From Desulfamplus sp. (GTDB taxonomy: Bacteria > Desulfobacterota > Desulfobacteria > Desulfobacterales > Desulfobacteraceae), in assembly GCA_015232555.1 (NCBI GenBank), contig JADFZJ010000022.1:1-58122 (forward strand): 58,122 nucleotides of DNA. Reading direction: 5' to 3'. The notes under the pieces were generated by a model. That model had not been told where the DNA came from. It saw only the letters and a list, made by a program, of their open reading frames with translations, and did not search any database. Every line of letters starts with the position of its first letter. Position 1 is the first letter of the stretch. Made by a program: the position numbers and the translations under genes. Positions 1-58,122 of the stretch are shown one piece after another.

Positions 1-381
1 AGGGATCTGCCTAAAGCACATTGGATTGATGCAGCTTGTGTAGGGAAAAGCACACCAGAAGTTTTAAACACTGATGGAATCAAACTGTTAGATATTAAAG
101 CTGCTGGTCATGGAAAAAGGCAGATGTGCCGGGTTGATAAGTATGGTTTTCCGAGAACATCAGCAAAATCTCAAAAAACAGTTAAAGGATTTAAAACAGG
201 CGATATGGTTAAAGCTGTAGTAACAAAAGGGAAGAAGATAGGCACATATATTGGACGTATTGCTGTGCGAATTTCAGGTTACTTTAACATTACTACTGGT
301 CATGGCGTGGTGCAGGGAATCAGCTGCAAAAGGTGTTTCAAACTGCATGGCTGTGATGGCTATAACTACATAAGAAACTAA
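1..381 (+). CDS. iscB: IscB-type RNA-guided nuclease, C-terminal fragment (5' end outside window)
   Basis: The open frame runs from the first base of the window and encodes the last 126 residues; an internal Met at 124 is not the start. The fragment opens with LPKAHWIDAACVG, matching the RuvC-III motif of IscB (His and Asp visible). It continues with RQMCRVDKYGFPRTSA, GFKTGDMVKAVV and GKKIGTYIGRIAVR, which are signature strings of the IscB C-terminal target-interaction region. IscB proteins are IS200/IS605-group (ISC) nucleases guided by an omega RNA encoded 5' of the gene, which would lie outside the window. The HNH domain and RuvC-I/II are also upstream and unseen, so activity cannot be judged. 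The visible part has no stops or frameshifts. The IS right-end hairpin follows ten bases after the stop. Confidence 0.9.
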   Translation, partial: RDLPKAHWIDAACVGKSTPEVLNTDGIKLLDIKAAGHGKRQMCRVDKYGFPRTSAKSQKTVKGFKTGDMVKAVVTKGKKIGTYIGRIAVRISGYFNITTGHGVVQGISCKRCFKLHGCDGYNYIRN

Positions 382-384
382 AAA

Positions 385-436
385 AGGCGGGGTGCATTCC
401 TCCGCTGCCCTAAAGGGACAGCGTTTTCCTGCACCA
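385..436 (+). mobile_element. Right-end hairpin of the IscB-carrying IS (ISC/IS605-like)
   Basis: Ten bases after the iscB stop there is a nested inverted repeat at 391-435. Outer arms GGTGCA (391-396) and TGCACC (430-435) enclose an inner stem CGCTGCCC (403-410) with GGGACAGCG (415-423, one bulged A) around a TAAA loop. Imperfect subterminal hairpins just after the nuclease ORF are typical right ends of IS200/IS605-type elements, which are recognised as single-stranded hairpins. The left end, omega RNA and any tnpA lie outside the window. The exact cleavage site cannot be read from one end, so the boundary is approximate. Confidence 0.7.
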
Positions 437-442
437 AATTTT

Positions 443-1852
443 ATGAAATATAAAAATCAGATTAATCAGACAAAAAAAACTCAGATAAGAAAAACGGCTT
501 CAGATTGTCTCCCCCTGAATGCTGTAGTTGCAAATAAAAGGGGTGATATCTTTGATCTTGAAGATTATGGTGCAGTTGGAATGAGCGGCAATGAGCCTCT
601 TCTTATGACTCGTGGCAAGACAATTGATATGCCTTACGGCAGCGAGTTGATGATGCTTCCTAATACAAAACCTTTAGTGTTTAACTTTGACAGGGGAAAA
701 TTTGAAATTTTGCATGAAAATCCCTATCAGCCAGGAGAGGAGATATTTCCTGTGGCAATATTTAACTCCCCTGGATATGTGAACCGCTATTTTTGTGCAT
801 ACGAACATTGTGAGAAAGATTTTCTTCTGCCACTCTTTTCCTATGGAGCATGTGGATGGTCAGATAGAGGAGACAAGGAGAGCCTCAATAGTGATGGGGG
901 ATCAGCATTAGCAGGAGCGAAAAAGGCGGACGGCTTTATGTCTGCTGCAATATGTGTTGACACTGAACCGCGTCAAGATTTAAGGCTTATGCCGCATGAT
1001 GGCATTGTTGCTGGTGTTGAGGCAATGAGATTAAAATATCCTGACAATAGGCTTATGCGTCATCTTGAAAAATGTGCGTTGGTTTATGGCTGTCCTGCTG
1101 CAAAAAATTTTTTCTTAGGAAGATACGAAGCACCAATACCAACATCAAAGGTGTGCAATGCGAACTGTCTTGGCTGTATTTCCTTACAGGTTGAAAATAA
1201 TCTTATGGCGTGTCAAGATAGAATATCTTTTATTCCTGAACCGTTAGAGATAGCACAGGTAGCTTTAGAGCATCTACCAAAAGTAAAGAGCAGCGTGGCA
1301 AGTTTTGGTCAGGGGTGCGAAGGCGATCCTTTGACCGCATTTTATGCCATTGAACCAGCTTTAAGACTGATACGAGAACAGATAGACACAGGCACCATAA
1401 ACATGAACACAAATGCAGGTATGCCTGATAAGCTCTCACAACTTTTTGATGCTGGTCTTGATTCTGTAAGGGTCAGCATGAATTCTGTGAGAGAGTCGTG
1501 TTATAATGCCTATTTTAGACCTCGAAGCTACACATACAGTGATGTTATAAGAAGTATTGAGATTGCAGGCAAAAAGGATAAGTTTGTTTCAATTAACTAT
1601 CTCAACTGCCCGGGTGTAACTGATTCTGAGATGGAGTTTACAGCACTCAAGGAGTTTCTTTTACGATATCCTGTCAATATGATTCAGTGGAGAAACATGA
1701 ATTACGACCCTTTGAGCTATCTTAAAATAATGGAGCAGGCTGGAGGAACAAGTCCTGCACTTGGCATGGATAGAATAATAAAAGAACTTGAAGGAGAGTT
1801 TCCCAAATTAAGACACGGCTATTTTAATCCGCCCAACAAAAATGTGAAGTAA
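443..1852 (+). CDS. Radical SAM protein of unassigned function
   Basis: The protein has about 469 residues from the ATG at 443. A three-cysteine motif, CNANCLGC (CX3CX2C, about residue 240), marks a 4Fe-4S radical SAM enzyme. It is followed by regions expected of the partial TIM barrel (SFGQGCEGDPL, TGTINMNTNAGMPDKL, LDSVRVSMNS). The N-terminal ~230 residues precede the cluster motif, which is unusual for small radical SAM enzymes, and resemble no domain I can name. The frame stays open upstream to about 392, but that part is the IS hairpin, so 443 is the first plausible ATG. It has no clear Shine-Dalgarno, and the IS may have replaced the original promoter and first codons. Substrate is unknown. 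Confidence 0.85.
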   Translation: MKYKNQINQTKKTQIRKTASDCLPLNAVVANKRGDIFDLEDYGAVGMSGNEPLLMTRGKTIDMPYGSELMMLPNTKPLVFNFDRGKFEILHENPYQPGEEIFPVAIFNSPGYVNRYFCAYEHCEKDFLLPLFSYGACGWSDRGDKESLNSDGGSALAGAKKADGFMSAAICVDTEPRQDLRLMPHDGIVAGVEAMRLKYPDNRLMRHLEKCALVYGCPAAKNFFLGRYEAPIPTSKVCNANCLGCISLQVENNLMACQDRISFIPEPLEIAQVALEHLPKVKSSVASFGQGCEGDPLTAFYAIEPALRLIREQIDTGTINMNTNAGMPDKLSQLFDAGLDSVRVSMNSVRESCYNAYFRPRSYTYSDVIRSIEIAGKKDKFVSINYLNCPGVTDSEMEFTALKEFLLRYPVNMIQWRNMNYDPLSYLKIMEQAGGTSPALGMDRIIKELEGEFPKLRHGYFNPPNKNVK

Positions 1853-1985
1853 TGTAAGGTGCTTTATGATAAATCTATATAGACTCACGGTGAATCTATA
1901 TTTTCTCATATAAAATTACAGAGAGTGAACACTGTTTTTTTAATGTTGCAACATAACAATTAATTGTGGTATTCAAAATCTTATT

Positions 1986-2318
1986 ATGAAACAGTATTTA
2001 ATAGACGGGCTTAGTCCCTATGATTATGAAAGATTGAAAACATATTGTGATGAGACCTTCGGTCAGCCATCTCTTGGTTCAATTTACTGGGTTAAAATAG
2101 ACCAGTCAATTCTTACCCCAATTCAGAAAGAACATACTGAGTGTCAGCCTTACTATTTTGCTCTTGAGCTTGACGAACGGTATCTCTCCTGCGAACTCTT
2201 AGTCAGAATCAAAAAGCATATAAAATGCGACTGTATGGGATATGCAGACAGCAAACAGAGAGAGTGGTTTATGGATAAAGTAGATGGCATACTGAATACT
2301 CTTGATATTACAATATAA
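1986..2318 (+). CDS. Hypothetical protein, 110 aa
   Basis: A small soluble, acidic protein (110 residues) with no signal peptide or membrane segment. It begins MKQYLIDGLSPYDYERLKTY and has a Cys pair (CDC) near residue 92. I recognise no family. It is likely to be real because its amino-acid composition is normal, it lies between co-oriented genes, and no better frame covers the interval. There is no strong ribosome binding site before the ATG. The preceding 130 bases (1853-1985) hold no feature I can support. Confidence 0.6.
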   Translation: MKQYLIDGLSPYDYERLKTYCDETFGQPSLGSIYWVKIDQSILTPIQKEHTECQPYYFALELDERYLSCELLVRIKKHIKCDCMGYADSKQREWFMDKVDGILNTLDITI

Positions 2319-2386
2319 TCAGGAATATATGCAGCGATTTGCTGCAATTATCGTTTAATTTAAAATTCCTGAAAAAAATAAAAAAT

Positions 2387-2425
2387 TGTTGAATGGCTGC
2401 ATCATATTTTCAGCCATTCAACAAT
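2387..2425 (+). promoter_or_regulatory. Perfect 14-bp hairpin in the leader of the RNase J gene
   Basis: TTGTTGAATGGCTG (2387-2400) and CAGCCATTCAACAA (2412-2425) are exact reverse complements around an 11-nt loop, ending 24 bases before the RNase J start. No U-run follows, so it is a poor intrinsic terminator for the upstream gene. It may be a 5'-UTR structure that protects or autoregulates the rnj transcript; that role is inference. Confidence 0.55.
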
Positions 2426-2449
2426 AAAATCGGAGCAATGTAAAAGGTC

Positions 2450-4192
2450 ATGCTAAAGATAATACCTCTTGGCGGTTTAGGTGAGATTGGTCTTAATATG
2501 ATGGTTATTGAATATAAAGAGACCATATTTATTATTGATGCAGGGCTTATGTTTCCAGAAGATTACATGCTTGGGGTTGATATTGTGATTCCTGACATGG
2601 AATATCTGCGTGATAACAAGGAGAAGATCAAAGCAATTATTTTAACTCATGCCCATGAAGATCACATTGGGGCAATCACCTATCTGCTCAGAGAGATATC
2701 TGTTCCTGTTTATGCCACTGCCTTTACCTTGCGACTTGTTGAGAATAAACTAAAAGAGATCGATCTCCATAATACTTCACCTCTCAGACAGGTACGACCA
2801 GGAGAAAGTATCTCGATAGCCGAGTTTGACATTGAATTCATAAGGGTGAGCCACAGCACGGTTGACGGCGTAGCTCTTGCAATAACTACTCCAGTCGGCT
2901 TGATTGTTCACACAGGTGATTTTAAAATAAACCACTGCTTTGAAGAGTCTAATGTAACAGACATATCCCGTTTTGCCCGTCTTGGTGAAGAGGGAGTTTT
3001 AGCACTCTTGTCTGATTCAACCAATGTTGAGCGTGAAGGATATACAGACTCGGATCAAAAAGTTGGTGAAGCCCTTGCCCAGATTGTTTCTGAAAGCGAT
3101 GGGCGTGTAATTATCGCCCTTTTTGCCTCCAATATCTTCAGAATTCAGCAGATAATAAACATTGCGATCCATACAAGACGGCGAGTTGTATTCAACGGTA
3201 GAAGTATTGAACAGACGGTTGAAGCTGCAAAAGAGCTTGGTTATCTTAAATACCCTGATGGACTCATAATTGATGTTAAAAAAGTCAATTCTTTGCACGA
3301 TTCAGAGGTTCTTATCATCACTACAGGAAGTCAGGGCGAGCCGATGTCTGCATTAGCCCGTATGGCAACAGGATTTCACAAGCAGATAAACATACGAAAA
3401 GGCGACAGTGTTATTCTCTCCTCCAAATCAATTCCGGGCAATGAAAAGGCAATATCCAATATTATCAATAACCTCTACAGAAGAGGTGCACGGGTTGTTT
3501 ATGACAAGATAGCTCCTGTTCATGTTTCAGGTCATGCCTGTCAAGAAGAGCTTAAATTGATGATAAGCCTTACTCGTCCTGAATATTTTATCCCCATTCA
3601 CGGCGAGTACAGACATTTAGTTACCCATGCACGACTTGCTGAAAAACTTGGTATTCCAAGAAAGCATGTTCTTTTGGCAGAAGATGGAAATGTCGTCTCT
3701 TTTGAAAAATTCTCCAAAGGTGAACTGGCTGATTTAAAAATCAATAAAAAGGACGATAAAGTTATATTAAATGGAGACAAAATTGAACATCTATGTGACA
3801 CAGTTGTTGGCAGAATTTCAGGCAGTGTCAACAGCGGCAGAGTCTTGATTGATGGTAAAGGTATAGGAGATGTAGGCAGAAGCGTCCTAAAAGAGCGTAG
3901 AAACCTCTCAGAAGATGGACTTGTGGTTGTCTCCATGATTATTGATGAAGAGACAGGCATTGTACTTTATGGACCTGAACTTATCTCCAAAGGCTTTGTA
4001 TTCGGGGCAGAGACAGGGTATCTTGTGGACGATGCACAGTGTGTAATTTTAGAGATTGTTGAGGAGATTGAGGTTGGTGCTCAATCAAGAGTAGATCAGA
4101 TTCGTTCACGTCTTCAAAAGGCTCTTAAACAGTATTTCTTTTTTACCATCAGAAGACGACCTGTCATTGTACCAATTATCATTGAAGTATGA
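2450..4192 (+). CDS. rnj: Ribonuclease J (beta-CASP metallo-beta-lactamase ribonuclease)
   Basis: The protein has 580 residues, the usual RNase J length. The N-terminal metallo-beta-lactamase fold shows the zinc motif HAHEDHIGA (about residue 66), then SHSTVDG and HTGDFK, with the beta-CASP domain inserted (LLSDSTNVEREG, ITTGSQGEPMSALARMA, NEKAISNIINNLYRRGA) and HVSGHACQEELKLMI plus PIHGEYRHL completing the active site. The C-terminal ~130 residues are the RNase J-specific domain. It acts as a cytoplasmic 5'-3' exo- and endoribonuclease in RNA maturation and decay. The ATG at 2450 is preceded by AAAGG and by a leader hairpin. The last codons overlap ftsK by 4 nt (ATGA), suggesting translational coupling. 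Confidence 0.96.
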   Translation: MLKIIPLGGLGEIGLNMMVIEYKETIFIIDAGLMFPEDYMLGVDIVIPDMEYLRDNKEKIKAIILTHAHEDHIGAITYLLREISVPVYATAFTLRLVENKLKEIDLHNTSPLRQVRPGESISIAEFDIEFIRVSHSTVDGVALAITTPVGLIVHTGDFKINHCFEESNVTDISRFARLGEEGVLALLSDSTNVEREGYTDSDQKVGEALAQIVSESDGRVIIALFASNIFRIQQIINIAIHTRRRVVFNGRSIEQTVEAAKELGYLKYPDGLIIDVKKVNSLHDSEVLIITTGSQGEPMSALARMATGFHKQINIRKGDSVILSSKSIPGNEKAISNIINNLYRRGARVVYDKIAPVHVSGHACQEELKLMISLTRPEYFIPIHGEYRHLVTHARLAEKLGIPRKHVLLAEDGNVVSFEKFSKGELADLKINKKDDKVILNGDKIEHLCDTVVGRISGSVNSGRVLIDGKGIGDVGRSVLKERRNLSEDGLVVVSMIIDEETGIVLYGPELISKGFVFGAETGYLVDDAQCVILEIVEEIEVGAQSRVDQIRSRLQKALKQYFFFTIRRRPVIVPIIIEV

Positions 4193-6567
4193 AAAAAGAG
4201 TTAATAGCCATACTGCTTCTGTTTTTTTTAGTATTCACATCTGTGAGCCTTCTATCACACTCTCCGCTTGATCCGTCAATTAACCACCAATCGTTTGCAT
4301 CAGCTCATATTCAAAACCTTTTCGGGCTTATAGGTGCACATCTGTCAGGAATCCTTGTGGATATGTTCGGGGTTGCCTCTTTATGGATTCCGATGTTTCT
4401 GTTTTTCGCGTCTGTCTGGTATTTGAAGGGGAAAAACAGCAGAGACATTAGCATTGCTATTGCAGGCGGTCTAAGTCTGATGGTTGGTACAGCAGCGATA
4501 TTATCCATTATAAGAGAGAATCTATTTATCCGCGGCGGAGATGTTGCATCTGGAGGTTTTATCGGTGCTTCAATTTCAGACTTTCTTCTTGAATATACCA
4601 ACACCTCAGGTTCTGTTATTATCCTTCTGTTTTTTATCTTTTTAGGTGTAGTTCTTGCCACTGGTATATCTGCATCTGAACTAATTGCGATAATTCGCAA
4701 TTTTACCTTTATCGTTCTTAGATTTGTAGGTCTCAAGGCTGTTGAAACTCATAATTTGATTATGGAAGTTGGAGAAAAGATAAAAGATAATGGAACCTTG
4801 AGCCGAGAGAATCTAAGCAGCATGACCAAGGCGGGTCTGAGCAAAACAGGTCTGAACAGGTTGAACAATCTAAAACTTGATCTTAAGGCTATCTCATTAA
4901 AGTCAAGTGTTTCAACCTCTGTTAAATTAGAAGAGACCCCTTCTGATAGATTTAACGATGAACTTGCAGATGCCGATTTTCCAACATCAGAGACAGTTAG
5001 AGAGATTAGCCCAATTCTCTCCAAAAAAAATGGACTTTTTACACTTCCCCCCATCTCTTTGCTCAATGATAAGATAAAGAGTAATGCAGGTCCAGATATG
5101 GCACATCTCAAACAGAAAGGAGAAATTCTTGACAATAAACTGAGGGATTTTGGCGTAAAAGGTGAAATTGTAGATATCCTCCCTGGTCCTGTAATCACAA
5201 CGTTTGAATATCGTCCTGCCCCTGGAGTAAAAATAAGCAAAATTGTCAATCTTACTGACGATCTTGCGTTGGCTCTGAGTGCATTGAGTATCCGTGTTGT
5301 TGCTCCGATTCCAGGAAAAGATGTAGTTGGAATCGAAATCCCCAATGATAAAAGGGAGATTGTTGTATTAAGAGAGCTTGTCTCATCTCGAGAATTTATA
5401 GAATCAAACTCACGCCTTACGTTGGCACTTGGCAGGGATATTCTTGGTTCTCCTGTTTCAGCAACAATGGACTCAATGCCCCATCTTCTGATTGCAGGTG
5501 CCACAGGAACAGGCAAGAGCGTGGGGCTTAACTCCATGATTATAAGCCTTCTGTACAAAGCCAAACCTGATGAGGTAAAATTTATCATGGTTGACCCTAA
5601 ACGGATTGAGCTCTCTGTGTATGACGGCATTCCTCATCTTATATCACCTGTTGTAACAGACATGAAAAAAGCGACCAACGCCCTTTTCTGGGCAGTCAGG
5701 GAGATGGAGAGAAGGTATGAAATCCTTGCCCAGTGCGGTGTTCGTAACCTTCTCCAGTATAATACAATGGTGAGACAGAAATTAAGTGATGCAGAGCACC
5801 ATAAAACACTTGAAACCGTTGACCATCAAGAGATCGAATTTTCAGAAGAGCAGGTCACCAAAAATGCAGATGAACAGCTCACCCAAAATAGAGACGAAGA
5901 TATCTCAGAGACTTTGGAGAGGCTGCCCTATATTGTTGTGATTGTGGATGAGTTTGCTGATCTTATGATGGTTGCCTCCCGTGATGTGGAGTCAGCTCTC
6001 ATACGTCTTGCACAGATGGCAAGAGCTGCTGGTATTCATCTTATTTTGGCAACTCAAAGACCTTCTGTAGATGTGCTAACTGGAATCATCAAGGCAAATT
6101 TTCCCACCAGAATATCATTTCAGGTATCGTCAAAAATAGACTCAAGAACAATTTTAGATACCAATGGTTCTGAAAAACTTCTTGGTAACGGCGATATGCT
6201 CTTTTTGCCCCCCGGAACAGGTCGTCTTCAACGTATTCAGGGTGCATACATATCAGAGGAGGAGATAGCAAGAGTTACAGCATTTCTAAAAGAACAGCAG
6301 CAGCCCGATTATGTCGAAGATATCACTGAAAAAGCTGAAGATGATGGAGAATCAGATGCTGACGAGTTTTATGACGAAAAATATGATGAAGCCGTAGCTC
6401 TTGTGACAAAAACAAGACAGGCATCTATTTCAAGTGTTCAGCGTCATTTACGAATTGGATACAACCGAGCAGCCAGAATCATAGAAACTATGGAAAAAGA
6501 GGGCATTGTAGGTCCTCAAGATGGCTCAAAACCAAGAGAGGTGCTTGTTAAGAACTATGACGATTAA
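4189..6567 (+). CDS. ftsK: DNA translocase FtsK/SpoIIIE
   Basis: The protein has 792 residues. The N-terminal ~185 residues hold four or so membrane helices that anchor it at the division septum. A linker is followed by the alpha/beta motor domains with Walker A GATGTGKS (about residue 440) and Walker B IVVIVDEFADLM (about 582). The C-terminal gamma winged helix (SVQRHLRIGYNRAARIIE, near 750) reads KOPS/SRS polarity sites in the family. Function: hexameric ATP-driven DNA pump that clears and aligns chromosome termini at division and activates XerCD. Between the Walker motifs, residues ~535-578 form a hydrophilic Glu/Gln/Asp-rich insertion not present in standard FtsK. The start overlaps the RNase J stop. 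Confidence 0.95.
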   Translation: MKKELIAILLLFFLVFTSVSLLSHSPLDPSINHQSFASAHIQNLFGLIGAHLSGILVDMFGVASLWIPMFLFFASVWYLKGKNSRDISIAIAGGLSLMVGTAAILSIIRENLFIRGGDVASGGFIGASISDFLLEYTNTSGSVIILLFFIFLGVVLATGISASELIAIIRNFTFIVLRFVGLKAVETHNLIMEVGEKIKDNGTLSRENLSSMTKAGLSKTGLNRLNNLKLDLKAISLKSSVSTSVKLEETPSDRFNDELADADFPTSETVREISPILSKKNGLFTLPPISLLNDKIKSNAGPDMAHLKQKGEILDNKLRDFGVKGEIVDILPGPVITTFEYRPAPGVKISKIVNLTDDLALALSALSIRVVAPIPGKDVVGIEIPNDKREIVVLRELVSSREFIESNSRLTLALGRDILGSPVSATMDSMPHLLIAGATGTGKSVGLNSMIISLLYKAKPDEVKFIMVDPKRIELSVYDGIPHLISPVVTDMKKATNALFWAVREMERRYEILAQCGVRNLLQYNTMVRQKLSDAEHHKTLETVDHQEIEFSEEQVTKNADEQLTQNRDEDISETLERLPYIVVIVDEFADLMMVASRDVESALIRLAQMARAAGIHLILATQRPSVDVLTGIIKANFPTRISFQVSSKIDSRTILDTNGSEKLLGNGDMLFLPPGTGRLQRIQGAYISEEEIARVTAFLKEQQQPDYVEDITEKAEDDGESDADEFYDEKYDEAVALVTKTRQASISSVQRHLRIGYNRAARIIETMEKEGIVGPQDGSKPREVLVKNYDD

Positions 6568-6746
6568 ACTTGAGATTTCCGTAACGCTCATGCCTTGACG
6601 AGCATAACTAATAAGAAAAAAGTATTATAAAGAATAAACGGACAATATTGCAGAGCTTATAACTTTAAGTTAGCTTAACCTTTTTTAAAGGTTTCGATCA
6701 GATTGTTCAACACTTGATAACACAAACAAACAAAAGGAGATTTATT

Positions 6747-7289
6747 ATGAAAACATTACAAGTAATTGGAATTTGTGGAAGTTTACGCAAGAAATCAACC
6801 AACATGGGGCTGCTTCGTTACGCACAGGCAAACGCACCTCAAGAGATGAAAATTGAGATTGCAGATATCTCTTCTATTCCTTTTTATAATGCTGATATAT
6901 CTGAAAAACCAGCTTCTGTAGAGACTCTATTCAGCCAGATTAAACAGGCTGATGCTCTGCTTTTGGCTTGCCCTGAGTATAACTACTCTATTGCCCCTGC
7001 ACTAAAAAATGCTCTGGATTGGGCTTCACGCGAACCTGATAATTACCTTTTATCAGACAAACCAACAGCCATTATGGGTTCAGGCGGAGGAATGGGAACT
7101 TCAAGAGCACAATACCATCTGCGTCAGGTAGGCATATATCTCAATTTACACATACTCAATAAACCAGAAGTGTTCTGTAATGCTTTTTCGGGCAGTTTTG
7201 ATAATGACGGAAATCTTATTGATAAGCAGATTCAGGAACTTATAAATCAGCAGCTTAACGCTTTTAAAGAATGGTCAGCGAAATTTTAA
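6747..7289 (+). CDS. NADPH-dependent FMN reductase family flavoprotein
   Basis: The protein has 180 residues of flavodoxin-like fold. The FMN phosphate loop is visible as GICGSLRKKSTNMGLL near the N terminus, followed by LLACPEYNYSIAPALKNALDWASR, the conserved loop of the ChrR/YieF/azoreductase group, and PTAIMGSGGGMGTSRAQYHLRQ. Members reduce quinones, azo dyes or chromate using NAD(P)H; the natural substrate here is unknown. The ATG at 6747 is chosen because AAAGGAGA lies just upstream; an in-frame ATG at 6714 has no such site. The gene stands alone between ftsK and the hsd genes and is followed by a hairpin. Confidence 0.9.
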   Translation: MKTLQVIGICGSLRKKSTNMGLLRYAQANAPQEMKIEIADISSIPFYNADISEKPASVETLFSQIKQADALLLACPEYNYSIAPALKNALDWASREPDNYLLSDKPTAIMGSGGGMGTSRAQYHLRQVGIYLNLHILNKPEVFCNAFSGSFDNDGNLIDKQIQELINQQLNAFKEWSAKF

Positions 7290-7294
7290 ATAAT

Positions 7295-7322
7295 GGACTT
7301 CCTGCATTCATTGTGGGAAGTC
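7295..7322 (+). terminator. Hairpin between the FMN reductase gene and hsdR
   Basis: GACTTCC (7296-7302) pairs with GGAAGTC (7316-7322) around a 13-nt loop, six bases after the FMN reductase stop. The downstream side lacks a proper T-run, so a terminator role is plausible but weakly supported. Confidence 0.4.
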
Positions 7323-7336
7323 TATAAATCAGAGAG

Positions 7337-10300
7337 ATGCAAGATATGAGCTTTAACGAAAACACAAGAGTAAAGATACCAGCTATTCTGCATCTTTGCC
7401 GATTAGGTTATGAGTATCTATCTCTATCTGATGCAAAAAAAGATGATGAAACCAATATTTTTACTGATATTTTTGAACAAAGCATTACAAGAATTAATGC
7501 AAAGAGTCATGACGAAAATTTAAAAGATGGTTTAAAAGAGGATTTAAAAGATAGTTTACAACAAGATTTTAAAGATAATGTAAAAATTGATACTAAAAGA
7601 GTGCTTCAAGATATCTCATTATGTTTAGATAATGATGATTTAGGCAAATCTTTCTATCAGATGCTTACAGCAAACGTTAGAATCAGGCTGATTGATTTTG
7701 AAGATTTTACGAATAACTCATTTCATGTTGTTACTGAACTGACATATAAAAACGGCGATGATGAGTTTAGACCCGATATAACGCTTCTTATTAATGGTAT
7801 GCCGCTTGCCTTTATCGAAGTAAAAAAGCCGAATAACCATGAAGGCATTTTAGCTGAACGAGACAGAATAAACAGCCGCTTTAAAAATCCAAAATTCAAA
7901 CGATTTATCAATATCTCTCAACTGCTGGTATTCTCAAATAATATGGAATATGACTCTGATTCTATAGAGCCGATTCAAGGGGCATTTTATTCATCAACAT
8001 CATTAAACGAGGCAAATTTCAACTGTTTTAGAGAAGAAGAGGATTTAAATATTTCTGCTCTTCTTAAACCAGAAGATGAACGTATAGAAAACTTTGTGCT
8101 TAAAGATAACAATCTTATCGCAATTAAACACTCTCCAGAATTTGCAACCAACAAAGCACCAAATACCCCGACAAATAGAATTTTAACATCTCTGTTTAGT
8201 TACGAAAGATTTGCATTTATTCTAAAATACTGCATTGTCTATGTTAAGGAGACCAATGGCATAGAAAAGCATATTATGCGGTATCCTCAACTATTTGCAA
8301 CAAAGGCGATTGAAAACAGACTTGATCGAGGCATTAAAAAAGGAATCATCTGGCACACGCAGGGAAGCGGCAAAACTGCTTTATCATCTTACAATGTCCA
8401 TTATCTGACTGATTATTTCCAAAAGAAAAACATCATTCCAAAATTCTATTTTATAGTTGACCGAATAGACTTGATGAATCAGGCAAAACGAGAATTTACA
8501 ATAAGAGGCTTAACTGTCCATACGGTTAATTCAAAAGATGAGCTGCAAAAGAGTTTTAGACAAAGAAAAGCTATTCATAACTTAACAGGTAATCGAGAAA
8601 TAACAGTTGTCAATATTCAAAAGTTTAAAGAAGATACCTCAATTCTTCAACAAATTGATTATGATATTGATATTCAAAGAGTCTATTTTCTTGATGAAGT
8701 TCACAGAAGCTACAACCCTAACGGCTCTTTTCTTGCCAATCTGCTAAGTTCTGATAAAGATGCAGCGTTAATTGGATTAACTGGAACGCCGTTAATTATT
8801 GAAGGGAAAAAATCAACTGTCATTTTTGGGGATTATATCCATAAATATTATTACAACGCCTCAATTGCTGACGGCTATACTTTAAGGCTGATTAGAGAAG
8901 GCATAGAGACAAACTATAAAATCCAGCTTGAAGAGGCATTAAAGCAGATTGAAATCCTTAAAGGAGATATTGATAAAAGAGAGCTTTATGCACATCAACA
9001 TTTTGTCGAACCAATGCTTGATTACATAATTCAAGATTTTATAAAAAGCAGAATCCGCTTTGCAGACTACTCTATTGGCGGCATGGTTGTATGCGACAGC
9101 TCTGAGCAAGCTAAAATGCTGTTCAAGCTGTTTATCAAAAAATATAATCAAGCTCAGCTTGCTTATAGTCAACAGAAGAACGCTTATAATCAACAACAGA
9201 CAAATCTTGAAGGTGCAGGCAGGTCTGGTGCTTTTAGTGCGTCTGATGATGATATTTGCAATATCTGCGAGCCTGTTGCTGAATATGCTTCATATAAGAA
9301 AAATCCACAAGGAAACCTCACAGCCTCATTAATCTTGCATGATATTGGTTCAAAAGATGACAGAAAAGCAGAAATTGAAGGTTTTAAAGAGGGTAAAATT
9401 GATCTGCTTTTTGTTTACAACATGCTCTTAACTGGTTTTGATGCCAAACGTTTGAAAAAGCTCTATATCGGGCGGATTATAAAAGATCATAACCTTCTGC
9501 AAACCCTTACACGAGTAAACCGACCATATAAAAAATTCAGATATGGATTTGTGGTTGATTTTGCAGATATCAGAAGCGAATTTGACAAAACAAACAGAGA
9601 ATATTTTGAAGAGCTTCAATCTGAACTTGGCGATGAGATGGAAAATTACTCCAATCTTTTCAAAAGCAGACAAGAGATTGAAGCAGATATTCTTGATATA
9701 AAAGAGATGTTGTTTCATTTTGATTTAACAAACGGTGAAATTTTCTCCCAACAGATAAGCCAAATTTCAGATAAACGAGAGATTCTTAGAATCAAAAAAG
9801 CTCTTGAGAATGCTAAAAACCTTTTTAATATTATCCGAATGTATGGACACAATGATCTCATTGAAAAGTTGGATTTCAAAAAACTCAACCAGCTTTACAA
9901 TGAAACCGTCCGCCATCTTGAACTTATCAACCTCAAAGAATCCTTAGAAAACAAAGCAGATACAACTAATCTTCTCAATGCTGCCCTTGAAAATATCCTC
10001 TTTATGTTCAGAAAAATATCAGAAGAGGAGATGATTATTGCTGATAAGTTAAAAGATATACTCAGAAAAACAAGAGAATCTCTTAATGCAAACTTTGACA
10101 AAAAAGACCCAAAATTTATTTCACTTTATGAAGAGCTGAAAAGTATTTTTGAAAAGAAAAACTTAGACGAAATCACTCAAGATGAGATGAAAGATAATAT
10201 AGTCTACTTACAGCAGATATTTGATAAGGTTGCAGAGCTGAACAGGCAGAATAATCTGTTAAAAGCAAAATATGATTTTGATGAAAAATATGCACGTATC

Positions 10301-10570
10301 CACAAGCGTATTCTTGAAAAAGGAACATTTACAAAAAAAGAGAGTTCTATACATCAAACCTTGATGAATGTAAAAAAATCAACTGATGAACGAGTATTGA
10401 TAAACAACAGAATGGTTGAAAATGAAGATTATTTTTCACGCCTTCTTATGCCTCTTGTAATTAAAGGTTTTAGGCAGGTAAATATCAATCTTAATCCTGA
10501 TACAGCAATTTTTATCAATAACTGTGTCGCTAAAGAGTATATTAATGAGTATCAAGGAGTTTACGTATAG
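7337..10570 (+). CDS. hsdR: Type I restriction enzyme, R subunit (HsdR)
   Basis: The protein has 1077 residues. The PD-(D/E)XK nuclease signature is visible as FRPDITLLINGMPLAFIEVKKP (about residues 146-167: Asp, then Glu-x-Lys). The SF2 translocase has Walker A HTQGSGKTALS (about 339), a Walker B/DEAD-like FLDEVHRSY (about 452), GLTGTPL motif III and a later helicase lobe (LLTGFDAKRLKKLYI, TLTRVNRPYK). The C-terminal ~300 residues are helical and may contact HsdM. It cleaves unmethylated DNA after ATP-driven translocation, in complex with HsdM2S. Residues ~55-80 contain a repetitive Lys/Asp-rich stretch (LKDGLKEDLKDSL). An alternative start at 7346 is equally plausible. Confidence 0.95.
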   Translation: MQDMSFNENTRVKIPAILHLCRLGYEYLSLSDAKKDDETNIFTDIFEQSITRINAKSHDENLKDGLKEDLKDSLQQDFKDNVKIDTKRVLQDISLCLDNDDLGKSFYQMLTANVRIRLIDFEDFTNNSFHVVTELTYKNGDDEFRPDITLLINGMPLAFIEVKKPNNHEGILAERDRINSRFKNPKFKRFINISQLLVFSNNMEYDSDSIEPIQGAFYSSTSLNEANFNCFREEEDLNISALLKPEDERIENFVLKDNNLIAIKHSPEFATNKAPNTPTNRILTSLFSYERFAFILKYCIVYVKETNGIEKHIMRYPQLFATKAIENRLDRGIKKGIIWHTQGSGKTALSSYNVHYLTDYFQKKNIIPKFYFIVDRIDLMNQAKREFTIRGLTVHTVNSKDELQKSFRQRKAIHNLTGNREITVVNIQKFKEDTSILQQIDYDIDIQRVYFLDEVHRSYNPNGSFLANLLSSDKDAALIGLTGTPLIIEGKKSTVIFGDYIHKYYYNASIADGYTLRLIREGIETNYKIQLEEALKQIEILKGDIDKRELYAHQHFVEPMLDYIIQDFIKSRIRFADYSIGGMVVCDSSEQAKMLFKLFIKKYNQAQLAYSQQKNAYNQQQTNLEGAGRSGAFSASDDDICNICEPVAEYASYKKNPQGNLTASLILHDIGSKDDRKAEIEGFKEGKIDLLFVYNMLLTGFDAKRLKKLYIGRIIKDHNLLQTLTRVNRPYKKFRYGFVVDFADIRSEFDKTNREYFEELQSELGDEMENYSNLFKSRQEIEADILDIKEMLFHFDLTNGEIFSQQISQISDKREILRIKKALENAKNLFNIIRMYGHNDLIEKLDFKKLNQLYNETVRHLELINLKESLENKADTTNLLNAALENILFMFRKISEEEMIIADKLKDILRKTRESLNANFDKKDPKFISLYEELKSIFEKKNLDEITQDEMKDNIVYLQQIFDKVAELNRQNNLLKAKYDFDEKYARIHKRILEKGTFTKKESSIHQTLMNVKKSTDERVLINNRMVENEDYFSRLLMPLVIKGFRQVNINLNPDTAIFINNCVAKEYINEYQGVYV

Positions 10571-10610
10571 TTTAAGAAAAGAAAGAATATTTTTCAAAGC
10601 AGCCTTTGTC

Positions 10611-10700
10611 AGCCGTTGAGCTGAAGCTCTCGGCTAACCATAAAAGAAGCCCGCTTAAGCGGGCTTGGGTAAAAATCAGCCCAGAGCTTCAGCTCAGGGC
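10611..10700 (+). repeat. Three tandem hairpins between hsdR and hsdM
   Basis: Hairpin 1 (10611-10635) has arms AGCCG/CGGCT and GAGCT/AGCTC. Hairpin 2 (10647-10666) is a perfect 20-base palindrome built on AAGCCCGC/GCGGGCTT. Hairpin 3 (10679-10700) has arms GCCC/GGGC and GAGCT/AGCTC. In addition, the 13-mer at 10618-10630 is the exact reverse complement of 10683-10695, so hairpins 1 and 3 could pair with each other and enclose hairpin 2. Hairpin 2 lacks a T-run. A partial terminator or mRNA-processing role separating hsdR from hsdMS is inference. Confidence 0.7.
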
Positions 10701-10758
10701 GATAAAAATTTAAATTTAAAAAATATGTTACTAACAAATCAAGGAATGTCCGAAAATA

Positions 10759-12390
10759 ATGACAGAAAATGATTTTACCACAAAAACAAAAGAACTTATC
10801 GACAATCTAAAAGGAATTTGTGCAAATCACGGGCTTGGTAATGACGGCAATGAGTTTAAAATCATCACACAAGCCTTTCTTTATAAGTTTATGAATGACA
10901 AGTTTGGCTATGAGGTAAAAGAGCTTGAGACAAAGTTAAAAAAATCATCTAACTGGGAGCAGGAGATTGCAAAATATTCTGACCAAGATTATGAGATGCT
11001 GCTTCTTACTCTCCCGCCTGACAGTGCAAAATTAAAGCGTGAGCATTTTCTCTCTTATCTGTACAACAGGCAGAACGAGAGTGAATACGCAAAACTTTTT
11101 GATGATACTTTGCGTGATATTGCAATATTTAATAACGATATTTTTTCAGTAAAGACAGAAGAGGGTGAAAGAGTTATTCTGTTTGACGAATTATCCACTT
11201 TTATCACTGGCAGTTCGCAAAAAAGAGATAATTTCTGCAAAGCTCTTGTCAGTCAGTTGGTAAATTTTAATTTTGAGAAAATCTTTAATCAAAAGTTTGA
11301 TTTTTTCTCTGATATTTTTGAATACCTGATTAAAGATTACAACAAAGACGGCGGCGGTAAATATGCAGAATATTACACCCCAAAGGCTGTTGCTCAAATT
11401 ATAGCTTCAATTTTGGTTGATAAACCCGTCCAAAACGTTACTTGTTATGATCCAGCAGCAGGCTCTGGAACTCTGCTTATGAGTCTTGCCCATGTTATAC
11501 AAGAAGACCGATGCACTATATATTCTCAAGATATTTCTCAAAAATCATCAAGTATGCTTCGTTTGAATCTGATATTAAATAACTTGGTTCATTCCATTTC
11601 TAACATTATTCAGGGTAATACGCTGCTTCACCCTTATCATAAAAAAGGGGATAAGTTAGCAGCCTTTGATTACATTGTGTCAAATCCGCCGTTTAAACTT
11701 GATTTTAGTGATTGGCATAATGATTTAGATTCAAAAGAGAACCATGAGCGTTTTTTTGCTGGCATTCCCAATATTCCAAAAAAAGATAAAGACAAGATGG
11801 CGATTTATCTTCTGTTTATCCAGCACATCATGTTTTCGCTTTCAGAAAGAGGTAAAGCTGCTGTTGTTGTGCCGACAGGCTTTATTACAGCACAAAGCGG
11901 AATAGAAAAGAGAATCCGCCAGCGACTTGTTGAAAAAAAGATGCTGCGAGGTGTTGTCTCTATGCCGAGCAATATTTTTGCAACTACAGGTACAAACGTC
12001 TCTGTGATTTTCTTAGATAAAGCAAATACAAATGGCGACATTGTGCTGATGGACGCATCAAAACTTGGCACAACAGTCAAAGAAGGTAAGAATCAGAAAA
12101 CAAAACTTTCTCCAGAAGAGGAAGAGCTTATTATAAGCACATTCAACCAAAACAAGGCAGTAGAAGACTTTACGGTTATTGTATCTTATGAACAGATTAG
12201 AGAGAAAAACTACTCGCTGAGTGCTGGTCAATATTTTGATGTCAAGATTGAGTATATTGATATTACCCCAGAAGCATTTACAGCAAAAATGGACAGTTAC
12301 AGGCAGAATTTAGACAAGCTGTTTGCAGAATCAAGAGAGCTTGAAAATGAGATTAAGAAGCAGTTGAAGGGGTTGGAATATGAAGAATAG
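10759..12390 (+). CDS. hsdM: Type I restriction-modification DNA methyltransferase (HsdM)
   Basis: The protein has 543 residues. The N-terminal HsdM helical domain (residues ~5-150) is followed by the N6-adenine methyltransferase fold. The motif preceding the SAM site reads KYAEYYTPKAVAQIIASIL, motif I is CYDPAAGSGTLLMSL (about 230-245), and the catalytic motif IV is SNPPF (about 310). The C-terminal region ends in a coiled-coil-like stretch. It methylates adenine in both strands of the HsdS target and is the core of the restriction complex. It overlaps hsdS by 11 nt. A short AAGGA lies about 14 bases before the ATG. Confidence 0.95.
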   Translation: MTENDFTTKTKELIDNLKGICANHGLGNDGNEFKIITQAFLYKFMNDKFGYEVKELETKLKKSSNWEQEIAKYSDQDYEMLLLTLPPDSAKLKREHFLSYLYNRQNESEYAKLFDDTLRDIAIFNNDIFSVKTEEGERVILFDELSTFITGSSQKRDNFCKALVSQLVNFNFEKIFNQKFDFFSDIFEYLIKDYNKDGGGKYAEYYTPKAVAQIIASILVDKPVQNVTCYDPAAGSGTLLMSLAHVIQEDRCTIYSQDISQKSSSMLRLNLILNNLVHSISNIIQGNTLLHPYHKKGDKLAAFDYIVSNPPFKLDFSDWHNDLDSKENHERFFAGIPNIPKKDKDKMAIYLLFIQHIMFSLSERGKAAVVVPTGFITAQSGIEKRIRQRLVEKKMLRGVVSMPSNIFATTGTNVSVIFLDKANTNGDIVLMDASKLGTTVKEGKNQKTKLSPEEEELIISTFNQNKAVEDFTVIVSYEQIREKNYSLSAGQYFDVKIEYIDITPEAFTAKMDSYRQNLDKLFAESRELENEIKKQLKGLEYEE

Positions 12391-13600
12391 GACTCTAAAA
12401 CTGAGCGATATTGCAACAATAAAAAATGGTTCTACTCCAGATACAAATAATTCACAATATTTTGATGGTGATATAATCTGGATAACACCTAAAGATTTAT
12501 CAGATCAAAATCAACGCTATATTTATAAAGGAGCAAGAAACATAACAAAGGAAGGTCTGTCTTCATGTTCAGCCTCATTACTCCCCAAGAATACTATTTT
12601 GTTGTCAAGTAGAGCCCCTATTGGATTATTATCAATTGCTGGTATAGAATTATGTACAAATCAAGGTTTTAAAAATATAATATTAGATACAATACAAGCC
12701 AACCCTGAATTTATTTATTATTATCTTAAGACTCAATTAAAATTTATTACATTATTAGGAAGTGGTACTACTTTTAAAGAAGTGTCTAAAGCAAGTTTAG
12801 ATAAATTTGAAATAAATATACCAGATATAACTTCACAACAAAAAATCGCCTCTGTCCTCTCATCTCTTGACGCAAAAATTGAGCTAAACAACCGCATCAA
12901 TGCAGAATTAGAAGCTATGGCAAAGACTTTATATGATTATTGGTTTGTGCAGTTTAATTTTCCTGATAAAAACGGCAAGCCCTACAAGTTAAGCGGTGGT
13001 AAGATGGTATGGAATGAGGAATTGAAACGGGAGATTCCAGAGGGGTGGGAGGTTGGTAATTTAAGTGATATTGCAAATATTACTATGGGTCAATCACCTC
13101 GTGGAGAGTCTTATAATGAAAATCGTGAGGGTATAATATTTTTTCAGGGCTGCACTGATTTTGGAAACCGTTTTCCTTCTATTCGGCAATATACCAATGA
13201 ACCGACCCGTTTTGCAAAAGAAGGTGATATTTTATTAAGTGTTCGTGCTCCTGTTGGAACTATTAATATTGCAAATAAAGATTGTTGTATCGGTCGTGGG
13301 CTTGCTGCTTTAAATAGTAAAGATGGCTGCATTACATATTTATGGGGTGTAATGATGAATTTAAAGCAGATATTTGACAGAAGAAATGTTGACGGTACTA
13401 CATTCGGTTCTATTACAAAAGATGACTTATTTTCTCTAAAAATTATTAAGCCAACAAAAGATATTTTAAATTGGTATCATTCATTAATTAACCCTGCTTT
13501 TCATAAACAGAATAAAATAGAACTGGAGAATATACAACTTTCTGAACTTCGTGATTTCCTTCTCCCAATGCTCATGAACGGGCAGGTTAAGGTTGTGTGA
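12380..13600 (+). CDS. hsdS: Type I restriction-modification specificity subunit (HsdS)
   Basis: The protein has 406 residues with two target-recognition domains separated by helical spacers. TRD1 spans residues ~1-155, with the spacer SQQKIASVLSSLDAKIELNN and MAKTLYDYWFVQFNFP at about 155-200. TRD2 spans ~215-375 (GWEVGNLSDIANITMGQSP). HsdS determines the bipartite recognition sequence, which cannot be predicted by eye. The reading frame is intact across both TRDs. The start overlaps hsdM by 11 nt, so the two are translationally coupled. Confidence 0.95.
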   Translation: MKNRTLKLSDIATIKNGSTPDTNNSQYFDGDIIWITPKDLSDQNQRYIYKGARNITKEGLSSCSASLLPKNTILLSSRAPIGLLSIAGIELCTNQGFKNIILDTIQANPEFIYYYLKTQLKFITLLGSGTTFKEVSKASLDKFEINIPDITSQQKIASVLSSLDAKIELNNRINAELEAMAKTLYDYWFVQFNFPDKNGKPYKLSGGKMVWNEELKREIPEGWEVGNLSDIANITMGQSPRGESYNENREGIIFFQGCTDFGNRFPSIRQYTNEPTRFAKEGDILLSVRAPVGTINIANKDCCIGRGLAALNSKDGCITYLWGVMMNLKQIFDRRNVDGTTFGSITKDDLFSLKIIKPTKDILNWYHSLINPAFHKQNKIELENIQLSELRDFLLPMLMNGQVKVV

Positions 13601-14062
13601 TGTGGTTGGTATTCACAATTTTATGATTTTCAAAGAGTTTAAAATGGTCGGCTGCATTGTAAAAAGTTTAGGAAATAGATATTTTGTATCGGTAAACAAC
13701 TACAACATAATACAATGAAAGAGATAGACTTTGCCTTACAGGTGAGTTTAGGACTTATTGAAATTTAATATATGAGGTAAAAGGCAAATCTTTTTCCAAA
13801 AGGCTCATGACTCGTGGCTTTTTATCCGCGATAACTCATGAGCTTTTTTCTTTTCTAACGATTTGATTGAATCTATTGATATAATTTCATTGATATAATC
13901 TATCCATTTTAATTTAAGTAGTGAAATTATCAATTTGCATATTGTAGTGTTTCTATCTATTTTTTTACTGTGCAAATACAGCATTTTGATAATTTAAGGT
14001 GAGCTTATCAACAATTAAATTTCAAATTAAGCATCAAATTTTATAGTTAGGAAATATAAAAC
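13601..14062 (+). other. 462-bp intergenic region between hsdS and selD
   Basis: Contains the terminator-like hairpin at 13798-13849. The remainder is very AT-rich with no ORF longer than about 25 codons and no recognisable RNA gene. The 200 bases upstream of selD presumably hold its promoter, but I cannot pick a convincing -35/-10 pair. Confidence 0.5.
13798..13849 (+). terminator. Probable intrinsic terminator after the hsd genes
   Basis: AAAAGGCTCATGA (13798-13810) pairs, with one bulged G, with TCATGAGCTTTT (13836-13847), and the descending arm runs into six Ts. The ~25-nt loop is long. It lies 200 bases after hsdS and before selD, a sensible place for transcript termination. Confidence 0.6.
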
Positions 14063-15145
14063 ATGACAGACAGCTATTCTGAGTCTAAAGAGAGTTGTGC
14101 AACAGGCTCGACAGTTCAATTAACTAAAAACGTAAAAGGTGCTGGCTGAGCTTCCAAACTGTCTCCAGAGGCTCTGGAGAGAGCATTATGCGGACTGCCG
14201 TTTCCAACAGATGAGAATGTGCTGATTGGTATAGGAACTTCTGACGATGCTGGAGTATATAAGATATCAGACGAGCTTGCCCTGATTCAGACAGTCGATT
14301 TTTTTACTCCAATTGTTGATAACCCGTTTGATTTTGGCAGAATCGCTGCTGCTAACGCCCTTTCTGATGTCTATGCAATGGGCGGAGTTCCTAAAACTGC
14401 CATGAACCTTGTTGCATTTCCATTGGAGAAATTAGGAGGCGAGGTTCTGCGGGAGGTTTTGTTAGGGGGAATCGCAATACTAAAAGAGGCAGAGACAGTT
14501 GTTTTAGGCGGACATAGTATTGAAGATGATGAGTTCAAATATGGTCTTTCTGTAACTGGTTTTGTCCACCCTAAAAAAATACTTGCCAATCAAGGCTTAA
14601 AAAACGGCGATTGCCTTATACTTACCAAGCCCATTGGAACTGGTATTATCAATACTGCAATTAAAGGCGGTTTAGCATCTGAATCTACAGTTAAAATGGC
14701 TGTACAAATTATGGCAGCTCTTAATAAGTATGCTGCAAAAGTTATGATAGATTTTCCTATTACAGCATGTACAGATATCACAGGTTTTGGGCTGCTTGGG
14801 CATATTGCGGAGATGATCTTTGGAACAAATATAGGGGTAAAAATAGACTCTTCTCTTGTTCCAATACTGCCTGAAACATTTGATTTCGCATCAATGGGCT
14901 TGGTTCCGTCAGGTTCCCACCGCAACAGAAAATTCAGGCAGAACATGGTGAATTTAAAATCTAATGTAACCCCTGTGATGAGGGATATTCTGTTTGATCC
15001 TCAGACCTCTGGTGGACTGTTAATCGGGTGTCCTGAAGATCAATCGCAAAGTCTTGTAAATCGTATGATTGATAATGGAGTTGAACACGCAGCAATTATT
15101 GGTCAGGTTTATGATAATGCAAAAGGAATTATTTTTGTTGAATAG
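14063..15145 (+). CDS. selD: Selenide, water dikinase SelD with in-frame UGA (selenocysteine)
   Basis: The full protein is 360 residues, starting at the ATG at 14063 and reading through a TGA at 14147-14149 in the same frame. The stretch around the stop reads NVKGAG-U-ASKLSPEAL, placing the UGA at the catalytic Cys/Sec position of SelD, with the invariant Lys three residues later. Downstream motifs are all present: GTSDDAGVY, TVDFFTPIVDNPFDFG, AANALSDVYAMGG, GGHSIEDDEFKYGLSVTGF, TDITGFGLLGH and FDPQTSGGLL. A start at 14219, after the UGA, would delete the catalytic loop. The enzyme makes selenophosphate from selenide and ATP, the Se donor for tRNA-Sec and selenouridine. A SECIS-like hairpin follows the UGA, and yedF lies 67 nt downstream. 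Confidence 0.94.
14147..14180 (+). promoter_or_regulatory. UGA (Sec) codon and bacterial SECIS-like hairpin in selD
   Basis: The UGA at 14147-14149 is followed after 12 nt by a perfect 7-bp stem (TCTCCAG, 14162-14168, with CTGGAGA, 14174-14180) closing a five-base loop AGGCU. Spacing (apical loop 20-24 nt after UGA) and a guanine-containing small loop fit bacterial SECIS elements bound by SelB. The hairpin lies inside the coding frame, as bacterial SECIS elements do. Confidence 0.85.
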
Positions 15146-15212
15146 TCATTGTCAAGCCTCACATATCTTTGGTGTAACGAATTTATTAAAATATACATAA
15201 GGGAAATAGATA

Positions 15213-15860
15213 ATGTCACAAATACTTGATGCCCGCGGGCTGTCATGTCCAGCACCTGTTCTTATGGCAAAAAAAGCAATAGAATCAGACAGCAATCTTC
15301 AAGAAATTATAATAACAGTAGATAATGAAGCATCTATGGAAAATGTTTCTCGTTTCCTAACTTCAAGAGAGTTTAGTGTTACGGTATCTCAAGATGGCAG
15401 TGATTTTAGAATCAAGGGAAATTCGACAAAGAACGATATAGACACTTTGCCCGAAACGCTTCAATCTAATCCTCCACAGTCAAATATCAGCCCGTCCCAA
15501 ACACAAATTTCAGAGACGCATAAACAGAAGATTATGGTTCTTGCCGCAACTGACAGAATGGGTTTTGGAGATGATGATTTAGGCAAAAAACTTATGATAA
15601 GTTTTATTAAAACCATTAAAGAGATGGGAGATGAGCTTTGGAGACTTGTGTTTGTTAATAACGGAGTCAAGCTCGCTATTGAGGGTTCGCCAGTAATTCA
15701 AGAGTTGTTAGAGTATGAATCAAGTGGACTTAAAATCATGGTGTGCGGTACCTGCCTGACCCATTTTAATCTTATGGATTCCAAACGAGTTGGTGAGACT
15801 ACAAATATGCTTGATATTGTAACTGCAATGCAGCTTGCGGATAAAGTTATCAAGATTTGA
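15213..15860 (+). CDS. yedF: Selenium metabolism protein YedF (TusA-like + DsrE-like fusion)
   Basis: The protein has 215 residues. Residues 1-75 are a TusA/SirA-like domain with the persulfide/selenide-carrying Cys in DARGLSCPAPVLMAKK. A Ser/Pro/Gln-rich linker (~80-105) leads to a DsrE/F-like domain (IMVLAATDRMGFGDDDLG) with a second cysteine pair CGTC around residue 178. This architecture is the YedF family, almost always beside selD in selenium-using anaerobes and thought to deliver reduced selenium to SelD. The exact chemistry is not established. The ATG follows GGGAAATAGATA. Confidence 0.92.
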   Translation: MSQILDARGLSCPAPVLMAKKAIESDSNLQEIIITVDNEASMENVSRFLTSREFSVTVSQDGSDFRIKGNSTKNDIDTLPETLQSNPPQSNISPSQTQISETHKQKIMVLAATDRMGFGDDDLGKKLMISFIKTIKEMGDELWRLVFVNNGVKLAIEGSPVIQELLEYESSGLKIMVCGTCLTHFNLMDSKRVGETTNMLDIVTAMQLADKVIKI

Positions 15861-15870
15861 GATTGGTGCA

Positions 15871-15968
15871 TAGATGGTTGTTCTCATGTAGAGACGATTA
15901 TTTTCATTTAGAGATGATTGTTTTGAAATAGAGATGATTGTTTTGAAATAGAGATGGTTGTTTTGACG
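15871..15968 (+). repeat. Tandem 20-bp repeat array after yedF
   Basis: Four full 20-bp units start at 15889, 15909, 15929 and 15949, with a shorter diverged unit from 15871 to 15888. Two units (15909-15928 and 15929-15948) are identical: TAGAGATGATTGTTTTGAAA. The others differ at a few positions. The array runs straight into a palindrome that also begins TAGAGA, so the units may derive from one arm of that element. It lies between the convergent yedF and ornithine cyclodeaminase-like genes. Confidence 0.85.
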
Positions 15969-15970
15969 TT

Positions 15971-15994
15971 AGAGACGCACAGCCGTGCGTCTCT
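15971..15994. repeat. Dispersed palindrome, copy 1
   Basis: Arms AGAGACGCAC and GTGCGTCTCT are perfect complements around AGCC. Further copies with the same arms are at 32250, 39461 and 47838. This one lies between convergent genes and could terminate transcription in both directions. Confidence 0.85.
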
Positions 15995-16028
15995 ACAATG
16001 TAAATTCACTACAGTTTTGTTATTCTTT

Positions 16029-17009
16029 TTAAAGCTCCAGCCAAACTCCAATCCCTTTTTCTGAAGCCTTTTTGTAAACTAACGGTGCTAATGCCATATC
16101 TTCCATTGCAAGACCAAGATTGGCAGCAAAGTTTATCTCCTTATTGTTCTCACGTCCAACTTTTCTTCCTGTTACAAGCTCTCCAAGTTCAGCATAGATA
16201 TCGGGGCAATTTTGAAAATAGCCTAAGTTCTCTTTGTAATGGTTATACTGAGCAATATTGTCAGTGGTCCATTTAGATGCTTGATTAAAAGCCTCTCGCG
16301 AGAAAAACGAGTCAAAATCAACACAAGAGATAAAAGTTCCCTCATCTACCCAGCCAGCTTTTATGGTCTCGTGCGGCTGTTTCAAAATAGGTCCTGACGT
16401 AACTACAATATCACACCCTGTAACTGCTTTTTTAGGCTCGTCAACTATTTCTACCTCAATGCCAAGTTTTGTTGAAGCGTACGATGCCAATTTTTTACTC
16501 TGCTCTCTGTTTGGATCAAATGCCATAACTTTTTTTAAAGGAAACAGCACACTCATTGCCTCAAGATTTGTATGACCTTGCACCCCGCAGGCAATAATCC
16601 CGATTTTTGAAGACTCTTTTCTTGCTAAATACTTTGCAGATACAGCAGAAGCAGCACCAGTTCTCATTGCAGTTATCCATGAGCAGTCCATAACAGCTAA
16701 AGGCAATCCAGTTTCAGTGTCATTTAAAATTAGAAGACCCATTATGTAGGGAAGCCCTTTTTTTTGATTATCTGGATAGCCGCTTATCCACTTTATGCCT
16801 GCTGATCTCATGGCTGGTATGTAGGCTGGCATGGCATGTATAAAATTATCACCATTATCTCCAGGGTGAATAGCTGGTTTTGGGGGCATCTCAACATTAT
16901 TGTTTCCCATCTCAATAAATGCCCTCTCAATTATATCAATGGTGTCAGCCATTGTAACGCCAACTTTTGCGACTTCATATTTACTTAAATAAAGTAGTTT
17001 GTGATTCAT
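16029..17009 (-). CDS. Ornithine cyclodeaminase / mu-crystallin family protein
   Basis: The protein has 326 residues. The family fold is evident from MPPKPAIHPGDNGDNFIHAMPAYI and GIKWISGYPDNQKKGLPYIMGLLILNDTETGLPLAVMDCSWITAMRTGAASAVSAKYLAR, followed by the NAD(P) Rossmann segment IGIIACGVQGHTNLEAM (residues ~130-146). Members are NAD(H)-dependent: ornithine cyclodeaminases (ornithine to proline plus ammonia), alanine dehydrogenases or imine reductases; I cannot tell which. It lies 37 bp downstream of the oxidoreductase beta-subunit gene on the same strand with AGGAG before the ATG, so it is probably co-transcribed. Confidence 0.88.
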   Translation of the reverse strand: MNHKLLYLSKYEVAKVGVTMADTIDIIERAFIEMGNNNVEMPPKPAIHPGDNGDNFIHAMPAYIPAMRSAGIKWISGYPDNQKKGLPYIMGLLILNDTETGLPLAVMDCSWITAMRTGAASAVSAKYLARKESSKIGIIACGVQGHTNLEAMSVLFPLKKVMAFDPNREQSKKLASYASTKLGIEVEIVDEPKKAVTGCDIVVTSGPILKQPHETIKAGWVDEGTFISCVDFDSFFSREAFNQASKWTTDNIAQYNHYKENLGYFQNCPDIYAELGELVTGRKVGRENNKEINFAANLGLAMEDMALAPLVYKKASEKGIGVWLEL

Positions 17010-17046
17010 TATTTAATCTACTCCTAACCATTTACTTCTAATTTAA

Positions 17047-17892
17047 TTAGAAACAGGCTGCCGTCTTTTCTCCATCAAACGGATAAGATATTAAAGTGCT
17101 CGCCTGCAACACACCAATTCTTTTGTGAAAAGGTATAGACTCTTTTTGATAAAATAGACCAGTTGGAATTTTATCTCCCCACTCTAATGAGAGAACAATC
17201 GCCTTTGCAAGATCAGATGAATCGTGTCCAGTTGATTGAATGTCGTATACACGATCTTTGTACCACTGATTTGTATTTATTTTATTAAATGATACGCAAG
17301 GCTGAAGAATATCTACCATTGCAAAGCCTCTGTAGTTCATTGCAGCTTTAATAAGTTTAATTAGCTGCTCAGGATCACCAGAAAAGCCCCGAGCCACAAA
17401 ACCAGCACCAGAGCCAAGTGCAGTTGCAAGCGGGTTGAACGGGGAAGATGTTACACCATGGTTCTGGATTTTGGTTACCATTCCAAGTGCAGATGTTGGT
17501 GAAGCCTGCCCCTTAGTCAATCCATAAACCTGATTGTTGTGTACCAAAAGGGTAATATCAATGTTTCTTCTGATTGCTGCAAGAAAATGATTTCCACCCT
17601 CTCCATAGCAATCTCCATCACCTGAGTTGACCACAATGTTTAAATCGTGGTTTGCAATCTTTGCACCAGTTGCAACTGGCAGTGCTCTCCCATGAAGGCA
17701 GTGGAACATATTTCCCTGCATAAAGTGCGGAGTTTTGCCAGCCTGCCCAATACCAGATACAAACAAAATATTTTTAGGCGGAATATCAAGCTCTGCAAAA
17801 GCCTGTTTCATCGCTTTTTGGATAAGAAAATTTCCGCAGCCCGGACACCATTTATTTTCAAAATCACTATCGTAATCTTTAGGTTCAACCAT
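17047..17892 (-). CDS. korB: 2-oxoacid:ferredoxin oxidoreductase, beta subunit
   Basis: The protein has 281 residues. WCPGCGNF near the N terminus is the conserved start of KorB/PorB-type beta subunits. The thiamine pyrophosphate site reads VVNSGDGDCYGEGGNHFLAAIRRN with NNQVYGLTKGQASPTS completing it. It pairs with the alpha/gamma subunit encoded immediately upstream. The complex oxidatively decarboxylates a 2-oxoacid to the acyl-CoA using ferredoxin. 2-oxoglutarate and branched-chain or other 2-oxoacids cannot be distinguished by eye, so the symbol is provisional. AAGGA precedes the ATG. Confidence 0.9.
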   Translation of the reverse strand: MVEPKDYDSDFENKWCPGCGNFLIQKAMKQAFAELDIPPKNILFVSGIGQAGKTPHFMQGNMFHCLHGRALPVATGAKIANHDLNIVVNSGDGDCYGEGGNHFLAAIRRNIDITLLVHNNQVYGLTKGQASPTSALGMVTKIQNHGVTSSPFNPLATALGSGAGFVARGFSGDPEQLIKLIKAAMNYRGFAMVDILQPCVSFNKINTNQWYKDRVYDIQSTGHDSSDLAKAIVLSLEWGDKIPTGLFYQKESIPFHKRIGVLQASTLISYPFDGEKTAACF

Positions 17893-17962
17893 TGTTAGTG
17901 TTCCTTATATAATATATGTTCTTAATTTTTCTTAGATATTCTCAATATTTAATGATCTATTT

Positions 17963-19852
17963 TCATCCTATTATCTCAAGAGCTTTTTCTACAATATATT
18001 GAGGATAAAATGGTCTGCCGTCAATTTTAAGAATTGATGCGTGGTAATTAATACCTGTCTCCTGAGCGATTAATCTTCCCATCTGGCAATTTGAATTCTG
18101 CTCAACCATTATAAATTTTTTGTTCTCAAGAACTGATTTAACTGCATCGCTGTTCATGGGCCATATATCTTTGAAAATTATGCAGCCGATATTTATCCCC
18201 TTTTCTTGAAGAATCTCACACGCTTCAACTATTGGACCTTTTGACGAACCCCAGCCAGTAAGAAAAAACTGATTATCAGTAGAGGATTGTTTATCAGAAG
18301 ATATTATAGAGTATTCTCTCTCAGACCCTTTAAAATAGAGGGTTTCAGGCAGAGCCATCTCTTGTTTCATGGCAGCGAGTTTTGAGTTTCTCTTATTGGT
18401 CATATTGACTTTATTGGCGGCATCTTCGCTAATTTGCCCCTTTTCGTTGTGCTCGTTGCCTGTGGCTCTAACCATTATCTCTCCCATGCAGGGCAAAGCT
18501 CTTGGAGATATCCCATCTTCTGTTATTACATAGCGTTTGTAATGTTCATAAGCTGAGGTTTTATCTGATGATTTAATATTATCATTAGAAAGATTAGATT
18601 CTGACTCTTTTAGATTATCTTCATTAAAAATAAACCTCTCAACATCTTTATCTACTTTAAAAAAGTTCTGCTGAGTAACTTGAGATGTTGCAAGAAACTG
18701 ATCTAACATTACAATTGCTGGAACCTGATATTTTTCAGACAGATAAAATGCTTTTTTAACTGATTCAAAGGTTTCAGCAGGAGTGCCCGGAGCTAAAACA
18801 AATCTTGGAAAATCATCTTGCGAGGCATTGATAACAAATAAAAGATCAGGTTGAGCTGTACGAGTTGGAAGACCAGTAGCAGGCCCTGGTCTTTGAGAAT
18901 CTACAATAACTAAAGGAGTTTCAGTCATAGCAGCAATTCCCAACCCTTCAGTCATAAGACAGAATCCGCCGCCAGATGTTGATGTCATTGAACGGACGCC
19001 TGCAAATGATGCACCTATTGCCATATTAACCGCTGCAATCTCATCTTCTGCCTGCTCAACCACAATTGGCAGCTTTCCAGAATAGGGAACAACGCTTGCA
19101 ATTACGCCAGTTGCAGGACTCATTGGATAGAACGGAAAAAATCGGCAGTCTGAGGCAAGTGCACCAAGACCAGCAGCCTTTGCTCCACTTATAACAATGC
19201 GGTCTGTTTTAGAAGGCTTCCAGTTAAACTGCTTGTGATATCGAACATTTCCTGCTGCTTCATAACCCTTTTTTGCAGCAGTGATGTTCAAATTGATAAT
19301 CTTCTCGCCTTTTGCCTTGAATTTTCTGATTAAAAGCTCTTCAAGCATCTCAAAGGGAGTGCCAAGAACAGCAAATATAGCACCAGCAGCAACTGTATTT
19401 GCTGTGATCAATCCACCTGCCTCTTTTGCAAGCCTGTTCAGTGCGACTTTAAGAATATTACTGCTTGTACAACCTTCTATATCTTCCTCTGAACAGGTAT
19501 TATCATCACTATCATCTATATTTGAGTTATTATCGGAATTCTTGCTGATATTATCCTCACTCTCTGCGTTGAGAATAACAAGGCTCTCAGATGGAAGAGT
19601 TGCCTTATTTAAGGTCATTGTTCTCTGATCAATGGCAACTAAAATATGAGGAATATGCCCAGGTGCCGCTACAGGTTCACTGCTTATTCTAAGGAGATTA
19701 AAGCTGTGTCCTCCTCGAATCCTTGATTCAAAATCATCAATAGAGAATGTAAAAAGTCCTGCACTATGGCAGACTTCGGCAAGCAGAGTGCCAATAGTCT
19801 GTATACCCTGACCCGCTTCTCCTCCAATTTTTACTGTAATATCTGTTCTCAT
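17963..19852 (-). CDS. korA: 2-oxoacid:ferredoxin oxidoreductase, fused gamma/alpha subunit
   Basis: The protein has 629 residues. Residues 1-200 are the gamma domain (KIGGEAGQGIQTIGTLLA, FESRIRGGHSFNLLRI). From ~215 the alpha pyrimidine-binding domain follows (SGAKAAGLGAL, FYPMSPATGVIASV, VVEQAEDEIAAVNMAIGASFAG, TSTSGGGFCLMTEGLG, SQRPGPATGLPTRTAQPDL). Gamma-alpha fusion is the common KorA-type layout. Two hydrophilic low-complexity inserts are visible: residues ~96-131 (Ser/Asn/Asp-rich, inside the gamma domain) and another around 420-440. First gene of a korA-korB-cyclodeaminase run; AAGGAG lies upstream of its ATG. Confidence 0.92.
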   Translation of the reverse strand: MRTDITVKIGGEAGQGIQTIGTLLAEVCHSAGLFTFSIDDFESRIRGGHSFNLLRISSEPVAAPGHIPHILVAIDQRTMTLNKATLPSESLVILNAESEDNISKNSDNNSNIDDSDDNTCSEEDIEGCTSSNILKVALNRLAKEAGGLITANTVAAGAIFAVLGTPFEMLEELLIRKFKAKGEKIINLNITAAKKGYEAAGNVRYHKQFNWKPSKTDRIVISGAKAAGLGALASDCRFFPFYPMSPATGVIASVVPYSGKLPIVVEQAEDEIAAVNMAIGASFAGVRSMTSTSGGGFCLMTEGLGIAAMTETPLVIVDSQRPGPATGLPTRTAQPDLLFVINASQDDFPRFVLAPGTPAETFESVKKAFYLSEKYQVPAIVMLDQFLATSQVTQQNFFKVDKDVERFIFNEDNLKESESNLSNDNIKSSDKTSAYEHYKRYVITEDGISPRALPCMGEIMVRATGNEHNEKGQISEDAANKVNMTNKRNSKLAAMKQEMALPETLYFKGSEREYSIISSDKQSSTDNQFFLTGWGSSKGPIVEACEILQEKGINIGCIIFKDIWPMNSDAVKSVLENKKFIMVEQNSNCQMGRLIAQETGINYHASILKIDGRPFYPQYIVEKALEIIG

Positions 19853-19909
19853 TTTTGTTATTGTTCTCCTTAAAGTGTAGTGCTATTTCAAGATTATAAT
19901 CGCAAACAA

Positions 19910-21100
19910 TCACCTGGTCATCAGATACCCAACTGCCTTTTCCAGCCCGTCTATTGAGAGTTCAAACATAGGAAAAATTTTTGATATGGCAGTAATTGTG
20001 TGTGTGTAGTTCCACATAGACTGAGGCACAGGATTGAGCCAAACAGAATGGGAGAAGGTGTTTGCAATAAACTTAAGCCTCTCAATGCTTGATTTACCGC
20101 TTCTCTCTCCGATGTGTATTGAGCCGTCAGTTGCCATAAGTTCATAGGGTGCCATGCTTGCATCACCAACCACAATAAAGCGTGTCTCAGGATCGCGTTT
20201 GATGAACTCATCAATTTTTATAGGTTTGCGGTATCTTGCTGCATCTTCCCAAACACAGTCATAGATGGTGTTGTGAAAAAAGCAGGTTTTAACCTCTTTG
20301 AACTGTGAGCGTGCATAATCAAAGAGCGTCTGAACAACCAAGATATAAGGGTCCATTGACCAGCCTCCATTATCAATGGCAAGTATGACATTGAGCCTGT
20401 CTTTCATAGACCTGTCAAATATAAGTTCAATCTCCCCGCCGTTTTTCATGGTTCTGTAGATGGTCTCATCAATATTAATCTGGTCTTTTGGTCCTGTCGG
20501 CACCATGTTTCTCAGACGCTTTAGTGCTTCACCCATCATTGCTTGAGTTAGAGGACCATGGTTGGAATAATCTTTATACCTTCTCTCACCCGCAACCTTT
20601 ACAGCGGATTTATTTCTTGATTCTCCGCCAACTCTCATGCCTCCTGGATGATACCCAGAATGACCAACTGGAGATGTCCCCCCTGTACCTATCCATTTAT
20701 TTCCACCTTCATGCCGACCTTTCTGCTCTTTTAATCTCTCTTTGAAATATTCAATCAGTTGATCTGGTGTGAGATTTGCAAGTTTTGATTCATCAATTCC
20801 CAAAGCATCTGCAAGCTGTTTTGGATTTTTCAGCCACTCATCAAGCATTGCTCTTGCAATATCATCTATTTCAAATCCATCTGTGTCAGGAAGCGGTACT
20901 CCATCAAAATGGTAGGCAAACACCTGATCGTAAAGGTCAAAGTACCGCTCACTTTTTACAAGTAAAGCTCTTGCACATGTATAAAAATCGTCTAATGAGT
21001 TGATAAGACCCATTGACATTGCTTTTTGGAGTGTAAGAAAGGAAGTAGGCGTTACAGGGATTCCAACCTCTTTTAGTTTATAAAAAAATGGTATAAACAT
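19910..21100 (-). CDS. VWA-domain protein (CoxE-like), probable MoxR ATPase partner
   Basis: The protein has 396 residues. The N-terminal half is CoxE-like (MFIPFFYKLKEVGIPVTPTSFLTLQKAM, LYDQVFAYHFDGVPLP). The C-terminal von Willebrand A domain starts NVILAIDNGGWSMDPY (about residue 240). The metal-site motif is DNGGWS rather than the canonical DxSxS, keeping the Asp and a Ser. GDASMAPYEL is also conserved. CoxE-type VWA proteins usually work with MoxR AAA+ ATPases as chaperone-like pairs; a MoxR gene lies 24 kb away at 45282. It precedes korA by 57 bp on the same strand. Confidence 0.85.
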   Translation of the reverse strand: MFIPFFYKLKEVGIPVTPTSFLTLQKAMSMGLINSLDDFYTCARALLVKSERYFDLYDQVFAYHFDGVPLPDTDGFEIDDIARAMLDEWLKNPKQLADALGIDESKLANLTPDQLIEYFKERLKEQKGRHEGGNKWIGTGGTSPVGHSGYHPGGMRVGGESRNKSAVKVAGERRYKDYSNHGPLTQAMMGEALKRLRNMVPTGPKDQINIDETIYRTMKNGGEIELIFDRSMKDRLNVILAIDNGGWSMDPYILVVQTLFDYARSQFKEVKTCFFHNTIYDCVWEDAARYRKPIKIDEFIKRDPETRFIVVGDASMAPYELMATDGSIHIGERSGKSSIERLKFIANTFSHSVWLNPVPQSMWNYTHTITAISKIFPMFELSIDGLEKAVGYLMTR

Positions 21101-21117
21101 ATAAATTATCTCTATTT

Positions 21118-21279
21118 TTATATTGTTTCTAAATTTTTCGGAGTTTTATGAATAAAAAAAACATAGATAGTCAGATATAATGAACAGACAAGAAATGAAA
21201 TATCTCTCATAACAGTCCATTGAGGGTCAACAGTTTTTTTCTTATCAATTGATTTATTCTGTTTTATATCTTCAACCAT
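21118..21279 (-). pseudogene. Remnant of a MauE/DoxX-family gene (C-terminal end only)
   Basis: The 53-codon frame from the ATG at 21279 ends in WTVMRDISFLVCSLYLTIYV, which aligns with the last ~35 residues of the intact MauE/DoxX protein at 26254-26754 (WTIMRDFSFLAASIYLTFRI, with matching phenylalanine-rich ends). The preceding ~20 residues (MVEDIKQNKSIDKKK) are unrelated and the first three membrane helices are missing. It directly follows the decayed rhodanese gene with a GGAG site over that gene's stop, so it may still be translated as a single-helix peptide. Confidence 0.75.
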
Positions 21280-21283
21280 AACC

Positions 21284-21577
21284 TTAATCTCCTGTATCTA
21301 CAGGCAGCCCAGCCTCATGCCAGAGTGACCATCCATTGACGAGAACCTTAACATTATTAAACAGACATAACGAATCTTTAATATGACCAGCAATATACTG
21401 TTCTTTAGGGCGAGCATCAATAAAAACAGCAGACTTTTGTTCAAACAAAGCTCTTGCATCTTCCAATGAAATAACAAGCGTCTCTCCTGAAGAATCGGTA
21501 AAACGTGCGTCAACAGAAAAGTCTCCAATAAGCGGTAATTTGTCAGAACGGAAGTGAATAGTTGCTCCATGAGGCAC
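21284..21577 (-). pseudogene. Internally deleted rhodanese-domain gene (decayed paralogue)
   Basis: The frame from a GTG at 21577 encodes 97 residues closely matching the membrane rhodanese at 27896-28450: VDARFTDSSGETLVISLEDA versus VDARFSDSSGESLVISLEEA, and NNVKVLVNGWSLWHEAGLP versus NNVKVLVNGWSVWQEAGLP. Two parts are gone. One is the N-terminal membrane anchor (a stop lies just upstream). The other is about 60 residues between GHIKDSL and NNVKV, which includes the catalytic YCDGDTC loop of the intact copy. It therefore cannot act as a sulfurtransferase. Confidence 0.85.
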
Positions 21578-21875
21578 TGCCTGTATTTTTTATTTACAAT
21601 GTGTAAAGAATACTGACATCTCTATAATACCTATCTCCCTATTTTTATACAGGGTATGAATCCCGCTTTAATACCAGGAATATTATTATAAACCATTTAC
21701 CACGGTACTGATTGAATATGATACTTATAACAATCCGGTTCATATTTTCATGGCATAGCTTGTGCTTTGATTTTGAAGTGTAAAGTTGTTATATCAATAC
21801 TAATTAGAGTCAGACATAAGATTGTGTCTGTCAGTTGTAATGATGAAAATAACCAATAAACAAAGGAGTATAGGA

Positions 21876-22331
21876 ATGAAGAAACTTGTTGTATGTTTTA
21901 CATTAATTTTTAGCTGTTTTATTCTCGGAAATGCTATGGCAGGTGGTCCAGAAGAGGAGTGTATTGCCAAAAGCAAAGAAGCTGCCCAACTGGTCAAAGA
22001 TAAGGGGCTTGATGCCGGAGTTACCGAAATTAACAAGAAAGACGGTAAATTTGTCTCAGCGGACACCTTTGTTATTCTGTTCAATTTTGAAGGTGTGGTA
22101 TTAGCTCACCCTACAAAACCTGATACAATAGGTAAAAACAGAATGAAAGATAAAGACAGCAAAGGTAAAGCCTATTATCAGGAATATGTAGAGGTTGCAA
22201 AAACCAAAGGTTCTGGTTGGGTAGAGCATATGTGGGTTTCACCTGATAAGAAAGAGTTTCAAAAAAAGACTTACGTTCAGAGAGTGGAAGGTCAGGATAT
22301 GGCAGTATGTGCAGGTTATATTGTAAAATAG
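21876..22331 (+). CDS. Periplasmic single Cache-domain protein
   Basis: The protein has 151 residues from the ATG at 21876, chosen because AAAGGAG sits 8 nt upstream; an in-frame ATG at 21822 has none. Residues 1-21 form a signal peptide (hydrophobic, ending AMA-GG). The rest is a type 2 single Cache fold: GVVLAHPTKPDTIGKN, KGKAYYQEYVEVAKTKGSGWVEHMW and KKTYVQRVEGQDMAVCAGY. Such domains bind small ligands in the periplasm, usually as the sensor part of chemoreceptors or kinases; here it is free-standing. A strong terminator follows, then a BvgS-type kinase gene. It may supply ligand to that kinase; that is inference. Confidence 0.88.
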   Translation: MKKLVVCFTLIFSCFILGNAMAGGPEEECIAKSKEAAQLVKDKGLDAGVTEINKKDGKFVSADTFVILFNFEGVVLAHPTKPDTIGKNRMKDKDSKGKAYYQEYVEVAKTKGSGWVEHMWVSPDKKEFQKKTYVQRVEGQDMAVCAGYIVK

Positions 22332-22372
22332 ACTGCCGTAATTCATATTTGTAAAGCGTGGTGAAATAGAAT

Positions 22373-22407
22373 AAAAATGCTGCCTGAATTATCTGGCAGC
22401 ATTTTTG
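22373..22407 (+). terminator. Intrinsic terminator after the Cache-domain gene
   Basis: AAAATGCTGCC and GGCAGCATTTT are perfect complements around TGAATTATCT and the descending arm ends in five Ts. It separates the small Cache gene from the kinase gene 32 bp downstream. Confidence 0.9.
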
Positions 22408-22438
22408 TTATTTTCCAATTTAAGGAAAAAATGATTTT

Positions 22439-25400
22439 ATGAAGATCAAAGCAATTATTCTGATTTATATTCTGGTTCTGGCAAGTTCAAAAGGAATTTG
22501 TGCGGATACAATCACCATTGCTTTGAGAAACGATCTTCCACCTCTATCCTTTCTCAATGTTGACGGTCAACCTGCAGGGTTATTTGTGGATATGTGGAAA
22601 CTGTGGGCTGATAAAACCGGAAAGAAAATCCAATTCCGTATCGGTACAAGACAAGAGAATATTGATTCTCTTAAAGACGCTACAGCAGACATTATCGGGG
22701 CACTTCTCTTTTCAGAAGAACGTGCCCAATGGATGATTTTTTCCCAACCACTTTATGAACTCAGCCATTATGTTTTCTTTCCAAAAAACAGGATAAAAAG
22801 TAAAAGCGTTAAGGAGCTTAAAGGACAGAAAATTGGAGTTGTTGGTGGAACGATGCCAGAGCAGGAACTTCGTAAAAAATATCCTGATATTGAAATTATT
22901 ACCTTTCCAAACATTGAAGATAAGATAAGTGCGGTTCGGGAAGGGAAAATTCAGGCATTTGTCAGCAATCCGGCATCCGTTTCGGTGATTCTGGGCAAAA
23001 TGGGGTTGGCTGGCGAGTTTGAAGCAATAGATGAACAATTGTTTGTAAGACAACTTCACGCAGGCATATTGAAAAACAATAAAGAACTGCTTACGATTGT
23101 GAACAAGGGTTTTGACGAAATATCCAATGATGAACTTGCTGAAATCGAACTACGCTGGATACCTGATCCTAAAAAGCAATATTTTTCTTCAAAACTCAGT
23201 CAGATAAAACTTACGAATGAGGAAAAGGCGTGGATTGAAAAACACTCTGTTAATTTTGGCATTATTATGACAAACCCGCCTTTTTCCTTTATCGGAGACA
23301 ATAATACTCCAGATGGAATTGCATTGGATTATCTTGAAATAATCAAAAAACGTACGGGTCTTCGTTTTCAGATTACACATGCAGAAACCCATGATAAAAT
23401 TGCTTCGCTATTGAAAGAAAAGCGTATTGACGGAATTCCTTTTATTTCAAAAACTCCAGAACGGGAGCAGTATCTGAATTTTACCACACCATATACGACC
23501 ATGGATTGGGTTGTTGTAGCCCGAAGCGATTTTCAGTTTATCAGAAATATTGAAGAGCTGTCCGGTAAACGGGTAGGTGTAGTCAGACAAAGCTCTGTAT
23601 GGGAATTGCTGGTAAAAATACCGGGCATTGAGCTCATTCCCGCCTACTCCCAGAAAGAACTATGGGAATCGCTTTCTCTCGGAAAAACAGACGCAGTTGT
23701 CCATAATATCGAAATGGCAGGATATTATATTCTAAAATTGAGAATTACAAATCTCAAGGTAGCCTATACATTACCGGAAAAAAGAAAAGCCGCTATGGGA
23801 ATATCCAAAGACTATCCGGAACTTGTAACTATTCTCAACAAGGCAATTGATTCAATTACTCCCGAAGAGCACGAAGCCATTCGGAAAAAATGGTTATCGA
23901 TCAGGTATGAGAATGGTGTAAACTGGAAAATTGTCGGATTGTGGATGGCGATTATCGTATCTGTTTTTGCATCTGTTCTGATTACTATATTAATCTGGAA
24001 CAGACGATTAGCAAGAGAAATTGCCGATCGCAAGCGGGTAGAAGAGGCTCTTCAGGAAAGCGAAGTGAAATTACAGGAGCAAAATGAAGAATTGCAGGCT
24101 ATCAATGAAGAGTATCAGGTAACAAACGAAGAATTAATACAAACAAACGATCATCTGGTTGAAGCCACGCAAAGATTGACAGAAAGCGAGAACCTGCTCA
24201 GAAATATCTTTGAGAATGCACCTGACGGTTGTCTTATCGCAGACACAGACACAAAAAGCTTTCATTACGCCAACAGCATGATATGCCGGATGTTGGGTTA
24301 CAGCATGGAAGAAATTCTGAGTTTCGGTATTCACAATATCCTATCTGAAAAAGACCTGCCTTATGTAACCGAACAGTTCGAGAAGCAAAGCAAAGGTGAA
24401 ATAACTCTGGCATACAATCTCCCTATAATGCGGAAAGATGGCTCTGTGTTCTATGCAGACGTTACCGCATGCCCACTAAGTATCAATCAAAGTACATGTC
24501 TTCTCGGTATGTTCAGGGATGTCACGGATCGTAAAAAGGCAGAAGAGGAGATACTTAAAGCCAAACAGTCCGCAGAAGCTGCCAATCGTGCCAAAAGCGA
24601 ATTTCTTGCGGTAATGAGCCATGAAATCCGTACGCCCATGAACGGAGTTGTGGGGCTGACCGATCTGCTTTTAGCAACCGATATGACTGACATTCAGCGA
24701 AACTACCTTGAAAACCTGAGATATTCCGCCTATTCTCTGCTTGGTATTATTAATGATATTCTGGATATATCCAAAATTGAAGCGGACAGACTTGAACTGG
24801 AAAACACTGATTTCAACCTTTCTGATATTGTTAAAAAAATAGTTTTTATGATGACACATAGATGCAGTGAAAAAGGGATAGACCTGATTAGAGTGATCGA
24901 TACGGATATTCCAAAAATGGTTGTAGGCGATCCTGTCAGAATACGTCAGATCGTCCTAAATCTTCTCGGTAATGCGGTCAAATTTACGGAAAAGGGTGAG
25001 ATTTCGGTTTATGTCAGAAAATCGGGAGATGAATATGAAGAAAACGGTAAGAGGATGTTGCCGGTTGCAATTTCTGTGAAAGATACGGGAATTGGCATTC
25101 CTGCGAACAAGCTTGGCAGAATCTTTGAAAGTTTCACACAGGCGGACGACTCAACCACCCGGAAATACGGCGGTACAGGTCTGGGGCTGACTATTTCCAA
25201 AAGATTGGTTGAAATGATGAACGGCAGCATCACGGTTGAAAGCACACAGGGACAAGGCACCTGCTTTGATGTTAATCTTCGGTTGCCGATTTCGGATAAG
25301 CAGTCTGATCCGGCTGAATATATAGATGAAAAGAAAACCCTGTCCCGTTATTCCGGTAATATTCTGATTGCCGAAGACAACCCCATAAACATGCTGGTCA

Positions 25401-26119
25401 TCAGGACACATCTGGCAAAGATGGGATTTCGGGTCATTGAAGCCGTTAACGGAAAAGAGGCATTTGAAAAATGTATGGAACATGAGATGGATCTGGTTTT
25501 CATGGATATTCATATGCCCGAGATGAACGGAATTGAAGCCACCCATAAAATCAGGGAACACGAAGCGGGAAAAAAACGCACTCCGATTATTGCACTTACG
25601 GCGGATGCGTTTAAGGAGGACAGGGACAAATGTCTTTCCGAAGGCATGGATTTTTTTCTTGTAAAACCGTTCAAACCCGAAGATATTATCAAAGTTATCG
25701 AACTTTTTGCACCTGACAGATCGGAACCTGTAACCGGATATAGCGTAAATTCATCTGCCGGACTTCAGGTCAGGCAGCAGGCAGTGTTTGATCGTGAGGC
25801 GTTGTTACAAAGGGTCGGCGGTGACTGGAGTCTTTTTGATAAACTGGTTCCCATATTTTTGGAAAGCTTTCAGGAAGGAATATCTGAACTGCATTCTCAC
25901 ATAGCAGAACAGGATTTGAATGGAATTTATCTTCAATCTCATAAGTTGAAAGGTATGTGCCTCAGTATCGGAGCAGATATATTAGCGGATTTTGCAAAAC
26001 AGATTGAATATATAGCCAGGCATAACGGAAGTATCGAAGAAATAGAATCATTTTTTGTGTTTTTAGAACCCGCATTCAAGGAATTTTGTGAAGAGGCATT
26101 AATCAATAATCACCAATAA
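22439..26119 (+). CDS. BvgS-type hybrid sensor histidine kinase
   Basis: The protein has 1226 residues. Order: signal peptide (1-22); two periplasmic solute-binding (SBP_bac_3) domains (~24-250 and ~265-490); one membrane helix (~496-518); a coiled coil rich in Glu/Gln (~525-575); PAS (~580-700); HisKA with phospho-His in MSHEIRTPMNG (~727); HATPase with a G-box GTGLGLTISKRLVE (~912); receiver with Asp in LVFMDIHMPEMNG (~1021); and an HPt domain with SHKLKG (~1166). This is the full BvgS/EvgS phosphorelay layout, sensing small periplasmic solutes. No response regulator is nearby, so the output is unknown. The upstream terminator implies its own promoter or read-through. Confidence 0.93.
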   Translation: MKIKAIILIYILVLASSKGICADTITIALRNDLPPLSFLNVDGQPAGLFVDMWKLWADKTGKKIQFRIGTRQENIDSLKDATADIIGALLFSEERAQWMIFSQPLYELSHYVFFPKNRIKSKSVKELKGQKIGVVGGTMPEQELRKKYPDIEIITFPNIEDKISAVREGKIQAFVSNPASVSVILGKMGLAGEFEAIDEQLFVRQLHAGILKNNKELLTIVNKGFDEISNDELAEIELRWIPDPKKQYFSSKLSQIKLTNEEKAWIEKHSVNFGIIMTNPPFSFIGDNNTPDGIALDYLEIIKKRTGLRFQITHAETHDKIASLLKEKRIDGIPFISKTPEREQYLNFTTPYTTMDWVVVARSDFQFIRNIEELSGKRVGVVRQSSVWELLVKIPGIELIPAYSQKELWESLSLGKTDAVVHNIEMAGYYILKLRITNLKVAYTLPEKRKAAMGISKDYPELVTILNKAIDSITPEEHEAIRKKWLSIRYENGVNWKIVGLWMAIIVSVFASVLITILIWNRRLAREIADRKRVEEALQESEVKLQEQNEELQAINEEYQVTNEELIQTNDHLVEATQRLTESENLLRNIFENAPDGCLIADTDTKSFHYANSMICRMLGYSMEEILSFGIHNILSEKDLPYVTEQFEKQSKGEITLAYNLPIMRKDGSVFYADVTACPLSINQSTCLLGMFRDVTDRKKAEEEILKAKQSAEAANRAKSEFLAVMSHEIRTPMNGVVGLTDLLLATDMTDIQRNYLENLRYSAYSLLGIINDILDISKIEADRLELENTDFNLSDIVKKIVFMMTHRCSEKGIDLIRVIDTDIPKMVVGDPVRIRQIVLNLLGNAVKFTEKGEISVYVRKSGDEYEENGKRMLPVAISVKDTGIGIPANKLGRIFESFTQADDSTTRKYGGTGLGLTISKRLVEMMNGSITVESTQGQGTCFDVNLRLPISDKQSDPAEYIDEKKTLSRYSGNILIAEDNPINMLVIRTHLAKMGFRVIEAVNGKEAFEKCMEHEMDLVFMDIHMPEMNGIEATHKIREHEAGKKRTPIIALTADAFKEDRDKCLSEGMDFFLVKPFKPEDIIKVIELFAPDRSEPVTGYSVNSSAGLQVRQQAVFDREALLQRVGGDWSLFDKLVPIFLESFQEGISELHSHIAEQDLNGIYLQSHKLKGMCLSIGADILADFAKQIEYIARHNGSIEEIESFFVFLEPAFKEFCEEALINNHQ

Positions 26120-26253
26120 TCAGGTATTGGGAATATCTTGTTTACTGGACATGGCTATCTCCTGTTATCAATATAAGATAATTTATTTTTTGGATAACAC
26201 CATACCCATCTGTATATAAAATATCCAGATAATAGCTTCATAATATGCCATGT

Positions 26254-26754
26254 TTAAATATTCGGAGATTTGGAAAAGAAAAATATCCGAAATGTAAGAT
26301 ATATTGATGCTGCAAGAAACGAGAAATCTCTCATTATTGTCCATATCCCTGCCGGACCTTGCGTGGCATCAGTTGAGAAGCAACCACAATGAATATCAAG
26401 ACCCCTTATCTGGTTGAATATCAATGATCCGATAAATATCATCATCAGAGATGTGCTTATTACGGTTGAACCTTCAAGCCAGATTCCAGCAACAAGGGAT
26501 AAACCAATCAATAATTCTAACCAAGGCAGCACTAAAGCCGCGATATTTACCGCTGTATCTGGCAGAATCTGATAGTTAAAAACTGCCTTTGCAAATGCTT
26601 CAGGGTGCAGAATTTTATCATAGCTTGCATACATAAATACTACTCCCATTAAAATGCGTATTGAATTGAACAAAAATGTATTAAACAAGAGTGCTTTCCA
26701 TTTTGATTCTGTTTGTATTGTGGATTTACTGTTTGTAGATGAATTGGAGTTCAT
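26254..26754 (-). CDS. MauE/DoxX-family membrane protein
   Basis: The protein has 166 residues with four predicted membrane helices. Signature strings are RILMGVVFMYASYDKILHPEAFAKAVFNYQILP and LPWLELLIGLSLVAGIWLEGS, followed by RGLDIHCGCFS. MauE/DoxX proteins carry electrons or help thiol-redox maturation in the membrane; the GCGCF-like CGCF pair is conserved in the MauE group. It follows the CDF gene by 3 bp and ends the metal/thiol gene run. A decayed C-terminal copy of it exists at 21118-21279. Confidence 0.85.
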   Translation of the reverse strand: MNSNSSTNSKSTIQTESKWKALLFNTFLFNSIRILMGVVFMYASYDKILHPEAFAKAVFNYQILPDTAVNIAALVLPWLELLIGLSLVAGIWLEGSTVISTSLMMIFIGSLIFNQIRGLDIHCGCFSTDATQGPAGIWTIMRDFSFLAASIYLTFRIFFFSKSPNI

Positions 26755-26757
26755 AGA

Positions 26758-27891
26758 TTATTCTTTATTAATGGAAGGTTGAATGTTAATGGAAGAGTCA
26801 GGATTGATGAGGCTCGAATCAGTGCAGGTGCAGTTATCGTTAGAAATTCTGCCGTTACAGGACATTTCACATAAAAGTGTTCCGTTCCCACACTCCTCTG
26901 TTTCAAATTGAAGCACAGGATGGTTAATGTTAAATTTATGTTGCAGTTCATGTCTGAGCTGTCCTCCTAATTGGGAAGTATTGCTTACCAATTGGTCAGG
27001 AACAACAACATGGCAGGAAAAAGCAGTGTCGGAAGATGATATTTGCCATGCGTGGAGATAATGAACTCCAGTTACTCCGGGTACAGATTCAAGAAATGTC
27101 TGCACCTGTTCAAGAGGAACGTGAGAGGGGGTAGCATTCATCAGAACTGATACAGAATCTTTAAGCAATGACCAACTGTTCTTCAAAATAAAGATGACGA
27201 TCAGGACAGAAAGAAGAGGATCAAGCCAATACCACTCATAAAACATGAGCAGAATACCGTTTATGAGAACAACAACCGATGTCAGCAAATCCCCGACCAT
27301 GTGCAGAAAAGCACCTCGCATATTTAGGTTATGAGCAGAATCACGATGCAGCAGCAAGGCAGAAAAACCATTGCCAGCAATTCCAATTCCAGCAAGAATC
27401 ATCACAGGGATTCCGTTTACTGTCTCAGGATTAAAAAATCTGTGAACCGCATGATAAAGGATAACGCCTGAAGCACCAGTCAAAAGAAGAACATTGATCA
27501 GGGCAGCCATGATCTCTGCTCGTCTATATCCAAAAGTGTTGAAAACAGTAGCCCCTTTTTGACCAATACGAAATGCAATGTATGAGATAAGTATGGCTGT
27601 AAAGTCGCTGAAATTGTGAACAGCATCTGAAATAAGAGCTACTGAGTTTGCAATCAATCCTCCGATTATCTGTGCTACAGGAATTATAAAGTTGAGAGCT
27701 AAGGTTATAAGAAGTCTTGAGCCAGTATTCACTTCTGGATCATAGCTGTGGCTATAATGATGGTTGTGGGTATTTTCAAAATGTTGATGGTAATCTTCTT
27801 CTAAATGATTATTATCGCTTTCTTCACTTAAATAGTGAGGATGCTCTTTTTCTGAATCAGTATGATTTGAATCGTTTTTATTTGTCAGCAT
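26758..27891 (-). CDS. His-rich cation diffusion facilitator (Zn/Co/Cd-type efflux)
   Basis: The protein has 377 residues from the ATG at 27891. The frame is open further, but 27891 sits directly after the rhodanese stop. Residues ~10-55 are rich in His, Asp and Glu (NTHNHHYSHSYDPE). Six membrane helices follow, with the metal-site pairs HNFSD (helix 2) and HMVGD (helix 5), giving the HxxxD/HxxxD site typical of zinc-type CDFs. The C-terminal cytoplasmic domain has VPLEQVQTFLESVPGVTGVHYLHAWQI. The tail is unusually Cys-rich (ECGNGTLLCEMSCN, CTC), suggesting an extra thiol metal site. It exports divalent cations against protons. Flanked by the rhodanese and MauE genes. Confidence 0.92.
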   Translation of the reverse strand: MLTNKNDSNHTDSEKEHPHYLSEESDNNHLEEDYHQHFENTHNHHYSHSYDPEVNTGSRLLITLALNFIIPVAQIIGGLIANSVALISDAVHNFSDFTAILISYIAFRIGQKGATVFNTFGYRRAEIMAALINVLLLTGASGVILYHAVHRFFNPETVNGIPVMILAGIGIAGNGFSALLLHRDSAHNLNMRGAFLHMVGDLLTSVVVLINGILLMFYEWYWLDPLLSVLIVIFILKNSWSLLKDSVSVLMNATPSHVPLEQVQTFLESVPGVTGVHYLHAWQISSSDTAFSCHVVVPDQLVSNTSQLGGQLRHELQHKFNINHPVLQFETEECGNGTLLCEMSCNGRISNDNCTCTDSSLINPDSSINIQPSINKE

Positions 27892-27895
27892 GTTT

Positions 27896-28450
27896 TTATT
27901 CCCCAATCTCATTTGGCAATCCCGCCTCCTGCCATACACTCCAGCCATTGACAAGCACCTTTACATTATTAAACCCCATCTCTTTAAGAAAAAGTGCAAG
28001 TTCATGGCTCAATTCGCATGTGTCACCATCACAGTATGTTATAATAACTTTACTTTTACTACTTCCATCACCACGGTCATTATTATCTAACTGACTCTCT
28101 TCCAGCTTTGGGGCAATATCCATAAAATAGGCATCTACTTCTTGTTGAGGCAGACTTAACGCTCCTTGAATATGACCTTCATCATACTGCTCTTTTCGAC
28201 GTGCATCTAAAAATAGAGCTGTCTTGTTTTCAAACAATCTTTTTGCCTCTTCAAGTGAAATAACAAGACTCTCTCCTGAAGAATCAGAAAATCTTGCATC
28301 AACAGACCACTCTCCAATGATTGGTATGCTATCAGAACGAAAATGGTTGACTGTTAATGCAAAAATCGAAGCTAAAATAACAAAAACTGAAATTTGCCAG
28401 AAGGTCTTTTTTAAAAGGTGAGAATTTGAGTTAAAATTTGCGTTATTCAT
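27896..28450 (-). CDS. Membrane-anchored rhodanese-like sulfurtransferase
   Basis: The protein has 184 residues. One N-terminal membrane helix (~residues 15-33, TFWQISVFVILASIFALTV) anchors it, and the rhodanese domain probably faces the periplasm. Conserved parts: ALFLDARRKEQYDEGHIQGALSLP and the active loop VIITYCDGDTCELSHELALFL, with the catalytic Cys in YC and a second Cys five residues on. The final motif is NNVKVLVNGWSVWQEAGLP. An insertion rich in Asp/Ser (~105-122) precedes the catalytic strand. The gene lies 4 bp upstream of the CDF gene. It may transfer sulfane sulfur or detoxify thiophilic metals; the role is inferred from context. Confidence 0.9.
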   Translation of the reverse strand: MNNANFNSNSHLLKKTFWQISVFVILASIFALTVNHFRSDSIPIIGEWSVDARFSDSSGESLVISLEEAKRLFENKTALFLDARRKEQYDEGHIQGALSLPQQEVDAYFMDIAPKLEESQLDNNDRGDGSSKSKVIITYCDGDTCELSHELALFLKEMGFNNVKVLVNGWSVWQEAGLPNEIGE

Positions 28451-28589
28451 GTGAGTTAGCCGTTATTAAAGGTTTATAAATCGAATAATTCTAAACAGTT
28501 TCAAAGATTAGTTATTTCAAAATTTATACTCTTATCAAATATACATCCGTATCTATTTCTGAATCATCCTTTCCACGCATTATAAAAAA

Positions 28590-29114
28590 TTAAAAATCTA
28601 AATTGAATTTACCAAGATAACTTTTCAACGTCTCTCTGTTATCAGAGTTAAGCTGGGGACAATCTTCGTAACCTTTTGCACCTTCAACAACACGGGTGGC
28701 AAATACCATACAGGTTGGCTCTCCGCACTCCTTGCAGTTAGTTTTTGGCAGAAGTTTTAATATCTCCATCATTTTTGGCTGGGGCATTGCCTCATAACTT
28801 GGTGTGATCGAGTCTCTTTTTTCCCATGTGTCATTGATTTCGCGTTTTAGCCATTCAACTATTTTACGGGCTTCAGCTTCATCCTTCAAAGCATTGATGG
28901 CAATTTTTTGCGGATGTACTGTAATCAATTTACCTTGAATTTTAAATGTTACAGACACAGGCTCTTTAGTAAAAGTGAATCCTCCAAGTGAAGCATTCAA
29001 GTAAGGTATTGCCTCTGAAATATCCTGATCTAAATGGGCAAAACAGTGGACTCCAATAGAGCCTGGCATACATTTTGAGTTAAAGATTTCAAGCTGATAA
29101 CTTTCAAGTAACAT
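28590..29114 (-). CDS. Fe-S cluster-binding protein (CdhD/RnfB-like FeS domain)
   Basis: The protein has 174 residues. The N-terminal ~110 residues are an unassigned domain (GSIGVHCFAHLDQDISEAIPYLNASLGG). The C-terminal part carries the 4Fe-4S motif LPKTNCKECGEPTCMVFATRV, then YEDCP, i.e. CX2CX4CX~16C as in the FeS domain of corrinoid-protein subunits and RnfB. Proteins with this layout are commonly found beside YraQ-type permeases and arsenic genes in deltaproteobacteria, which matches its position 95 bp downstream of the permease. A possible electron carrier; the partner is unknown. AGGAGG lies 13 nt before the ATG. Confidence 0.8.
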   Translation of the reverse strand: MLLESYQLEIFNSKCMPGSIGVHCFAHLDQDISEAIPYLNASLGGFTFTKEPVSVTFKIQGKLITVHPQKIAINALKDEAEARKIVEWLKREINDTWEKRDSITPSYEAMPQPKMMEILKLLPKTNCKECGEPTCMVFATRVVEGAKGYEDCPQLNSDNRETLKSYLGKFNLDF

Positions 29115-29208
29115 AACAACTCTTTGCCTCCTGATAGTGAACTACCGCTACTTTCAAGATAGCGGGTTCAACAATTTTTAATAGCGTAAAATAATGCTGA
29201 ATTGATGA

Positions 29209-30246
29209 TTAGATGAGCATATTGAAAAGATAGCCCACAAAAAGAATTCCACACCCAACAACCCCTATAAAAACAGCAATAAGTCTTGGCTTGAGAACCT
29301 TGCGTAAAATAACCATCTCTGGCAAAGAGAGAGCAATAACAGCCATCATAAACGCAAGCACAGTCCCAAGTGCTGCACCTTTTCCAAGCAGAGCCTCAAC
29401 TACCGGAATAATACCAGCGGCATTGGAATACATCGGAATGCCTATAATTACGGCTAAAGGAACTGACCACCATGAATCCTTACCCATTATTGAAGCCATA
29501 AACTCTTCAGGAACAAATCCATGAATTCCGGCACCAACACCAATACCGATAATGACATAAATCCACACCTTGCCGACAATCTCTTTAACGGCTTCCCACC
29601 CATAGATAATGCGGTCATGCCATGAAAGTTTTTCTTCCGGAATATTAAGATCAGATGCCTTGATTGCTGTAACCCAATCCTCAATATGGTTTTCAAGATG
29701 AAGTCTTCCAATCACCCATCCTGCAACAATGGCAATTGTCAACCCTGTACCCAAGTAAATAGCAGCTACTTTCCACCCAAGCAATCCGTAAAGTAATCCA
29801 AGTGCAATTTCATTGACCATTGGGGCTGAAATGAGAAACGAGAAGGTTACACCAAGAGGGACTCCTGTAGTTACAAAACCGATAAACAGTGGCACTGCTG
29901 AACATGAACAGAAAGGGGTTACAATGCCAAGCATGGCAGCCATTATATTACCTGCAAACTCGCTCTTTCCTGAAAGAAATGCTCTTGTCTTTTCAGGTGT
30001 AAAAAAACTTCTGATTATCCCTACTCCAAACACAACAATAAAAAGAAGCATCATAACTTTTGGGGTATCATAGAGAAAAAACTCAACAGAAGCACCAAAA
30101 TGACTTCCCTGTTGTATTCCAAAAAGATTGTACGTAAGCCATGAAGCTGCGGGTAAAAGCTGCCTGTAAATCAACCACCAGATAGCAACTGCAAAAATGC
30201 CAACAGGTAGATAAAGATATTCATGTTTAATTCTTTTTTGTAACAT
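29209..30246 (-). CDS. YraQ/ArsP-type permease (UPF0718)
   Basis: The protein has 345 residues from the ATG at 30246, preferred over the GTG at 30255 because GAGG sits 8 nt upstream. About eight to nine membrane helices. Signature: [45 protein letters not shown], including the conserved FCSCSAVP that defines the family, and a second half with [23 protein letters not shown]. Members include ArsP (organoarsenical efflux) and metal or thiol-related permeases. Substrate cannot be read from sequence; the Acr3 neighbour (20-nt overlap) points to arsenic. It is followed by an Fe-S protein gene. Confidence 0.88.
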
Positions 30247-31312
30247 GACAGACACCTCTTATAGTATTCAGAGTGTATGGAAAATATTTTTTCCTGAACC
30301 ACAATGCCACATGAACAAGTCCAATCAGAACTGGAACTTCTACAAGAGGACCAATAACTGCTGCAAATGCCTCGCCAGAATCAATCCCAAAGACAGCTAC
30401 AGCCACAGCAATGGCAAGCTCAAAGTTGTTTGATGCTGCTGTAAAGCTTAAAGTTGCAGACTGTTCATAGGTTGCACCTGCTTTCATGGACATGAAAAAA
30501 GATGCTAAAAACATAACAAGAAAATAGATACAAAGGGGAATAGCTATACGGATTACATCAAACGGCAGTTGAACAATATATTCGCCTTTAAGAGAGAACA
30601 TAACAAGAATGGTAAAGAGAAGTGCAATAAGGGTCATCGGGCTGATTTTGGGTATAAAGACCTTTTCATACCAATCTTTTCCCTTTGTCTTTAGTCCGAT
30701 AATTCGGGAGATCATACCAGCAATAAAAGGAATGCCAAGATAGATAAAGACACTTTCTGCAATCTGCCCGATTGAGATATTCACAACCGCCCCCTCAAGA
30801 CCTATAAAGTTTGGTAGAACTGTAATGAAAATCCACGCATATATTGAGAAAAACAAAACCTGAAAAATAGAGTTAAATGCTACAAGTCCAGCACAATATT
30901 CAGTATCTCCGTAAGCAAGATCATTCCAGACAATCACCATTGCAATACAACGGGCAAGACCAATCATAATAAGTCCAACCATGTATTCGTGATGACCAGA
31001 TAAAAAGGTGATAGCAAGAAGGAACATCAAAATTGGTCCAACAATCCAGTTTTGAAGAAGTGAAAGCCCAAGAATTTTTACATCCTTGAACACTTCGCCA
31101 AGCTGCTCATATTTAACCTTTGCAAGAGGTGGGTACATCATAAGAATGAGACCAATTGCAATTGGAATGTTGGTTGTTCCTACCTGAAAAAAGTTAATGA
31201 AATTCTTGATGCCGGGGAAAGTATAGCCCCAGCCAACACCGACTGCCATAGCGGTAAATATCCAAAGAGTTAGAAATCTATCAAGAAATGATAATTTTTT
31301 GACTTCTGACAT
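30227..31312 (-). CDS. acr3: Arsenite efflux transporter Acr3
   Basis: The protein has 361 residues and ten predicted membrane helices. The diagnostic Acr3 segment in helix 4 is [18 protein letters not shown], with the essential Cys, and the matching helix 9 segment is [20 protein letters not shown]. It expels arsenite (and in some cases antimonite) by proton antiport. The stop overlaps the permease gene start. The ATG follows GGAG about 10 nt upstream. No arsC is in the window; an ArsR gene is 3.8 kb away on the same strand. Confidence 0.93.
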
Positions 31313-31362
31313 ATTTTTAATCTCCTGTTGTTAAGCATAAAGAATTGTTATTTTCAAAGATT

Positions 31363-31448
31363 ATCAGAATCACTGATTAATCTGATTGCACGGATTTCAC
31401 TGATTTTTTCCGTGTAATTTTTTAATCCGTTAAATAAGTGATTCTGAT
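31363..31448. repeat. 86-bp palindromic intergenic element
   Basis: ATCAGAATCACT (31363-31374) and AGTGATTCTGAT (31437-31448) are exact inverted repeats, enclosing a second inverted pair CACGGA/TCCGTG and repeated TGATT/AATCCG words. It fills most of the 175-bp gap between ccdA and acr3. It looks like a MITE-like or REP-like intergenic repeat, but no second copy is in this window. Confidence 0.6.
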
Positions 31449-31487
31449 ATTAAATATACATAATCCTAAAGAAGAAACACTTTAAAA

Positions 31488-32192
31488 TTAACTTATAAAC
31501 GGACTTGCTATAAAATAGACTCCCAATAGGCATATCATAACTCCTGCACCTTTACGAAACCATGTTCCAGCCCCCTGCCAAGTGTTGTTTTCCATGAGTT
31601 TTCGCACTGCTGCTGTAGAGCTTCCAGCAACTACAATTGGAAGACAATGACCCACAGCAAATAAAATTATCAGAACAATACCAGTTGCTATCTTTTCTTG
31701 AACTGTAATAATCGCAAGAATCGGTGCAATAAATCCAAATGTACATGAACCTGAAAGAACTCCATAAGCAAGCCCAAGCACAAAAGCACCAAATATTCCC
31801 TTGATTTTCAGGCGGTAAAGCAGGCTTCCTGACATTGAGCATTTCTCAACACCAAGCATTCCTAAGGAGATCCAGACAAGTATGCCTCCGATGACAAGCT
31901 GCCAATAATTCCCAACATCTCCAAGCATTCGCCCAAGCATGGCACAGATAATTCCCACAAGGGCAATGGTGATAAAAAGCCCGATGGTAAAGGCTCCAGC
32001 GTAAACGCCCGCTTGTTTAGGATTTACAGCTTTATCCTGTCCTCCTACATAAGCAATAATCAAAGGTATTGACGCAAGATGACAGGGACTTAGCATTACG
32101 CTTACCATTCCCCAAAGAAAACAGCCAATCGCTGCAATGGCAATTCCGCCTGACATCCATTGATTTATTGTTATGAATAGTGAATCAAGCAT
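31488..32192 (-). CDS. ccdA: CcdA-type cytochrome c biogenesis / thiol-disulfide transporter
   Basis: The protein has 234 residues with six membrane helices. The two redox cysteines occur in the pseudo-symmetric motifs VMLSPCHLASIPLIIAY (helix 1) and VLSGSCTFGFIAPILAI (helix 4), as in CcdA/DsbD beta. It passes reducing equivalents from cytoplasmic thioredoxin to periplasmic thiol proteins. The thioredoxin-like gene directly upstream (32309) encodes the likely partner. It follows that gene on the minus strand across a 116-bp gap that holds a palindrome. Confidence 0.88.
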   Translation of the reverse strand: MLDSLFITINQWMSGGIAIAAIGCFLWGMVSVMLSPCHLASIPLIIAYVGGQDKAVNPKQAGVYAGAFTIGLFITIALVGIICAMLGRMLGDVGNYWQLVIGGILVWISLGMLGVEKCSMSGSLLYRLKIKGIFGAFVLGLAYGVLSGSCTFGFIAPILAIITVQEKIATGIVLIILFAVGHCLPIVVAGSSTAAVRKLMENNTWQGAGTWFRKGAGVMICLLGVYFIASPFIS

Positions 32193-32249
32193 AAGTTCAT
32201 TATCCTTAAATCTTTTGATTGTAGCCTTTTTAGATTTAACGCAAACTAT

Positions 32250-32273
32250 AGAGACGCACGGTTGTGCGTCTCT
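32250..32273. repeat. Dispersed palindrome, copy 2
   Basis: AGAGACGCAC and GTGCGTCTCT arms around GGTT, in the gap between the thioredoxin-like gene and ccdA on the minus strand. Same arms as at 15971, 39461 and 47838. Confidence 0.85.
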
Positions 32274-32308
32274 ACGCTCATAAAAAATTTAAATAGGATA
32301 GATTAAAA

Positions 32309-32737
32309 TTATAATTTCACACCCATTTTGGTAAGCTGTGCAACTATAGCCTCCTCGGGCATAAATCCTGTGTTACGAATTACCTCTTTGCCATCTACAT
32401 CAAAAAATATTTGAGTTGGTATCGCACGAATACCAAACTTTTGAGCCTCTTCCTTGTTCTCCCACACATCAATGAATACAATTGCAGCTTTTCCAGCATA
32501 AGCTTTTTCGAGCTTTTCAAGAATAGGTGCCATCATCTTGCATGGAATACACTTTTTAGCACCCAAATCAACCATCGTAACCATTCCTTTTACTGGAACT
32601 GCTGGCGGGGTTGTCATATTTTCTGCACTGTATCCAGAACCTGTCATTGCAATGCTGAAAATACTTGCTCCTGCAATCACTGTTATTAATGCAGAAAAAA
32701 ATCTGTATCTAAATCTTTTTTTCATGATTATTTTCAT
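32309..32737 (-). CDS. Periplasmic thioredoxin-like protein
   Basis: The protein has 142 residues. An N-terminal signal or anchor (residues ~8-38, FFSALITVIAGASIFSIAMT) precedes a thioredoxin fold with active site LGAKKCIPCKMMAPILEKL (CIPC), FIDVWENKEEAQKFGIRAIPTQIFFD (cis-Pro), and FMPEEAIVAQL. It is a likely partner of CcdA, passing electrons to extracytoplasmic disulfides. An internal ATG 12 bases downstream is an alternative start. Eight bases separate it from the upstream glutaredoxin-like gene. Confidence 0.9.
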   Translation of the reverse strand: MKIIMKKRFRYRFFSALITVIAGASIFSIAMTGSGYSAENMTTPPAVPVKGMVTMVDLGAKKCIPCKMMAPILEKLEKAYAGKAAIVFIDVWENKEEAQKFGIRAIPTQIFFDVDGKEVIRNTGFMPEEAIVAQLTKMGVKL

Positions 32738-32744
32738 TTCCTCT

Positions 32745-32978
32745 TTATGCCTTAATCCAGCTCATAATTTCCTGTTTTGTGGGTATTTTCCCCACACATT
32801 TGACCTCACCATTTACAACAACTGCTGGAGTGCCAAACACACCGTAACCAGCAATCTGCATAAGATCAGAGACTTTCTCAACTGATGCCGCAATCTTTGC
32901 TTCACTTACAACTTGAATCACAAGCTCTTCTGTTTTTTTACATTTTGCACACCCTGGACCTAATACTTTAATCTCCAT
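32745..32978 (-). CDS. Small thioredoxin/glutaredoxin-like protein (redox-active disulfide protein 2 type)
   Basis: The protein has 77 residues: MEIKVLGPGCAKCKKTEELV with a CAKC active site, FGTPAVVVNGEVKCVG with the cis-Pro loop, and KQEIMSWIKA at the end. This is the MTH895/TM0996-type mini-thioredoxin, regularly found with arsenic permeases and CcdA in anaerobes. It is the first gene of the minus-strand redox/arsenic run; AGGAGA precedes the ATG. A small hairpin (CCCC/GGGG arms near 33019-33038) lies in its leader. Confidence 0.9.
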   Translation of the reverse strand: MEIKVLGPGCAKCKKTEELVIQVVSEAKIAASVEKVSDLMQIAGYGVFGTPAVVVNGEVKCVGKIPTKQEIMSWIKA

Positions 32979-33199
32979 GAGTTGTTCTCCTTTTTTTAAT
33001 CATCATTAGGGTCTAATTCCCCCAGATTGCTGAGGGGTAGTTCATTTATCAAATTTTTAATTACAGCCTGATTTTAAATTGCATCTTGTTGATTTTTAAT
33101 GTTATAGCAAAATTTAAAAAATCAAAGTCAGTTTTCATGGAACAGTATGTTGTATTATTTGCTCATAATTCACCTCAAAATATGGAAACTTAGCATGCT

Positions 33200-34513
33200 A
33201 TGAAACTATTAAAAACTCTTATTCTTGCCTCTATCCTTATGACTGGATTGAATCTAATTTGTTTCAATCCAGATGGAATCATTTGGTTATTAGAGTGTAG
33301 CCGAGTATCTGCACAAGAACTAACCGGACTTAAAATAAGCGGTTACGGTACTCTAAGTGCTACAACACATGACCGCAGCGACATTCACCCTGTGCGTGAT
33401 GTTAGTCAAGCTCCTGAAAACAGATTTAAAACCAATTTTTCAGCAGTTATGGATTCGCGTCTTGGTTTACAGGCTCATTACCGTTTTAGCTCTAACCTTG
33501 ATGCTGTAGTTCAAGGAGTGTTAAGAGATCAGTCTTATATAACATTTAATAACTCTTTAGAATTGGCTTATATTGCATACAGACCAAGTTCATGGTTGGA
33601 GCTTCGGGCAGGCAGATTTGGTTATGATGCCTTTTTAATGTCTGATACTCGAAATCTTGGTTATGCCTATTCATGGGTGCGTCCTCCTAATGAATTTTAT
33701 GGATGGGTTCCTGTTTTCCATACAGATGGAGCAGATGCTACGTTAAGAATTGATGGAGACGATAGCCAGTGGCGTCTTCGCGTTCAAGCTGGAGAACAGG
33801 CATTCAAATTTGCACTTGCAGACAGTGAATATGATGCCGAAACAGAGAGTCTTCAGACACTCTCCCTTAGCCGCCAGTCAGGTCCGCTAACACTTAAAGC
33901 AGGCTACTCCGCATTTTCATTAAAAAATGAGATGAACATTTTTATACCCTTGCATGAGGGGTTAAATCAAATTGCTGATGCAACAGCATCATTCTTTCCT
34001 GAAATCAGCAGTGAAGCCCGCTATCTGCGTGATAATACAGCATTTAAAGGTACAGATATAACATATCTTACCTTGGGTGCATCCTATGATGACGGGCAGT
34101 GGATTGCCCAGGCAGAACTTGCACATTCAACATCAAATACCGAAATTCTATCACATGGGACAATGGGATATGCTGCCTTAGGATATCGCATTGGAGACTT
34201 TACACCATATTTCATCTTCAGTGCCACTCGTGCTGGCAATGATATCCGAAAATCTATTGCGGATTGGTCAATTATTGAAGCAGCCGAGCTTCAAGAGACA
34301 GTTATCAACATTATTAATACCACTCGAATGGACCAAGAAACCTTATCTTTTGGTGTTAGATGGGATTTTCATAATCAAGCTGCACTGAAATTGCAGTTGG
34401 ACAGCATTCACATTAACTCCTTTGGATATGGATTGTGGTTCGCAAAGCCTATCACAATAGACAACGACAGCAGTATGAGCCTTGGAACAATAAGTCTGGA
34501 GGTCATGTTTTGA
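33200..34513 (+). CDS. Outer-membrane beta-barrel (porin-like) protein
   Basis: The protein has 437 residues. A long N-terminal signal region (~1-38, ending VSAQELTG) is followed by alternating beta-strand sequence with aromatic girdles: GLKISGYGTLSATTHD, LGLQAHYRFSSNLDAVVQGVLRD, WLELRAGRFGYDAFLMSDTRNLGYAYSW, and a terminal ISLEVMF ending in Phe as in barrel proteins inserted by BamA. The substrate is unknown. Its stop overlaps the next gene by 4 nt, so the two form an operon with a phosphate-binding-like periplasmic protein. Confidence 0.85.
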   Translation: MKLLKTLILASILMTGLNLICFNPDGIIWLLECSRVSAQELTGLKISGYGTLSATTHDRSDIHPVRDVSQAPENRFKTNFSAVMDSRLGLQAHYRFSSNLDAVVQGVLRDQSYITFNNSLELAYIAYRPSSWLELRAGRFGYDAFLMSDTRNLGYAYSWVRPPNEFYGWVPVFHTDGADATLRIDGDDSQWRLRVQAGEQAFKFALADSEYDAETESLQTLSLSRQSGPLTLKAGYSAFSLKNEMNIFIPLHEGLNQIADATASFFPEISSEARYLRDNTAFKGTDITYLTLGASYDDGQWIAQAELAHSTSNTEILSHGTMGYAALGYRIGDFTPYFIFSATRAGNDIRKSIADWSIIEAAELQETVINIINTTRMDQETLSFGVRWDFHNQAALKLQLDSIHINSFGYGLWFAKPITIDNDSSMSLGTISLEVMF

Positions 34514-34968
34514 AAACATCCATATACTTTATCTTTTTGTTTTTTTATCTGTTTATATCTCTATTGCCGTCTCAAAGTTTGGCTGGCAACACAGATAATG
34601 TCAAAGAGATTGCAGTAGTAGTAAACCCTGAAAACCCTGTAAAAAATCTCACATCCAAAGAGATTTCCGATATGTTTTTAAGTCGGCGTAGAACTTTTCC
34701 TTCAGGTGATCCAGTTATGGTGCTGGAACAGGATCGGGATAGTTCTCTTCGAGAGAAATTTTTTCGCCTTCTTAACGGAATGACTCTGAAGCGTGTGAAT
34801 ACCTACTGGGTACGTCTTCAATTCAGTGGTGAAGTACAGCCTCCGCCAGTTATGTCAAACAACATAGCCATGATTGATGCAGTACGGAATAATCGCCATG
34901 CCATCGGCTATGTTCCGTCTGAATATGTAGATGAATCAGTGCATGTCATTTTGATACTTAAGGATTAG
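34510..34968 (+). CDS. Phosphate-ABC-type periplasmic binding-like protein, short
   Basis: The protein has 152 residues from a TTG start at 34510. The start is chosen because GGAGGT lies 7 nt upstream and it overlaps the porin stop (TTGA); a longer frame from 34435 lies inside the porin gene. Signal peptide residues 1-23 (FIFLFFYLFISLLPSQSLAG). The remainder, IAVVVNPENPVKNLTSKEISDMFLSRRRTFPSGDPVMVLEQD, matches the PstS-like PBP fold found in short periplasmic proteins. It ends HAIGYVPSEYVDESV. Family members often sit beside a barrel and a sensor; no sensor is adjacent here. Confidence 0.8.
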   Translation: MKTSIYFIFLFFYLFISLLPSQSLAGNTDNVKEIAVVVNPENPVKNLTSKEISDMFLSRRRTFPSGDPVMVLEQDRDSSLREKFFRLLNGMTLKRVNTYWVRLQFSGEVQPPPVMSNNIAMIDAVRNNRHAIGYVPSEYVDESVHVILILKD

Positions 34969-35145
34969 ATTTATGTATGACTAACCTAACAACTAATTGA
35001 TACAATCTACAAATTATAATATTACATACGTAAACTCCATAAAGTAGCGCTTCTTCAAATTAGGATATATTCAAATTGTTATTCAACTTAAATTTGTTTT
35101 TATATATCGCAATATAACGATATAGTAAATAAAAAAATTTTCCAA

Positions 35146-35550
35146 TTAGCCTTGTTTACCGCAGTTTGTCTCTTGTTTGCAGGATGTCTCTCTTCCGCAA
35201 ATAACTTCTCTTTGAACATCAGGCAGTTTTTCAATTAATTCAATAATATTTATATCCTCGTTCAGCCAGTTTTTAAGATTGGCAAGAAGGTTTGAAGCGT
35301 AAGGGTTGAACTGTCTATCTGATATGTCAGATGTATTTGCAAGGGTGAAGTTGACCCACAGTCCATCTTTATATGATCTTACAAGACCAGCCTCTTCAAG
35401 AATTTTAAGGTGCTTACTTGCAGTTGACTGGGCTATTCCCAAGACAGTATGGATTTCACAGACACACATTACCCGTTTTTCGAGCATTTTAAGTATTTTT
35501 ATTCGTCCTATGTCTGACGCTGCTTTCATAACTTTTAACAATTCTTTCAT
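35146..35550 (-). CDS. arsR: ArsR-family metalloregulator
   Basis: The protein has 134 residues. Winged-helix ArsR/SmtB fold: ELLKVMKAASDIGRIKILKML, then MCVCEIHTVLGIAQSTASKHLKILEEAGLVRSYKDGLWVNF. The CVC pair at the start of the recognition region is the arsenite-binding site of ArsR-type sensors. The C-terminal tail has three more cysteines (ICGRETSCKQETNCG). It probably represses genes of the Acr3/CcdA cluster, though it lies 2.2 kb upstream of that cluster and is closer to the tungstate-type ABC genes, which precede it on the same strand by 92 bp. Confidence 0.88.
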   Translation of the reverse strand: MKELLKVMKAASDIGRIKILKMLEKRVMCVCEIHTVLGIAQSTASKHLKILEEAGLVRSYKDGLWVNFTLANTSDISDRQFNPYASNLLANLKNWLNEDINIIELIEKLPDVQREVICGRETSCKQETNCGKQG

Positions 35551-35642
35551 TACAAATCCTCATATTTAATGGTGCTAAAGAGTATTGTCTATCCTTCTAT
35601 CTCTCTATCTCAAATATTTACAAGAAGAGAAGGAGATTGATA

Positions 35643-36314
35643 TTAACTCACAATACTACCCTCAACAAGATGAATATGGTTATCACACACCTCATCAAGC
35701 CAGTTTATGTCATGGCTTGCAATAACAATTGTTGTGCCCCACTGCACTCTTGCCTTTTTTGCTGCATCTCTTATTTTGTGGGCACTCTCCATATCAACAC
35801 TTGCGGTTGGTTCATCTAACAAAAGAACCTCTGGCTTTAATGCAAGACGCGCTGCCATTGCTACTCTCTGTGCCTCTCCACCTGACAATTCGTCCCATTT
35901 CCTATCAGAAAAAATGTTAAAATCAAGTCCAACATGGCTCATGGCGATTCTGATCTTCATCTTGATCTGTTTGTCGCTGTTACCTGAAATGCCGTGTTTG
36001 TGCCTGATTCGTAATCCATAGCTAATGTTCTCATATACTGTTCTTTTAAGAAGATATGGTTCTTGAGTCAGCAGGGTAACGCCAAATCTTACACATTTTG
36101 AAAAGGGAGCTTCAATTTTCCCATTAAAAAGAATAGTCCCTTTTGTGGGTCGCATGGTAAAGGCAAGAAGTTTGAGAAGTGTGCTTTTTCCACTGCCATT
36201 TGGACCAGTAAGCCCTGTAATTGTACCTTTTGAAATAGAAAGATATTTAATATCAAGAGCTTTACGGTTATTGTAAATGTGCTGAATATTTTTAAGTTCA
36301 AATATAGTAGCCAT
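35643..36314 (-). CDS. tupC: Tungstate-type ABC transporter, ATP-binding subunit (TupC-like)
   Basis: The protein has 223 residues. Walker A GPNGSGKSTLLKLL (about 37-50), signature LSGGEAQRVAMAARLAL (about 142) and Walker B VLLLDEPTASVD (about 163), with the switch His in IASHD. It couples ATP hydrolysis to the permease encoded 12 bp upstream. TupB/C-type systems take up tungstate or, in some lineages, molybdate or vanadate. The binding-protein gene tupA is not adjacent. Tungsten supply would suit tungsten- or molybdenum-dependent oxidoreductases of an anaerobe. Confidence 0.82.
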   Translation of the reverse strand: MATIFELKNIQHIYNNRKALDIKYLSISKGTITGLTGPNGSGKSTLLKLLAFTMRPTKGTILFNGKIEAPFSKCVRFGVTLLTQEPYLLKRTVYENISYGLRIRHKHGISGNSDKQIKMKIRIAMSHVGLDFNIFSDRKWDELSGGEAQRVAMAARLALKPEVLLLDEPTASVDMESAHKIRDAAKKARVQWGTTIVIASHDINWLDEVCDNHIHLVEGSIVS

Positions 36315-36326
36315 ATTTTGTATATT

Positions 36327-37013
36327 CTATTTTTTCCGCAAAAATGCAAGCGAGAGGTTGACCCCAAAGGCAATAGCAAGAAGTACAAGACCAAGGGCAA
36401 TTCCATTGGCAAACATACCTTTGCCTGTCTCCAGAGCAATTGCAGTTGTGATTGTCCGTGTATGCCATTTTATATTGCCTCCAACCATCATAGAGATTCC
36501 AACTTCAGTCATCACCCTTCCATAAGCTGTAACAACTGCCGCAACAATCGCAAAACGAACTTCCCATAAAGTGGTGATAATTATTTCTTTTTTGCCAGCT
36601 CCAAGAGAGATAAGGGTAAGTTTTAACTGTGGATCAACCCCCTCAATGGCTGCTGCTGTTAAGGCAGTTACAACTGGAAGTGCAAGAATCGTTTGACCAA
36701 CAGCAATACCTGTCAGAGTAAAGAGAAGTCCAAGCTCACCTAATGGACCCTGGCTTGAGATAAGAGCATAGACCATAAGCCCCACAAATACCGTAGGAAG
36801 AGACAAGAGCGTATCAACAACTGTTCTGAGTGCACGTTTTCCCTTAAAATTGAAATATCCAAGGCAGAATCCGCATGGAATACCAGCGATAATGCTCAAT
36901 ATCATAGAACCTGTAGATACCTTTACAGTTGCAAATATTGCTGACCAAACATCACTGTTGCCGCCAGTGAGAAGTTCCAGTGCTTTGATAAATCCCTGAA
37001 AAATAAAATCCAT
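36327..37013 (-). CDS. tupB: Tungstate-type ABC transporter, permease subunit (TupB-like)
   Basis: The protein has 228 residues with five to six membrane helices. It carries the ABC permease EAA-type region: TAAAIEGVDPQLKLTLISLGAGKKEIIITTLWEVRFAI, and the TupB-typical segments RTVVDTLLSLPTVFVGLMVYALIS and YGRVMTEVGISMMVGGNIKWHTRTITTAIALETGKG. The latter (EVGISMMVGGNI) is characteristic of tungstate/molybdate-type permeases of this class. First gene of the pair. The 403 bp upstream contain dispersed repeats but no binding-protein gene. Confidence 0.85.
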   Translation of the reverse strand: MDFIFQGFIKALELLTGGNSDVWSAIFATVKVSTGSMILSIIAGIPCGFCLGYFNFKGKRALRTVVDTLLSLPTVFVGLMVYALISSQGPLGELGLLFTLTGIAVGQTILALPVVTALTAAAIEGVDPQLKLTLISLGAGKKEIIITTLWEVRFAIVAAVVTAYGRVMTEVGISMMVGGNIKWHTRTITTAIALETGKGMFANGIALGLVLLAIAFGVNLSLAFLRKK

Positions 37014-37111
37014 TATCTCTCTATTTATTGTTTCTATAGTTTTGTCTGTTATCAGACTAAAATTGTTGATAAACTACTATTTTGCATATAGAGATGCAAA
37101 ATCAGCAACTC

Positions 37112-37164
37112 GGAACATAAACAGCTTAGCTCCAATTATTGTTGGTTTAAATTCCTGAACAAGA
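37112..37164 (-). repeat. Dispersed ~54-bp repeat, copy B
   Basis: Reading on the minus strand it matches the copies at 37341 and 44681 in order: TTGTTCAGGAATTT, CAACAATAATTGGAGC, AAGCTGTTTATGTTC, with a few substitutions. Confidence 0.75.
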
Positions 37165-37340
37165 ACAATAAAATCAGCTCTTTTACCAGAGTCTCTTGTT
37201 TTTGTCTGCCCTTTTTAACAATTTATATAAGGAAGAGCAAGATGCCTACTTTACTTGAAAATAAACTTATCAATTGATAAACTCATATATTAATTTTATA
37301 TGACTGTAGAAAATAAGAATAATCTTTAATCAATATATTT

Positions 37341-37394
37341 AATTGTTCAGGAATTTCAATCAACAATAATTGGAGCGAAGCTGTTTATGTTCTT
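37341..37394 (+). repeat. Dispersed ~54-bp repeat, copy A
   Basis: TTGTTCAGGAATTTCAATC, then CAACAATAATTGGAGC, then GAAGCTGTTTATGTTCTT. It ends 21 bases before the nadK start and is inverted relative to copy B. Confidence 0.75.
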
Positions 37395-37415
37395 AAAATT
37401 GCATGGATTTTTAAT

Positions 37416-38249
37416 ATGAATAAAAAATGTATTGCTTTACTGGTCAAAAGAGATGATCGGGCAATAAAAAAAGCGGTTGCAGTGGAAAGATGGCTTACAG
37501 AGCATGATATTGATGTTGTATATGCAGATGGATTTGCACAGACTCTTCCAAGGGACGATGTTTTTTGTATAGTCGTTCTTGGCGGTGACGGCACATTTTT
37601 AAGTGCTGCCAGATTGACCAGAACCAGAGATATCCCACTGATGGGAGTCAAGTTTGGAGAGGTGGGATTTTTGGCTGAAACCCTTGAAGGAAAACTCTAT
37701 AAGGCGTTAGAAGCTCTTCTTGAAGGGAAATTTTATATTGAAGAGCGGATGAGGCTCAAAGTATGTGTAATCAGGGAGAACGGAGAGAGTTCTACAGCAA
37801 GCGTACTCAACGATTTAGTACTCAACAGAGGTGCACTCTCAAGACTTGCTTACAGTGCTGTCTATCTTAACGGCTCGTATCTTACCACATTCAAGGCAGA
37901 CGGTCTTATCGTTGCAACACCCACCGGCTCAACTGCATACTCTCTTGCTGCCGGAGGTCCTGTAATTCATCCGACAGTTCCCGGAATAATTTTAACTCCT
38001 ATATGCCCGTTCACCCTTACAAACAGGCCGCTTATCATACCTGATAATACTGAAATCGAGATTCAGCTTGAAGGAGATGCCAGCGATATCGTTCTCACAT
38101 TTGATGGTCAAGAGGGGCTGACTGTCGATTCAAAGGATAGAATTGTTATTACCAAAGGGCAGTATCCTGTAAAAATGATCTCGTTTTCAAAAGATAACTA
38201 TTACAATGTCCTCAAAGCAAGACTCTTGTGGAGCGGCGGCAGAGGTTAA
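37416..38249 (+). CDS. nadK: NAD kinase
   Basis: The protein has 277 residues. The phosphate-donor motif GGDGTFLSAAR (about 62-72) and the second signature FKADGLIVATPTGSTAYSLAAGGPVIHP (about 162-189) define the NAD kinase (PPNK) family. The N-terminal start MNKKCIALLVKRDDRAIKKA is the usual Rossmann-like opening. It phosphorylates NAD to NADP using ATP or polyphosphate in the cytoplasm. The gene stands alone and converges with the EamA transporter gene 5 bp beyond its stop. Confidence 0.95.
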   Translation: MNKKCIALLVKRDDRAIKKAVAVERWLTEHDIDVVYADGFAQTLPRDDVFCIVVLGGDGTFLSAARLTRTRDIPLMGVKFGEVGFLAETLEGKLYKALEALLEGKFYIEERMRLKVCVIRENGESSTASVLNDLVLNRGALSRLAYSAVYLNGSYLTTFKADGLIVATPTGSTAYSLAAGGPVIHPTVPGIILTPICPFTLTNRPLIIPDNTEIEIQLEGDASDIVLTFDGQEGLTVDSKDRIVITKGQYPVKMISFSKDNYYNVLKARLLWSGGRG

Positions 38250-38254
38250 AATTT

Positions 38255-39265
38255 CTACTTATCAATCACTGATTCTGCTACAGATATAGGCTCTGCTATT
38301 GATACTGCTTCATCTGTCAATACAGCTTTTTCTGCGACAACTTCTGATCTTTTTGTTTTGTGCTGACTTAAAAATATCCCTGCAAATATAACTGCACAGG
38401 CTGCATACTGCTGCACATTTAGTCTTTCATTTAGCACTACAATACCGAGAATCAAAGAAAATATCGGAATAAGATTGATAAATGCAGATGCCTGACCCGC
38501 TGCAATCCTGCTTACACCAAAATTAAAAAGAGCGTATGCACCAAGAGTAACAGCAGCCCCAAGATAGACAACCGAGAGAGTTGGCAGAAGAGGGAAAGAT
38601 ACAGGCAGATTTGTAGATGGCAAAAAGAGCATTGGAAAGTAAAATATTGCCCCACCAAATGCCTGTAATGCTGTTAGAAAAAATGGAGAATATCCTCTCT
38701 GTGTAAGTTTTTTAAGACAGATAGTATAACCTGAAGCACACACCATAGCTATAAACTCACAGAGGTTTCCAAGAGGCGGGTTAGGTGCATTTGCCTCAAC
38801 TTCTCCACTAAAACTGAGCCAACAAGCTCCAAATACCGAAATAGTAAGCCCCACAAGTATCTTTTCTGTAAGATCCTCTTTTAATACAAAAAATGCAACT
38901 ACTGAGACAAGTAGAGGCATGATAGCTGTTATCATACCAACCTGTGAGGCTGTAGTAAGCTCTAATGCTTTTGCTTCAAATATAAAATAGAGGCACGGCT
39001 CACATATAACCATCATAAGGATCAGCTTTATATCTGCAAAAAGACTCTTCTGTTTCAAGGCTCTGCTTTTTAAGATGTCTTTGAAAATTATTGCAAGAAT
39101 CAGAAAAGAGATGCTGCCTACTGCCATTCTTCCAAAAATAACCACCATAGGGTGATATCCCTGAAATGCGATTTTAAGGGCAACAAAAGAGCTTGACCAG
39201 ATAAGTGTAGCAAAAAGGAGGCTGATATAAGGTAAAAGAGAGTTCTGTCTGTTCATACTATTCAT
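38255..39265 (-). CDS. EamA/DMT-superfamily transporter
   Basis: The protein has 336 residues with about ten membrane helices in two EamA repeats. The first repeat opens LPYISLLFATLIWSSSFVALKIAF and the second starts near residue 165 (NLCEFIAMVCASGYTICLKKL). It closes with VVLNERLNVQQYAACAVIFAGIFLSQHK. These carriers export amino acids, metabolites or drugs; the substrate cannot be inferred. The C-terminal ~30 residues are a hydrophilic Glu/Val-rich tail. Confidence 0.9.
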   Translation of the reverse strand: MNSMNRQNSLLPYISLLFATLIWSSSFVALKIAFQGYHPMVVIFGRMAVGSISFLILAIIFKDILKSRALKQKSLFADIKLILMMVICEPCLYFIFEAKALELTTASQVGMITAIMPLLVSVVAFFVLKEDLTEKILVGLTISVFGACWLSFSGEVEANAPNPPLGNLCEFIAMVCASGYTICLKKLTQRGYSPFFLTALQAFGGAIFYFPMLFLPSTNLPVSFPLLPTLSVVYLGAAVTLGAYALFNFGVSRIAAGQASAFINLIPIFSLILGIVVLNERLNVQQYAACAVIFAGIFLSQHKTKRSEVVAEKAVLTDEAVSIAEPISVAESVIDK

Positions 39266-39460
39266 AAACTTATTTCAATTTATTTATCTTTAAATCGTTA
39301 ATGTTTTAAAATTATTCCATACAAAAAAAACTATCGTATATAGATGGGATAATAACATCTATATACGATAGTTTCAATACAGGAGCTACTCAATATTTTT
39401 TTAGCCTGAGTTTTCTATATAACGATCATTCCTTGCAGGCACAACTAACGATTAAACTGT

Positions 39461-39488
39461 AGAGACGCACGGTATTCCGTGCGTCTCT
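39461..39488. repeat. Dispersed palindrome, copy 3
   Basis: Arms AGAGACGCACGG and CCGTGCGTCTCT, perfect over 12 bp, around TATT. It lies 24 bp beyond the glnA stop and is followed on the minus strand by sequence poor in T-runs, so a bidirectional terminator role is possible rather than clear. Confidence 0.85.
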
Positions 39489-39512
39489 ATTTTCATATAA
39501 AAACAATAAATG

Positions 39513-40931
39513 TTATATATCGTAATAGAGATGGAACTCATAAGGATGTGGACGGCTGTTCACAGGTGTAAGTTCATTCTCTCTCTTGTATGCGATCCAC
39601 TTTTCAATAACATCTTTTGTGAAAACATCGCCTTTCATAAGAAATTCATTATTTGCTTCAAGAGCATCAAGAGCTTCTCCAAGTGAACCAGGAGCAGAAG
39701 CTATCTCCGCAAGCTCTTCTGGCGGGAGATCATAGATATTCTTGTCAAGCGGATCACCTGGATCAATTTTGTTCTTAATGCCGTCAATCATTGCCATTGT
39801 CATTGCAGCAAAAGCAAGATAGCCGTTGCATGACGGATCAGGGGTTCTAAATTCAATACGTTTTGCAGAAGGAGAGCTTGAATACATAGGAATTCTTATG
39901 GCGGCACTTCTGTTACGGCTTGAGTACGCAAGATTTATTGGTGCCTCAAACCCTGGAACCAAACGCTTATATGAGTTTGTGGTTGGGTTTGTAATTGCAC
40001 AAAGAGCCTTGCAGTTTTTCATTATACCGCCGATTGCATAGAGTGCATCCTGAGACAATCCTGCATATTTATTTCCAGCAAATGTGTTTTTACCATCTTT
40101 CCAGATACTTAGATGGGTGTGCATCCCTGTTCCGTTATCTCCATAGAGTGGCTTTGGCATGAATGTGACACTGTTGTTATATTTTGCAGCAACATTTTTA
40201 AGAACATATTTAAACCATGCAAGTTTATCTCCCATGTCCAGAAGGCTGCTGAATCTTAAATCAATTTCACACTGTCCAGCAGTTGCAACCTCATGATGCT
40301 GACACTCCATTGCAATGCCCATATCTTCAAGCGTGAGAAGCATTTCAGTTCTCATATCCTGATATTTGTCAGAAGGAGGAAGAGGATAATAGCCGTGTTT
40401 ATGGCGGATTTTATATCCAGTATTTGGCATTTCATCTCGTCCTGAGTTCCATATTGCCTCGTCAGAGTCCAGTTCGTAAAATGCTGAATTGGCTTCACAA
40501 CTATAACGGACGTTGTTAAAGATAAAAAATTCAGGCTCAGGACCTACAAATATAGTATCGCCAAGACCCGAAGCTTTTACATACTGTTCAACTTTTTTAG
40601 CAATATAGCGTGGATCGCGTGAGTATGACTCTCCTGTAATTGGATCCTTGATATCACCAATAATTGCAAGTGTAGGCTGTGTAAAAAACGGATCCATTTT
40701 TGCTGTAGTAGCATCAGGAATAACGATCATGTCGCTGTTATCAATCTCCTGCCATGCCCTCATGCTTGAGCCGTCAAATCCAAAGCCATCTTCAAATGAA
40801 GACTCTGTAACTTCACATGCAGGAACTGTAAAATGCTGCCATGTTCCAGGAAAATCCATATATCTTATGTCAATCATTCTTATCTTTTCTTCTTTGATTT
40901 TTGAAACTATACTTGCTGGTGTCATTTTCAA
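39513..40931 (-). CDS. glnA: Glutamine synthetase, type I
   Basis: The protein has 472 residues, the length of GSI-beta enzymes. The ATP/metal signatures are present: FDGSSMRAWQEIDNSDM, FVGPEPEFFIF, GQCEIDLRFSSL, KPLYGDNGTGMHTHLS and NRSAAIRIP. KNIYDLPPEE carries the Tyr that is adenylylated in E. coli-type enzymes, so activity is probably controlled by GlnE-type modification. It makes glutamine from glutamate, ammonia and ATP. It lies downstream of glnB on the same strand (121-bp gap), with glnD above that: glnD-glnB-glnA. Confidence 0.97.
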   Translation of the reverse strand: MKMTPASIVSKIKEEKIRMIDIRYMDFPGTWQHFTVPACEVTESSFEDGFGFDGSSMRAWQEIDNSDMIVIPDATTAKMDPFFTQPTLAIIGDIKDPITGESYSRDPRYIAKKVEQYVKASGLGDTIFVGPEPEFFIFNNVRYSCEANSAFYELDSDEAIWNSGRDEMPNTGYKIRHKHGYYPLPPSDKYQDMRTEMLLTLEDMGIAMECQHHEVATAGQCEIDLRFSSLLDMGDKLAWFKYVLKNVAAKYNNSVTFMPKPLYGDNGTGMHTHLSIWKDGKNTFAGNKYAGLSQDALYAIGGIMKNCKALCAITNPTTNSYKRLVPGFEAPINLAYSSRNRSAAIRIPMYSSSPSAKRIEFRTPDPSCNGYLAFAAMTMAMIDGIKNKIDPGDPLDKNIYDLPPEELAEIASAPGSLGEALDALEANNEFLMKGDVFTKDVIEKWIAYKRENELTPVNSRPHPYEFHLYYDI

Positions 40932-41052
40932 TTTTTCCTTTTATAATATTGTGGTTATTTATAATGTTACGATAATATATTTATATAAATTTTATATAGG
41001 CATACCAGTTACAGATATTAATCATACTGCATGTTCAAAAAAATCGTTCTAA

Positions 41053-41436
<384 letters not shown>

Positions 41437-41501
41437 TTATAATGCCTAATTCAATTAATATGATCGTATAGTTGAATCTATATATTTGAACTAATAAATG
41501 G

Positions 41502-44426
41502 TTATGAATTATGACCCGTAATTAATGGAAGAGCCTCAAGAATCGCATGTTTTATCTCATCCTGCCTCTTTGTATCGTCAATCTTACCATTATCGACTGC
41601 TTTTACATAAAAAACATCTACCACCTGATCAATTTTAGTAGCAACCATAGCAACCCTCACATCAAGCCCAAGTTTGTAAAGAACATTAGTTATGGCAAAT
41701 AAAAGACCTGGAAAATCGAATGCAAAAACCTCGATAATGGTGAAAAAACTCGATGTCTCGTTGTCTATTCTAACCTCATTGGGTATGCACATTTGACAAG
41801 ATTGTAGAACAATGGATTTAGGAAGTTTATCAGTAAGACGGTCAAGAAATGAGTCATCATTGAGTGCCTGCTGAAATTCTCTTTCAGCTTTCTCCCACTT
41901 TTCATGTTCAAATATCTTGTCTTTTGGAGGCATAACCTTGAAAATATCAAGTGCTGTGTTACTGCCAAAAGAGTAAGCCTGGGAACCTGCAATGTTGAGT
42001 CCGTTGAGAAAAAATACTCCTGCAAGTTTTGAGTAAAATCCTGGCTTATCCTTTCCGCATATAGTTATTGTCCTGATATCAGAATTGTCATCAGATGCGA
42101 TCTGCCATAGGAAATCTCTATTCTCAAGCTGCCTATATAAGTTTAAGTGAGATATGATTTCAGGTGCAGAAACATAGAGCAGATAACGCCGGCTCATACT
42201 GTCAAGTTCTTTTAAAAGGAGCGTCTCATCCCATGGATTACAGTTTTTTCTATCCTTCTGTTCCAGTGAGGAATCTTGATAACCATTGCGGTTAAGCTCA
42301 AGCACCTCCTCTTTTTTTCTATGTATGTTTTTTACAGCTTTTTTAGTTGCAAGCTCTCTATTTTTAAGTACACCCATCACTTTTATAAAAAGGTCTCTGA
42401 GAAGTGCCTCTGTCCAGCCATTCCATGCCTTTGGTCCTGTAGCTATGGAGTCTGCAACTGTAAGCAGATAGAGTTTTTTAAGAAGCGGCACTTTCTCAAT
42501 TTTACTTGCACAAAATACAGATATCTCTTCGTCACTTATATCACGGCGTGTAGCAATCTTAATGAGGAACAGATGATGCTTTACAAGAAACGCAACCTCA
42601 TCCACATCTGATTGTGAATAACCTGACCGAACCATTATATTGCGGGCAATTTCAGAACCTCTTTCCGAATGTTCTTCTGAAGGGTCTCCTTTACCAATAT
42701 CGTGCAAAAGTGCAGCCATTAAAAGGGTTTTTCTGTTTCTCAACTCTCTATATATACCTGCATAGAGCAAGTTAGATTGATTCGATTCAGCTCTTTTGGT
42801 ATCTTGAACTTTGTTTTGACTTATATCGTTTTCTCTAAAATTATCTACCTTGGAAATACTGTTTTTGATATTACTCTCTCTAAAACTGTTTATAACTTGA
42901 ACGCATCTGATAGAGTGTTTGTCTACTGGAAAAAGATGATACTGGTTATACTGAATTTTATTAAGTATCAGAGAAAATTCAGGCATGAATTTAACCAGCA
43001 GACCAGTAGTAAGCATCACATTGATCACATTAAATTCCCACAAGGAATAGGATAAAATCTCTTCAAATGACTCTACATTTGACGGCTTACTTCTGAATGT
43101 ATCATCAATCAGATATGAAAATTCACTCACAATACGCCTTGCTTCTATTGAAAGAGGCTTCTTTAATCTGCCGCTCTCTACAAATATTTTGAGCAGAAGA
43201 TCGGGATGACGGGGAATCATCTCCACAGAGTCAAATTCAAGCCTTCTTTCACGGACGATAATTCCTTTGTAATTTGTAGCGTGTTTAATAGCTGTAAATA
43301 GGCGTGCTCTTTTACTCAACTGAATATCTTCTGTCAGCATAAGATTTATCTGCTTGATGGAGTCCATTTTTGAGTGGAGTTCGCCCATGAAAGTTTCAAC
43401 TGCCTTATGACCATGATTGTCTTTCAAACTAAATAGGTTAGCAAGTTCAACCTGATGCTCAAAATGGAGCTGATCACATTTTCTGCCTGAAATGCAGTGG
43501 AGCATATTCCTGATATTCCAGATAAACATAAGCGAATTTTCAAGGGTTTTGAACTCATCGTGAGACAGGAAACCATATCGTTCAAGATCCCTGCGACACC
43601 TGATATCAGACATTATTCTACCATACCACAATATGGTGTGGTAATCCCTCAATCCGCCATGACCCGATTTAAGATTTGGTTCTAAAAGATAGGTTGAGTC
43701 TCCATAATCTGTATATCTTTTCCTGCTCTGCTCTATCAGGCAGTTTAAACTTGTCTGGATATATTTTTTCGAAAGTTTAGTTCTGAACTTTTCCATCAGC
43801 ATTGAATAGATATGAGAACCGCCACATATAAATCTTGCATCTAACATTGTTGTTAGAATATCAAAATCGTTCCATGCCATTGAAAGACACTCTTTTATTG
43901 TTCTTACAGCATAACCTGTTTCAAGTTTAGCATCCCAGAGCGGATAGATAAGCTCCTTGACAAGAGACTCAGTATTTGGAGTTGGTGGAAGTTTTTTCTC
44001 AAACAAAATAAGAATATCAACATCCGAGTGAACACATTGCTCTCCCCTGCCATATCCTCCAAGAGCGACAAGAGCAAACTTGCTTCCGCTGACTGTCATT
44101 TCACGAGCTGTAGTGCTTTTTGTAAATAAATTATGAAAATATTCATCAATGATTCTGGTATATGCCTCAAGAAAATCAGATGTTTGGAAAAGTCCAGATT
44201 CATAAAGATTCAGAGACTCCGACTCCTGCAAAACTGATTTATAGAGTGCTAATTTTTGCGAATCAGCAAATTTTTCAATAAGCTCTTTACGTTTCATAAT
44301 CAGCTCGGCAGAGTCACTTTTTATAGTATCAAGGTTTTTTACTATATTATCAGATACTTTTTTTCTCTGATTGTCCGTCTGAGTATTATTTTCTATAATT
44401 TGAGATTTCAAAGCGGTTAATACCAT
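41502..44426 (-). CDS. glnD: [Protein-PII] uridylyltransferase / uridylyl-removing enzyme
   Basis: The protein has 974 residues. The nucleotidyltransferase motif FALVALGGYGRGEQCVHSDVDILILF (about 110-135) is followed by the GlnD central helical region, the HD hydrolase motif LLMAALLHDIGKGDPSEEHSERG (about 562-585) and two C-terminal ACT domains (ITICGKDKPGFYSKLAGVF and IEVFAFDFPGLLFAITNVL) that sense glutamine. It uridylylates or de-uridylylates PII. Residues ~513-550 are an Asn/Ser-rich hydrophilic insert immediately before the HD domain, and a ~45-residue Gln/Lys-rich N-terminal extension is present. Confidence 0.95.
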   Translation of the reverse strand: MVLTALKSQIIENNTQTDNQRKKVSDNIVKNLDTIKSDSAELIMKRKELIEKFADSQKLALYKSVLQESESLNLYESGLFQTSDFLEAYTRIIDEYFHNLFTKSTTAREMTVSGSKFALVALGGYGRGEQCVHSDVDILILFEKKLPPTPNTESLVKELIYPLWDAKLETGYAVRTIKECLSMAWNDFDILTTMLDARFICGGSHIYSMLMEKFRTKLSKKYIQTSLNCLIEQSRKRYTDYGDSTYLLEPNLKSGHGGLRDYHTILWYGRIMSDIRCRRDLERYGFLSHDEFKTLENSLMFIWNIRNMLHCISGRKCDQLHFEHQVELANLFSLKDNHGHKAVETFMGELHSKMDSIKQINLMLTEDIQLSKRARLFTAIKHATNYKGIIVRERRLEFDSVEMIPRHPDLLLKIFVESGRLKKPLSIEARRIVSEFSYLIDDTFRSKPSNVESFEEILSYSLWEFNVINVMLTTGLLVKFMPEFSLILNKIQYNQYHLFPVDKHSIRCVQVINSFRESNIKNSISKVDNFRENDISQNKVQDTKRAESNQSNLLYAGIYRELRNRKTLLMAALLHDIGKGDPSEEHSERGSEIARNIMVRSGYSQSDVDEVAFLVKHHLFLIKIATRRDISDEEISVFCASKIEKVPLLKKLYLLTVADSIATGPKAWNGWTEALLRDLFIKVMGVLKNRELATKKAVKNIHRKKEEVLELNRNGYQDSSLEQKDRKNCNPWDETLLLKELDSMSRRYLLYVSAPEIISHLNLYRQLENRDFLWQIASDDNSDIRTITICGKDKPGFYSKLAGVFFLNGLNIAGSQAYSFGSNTALDIFKVMPPKDKIFEHEKWEKAEREFQQALNDDSFLDRLTDKLPKSIVLQSCQMCIPNEVRIDNETSSFFTIIEVFAFDFPGLLFAITNVLYKLGLDVRVAMVATKIDQVVDVFYVKAVDNGKIDDTKRQDEIKHAILEALPLITGHNS

Positions 44427-44680
44427 CTTATTTATTAGGCTCTTATTTATTATTCAACATCAACAAAATTCAATAAGTTTAAAAGCAATATATATGCCAT
44501 GATATAAAATTCAATCTTTGCAGCCTTCTCTTATAATAAACAAGAGTAAATTTTGCTGAGATGATTTAAATTAATTACAAAAATGTACAGAAAAACATAT
44601 TTTAATCTACATTTTTGTGTTTTTAAATTTTAATAAAGTTCAAATTGCCAATAATTAGAAAAGATAATCAGAATTATTTA

Positions 44681-44734
44681 ATTATTCAGGAATTTCAATC
44701 AAACAATAATTGCAGGCAAGCTGCTTATGTTCTT
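44681..44734 (+). repeat. Dispersed ~54-bp repeat, copy C
   Basis: TTATTCAGGAATTTCAATC, then AAACAATAATTG, then AAGCTGCTTATGTTCTT. Clearly related to copies at 37112 and 37341; it also shares AT-rich sequence immediately upstream with copy A. Confidence 0.75.
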
Positions 44735-44745
44735 GGGAGGCAGGG

Positions 44746-44793
44746 ATTCCATGCAGCCAACAGTATGTGGGGGACAAACTGACTGCATGGAAT
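44746..44793. repeat. 11-bp hairpin next to repeat copy C
   Basis: ATTCCATGCAG (44746-44756) and CTGCATGGAAT (44783-44793) are exact inverted repeats around a 26-nt G-rich loop, just beyond the tatA stop. No T-run follows on either side. Confidence 0.7.
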
Positions 44794-44816
44794 GGGGGAG
44801 ATCAATATAACAACGA

Positions 44817-45008
44817 TCAGGACTTTAACTTATCTTCAATTTTTTCAGGTTCTTTATCTTCCTGATCAATCTCTCTGGTCGCTTTTTTGAAGTTTTTTAT
44901 TCCTTTGCCGATTCCTGCACCTATTTCAGGAAGTTTGCCAGCTCCAAATATAATGAGGATAATGACAAGTATAATTAACAGTTCAGGCATTCCAATTCCA
45001 CCAATCAT
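44817..45008 (-). CDS. tatA: Twin-arginine translocase subunit TatA/E
   Basis: The protein has 63 residues from the ATG at 45008, preferred over a GTG three codons upstream because AGGAG sits 8 nt before it. One membrane helix, [37 protein letters not shown], is followed by the amphipathic helix with the conserved [10 protein letters not shown] hinge, then an acidic tail. It forms the pore-like oligomer for folded-protein export. No tatC is nearby. The following 273 bp to the MoxR gene are AT-rich and feature-free. Confidence 0.93.
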
Positions 45009-45281
45009 AGTACACACTCCTATTTATTTTTTAACAAAAACGTAAATGTGAATTTATTAACACCCTGTTTGTAAAGTGTCAACATATAGTAAATATCATT
45101 TAGGAGTAAATATAAAAAAGTTGAAAGAAGATGTTTTTTATGGTTTATCTTTGAATTTAATCAGATTTATGGACATTAATTTATAAATTAGGACAAAATT
45201 AAATTAATATAAATATAAATATATTTTAAACAAAATAGTCAATAATACATAATTAAAGTTAATGATTTACAGGAGTTTTTT

Positions 45282-46139
45282 ATGACACATCAAAATGAAT
45301 TAACCATTAGGTTTTCAGGTGCTACAAAGTATGTTTTAGACAACGAACTTGCATCTATCGTCAATATCTCAATGGCTCTTGAAATGCCACTTCTTTTAAA
45401 AGGAGAACCCGGAACAGGCAAAACTATGCTTGCCCATGCAATTGCCGAAAATCTTAAAATGCCGCTGATTATACTCAATGTAAAATCAAGCATGAAACTT
45501 GTTGAGGCGCTATACCAATATGACACTCTTACACGACTTAACGATAGCCGTTTTGGTGATTCAAGCAGAGATGTGAGCAATATCAATGAATATATCAAAA
45601 TGGGGAAAATTGGTCAGGCATTTACAGCAGACCACAGGACTGTCCTTTTAATTGATGAGATTGATAAAGCAGATACAGATTTTCAAGATGACATGCTTGA
45701 TGTGCTTGACCAGATGCAGTTTGACATAATTGAAACTGACCAGACGCTCAGAGCAAAGCACAGACCTGTAATTATCATTACATCAAATGCAAAAAAAGAC
45801 CTCTCTGACCCGTTTCTTGGAAGGTGCAATTTTCACCATATAGCCTTTCCTGATCCTAAAATGATGAGAAAAATCATCTCTGTCCATTTTCCATCAATTG
45901 ACAACAGGCTTGCTGAAAATGCAGTATCAGCCTTCTATTCAATGCGAGAGCTTGACGGAATCGAGAAAAAACCCGCAACAAGAGAGCTTATCAACTGGAT
46001 ACGTGCCCTTCATGCTGATCCTGACTTCAAAGCAAAGGATATTGTAAAAGGCGAACTTCCATTTCTTGGAGTTCTTTTCAAAAAAAGCCCTGATTACGAA
46101 AGAGCACAGAACATAACATCACGGCGGAAATTCTTTTAA
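45282..46139 (+). CDS. MoxR-family AAA+ ATPase
   Basis: The protein has 285 residues. Walker A KGEPGTGKTMLAHAIAE (about 38-54), Walker B VLLIDEIDKADTDFQDDML (about 123-141), sensor 1 PVIIITSNAKKDLSDPFLGRCNFHHIAF with the arginine-finger-like region. MoxR ATPases act with VWA-domain proteins in metal-cofactor insertion or complex assembly. The VWA protein at 19910 is the plausible partner but is not adjacent. CAGGAG precedes the ATG. The gene is a single transcription unit between tatA (divergent) and amt. Confidence 0.92.
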   Translation: MTHQNELTIRFSGATKYVLDNELASIVNISMALEMPLLLKGEPGTGKTMLAHAIAENLKMPLIILNVKSSMKLVEALYQYDTLTRLNDSRFGDSSRDVSNINEYIKMGKIGQAFTADHRTVLLIDEIDKADTDFQDDMLDVLDQMQFDIIETDQTLRAKHRPVIIITSNAKKDLSDPFLGRCNFHHIAFPDPKMMRKIISVHFPSIDNRLAENAVSAFYSMRELDGIEKKPATRELINWIRALHADPDFKAKDIVKGELPFLGVLFKKSPDYERAQNITSRRKFF

Positions 46140-46321
46140 ATCTAAAATCTGATATCTTTTCAATAATGTAGTTTTAGGATTTAAAACTTACAAAAATGAA
46201 TTTTAAATGCTCATTGCTTTTACTCTCCCTTAATATAATGCAAAATATAGTTGTTCTTAACAATCTGTAATTAATAGTTATTTTAATTTTTAATTTAAAA
46301 TCAAAGCTATTATTCTGCATC

Positions 46322-46338
46322 TGGCATCATCTTTGCTA
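46322..46338 (+). promoter_or_regulatory. Sigma-54 (RpoN) promoter upstream of amt
   Basis: TGGCATCATCTTTGCT matches the TGGCAC-N5-TTGCW consensus with GG at 46323-46324 and GC at 46335-46336, the required 10-nt spacing. Transcription would start near 46348, about 77 nt before the amt ATG. Nitrogen-limitation control by NtrC is the expected logic for an ammonium transporter; no enhancer site was identified. Confidence 0.7.
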
Positions 46339-46424
46339 TACATACTCTTAAAACAGTAAGTGTCACAAAAATTAATAGTAAAGAATCTGTAAATTATAAA
46401 AGGTAAAAGGAGAGGTAAAAAACA

Positions 46425-47789
46425 ATGAGCAACTCAACAATGAACAATTTAAACATTAATGAGTCAAGAGTTATTAAAGAAACTGCAAACAGAATATTCA
46501 CAAAAAAATCGATATTGATACCAGCACTGTCAATATTTTGTGGAGGAACTGCTTTTGCAGGAGAATCGGCTATCAATTCGGGCGATACAGCATGGATACT
46601 TGTTGCAACTGCCTTAGTTATGGTTATGACCCCTGCTGGACTTGCCCTGTTCTATGGCGGTATGTCCCGTTATAAAAATCTTTTGAACACTTATGCTATG
46701 ACATTTATGGCATACTGTATCGGCAGCGTTGTTTGGGTAGTGTGGGGATACACAATTGCATTTGGACCTGATAAGGGCGGAATGATAGGAGGATTTGACT
46801 ATCTTCTACTTTCGGGAATTACACCTGCTGGCATTACTGGAACAATTCCAACTCTGGTTTTTGTGATTTTTCAGATGACATTTGCCTGCATCACAGTTGC
46901 TCTGGTTATTGGCTCTGTGGTTGATAGAATGAAATTCTCTTCATGGATTCTTTTTATCTTTCTCTGGGTAACAGTTGTCTATTGCCCTGTTGCACACTGG
47001 GTATGGGGCGGCGGCTGGATGGCTACAATGGGGGCACTTGATTATGCAGGCGGTAATGTTGTCCATATCAATGCTGGTGTTGCAGGTCTTGTTCTTGCAT
47101 TAGTTCTGGGTAAAAGAGTTGGATATGGCTCTGAGGTGATGTTTCCTTCAAGCGTTGCCTTGACTGCTCTTGGTGCAGGTCTCTTGTGGTTTGGATGGTT
47201 TGGCTTTAATGCGGGTAGCAGACTTGCCGCTGATGGTGTTGCAGCTTCTGCATTCCTTGTAACCAACACTGCGGCTGCTGCTGGAGGAATTGCATGGATG
47301 TTTGCTGAATGGTATCACACTAAAAAACCAACTCTGCTTGGAATAGCTTCAGGTGTTGTGGCTGGTCTTGTAGCGATCACTCCTGCATCAGGATTTGTTA
47401 ATCTTGGATCATCAATTATAATCGGCTTAATTGCTGGTGTTATAGGATTTTTCAGCGTATCAACTTTGAAACGAAAAATGGGATATGATGACTCTTTAGA
47501 TGCTTTTGGCGTTCATGGCGTGTGCGGGATATGGGGTGCAATTGCAACTGGTATCTTTGCTGATCCATCAATTACTGAAGGTGCAACCGGTCTTATTTAC
47601 GGTAACCCCGGTCAGGTATGGACGCAGTTAGTATCTATAGTTGCAACCGTTGCCTATAGCGGAGTGGCAACATTGGTTGTGATTTATATCACCCGTGCCC
47701 TTACATCAGGTCTGAGAGTAGATAAAGATGATGAAATCACAGGTCTTGACAGCTCAGTTCATGGAGAGAGAGCATTTGAGATATTCTGA
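46425..47789 (+). CDS. amtB: Ammonium transporter (Amt family)
   Basis: The protein has 454 residues and eleven membrane helices after an N-terminal region. Motifs: DTAWILVATALVMVMTPAGLALFYGGMSRYKN, FAYCIGS-like AYCIGSVVWVVWGYTIAFG, NAGVAGLVLALVLGKR, and the pore His in DAFGVHGVCGIWGAIATGIFAD. It conducts ammonium/ammonia and is controlled by PII. The ATG at 46425 follows AAAGGAGAGG. The N-terminal ~35 residues look like a signal-peptide-like extension ending in FCGGTAFAGE. A sigma-54 promoter lies about 90 bp upstream; a palindrome lies between its stop and the next gene. Confidence 0.95.
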   Translation: MSNSTMNNLNINESRVIKETANRIFTKKSILIPALSIFCGGTAFAGESAINSGDTAWILVATALVMVMTPAGLALFYGGMSRYKNLLNTYAMTFMAYCIGSVVWVVWGYTIAFGPDKGGMIGGFDYLLLSGITPAGITGTIPTLVFVIFQMTFACITVALVIGSVVDRMKFSSWILFIFLWVTVVYCPVAHWVWGGGWMATMGALDYAGGNVVHINAGVAGLVLALVLGKRVGYGSEVMFPSSVALTALGAGLLWFGWFGFNAGSRLAADGVAASAFLVTNTAAAAGGIAWMFAEWYHTKKPTLLGIASGVVAGLVAITPASGFVNLGSSIIIGLIAGVIGFFSVSTLKRKMGYDDSLDAFGVHGVCGIWGAIATGIFADPSITEGATGLIYGNPGQVWTQLVSIVATVAYSGVATLVVIYITRALTSGLRVDKDDEITGLDSSVHGERAFEIF

Positions 47790-47837
47790 TAAGGAATGAA
47801 AGTTTAATTAGTCCCTAAATGTGTAATCGTAAAAACG

Positions 47838-47863
47838 TAGAGACGCACGGACGTGCGTCTCTA
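47838..47863. repeat. Dispersed palindrome, copy 4
   Basis: Arms TAGAGACGCACG and CGTGCGTCTCTA, perfect over 12 bp, around GA. It lies between the convergent amt and Xaa-Pro peptidase genes and ends 4 bp from the latter's stop codon. Confidence 0.85.
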
Positions 47864-47866
47864 TTA

Positions 47867-49267
47867 TTATCCTCTCAATTTTTCGATCTCTTCAATAGTT
47901 TTAGGTTTGGGTTTACCAAGCAATCTTGCCCCTGTATCTGTTATAAGATAATCCTCCTCATTTCTAATTCCCCCAAATGTTCGGTATAATTCACGTTTAC
48001 AAGAGTTAAGCTCCTGATAATTGATAAAATCAATAAACCTTTTTTCTTCCTCCCACTTATCAATCAGTGCGGGTATAAAGTAAATACCAGGCTCTATGGT
48101 CAAAACAAATCCAGCTTTTAAAGGCTTTGCAAGACGAAGAGATTTGAGTCCAAATTGCGTGCTCTTAGGCTCTCCATCATATCCCACATAAACTTCACCT
48201 AAATCCTCCATATCATGCACATCAAGACCCATCATGTGACCCGTTCCGCATGGAAAAAATAGTGTGTGAGCACCAAGAGCAACTGCCTCATTAACATCGC
48301 CTTTCATCAAACCGATTGATTTAAGTCCAGATGCAATAGCTTTAGATGCTTTAAAATGTACATCTTTAAACGGAATTGTCGGGGCAAGTGTTGCAACTGC
48401 TGCCTCATGTGCATCGAGAGTTATGGAATAGACATCTTTTTGCAAAGATGTAAAATTTGAGTCAACTGGAAATGTACTTGAGAGATCAGATGAGTAGTGC
48501 ATTCTGTTCTCAACACCAGAATCTAAAAGAAAGAGGTCACCGCTTTTAAGCCTGTTTCCATAAAAGTGGTTATGAAGAGTCTCTCCTCGTGTGGTGGCAA
48601 TCGGAGTAAATGAGATTGATACGCCAGCCTCAGCAATTTTTTTGTAAATTACAGAAACCACCTGCTGCTCTGTCATGCCTATCTTTGCCATTTTTATAGC
48701 TTCAATGTGCATATCAACCGCTATATTAATTGCATCTTCGATCTGTGCAACCTCTTCCTCTGTTTTTATCTGCCTTTGAGCAATCACAGCTTTTATAAAC
48801 TCAATTGATGGTTTTGATTCCATTTTTATTAAAAACGATTCCCCAAAATATTTAATAATTTTCAACTTAGTTGATTCTCTGTATGGAGGAAGCAGATGAA
48901 TATTACGTTTATGTAATAAATTTTTCTGCAAAAAGGTTTCAAGTTCTGGAATAGAGCCAGTTCTATTTATTCCTGCACTCTGAGCAAGAGATTTTATTGA
49001 TGGCTGCTCTCCAGTCCAGATCAACTCATCTATTCCAGCATCATTGCCAAAAAGATAGTCAATACCTTCATCAATATCTATAACAGCAGTAAGCCCGGGC
49101 AGGTTGTGACCCCAAAAGTATAAAAAAGAGCTGTCTTGACGAAAAGGGTAAGTGTTGTCAGCAAAGTTCATGGGGCTTTCATCATGCCCTAAAAACAGGG
49201 CAATGCCTGATTTTAGATGCTCTCTTAAAAATTTGCGTCTCTGAACGTAAGTTTCAGATTTGAACAT
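47867..49267 (-). CDS. Xaa-Pro aminopeptidase (M24B-like)
   Basis: The protein has 466 residues from the ATG at 49267, chosen over one eight codons upstream because GAGGAG sits 7 nt before it. The N-terminal domain (AMP_N-like, YVQRRKFLREHLKSGIALFLGHDE) precedes the pita-bread catalytic domain. Metal ligands are visible: LFLLDSGVENRMHYSSDLSSTFPV (two Asp), HTLFFPCGTGHMMGLDVHD (His), FVLTIEPGIYFIP (Glu). It removes N-terminal residues before proline. The neighbouring oligopeptide ABC genes suggest a peptide-use context. Confidence 0.93.
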   Translation of the reverse strand: MFKSETYVQRRKFLREHLKSGIALFLGHDESPMNFADNTYPFRQDSSFLYFWGHNLPGLTAVIDIDEGIDYLFGNDAGIDELIWTGEQPSIKSLAQSAGINRTGSIPELETFLQKNLLHKRNIHLLPPYRESTKLKIIKYFGESFLIKMESKPSIEFIKAVIAQRQIKTEEEVAQIEDAINIAVDMHIEAIKMAKIGMTEQQVVSVIYKKIAEAGVSISFTPIATTRGETLHNHFYGNRLKSGDLFLLDSGVENRMHYSSDLSSTFPVDSNFTSLQKDVYSITLDAHEAAVATLAPTIPFKDVHFKASKAIASGLKSIGLMKGDVNEAVALGAHTLFFPCGTGHMMGLDVHDMEDLGEVYVGYDGEPKSTQFGLKSLRLAKPLKAGFVLTIEPGIYFIPALIDKWEEEKRFIDFINYQELNSCKRELYRTFGGIRNEEDYLITDTGARLLGKPKPKTIEEIEKLRG

Positions 49268-49499
49268 GCTCGTTCTCCTCAAGTAGGTCATTATAGTTTA
49301 ATAGGTTAAATCGTAAAAAGTTAATAGGTAAATAGTAAAAATAATATTCGTTCATTGACAGAGGGAATTTTATTTTATATTCCATATTCTTAATTAGATG
49401 GCTGTCTTGATGCCTAAAAGTGTCTTTTACAGCTTGAAAATATTTACAGTCCTAAAATATTTATTAATTCCAAAAAACATTTAAAACAAGGAGAAGATT

Positions 49500-51116
49500 A
49501 TGATGAATTGGAAAAATTACATTAGATCGTTCAGTATCACGGCTTTAAGTATTGCTGGAATTTTGACCATTATGGCGGTCTCATCTTATGCAAAAACTTT
49601 TGTCTATTGCTCAGAAGGAAGTCCAGAAGGCTTTACCCCTGCTCTTTATACTGCTGGAACAACTTTTGACGCATCATCAGTGCAGGTTTTTGACAGATTA
49701 ACTCATTTTGAGCGTGGCACAACCAAAATTATTCCAGGTCTTGCAGAGTCTTGGGAAGTATCCCCAGATGGCATGACATACACCTTTCATTTGAGAAAAA
49801 ATGTTGATTTTCATACCACAAGTTTTTTTACACCAACCCGCAAATTTAATGCTGACGATGTTATCTTCTCTTTTGATCGTCAAAGAGACCCTAAACATCC
49901 TTATAATAAAATTTCAGGCGGTAACTATGAATACTTCACTAGTATGGGTGTGGCTGAACTTCTCAAATCAATTGAGAAAAAAGATGATTACACTGTAATT
50001 TTCCATCTTACCAAACCAGAATCTCCATTCCTTGCAAATCTTGCTATGGATTTTGCATCAATTCACTCAGCAGAGTATGCAGATAAAATGCTCAAAGCTG
50101 GAACACCTGACGAGTTTGACCAGAAACCAGTAGGAACAGGTCCATTTGTATTTGTATCTTATCAGAAAGATTCTACAATCCGCTATCAGGCAAACGAAAC
50201 TTACTGGCAGGGACGTGCAAAAATTGATAAACTTGTCTTTACCATCACACCTGATGCCTCTGTCCGTTATGCAAAACTTAAAGCAGGCGAATGCCACCTT
50301 ATTCCATATCCAAACCCTGCTGATCTTGAACAGATGAAAAAAGATACAAACATAAATCTTATGCAAAAAGAGGGTTTAAATGTTGGATATCTTGCATTTA
50401 ACGTAAAAGTTAATGAGTTCAAAGATGCCAAAGTCCGTCAAGCACTGAGCATGGCTATCAACAAACAGGCTATTATTGATGCTGTATTTCAGGGTGCTGG
50501 AAAAGTTGCAAAAAATCCGATTCCTCCAACTATCTGGTCATACAACGATGCTGTAACAGATTATGAATATAATGTTGAAAAAGCAAAAGCTCTTCTTAAA
50601 AAAGCTGGGTTTCCTAATGGCTTTGAGACAGACCTTTGGGCTATGCCTGTAAGCCGTCCATACAATCCAAATGCCAGAAGAATGGCTGAGATGATTCAGG
50701 AAGACTGGTCAAAAGTCGGCGTAAAGGCAAAAATAGTATCTTACGAGTGGGGTGAATATCTAAAGCGTTCAATGACGGGCGAGCATAAAACTCTTCTTCT
50801 TGGCTGGACAGGAGATAACGGTGATCCTGATAATTTCCTCTCTGTACTGCTTGGCTGCGATGCAGTAGGTAGCTCTAACAGATCTCAGTGGTGCTACAAA
50901 CCATTTGATGATCTCATTAAAAAGGCAAAAATGACTGCTGACCCTGCTGAAAGAACAAAACTGTATGAAGAGGCACAGCTTATTTTCAAAGAGCAGGCTC
51001 CTTGGGTTACTATTGCCCATTCAGTTGTATATGAACCTATGAGCACAAAAGTTGTTGATTACAAAATTGATCCTTTTGGTAAGCACATTTTTTATGGTGT
51101 TGATCTAAAAGAGTAG
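49500..51116 (+). CDS. dppA: Dipeptide/oligopeptide ABC transporter, substrate-binding protein
   Basis: The protein has 538 residues. Signal peptide ~1-31 ending AVSSYAK-TF. Family 5 solute-binding fold: FVYCSEGSPEGFTPALYTAGTTFDASSVQVFDRL, GLAESWEVSPDGMTYTFHLRKNVDFH, YLAFNVKVNEFKDAKVRQALSMAINKQAII and GWTGDNGDPDNFLSVLLG, close to DppA/heme-dipeptide binders. It captures peptides in the periplasm for the permease encoded downstream. AAGGAG precedes the ATG pair at 49500/49503. A 23-base hairpin follows in the gap to dppB. Confidence 0.93.
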   Translation: MMNWKNYIRSFSITALSIAGILTIMAVSSYAKTFVYCSEGSPEGFTPALYTAGTTFDASSVQVFDRLTHFERGTTKIIPGLAESWEVSPDGMTYTFHLRKNVDFHTTSFFTPTRKFNADDVIFSFDRQRDPKHPYNKISGGNYEYFTSMGVAELLKSIEKKDDYTVIFHLTKPESPFLANLAMDFASIHSAEYADKMLKAGTPDEFDQKPVGTGPFVFVSYQKDSTIRYQANETYWQGRAKIDKLVFTITPDASVRYAKLKAGECHLIPYPNPADLEQMKKDTNINLMQKEGLNVGYLAFNVKVNEFKDAKVRQALSMAINKQAIIDAVFQGAGKVAKNPIPPTIWSYNDAVTDYEYNVEKAKALLKKAGFPNGFETDLWAMPVSRPYNPNARRMAEMIQEDWSKVGVKAKIVSYEWGEYLKRSMTGEHKTLLLGWTGDNGDPDNFLSVLLGCDAVGSSNRSQWCYKPFDDLIKKAKMTADPAERTKLYEEAQLIFKEQAPWVTIAHSVVYEPMSTKVVDYKIDPFGKHIFYGVDLKE

Positions 51117-51167
51117 TGATTATGTAGCGGTTTTTTAACATTTGAATGTTGGATTTTATTAGTAATA

Positions 51168-51190
51168 GGGACAGAAAATTCTCCTGTCCC
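51168..51190 (+). terminator. Hairpin between the dppA- and dppB-like genes
   Basis: GGGACAG (51168-51174) and CTGTCCC (51184-51190) are perfect complements around AAAATTCTC, followed by TAATTCTTCTTCTCTTC. It may attenuate transcription so that the binding protein is made in excess over the permease. Confidence 0.5.
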
Positions 51191-51257
51191 TAATTCTTCT
51201 TCTCTTCCCGTGATTTAATAATCATTAATTATTTTCCAATTTTATGGGATAAATATT

Positions 51258-52268
51258 ATGCTTCAGTTTCTTTCAAAACGATTCATGCAGATTTTCCCTG
51301 CTTTTGTTGGTGTAACTCTTCTCACCTTTTCCCTTGTTCACTTAATACCAGGTGATCCTGTGGAGCTTTTAGCAGGGGAGCGTGGAATTGATCCTGAACG
51401 TCATGCACAGATGAAGATTGCATTAGGGTTGGATAAACCATTGGCTGTTCAATACCTTAATTATATAACCAATGTCTTTAAAGGCGATCTTGGTAAATCT
51501 TTTGTCACAAAAAAACCTGTGATGAGAGAGTTTATGACCCTTTTCCCTGCAACTTTAGAACTTTCTTTGTGTGCCATAATATTTGCAGTCCTGTTTGGTC
51601 TTCCAGCCGGAGTTATTGCTGGAGTCAAGAGAGGCACAGTCTTCGACCATTCGGTTATGACAATATCTCTTACTGGCTACTCAATGCCGATATTTTGGTG
51701 GGGACTGCTTTTGATTCTCTTTTTCTCTGTTCATCTTGGCTGGACACCTGTTTCTGGTCGCCTCTCCCCTCTCTACTGGATTGATGCTGATACAGGATTT
51801 ATGCTGATTGACACGCTTAAATCTGATGAACCAGGAGCTTTTAAATCAGCATTAAGCCATCTGATTCTGCCATCAATTGTGCTTGGAACAATTCCTCTTG
51901 CTGTAATTGCGAGAATGACACGCTCTTCAATGCTTGAAGTTCTTAAGGAGGATTATGTTAGAACTGCCCGTGCAAAAGGGCTTTCTCCTTTAAGAGTCAT
52001 CATGGTTCATGCGTTAAGAAATGCTCTTATTCCTGTTATCACTGTAATTGGACTTCAAATTGGAGTGCTTCTTGCTGGTGCTATTTTAACTGAAACCATA
52101 TTTGCTTGGCCCGGAGTCGGCAAATGGATTGTCGAGTCAATTAATCGGCGAGACTATCCTGTTGTTCAAGGTGGAATCCTTATCATCTCTTCCCTTATCA
52201 TTATTGTAAATCTTATGGTTGATATCCTCTATGGAATCATAAATCCCCGCATTAGGCATACTGGGTAG
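51258..52268 (+). CDS. dppB: Dipeptide/oligopeptide ABC transporter, permease (DppB-like)
   Basis: The protein has 336 residues with six membrane helices. The N-terminal signature MLQFLSKRFMQIFPAFVGVTLLTFSLVHLIPGDPVELLAGERG and the EAA loop VLKEDYVRTARAKGLSPLRVIMVHALRNALIP are diagnostic of the DppB/OppB family. It pairs with a DppC permease and DppD/F ATPases, but none follows: the expected dppC position is filled by toxin-antitoxin remnants. Without partners encoded elsewhere the transporter could not function. Confidence 0.92.
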   Translation: MLQFLSKRFMQIFPAFVGVTLLTFSLVHLIPGDPVELLAGERGIDPERHAQMKIALGLDKPLAVQYLNYITNVFKGDLGKSFVTKKPVMREFMTLFPATLELSLCAIIFAVLFGLPAGVIAGVKRGTVFDHSVMTISLTGYSMPIFWWGLLLILFFSVHLGWTPVSGRLSPLYWIDADTGFMLIDTLKSDEPGAFKSALSHLILPSIVLGTIPLAVIARMTRSSMLEVLKEDYVRTARAKGLSPLRVIMVHALRNALIPVITVIGLQIGVLLAGAILTETIFAWPGVGKWIVESINRRDYPVVQGGILIISSLIIIVNLMVDILYGIINPRIRHTG

Positions 52269-52313
52269 AACAATTAAATTTTGTGTTTTTGTTAATTCCA
52301 TCACTCCCTTGTC

Positions 52314-52454
52314 TTACCCCAAATTGAATATGGGCTTTGCATCGTAGAGCTTGAGTCCATGTAATTCAACTATAAGTGCAAAATGCTTGTCTATGGCAAA
52401 AAGCTCTGTACGGACAACTTCACCTCCGCTTAGAACTGGAAGAGAAGGAGACAT
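52314..52454 (-). pseudogene. Chimeric hicA remnant
   Basis: The first 15 codons from the ATG at 52454 (MSPSLPVLSGGEVVR) match the start of the intact HicA at 53232 (MSPSLPVLSGREVVR), and the DNA is nearly identical there. After that, the remaining 31 codons are unrelated (FAIDKHFALIVELHGLKLYD) until a stop. The catalytic His-containing region of HicA is missing, so it is a fusion of a hicA start with unidentified sequence. Confidence 0.75.
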
Positions 52455-52570
52455 TTATGCAGCCACCTCAATCCTGACACAGGGGGATACGTCCATCGTC
52501 TGCAACAATGGATAATATCCAGTTCGGTCGAATAGAAAGTTTTAATATTCTCATTGGTCAAGTCCTTTGA
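52455..52570 (-). pseudogene. hicB remnant upstream of the chimeric hicA
   Basis: The last codons (IEVAA then stop) and their placement directly against the ATG of the next gene repeat the intact hicB/hicA junction at 53233. Further upstream, CAATCAAAGGACTTG resembles the sequence just before the intact hicB. The coding centre between these points does not match HicB in any frame I followed. Confidence 0.6.
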
Positions 52571-52617
52571 TTGGAAGAAGAAGGTGGCTATTTACTCATG
52601 CAAACCTCCTACGACAA

Positions 52618-52830
52618 TTAAACGATTTCCCTGAATAAAGTTACTTCAACTGTGTGTTGAATTGAGTCAATCATATACAATAGATTTTCTTTTGGCTCAT
52701 CATGGACAATTTTATCTTTCAAGGCTGTCAACATTTCAGATATAACACGTTCTAACCGTGCCTCATGATACGCTTTGGCAAACTCGGGGTTATCCATTTG
52801 TCTTTTAAATAATTCTTGATAATTAGTCAT
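52618..52830 (-). CDS. Small protein of the toxin-antitoxin region, 70 aa
   Basis: The protein has 70 residues from the ATG at 52830, preceded by AAGGAGA; a frame extending to 52905 lacks such a site. It is helical and charged: MTNYQELFKRQMDNPEFAKAYHEARLERVISEML. The opening resembles the N-terminal helices of HigA- or AbrB-independent antitoxins, but no DNA-binding HTH is visible. It may be a stand-alone antitoxin or a truncated one. No toxin is adjacent. Confidence 0.5.
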   Translation of the reverse strand: MTNYQELFKRQMDNPEFAKAYHEARLERVISEMLTALKDKIVHDEPKENLLYMIDSIQHTVEVTLFREIV

Positions 52831-53007
52831 AATAGTCTCCTTATCTTCAAAGCAGATTTCAAGTCTTATTTTCGTAGAGGTTACGCAGTGCTTTTTCACG
52901 TTCAATTTCTTTTTGTGGTGCTTTTTAATCCAACATCAAACTTGTATCCTATAAACGCAACACCAAAACTCCTTCAAAGCCTGCCTGTTTGCCGAAATCA
53001 GCTTTTT

Positions 53008-53232
53008 TTACATAGCTTCAATAAATTCTGCGACAGTCAGACCTGATGCCCGAATAAGAGCACGTAAAGTCCCTTTTGCAACCTCACGATGCTCTGGAAC
53101 TGATAAAGTAGATATTTCACCATCTTTCACCATAATTATATGGCTGCCGCTCTGCCGAGCTACCTGCCACCCTAAAGATTGAAATACACGGACAACCTCT
53201 CGTCCGCTTAAAACTGGAAGAGAAGGAGACAT
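53008..53232 (-). CDS. hicA: HicA-family mRNA interferase toxin
   Basis: The protein has 74 residues. Double-stranded-RNA-binding-like fold: LPVLSGREVVRVFQSLGWQVARQSGSHIIMVKDG with the catalytic His in SGSHIIM, then TLSVPEHREVAKGTLRALIRASG. HicA cleaves mRNA and is neutralised by HicB. It begins immediately after the hicB stop (TAAATG). A chimeric second copy of its start is at 52454. Confidence 0.93.
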   Translation of the reverse strand: MSPSLPVLSGREVVRVFQSLGWQVARQSGSHIIMVKDGEISTLSVPEHREVAKGTLRALIRASGLTVAEFIEAM

Positions 53233-53439
53233 TTATGCAGCCACCTCAATCTGACGGGTTTCTATTGTCAAGGGTAAGCCTCGTTCCGCACGAACTTGAA
53301 GACACTGATAAATTGCATCTTTAATATTTTCCAATGCCTCATCTTTAGTATCGCCTTGACTTACGCAGCCAGGGATAGATGGACACTCCACAATCCAGAC
53401 ACCATCTTCATCACGGTCAATTGTTATATTGAATCTCAT
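53233..53439 (-). CDS. hicB: HicB-family antitoxin
   Basis: The protein has 68 residues: MRFNITIDRDEDGVWIVECPSIPGCVSQGDTKDEALENIKDAI is the HicB RNase-H-like domain with the PSIPGCVSQGDT loop. The C-terminal DNA-binding domain of longer HicB forms is absent, as in many short HicB proteins. Antitoxin-first order, directly abutting hicA. Confidence 0.92.
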   Translation of the reverse strand: MRFNITIDRDEDGVWIVECPSIPGCVSQGDTKDEALENIKDAIYQCLQVRAERGLPLTIETRQIEVAA

Positions 53440-53486
53440 CTTGTGTCTCCATTAACTGAAGTCCTTTGATTTGTTGTTCACTACGC

Positions 53487-53780
53487 TTATGGAAATATTC
53501 TGTAAATGTCTTTTCTATGAGCAATACGTTGACAAATAATAAGTTTTTCTTTTTTAGTTATTGTAATCCCAATTCTATAGTTACCAATGCGTATTTTATA
53601 TTTATCACGATAACCAGTCATCTGCTCTATGTAGCCTATACCAAAAGGGTTTTGAGATGCAGGCAATTCATTAAACGCAACTTCCTCAACTCGTTTTTGA
53701 ACCTCTTCTGGCAACTCTGCAAGTTCTTTTAAAAATGTCTTTGTATATTCAACGTGCCACTCTATTTCTGATAGATTCAT
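53487..53780 (-). CDS. relE: RelE/ParE-family toxin
   Basis: The protein has 97 residues from the ATG at 53780, which overlaps relB by 32 nt; a longer frame to 53801 exists. Fold motifs: WHVEYTKTFLKELAELPEEVQKRVEEVAF, YRDKYKIRIGNYRIGITI and LIICQRIAHRKDIYR with the Arg and terminal Tyr typical of RelE. It inhibits translation by ribosome-dependent mRNA cleavage, or gyrase if ParE-like; it cannot be assigned from sequence alone. Confidence 0.88.
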   Translation of the reverse strand: MNLSEIEWHVEYTKTFLKELAELPEEVQKRVEEVAFNELPASQNPFGIGYIEQMTGYRDKYKIRIGNYRIGITITKKEKLIICQRIAHRKDIYRIFP

Positions 53781-53958
53781 AATATTTAAGAGCCTCTTCA
53801 CCTGTAAGCCGTTTTTCTGTTAGAGTTTCATCCATTAATTGAGAGAGTCCATAATTTTCAATTAACTCTTCAAGCCTTTGAAAATCAGTAATTGGTATTT
53901 GCACTGCTACAGGTTTTTGACTCTCATCATAAACATAATATTTATTTATACTAAGCAT
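53749..53958 (-). CDS. relB: RelB/Phd-like antitoxin
   Basis: The protein has 69 residues: MLSINKYYVYDESQKPVAVQIPITDFQRLEELIENYGL, a short DNA-binding N-terminal segment of the Phd/YefM-like type, then a helix for toxin binding (EEALKYYESIRN). Start preceded by AGAGG. Stop lies inside relE, consistent with a coupled antitoxin-toxin pair. Confidence 0.82.
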   Translation of the reverse strand: MLSINKYYVYDESQKPVAVQIPITDFQRLEELIENYGLSQLMDETLTEKRLTGEEALKYYESIRNRVAR

Positions 53959-54050
53959 TTGCTTACCTCTTTATAATAATTTTTGCCGCTTATTGATTTT
54001 ATTCTTACTTTTGCCGTTGATATTTCTAAACAAAAAATTTGTGTTTTTGT

Positions 54051-54215
54051 TCATGGTTTCGCCTCTCGCATCTGCTTTATTTCAGCAACAATATCCTCAA
54101 GGCTCATACCTTCAAACATTTTCTCTTTTTCTTCTGTATAGTTGCGATAACCAGTTGATTGCTTTTTATCGTCTAAAGGTCTTTGGATAGTCCAATTATC
54201 AAGATAAATCTTCAT
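54051..54215 (-). CDS. Small ORF, 54 aa, PIN-toxin-like opening
   Basis: The frame from the ATG at 54215, with AGGAG 6 nt upstream, encodes 54 residues. MKIYLDNWTIQRPLDDK resembles the start of PIN-domain toxins (MKIYLDNCCFNRPxDD), including the first catalytic Asp. The rest, MFEGMSLEDIVAEIKQMR, looks like a helical antitoxin-type tail. It is too short for a PIN domain, so it is either a decayed toxin or a distinct small protein. A 27-codon frame overlaps its stop (ATGA) and leads towards relB. Confidence 0.5.
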   Translation of the reverse strand: MKIYLDNWTIQRPLDDKKQSTGYRNYTEEKEKMFEGMSLEDIVAEIKQMREAKP

Positions 54216-54255
54216 GCTGAACTCCTATTGAGAAAAAAGAGAGGAGATTGTGAGC

Positions 54256-54938
54256 TTATTTTTTTACTGGAATCGAAACATAGGCATAGCCATCTTTAGC
54301 TATTATCATCCAGTCTATAGGTTTTTTAAAAAATGGTTTTGTGAACCCCATTTCTTCAATACATTCTATTTGGCATTTGCGTTGTTTGCACATAGGCGAT
54401 GAAGATAATAGCTCATTATTTAATTCTCCCCAAGCAGAGCTCGCCATGTAGTCTAAAAACATTCTATTATGGAATTCACGTAAAATTGGGATTGGTGTTT
54501 TTAAGTCTTTAACAAGTGGTCCGCAAAGTAAAATACCTAATTCACCTGATTTTACTTTTATTGCATTTTAAGCCGCCAATAATCAGAAGAAATTTGTCCA
54601 ATATCATATAGACATTGATTTGTTGATGCATGTTTTTTATTTGGCATCCTTACAACTTTAAGTTCAATAGCATGAAAATTTGACTTGTCTATCTTGATTG
54701 CAATATCTACTTTTGTAATTCCAGCGTTTTCCCAAATATTGTTACCTTCCAAACCTACTAAAGATTTTTGTTTTTCACATTTGTATTTATTCCCAAAAGA
54801 TGAGCAAATATTTTTATGAATAATTGCCTCCAATCCTCTCATTTTTCCTTTATTGTAAATAGCTTCCAGCTCATTAATTGAATTCTCTAATGCATTTTTA
54901 TAATATTGTTCTTCTATTTCCATATAATGCACCCTCAT
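54256..54938 (-). pseudogene. PD-(D/E)XK-like nuclease gene broken by a single-base frameshift
   Basis: The first part (54938 to 54558, 126 codons) ends ISSDYWRLKMQ then stop. Continuing in another frame from the same point, the sequence reads AIKVKSGELGILLCGPLVKD, through REFHNRMFLDYMASSAWG to a stop at 54256. Adding one A to the AAAA run at about 54567 would join them as ...DYWRLKNAIKVKSG..., about 227 residues. The first part contains VDIAIKIDK and HAIELKVVRM, a D...ExK arrangement of PD-(D/E)XK nucleases. Family name is not recognised. It could be a true lesion or a sequencing error. Confidence 0.7.
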
Positions 54939-54956
54939 TTAACATTGTAAATAATC

Positions 54957-55172
54957 TTAACAGTTTTTCTGATATTCCGATATCCATGAAATAATATTTC
55001 TCTCTAAATCATTTTCTCCAATATGTGCATCAATATATTCTTTTATCAAAATCTGTTCGTTACCGTTAGACAATGAAGTTGAGGGACGGATTTCAACCCT
55101 ACTACCTGTGTCATCTCTTATTATACAATAGCAATACATTTGATTATTTACTTTGATATATCGTATCTCCAT
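54957..55172 (-). CDS. Hypothetical protein, 71 aa
   Basis: The protein has 71 residues: MEIRYIKVNNQMYCYCIIRDD, beta-rich at the start with a CYC pair, then an acidic helical end (NIISWISEYQKNC). It resembles no family I know. It sits 18 bp upstream of the broken nuclease gene on the same strand, so the two could form one unit. Preceded by GAGGAATAA. Confidence 0.55.
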   Translation of the reverse strand: MEIRYIKVNNQMYCYCIIRDDTGSRVEIRPSTSLSNGNEQILIKEYIDAHIGENDLERNIISWISEYQKNC

Positions 55173-55216
55173 TTATTCCTCGCTATAATATAGTAACTTG
55201 TTTTTATTAGTATATT

Positions 55217-56869
55217 TTAAAGAGTGAAATACTCATCATACGTTTGTTTCATAAAAACAACTGAATCTTGTATCTCTTGAGGCAGTGTTTTAAATGAACG
55301 ACTGTTAAAAAAGTCATAACATTTTCCTTTCAAATCAAACTGTTTTTGAGGCTCAATGCTTGTAATCATTATCAAATCATCTGTTATTATAAATCCCTCC
55401 TTACCAGATTTAAAAAACGTGCTGTCATACAGGACAAGCACATCGCATTCATACACATTGGTAGCATAGTCAGAGATCGCCTTTTCAATCTTTTCGTCAA
55501 TATTTATATGTAAACCGTAAATATAAATATTTGACCGCAGAAGTTTTTCATGTTTTATAAAGGTAGCTAATGCCAACCCCCAATAATCAGAAGATTCAAT
55601 AGTTTTAAAATGAATTATTGCTTGAATTATATTCTTTAAAACACCTTTACCCCAATAGTAACACAAGCCAACTCTAAATTGAGCATCTTCATCTCCTTGA
55701 GCAGCAGCTTTCATATACCATTCAAAGGCTTTTTCTTCATCCTTAGCAACAAAGTTGCCATGATAGTAAGCATTCCCAACATTGAATTGTGCTTCTGGAA
55801 CTCCTTGTTCAGCGGCTTTCTTAAACCATTCAAAAGCTTTTAACTTGTTTTCAGTAACACCAACACCACGAGAGTAAGCGGTTCCAACATTGAATTGTGC
55901 TTCTGGAACTCCTTGTTCAGCAGCTTTCATATACCATTCAAAGGCTTTTTCTTCATCCTTAGCAACAAAGTTGCCATGATAGTAAGCGGTTCCAACATTG
56001 AATTGTGCTTCTGGAACCCCTTGTTCAGCGGCTTTCTTAAACCACTGGAATTCAGGAAGCGTTTTATTGTTAAAGCTTTCATACCAATAATAAAAATGAA
56101 TATCTATCCCTAATATATCATATGCCTTATCATCACCATAATAACCACAATGTCTATATATCATTAAACGTAGGCTTGATAAATAATCTATTAGTGTTAC
56201 TAATTTCACATTAATTCTCTTGGGTGTACGACCAATTATCTTGGGTGTACGTGTACTAAGATAATGATACTTACAAGCAACTCCCTTACCATCATGATAT
56301 TTTATATTAAATAATCCAACAGTATCTCCTTGCTTAATGGCTTTAATATACCAATCCAAGGCTTTTTCTTCGCTCTTATTGGCAAAACAACCATGATAAT
56401 AACAAGCACTGACATAAAGTTGTGCAAGTGCACTTCCTTGATTTGCTGCATTTAAGCAGTATTCAAAACCTTTTTTTTCGTTTTCACCAATGCCCTTACC
56501 CCAAAGGTAACACAATCCAACATTAAAGTGAGCCTCTGAATTACCTTCGTTAGCAGCTTTTATATGATATTCAAATAGTTGGCATTCTTCTTCAAAAGTT
56601 CTACAATTTATTTTTTGTTTGCTTGAGTGTTCTTGATTTATGTTATTATATCCTGCATAAAATCCACCATTGGAAGTATTCATTGTTCTTGGTGTCCCGC
56701 ACTCATGGCAGAATTTCATACTATCTCCAAGTGTCAAACCACAATTAACGCAGATAGTTTGTTCATTATCCTTCTTTCCATTCTCTTCAACTACTTTGCC
56801 TTTGCAGAGTCGACAAAAATTAACCTTATTATCGTATGGTTCTCCGCATTCGCTGCATTTGAAAATCAT
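55217..56869 (-). CDS. Zinc-ribbon and Sel1-repeat protein
   Basis: The protein has 550 residues. Residues 1-65 form two zinc ribbons (CSECGEPYDNKVNFCRLC, CVNCGLTLGDSMKFCHECG). Then come about seven Sel1/TPR-like 36-residue repeats (for example AEQGVPEAQFNVGTAYYHG and EEKAFEWYMKAA), mainly residues ~85-170 and ~270-400. The C-terminal ~150 residues are unique. Sel1 repeats mediate protein-protein contacts. Internal DNA repeats of 216 bp mean the array may expand or contract. The gene lies 12 bp downstream of another zinc-ribbon protein on the same strand. Cellular role unknown. Confidence 0.85.
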   Translation of the reverse strand: MIFKCSECGEPYDNKVNFCRLCKGKVVEENGKKDNEQTICVNCGLTLGDSMKFCHECGTPRTMNTSNGGFYAGYNNINQEHSSKQKINCRTFEEECQLFEYHIKAANEGNSEAHFNVGLCYLWGKGIGENEKKGFEYCLNAANQGSALAQLYVSACYYHGCFANKSEEKALDWYIKAIKQGDTVGLFNIKYHDGKGVACKYHYLSTRTPKIIGRTPKRINVKLVTLIDYLSSLRLMIYRHCGYYGDDKAYDILGIDIHFYYWYESFNNKTLPEFQWFKKAAEQGVPEAQFNVGTAYYHGNFVAKDEEKAFEWYMKAAEQGVPEAQFNVGTAYSRGVGVTENKLKAFEWFKKAAEQGVPEAQFNVGNAYYHGNFVAKDEEKAFEWYMKAAAQGDEDAQFRVGLCYYWGKGVLKNIIQAIIHFKTIESSDYWGLALATFIKHEKLLRSNIYIYGLHINIDEKIEKAISDYATNVYECDVLVLYDSTFFKSGKEGFIITDDLIMITSIEPQKQFDLKGKCYDFFNSRSFKTLPQEIQDSVVFMKQTYDEYFTL

Positions 56870-56881
56870 ACTAAATCCCCA

Positions 56882-57985
56882 TTAATCGACTAAATCAAGA
56901 TTAGAAGTGCACTCATCACAATATCCTGGCTCAAAGTATCGTTTATTCTGTTTATGATTAATGCAATCTGGATTGCAACACATAAACCCCTTTGAAGATG
57001 CAAAATATTTAGCAAGATTAACTCCGTTTAAAAGCTCTAAAGCCAAATGTTGATGCTCAATTTCAGCAGAGATGTCAATTTTATGCTCTTTTATGATGTC
57101 CAAAATTATTGACGCTGCGGTCTCTTCTGCTGGCACATCTGGAAAGCGTTTTACAAGACGTGCAATTACATCAGCATTCACAAGGTATCTGTCAGAAAAC
57201 TGATACATGGCAGAAATCAAGGGCATGGAAAGGTCAGCAACGACCCGTTTGACATCAACACTATCTGATATAAGAAGCCTGTTGACCTCATCAAAAAATC
57301 TGTTTGGGTAAATCTCAATTGCTATTGATTTGACAAAGTTCTCTATTGAAACAGTCTCTGATGGGTTGATCTCATTTTTTCTGAACGCACTTTTCAAACA
57401 CCTTATATCGTTGATTGTCCAATCTTTTGGCTTTAAATCCCTGAAATCGCTCACAAGTTTCAAGAGCCTTACATATTTGGGAAACTCCTGATAATCGAAC
57501 TCCTCAATTGTCAAAAGCCAGTTATGAAGTTCAGTTGTCTTTTCAAGATCTCCAATCCTTCTCTCTACAGATTTGAATTTTTCTGTCAGCCCTTTGGCAA
57601 GAGTTGAAAGTGCTTGTTTGGTATCTATGCTGTCAGCAAGAATGTAATCAAGTTGATTTTTAACCGTAATCATGGAGTCCAGCAGCAGAACATCATTTTT
57701 ATTGATAAGCTCAAGAAATCTAAAACTCATCTTCTGCATCTGGAGTAAATCCTCTTTAGATGCAATCTCTGACTCTCTTGCAGCTCCTGAAAATTTGCTT
57801 TTAAGCCGCTGGAAAAATCCCTGATTTTTAATAGATTCCAACCGATCAGAAGATGTTGACAATAATTGGGCACAATCCATTGCCATGCGTTGAGCCTCAA
57901 GAGCGTTGTTTTTAGCAATTATCAATGACCTTGATAAAGCGTCATCAAATGTTGAATCATTTGTAAAAATATTTGCTGCAACCAT
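56882..57985 (-). CDS. Unrecognised helical protein with C-terminal zinc ribbon
   Basis: The protein has 367 residues. The first ~160 residues are strongly helical and likely coiled (LSRSLIIAKNNALEAQRMAMDCAQLL, ALSTLAKGLTEKFKSVERRIGDLEKT), with FFQRLKSKFSGAARESE, a basic stretch, near residue 58-75. The C terminus holds CCNPDCINHKQNKRYFEPGYCDEC, a four-Cys zinc site. No catalytic motif is visible and I know no family for it. It shares the minus-strand unit with the zinc-ribbon/Sel1 protein and is divergent from a gene beginning at 58077, so all three may form one system. Confidence 0.75.
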   Translation of the reverse strand: MVAANIFTNDSTFDDALSRSLIIAKNNALEAQRMAMDCAQLLSTSSDRLESIKNQGFFQRLKSKFSGAARESEIASKEDLLQMQKMSFRFLELINKNDVLLLDSMITVKNQLDYILADSIDTKQALSTLAKGLTEKFKSVERRIGDLEKTTELHNWLLTIEEFDYQEFPKYVRLLKLVSDFRDLKPKDWTINDIRCLKSAFRKNEINPSETVSIENFVKSIAIEIYPNRFFDEVNRLLISDSVDVKRVVADLSMPLISAMYQFSDRYLVNADVIARLVKRFPDVPAEETAASIILDIIKEHKIDISAEIEHQHLALELLNGVNLAKYFASSKGFMCCNPDCINHKQNKRYFEPGYCDECTSNLDLVD

Positions 57986-58076
57986 TTATATTTTCGGTTC
58001 TCCGAGATTTTCCGTGGTTGTTATTTTCAACAAGCTATTTATAATGACTCTCATTTATCCATGAATGAGGAGAGAT

Positions 58077-58122
58077 ATGGGATTTGAATTAGATTTAGAA
58101 ATACCAGGGGTTAAAATATTGA
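58077..58122 (+). CDS. Start of a gene running out of the window
   Basis: The frame is open for 15 codons to the window end (MGFELDLEIPGVKIL). GAGGAGA sits 5 nt before the ATG, a strong ribosome binding site, and the position is divergent from the unrecognised zinc-ribbon gene with a 91-bp spacer. Too short to assign. Confidence 0.5.
   Translation, partial: MGFELDLEIPGVKIL

Follow-up and report, generated by a model that had tools for sequence, protein, structure and literature searches.

Bacterial pseudogenes in general have been described as truncated genes that stand beside functional homologs (e.g. PMC2916853). The pair of short ORFs analysed here is likewise truncated beside functional homologs, but differs from that general picture in that neither of its two pieces carries an internal stop codon or frameshift, which leaves them open to annotation as proteins by gene callers. 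In the literature on MauE together with rhodanese, as judged by title, nothing related was found, and the closest systems for comparison are the homologous loci of relatives. In a homologue survey of 98 genomes of the genus, family and order (own genome included), a rhodanese match at E<=1e-8 was encoded by 87 genomes and a MauE match at E<=1e-6 by 90; some of the weaker rhodanese matches were other proteins, lying in far longer frames. Among the best 80 of 134 loci, taken from a species-level collection, the commonest arrangement was rhodanese-MauE with nothing between (45 loci), while rhodanese-CDF-MauE was scored in 17 loci, two of which (L118 and L125) are doubtful with gaps below 600 nt; 2 loci carried a gap of unassigned content, and for the remaining 16 no MauE was found.

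Within Desulfamplus two kinds of locus were distinguished, A (rhodanese-CDF-MauE) and B (rhodanese-MauE with nothing between), and one relative, G004, carries both (A on contig C9, B on C192). The A rhodanese of G004 matches the intact rhodanese of the DNA studied here at 77-80%. Its B locus, with the two genes 42 nt apart, lies downstream of transporter genes and upstream of a gene for a PAS-nucleotide cyclase-hemerythrin protein. B loci were also identified in G005 (C397), where a CDF gene stands upstream of the pair and not within it, and in G007 (C11), and G008 has a further two-gene form. The B-type pairs of G004, G005 and G007 are of full length with a YCDGESC loop, have 38-45 nt between the genes and are followed by the PAS-cyclase-hemerythrin gene. 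The YCDGxxC sequence of these rhodaneses is taken here to be the catalytic cysteine loop. In G004, transposase-like ORFs (by eye; the first is DUF6444 by Pfam) were observed directly behind the A-type MauE gene (L037 4325-6275). A GC-rich, repeat-like stretch (CCCCTCCCC... GGGGAGGGG) was also noted by eye in G004 and G007, upstream of a 396-aa gene (L066, L067) described below and upstream of the B rhodanese (L038).

The stretch of DNA analysed as a whole (the window; 58,122 nt, C21:1-58122) belongs to a genome of 3.82 Mb in 106 contigs, 96% complete. On its minus strand the window carries an intact A-type locus, consisting of a rhodanese gene (27896..28450) with an N-terminal hydrophobic stretch and a YCDGDTC loop, a CDF cation efflux gene (26758..27894; PF01545, TIGR01297) and a gene for a MauE/DoxX-like membrane protein (26254..26754; PF07291). 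At 28590-32737 it is adjoined by genes for an Fe-S protein and two transport proteins, an ArsP-type permease and an SBF/ACR3-type transporter; further neighbours were taken by eye for CcdA-like and thioredoxin-like genes. The anchored rhodanese and the MauE/DoxX-type membrane protein are encoded beside arsenic- or metal-type transporters, and these neighbours suggest that the two may have a joint role. In the own genome, no other close rhodanese copy was found beyond this gene and the remnant; five further matches fall in four places, at 28-39% identity.

The remnant lies about 5 kb away at 21118-21577, also on the minus strand, and is composed of a rhodanese-derived ORF (21284..21577; 97 aa, GTG start at 21577, stop codon ending at 21284) and a MauE-derived ORF (21118..21279; 53 aa, ATG at 21279, stop codon ending at 21118). 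The blastn comparison of 21050-21700 with the window gave three minus-strand matches to the intact genes, whose order they preserve, namely 195 nt with 75.4% identity to the intact rhodanese gene (E 2.9e-34), a second rhodanese piece of 60 nt with 78.3% identity (E 3.3e-8) and 86 nt with 73.3% identity to intact MauE (E 2.1e-4), in good agreement with the original prediction, which had matched the two pieces to these genes in order and strand. On the strength of these alignments the two ORFs are to be regarded as leftovers of a rhodanese-MauE gene pair, and a chance match is out.

Measured against the intact gene, the rhodanese remnant lacks 28150-27974 (177 nt), corresponding to 59 codons (101-159), with the junction at 21361..21362 on the minus strand, and what is left is the N-terminal third of the domain joined in frame to its C-terminal end. 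The YCDGDTC loop of the intact protein falls within these missing codons, and the 97-aa ORF contains neither a YCDGxxC loop nor the N-terminal membrane anchor of this rhodanese subgroup, both of which had been noted as lost in the original prediction. By Pfam the ORF still matches PF00581 (E 4.8e-7), but over positions 2-36 of the 102-position profile only, i.e. the first third. A trace of the anchor or the promoter upstream of 21577 was unconvincing in five comparisons with intact 5' ends (480, 314, 118, 79 and 24 of 500 shuffles were as good). The claim that MauE was reduced to its last helix also held, since the 53-aa ORF keeps about 29 terminal residues (from WTVMRD on), matches no Pfam or NCBIfam family, PF07291 included, and has neither the CGCF motif nor the transmembrane segments that come before this stretch. 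For its first 20 residues or so, eight comparisons gave no secure source and none was significant for eight tries, the best two involving the 5' ends of intact CDF, where 14 of 500 shuffles did equally well, and of intact MauE, where 38 did.

From the in-frame state of both ends it had been proposed that the pieces were fused by deletion. The 177-nt gap is indeed in frame, but a fusion protein is ruled out, because the two ORFs are neighbours in different frames with a stop codon and 4 nt between them. The in-frame argument itself is weak, because fusion did not take place and the one measurable deletion had a 1 in 3 chance of being in frame. The DNA alignment at the deletion endpoints, where microhomology was to be looked for, showed an ambiguity of 1 nt, which is not meaningful as microhomology.

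The remnant agrees in gene order with the B-type pairs and in order and strand with the A-type loci of the window and G004; it differs from the former in lacking the full-length genes, the loop, the 38-45 nt spacing and the PAS-cyclase-hemerythrin gene behind, and from the latter in that a CDF gene stands between intact genes there. Over the 84 shared codons its amino acid identity is 74% to the B pair of G004, 69% to that of G005 and 70% to that of G007, and over shared codons it is 70% to the intact copy. Sequence elements shared with the B-type pairs include B-like DK, PLIG, FIDARPKEQY and HEAGLPV. In the DNA and codon trees, built from 7 of the 14 rows in the shared-codon alignment, the DNA tree placed the remnant with B with a support of 84/96, and the codon model gave an lnL of -1179.9 with B as its partner; the values for A, the intact copy and G008 were -1188.5, -1189.3 and -1193.4, so that B leads A by 8.6 lnL and the intact copy alone by 9.4. 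The support for the remnant with B was 91/87 in an 18-row protein tree (the remnant plus 17 rows hand-picked from the 40 most like it), and the 14-row protein tree and the 41-row one containing all 40 gave the remnant no firm position among the genus rows. The synonymous difference (pS) between the remnant and the intact copy is 0.48, as compared with 0.29 for the intact copy against the corresponding copy of G004, and this order was reversed in 89 of 5000 codon bootstraps. Taken together, the remnant probably predates the split between the own and the G004 A copies, and it probably groups with B, moderately and not decisively.

Some features of the remnant point to the A side. The diagnostic sites are 20 A-like versus 15 B-like, the C-terminal ending and the intergenic gap of a few nt look A-like, and the synonymous difference to the B copies (0.63-0.70) is above that to the intact copy. 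The AU test rejected neither A (p 0.154) nor the intact copy (p 0.073) as the partner of the remnant. An older duplication on the A side may therefore be considered, at the stated cost in the codon model. The original prediction went further and took the remnant for a locus duplicated from the intact rhodanese-CDF-MauE set and subsequently stripped of CDF and of its functional parts. Besides the A-like sites, the lower synonymous difference and the AU result, this reading draws on the proximity of the two loci, their like order and strand, a DNA identity of 75% and the weak match of the MauE ORF start to the CDF 5' end, the best of the eight comparisons. Against it, the synonymous difference is larger than one would expect of a duplication later than the G004 split, the codon model is worse with the intact copy as partner, and most loci with MauE found among the best 80 of 134 have no CDF gene between. 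The age of the remnant relative to the split of the own and G004 A copies, together with its grouping with B, therefore makes it unlikely that the intact copy 5 kb away gave rise to it by recent duplication, and we regard a duplicate of the intact locus as improbable; of the original prediction, the decay of a gene pair is retained and its derivation from the intact locus is not. For the same reasons the claim that the CDF gene had gone from between the remnants does not follow, as G004, G005 and G007 have pairs devoid of it.

The surroundings of the remnant are rearranged. A 396-aa gene (19910..21100, minus strand) with no Pfam or NCBIfam hit follows the MauE remnant after 17 nt, and it turned up in six of the nine genus relatives. 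In four of the six (G009, G008, G001 and G002; not G004 or G007) an AAA ATPase gene lies directly upstream of it, and an outer-membrane efflux gene stands shortly downstream in G004, G007, G008 and G009 (by eye, the G007 protein being the one that was scanned). In the window, the corresponding AAA ATPase gene (45282..46139, plus strand; MoxR-like by eye) stands 24 kb from the 396-aa gene, on the opposite strand. The best own-genome match of the efflux gene (80%) is on contig C65, and that of the PAS-cyclase-hemerythrin gene of the B loci is on C10 (69% over residues 184-420). As judged by gene order, the remnant thus adjoins a rearrangement junction. A single 25-kb inversion fails as an explanation for the split pair, because the efflux gene sits on contig C65.

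Weakly in line with the original prediction, which read the pieces as remnants and not as short forms conserved in relatives, no short rhodanese or MauE form was found in the nine genus relatives, of which several are incomplete and none is at strain level, and full-length intact copies are present in relatives. The rhodanese search gave no match for G002, G003 and G006 (52-72% complete) and a weak one for G009 in a 416-aa frame, and the search with the remnant gave no match for four of the nine. A candidate second short form in G008 (C253; a 34-residue match in a 58-aa open frame, E 0.028) was rejected, since it runs antisense to a 526-aa ORF and is no rhodanese. The locus scan could not reveal short forms, because both of its search patterns fall wholly in the segment missing from the remnant. 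An independent rhodanese-MauE pair of another genome of the same family (G053; L171, C156 41500-43600) is broken in both genes by stops and frame changes, with one TGA and one TAA amid the latter; such loss therefore recurs. A rhodanese copy at a contig end (L169 956-1312; G062 C191) was observed to carry two in-frame TGA codons where homologs have tryptophan (LPWQ, NGW), in a stretch otherwise readable though poorly matched in its N-terminal half. The reading of TGA as selenocysteine in the copies of relatives was discarded, as no stop is located at the cysteine motif in nine aligned loci; in L172 the TGA lies before its ATG.

Some observations stand against decay, namely the open ORFs, the in-frame position of the sole measurable deletion, the Shine-Dalgarno-like sequence AGGAGATTAAGG preceding the MauE ORF and the unrelaxed selection. 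On the remnant branch omega was 0.08 under the B topology (fixing it at 1.0 costs 4.6 lnL; the profile drops by 1.92 lnL near 0.27, its upper limit) and 0.13 under the A topology, compared with about 0.10 elsewhere, so that the substitutions still look purifying and no relaxation was indicated by omega on this branch. Appending a neutral stretch to the branch tip left the fit no better at each of eight lengths tried; by interpolation between grid points, the loss reaches 1.92 lnL at about 0.06 changes per site for B and 0.09 for A. Inactivation is accordingly dated by these fits as recent, with no more than some 0.06-0.09 neutral changes per site. In simulations, both ORFs stayed free of stops with a probability of 0.64 at 0.02 neutral changes per site, 0.34 at 0.05 and 2% at 0.2; open frames are therefore expected of a young pseudogene and are by themselves no proof of function. 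That the ORFs are genuine small proteins under selection, one a mini-protein derived from rhodanese but inactive in sulfur transfer and the other a membrane peptide of one helix, would fit the open frames with their in-frame junction, the Shine-Dalgarno-like sequence and the low omega, but is very doubtful, given that no short form was found in the nine genus relatives, an omega that may mainly reflect time as an intact gene, the stop-free probabilities at 0.02 and 0.05 and promoter-like matches in no excess (4 versus 4.9 expected); scarcely to be expected is also its elaborated version, in which a catalytically dead rhodanese mini-protein and a one-helix MauE-derived peptide were exapted and co-translated with the downstream 396-aa gene.

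We conclude that the locus is most likely a recently inactivated rhodanese-MauE operon, an ordinary young pseudogene pair left by what was probably an old, B-like sister copy. As far as the alignments tell, both remnants are truncated relative to conserved full-length homologs and have lost functional residues, as pseudogenes do. An old paralogous, probably B-like pair would have diverged before this species and G004 separated, and would have become dispensable beside the intact A locus. Deletions would then have stripped the rhodanese of its anchor and YCDGxxC loop and reduced MauE to its last helix, and a rearrangement would have brought the 396-aa gene of another locus to its present position, the frames staying open mainly because neutral change since then has been too little. 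The parts needed for either activity are gone and an intact A set is present, and loss by redundancy is therefore the simplest reading, although redundancy as the cause, the sequence of events and the lack of a functional product are our inference. The finding suggests that these two short ORFs, though in frame and apt to be picked up by gene callers, are best taken for what a redundant operon has recently left behind, derived probably from an old sister copy and not from a fresh duplicate that lost its CDF gene; its wider importance is small.
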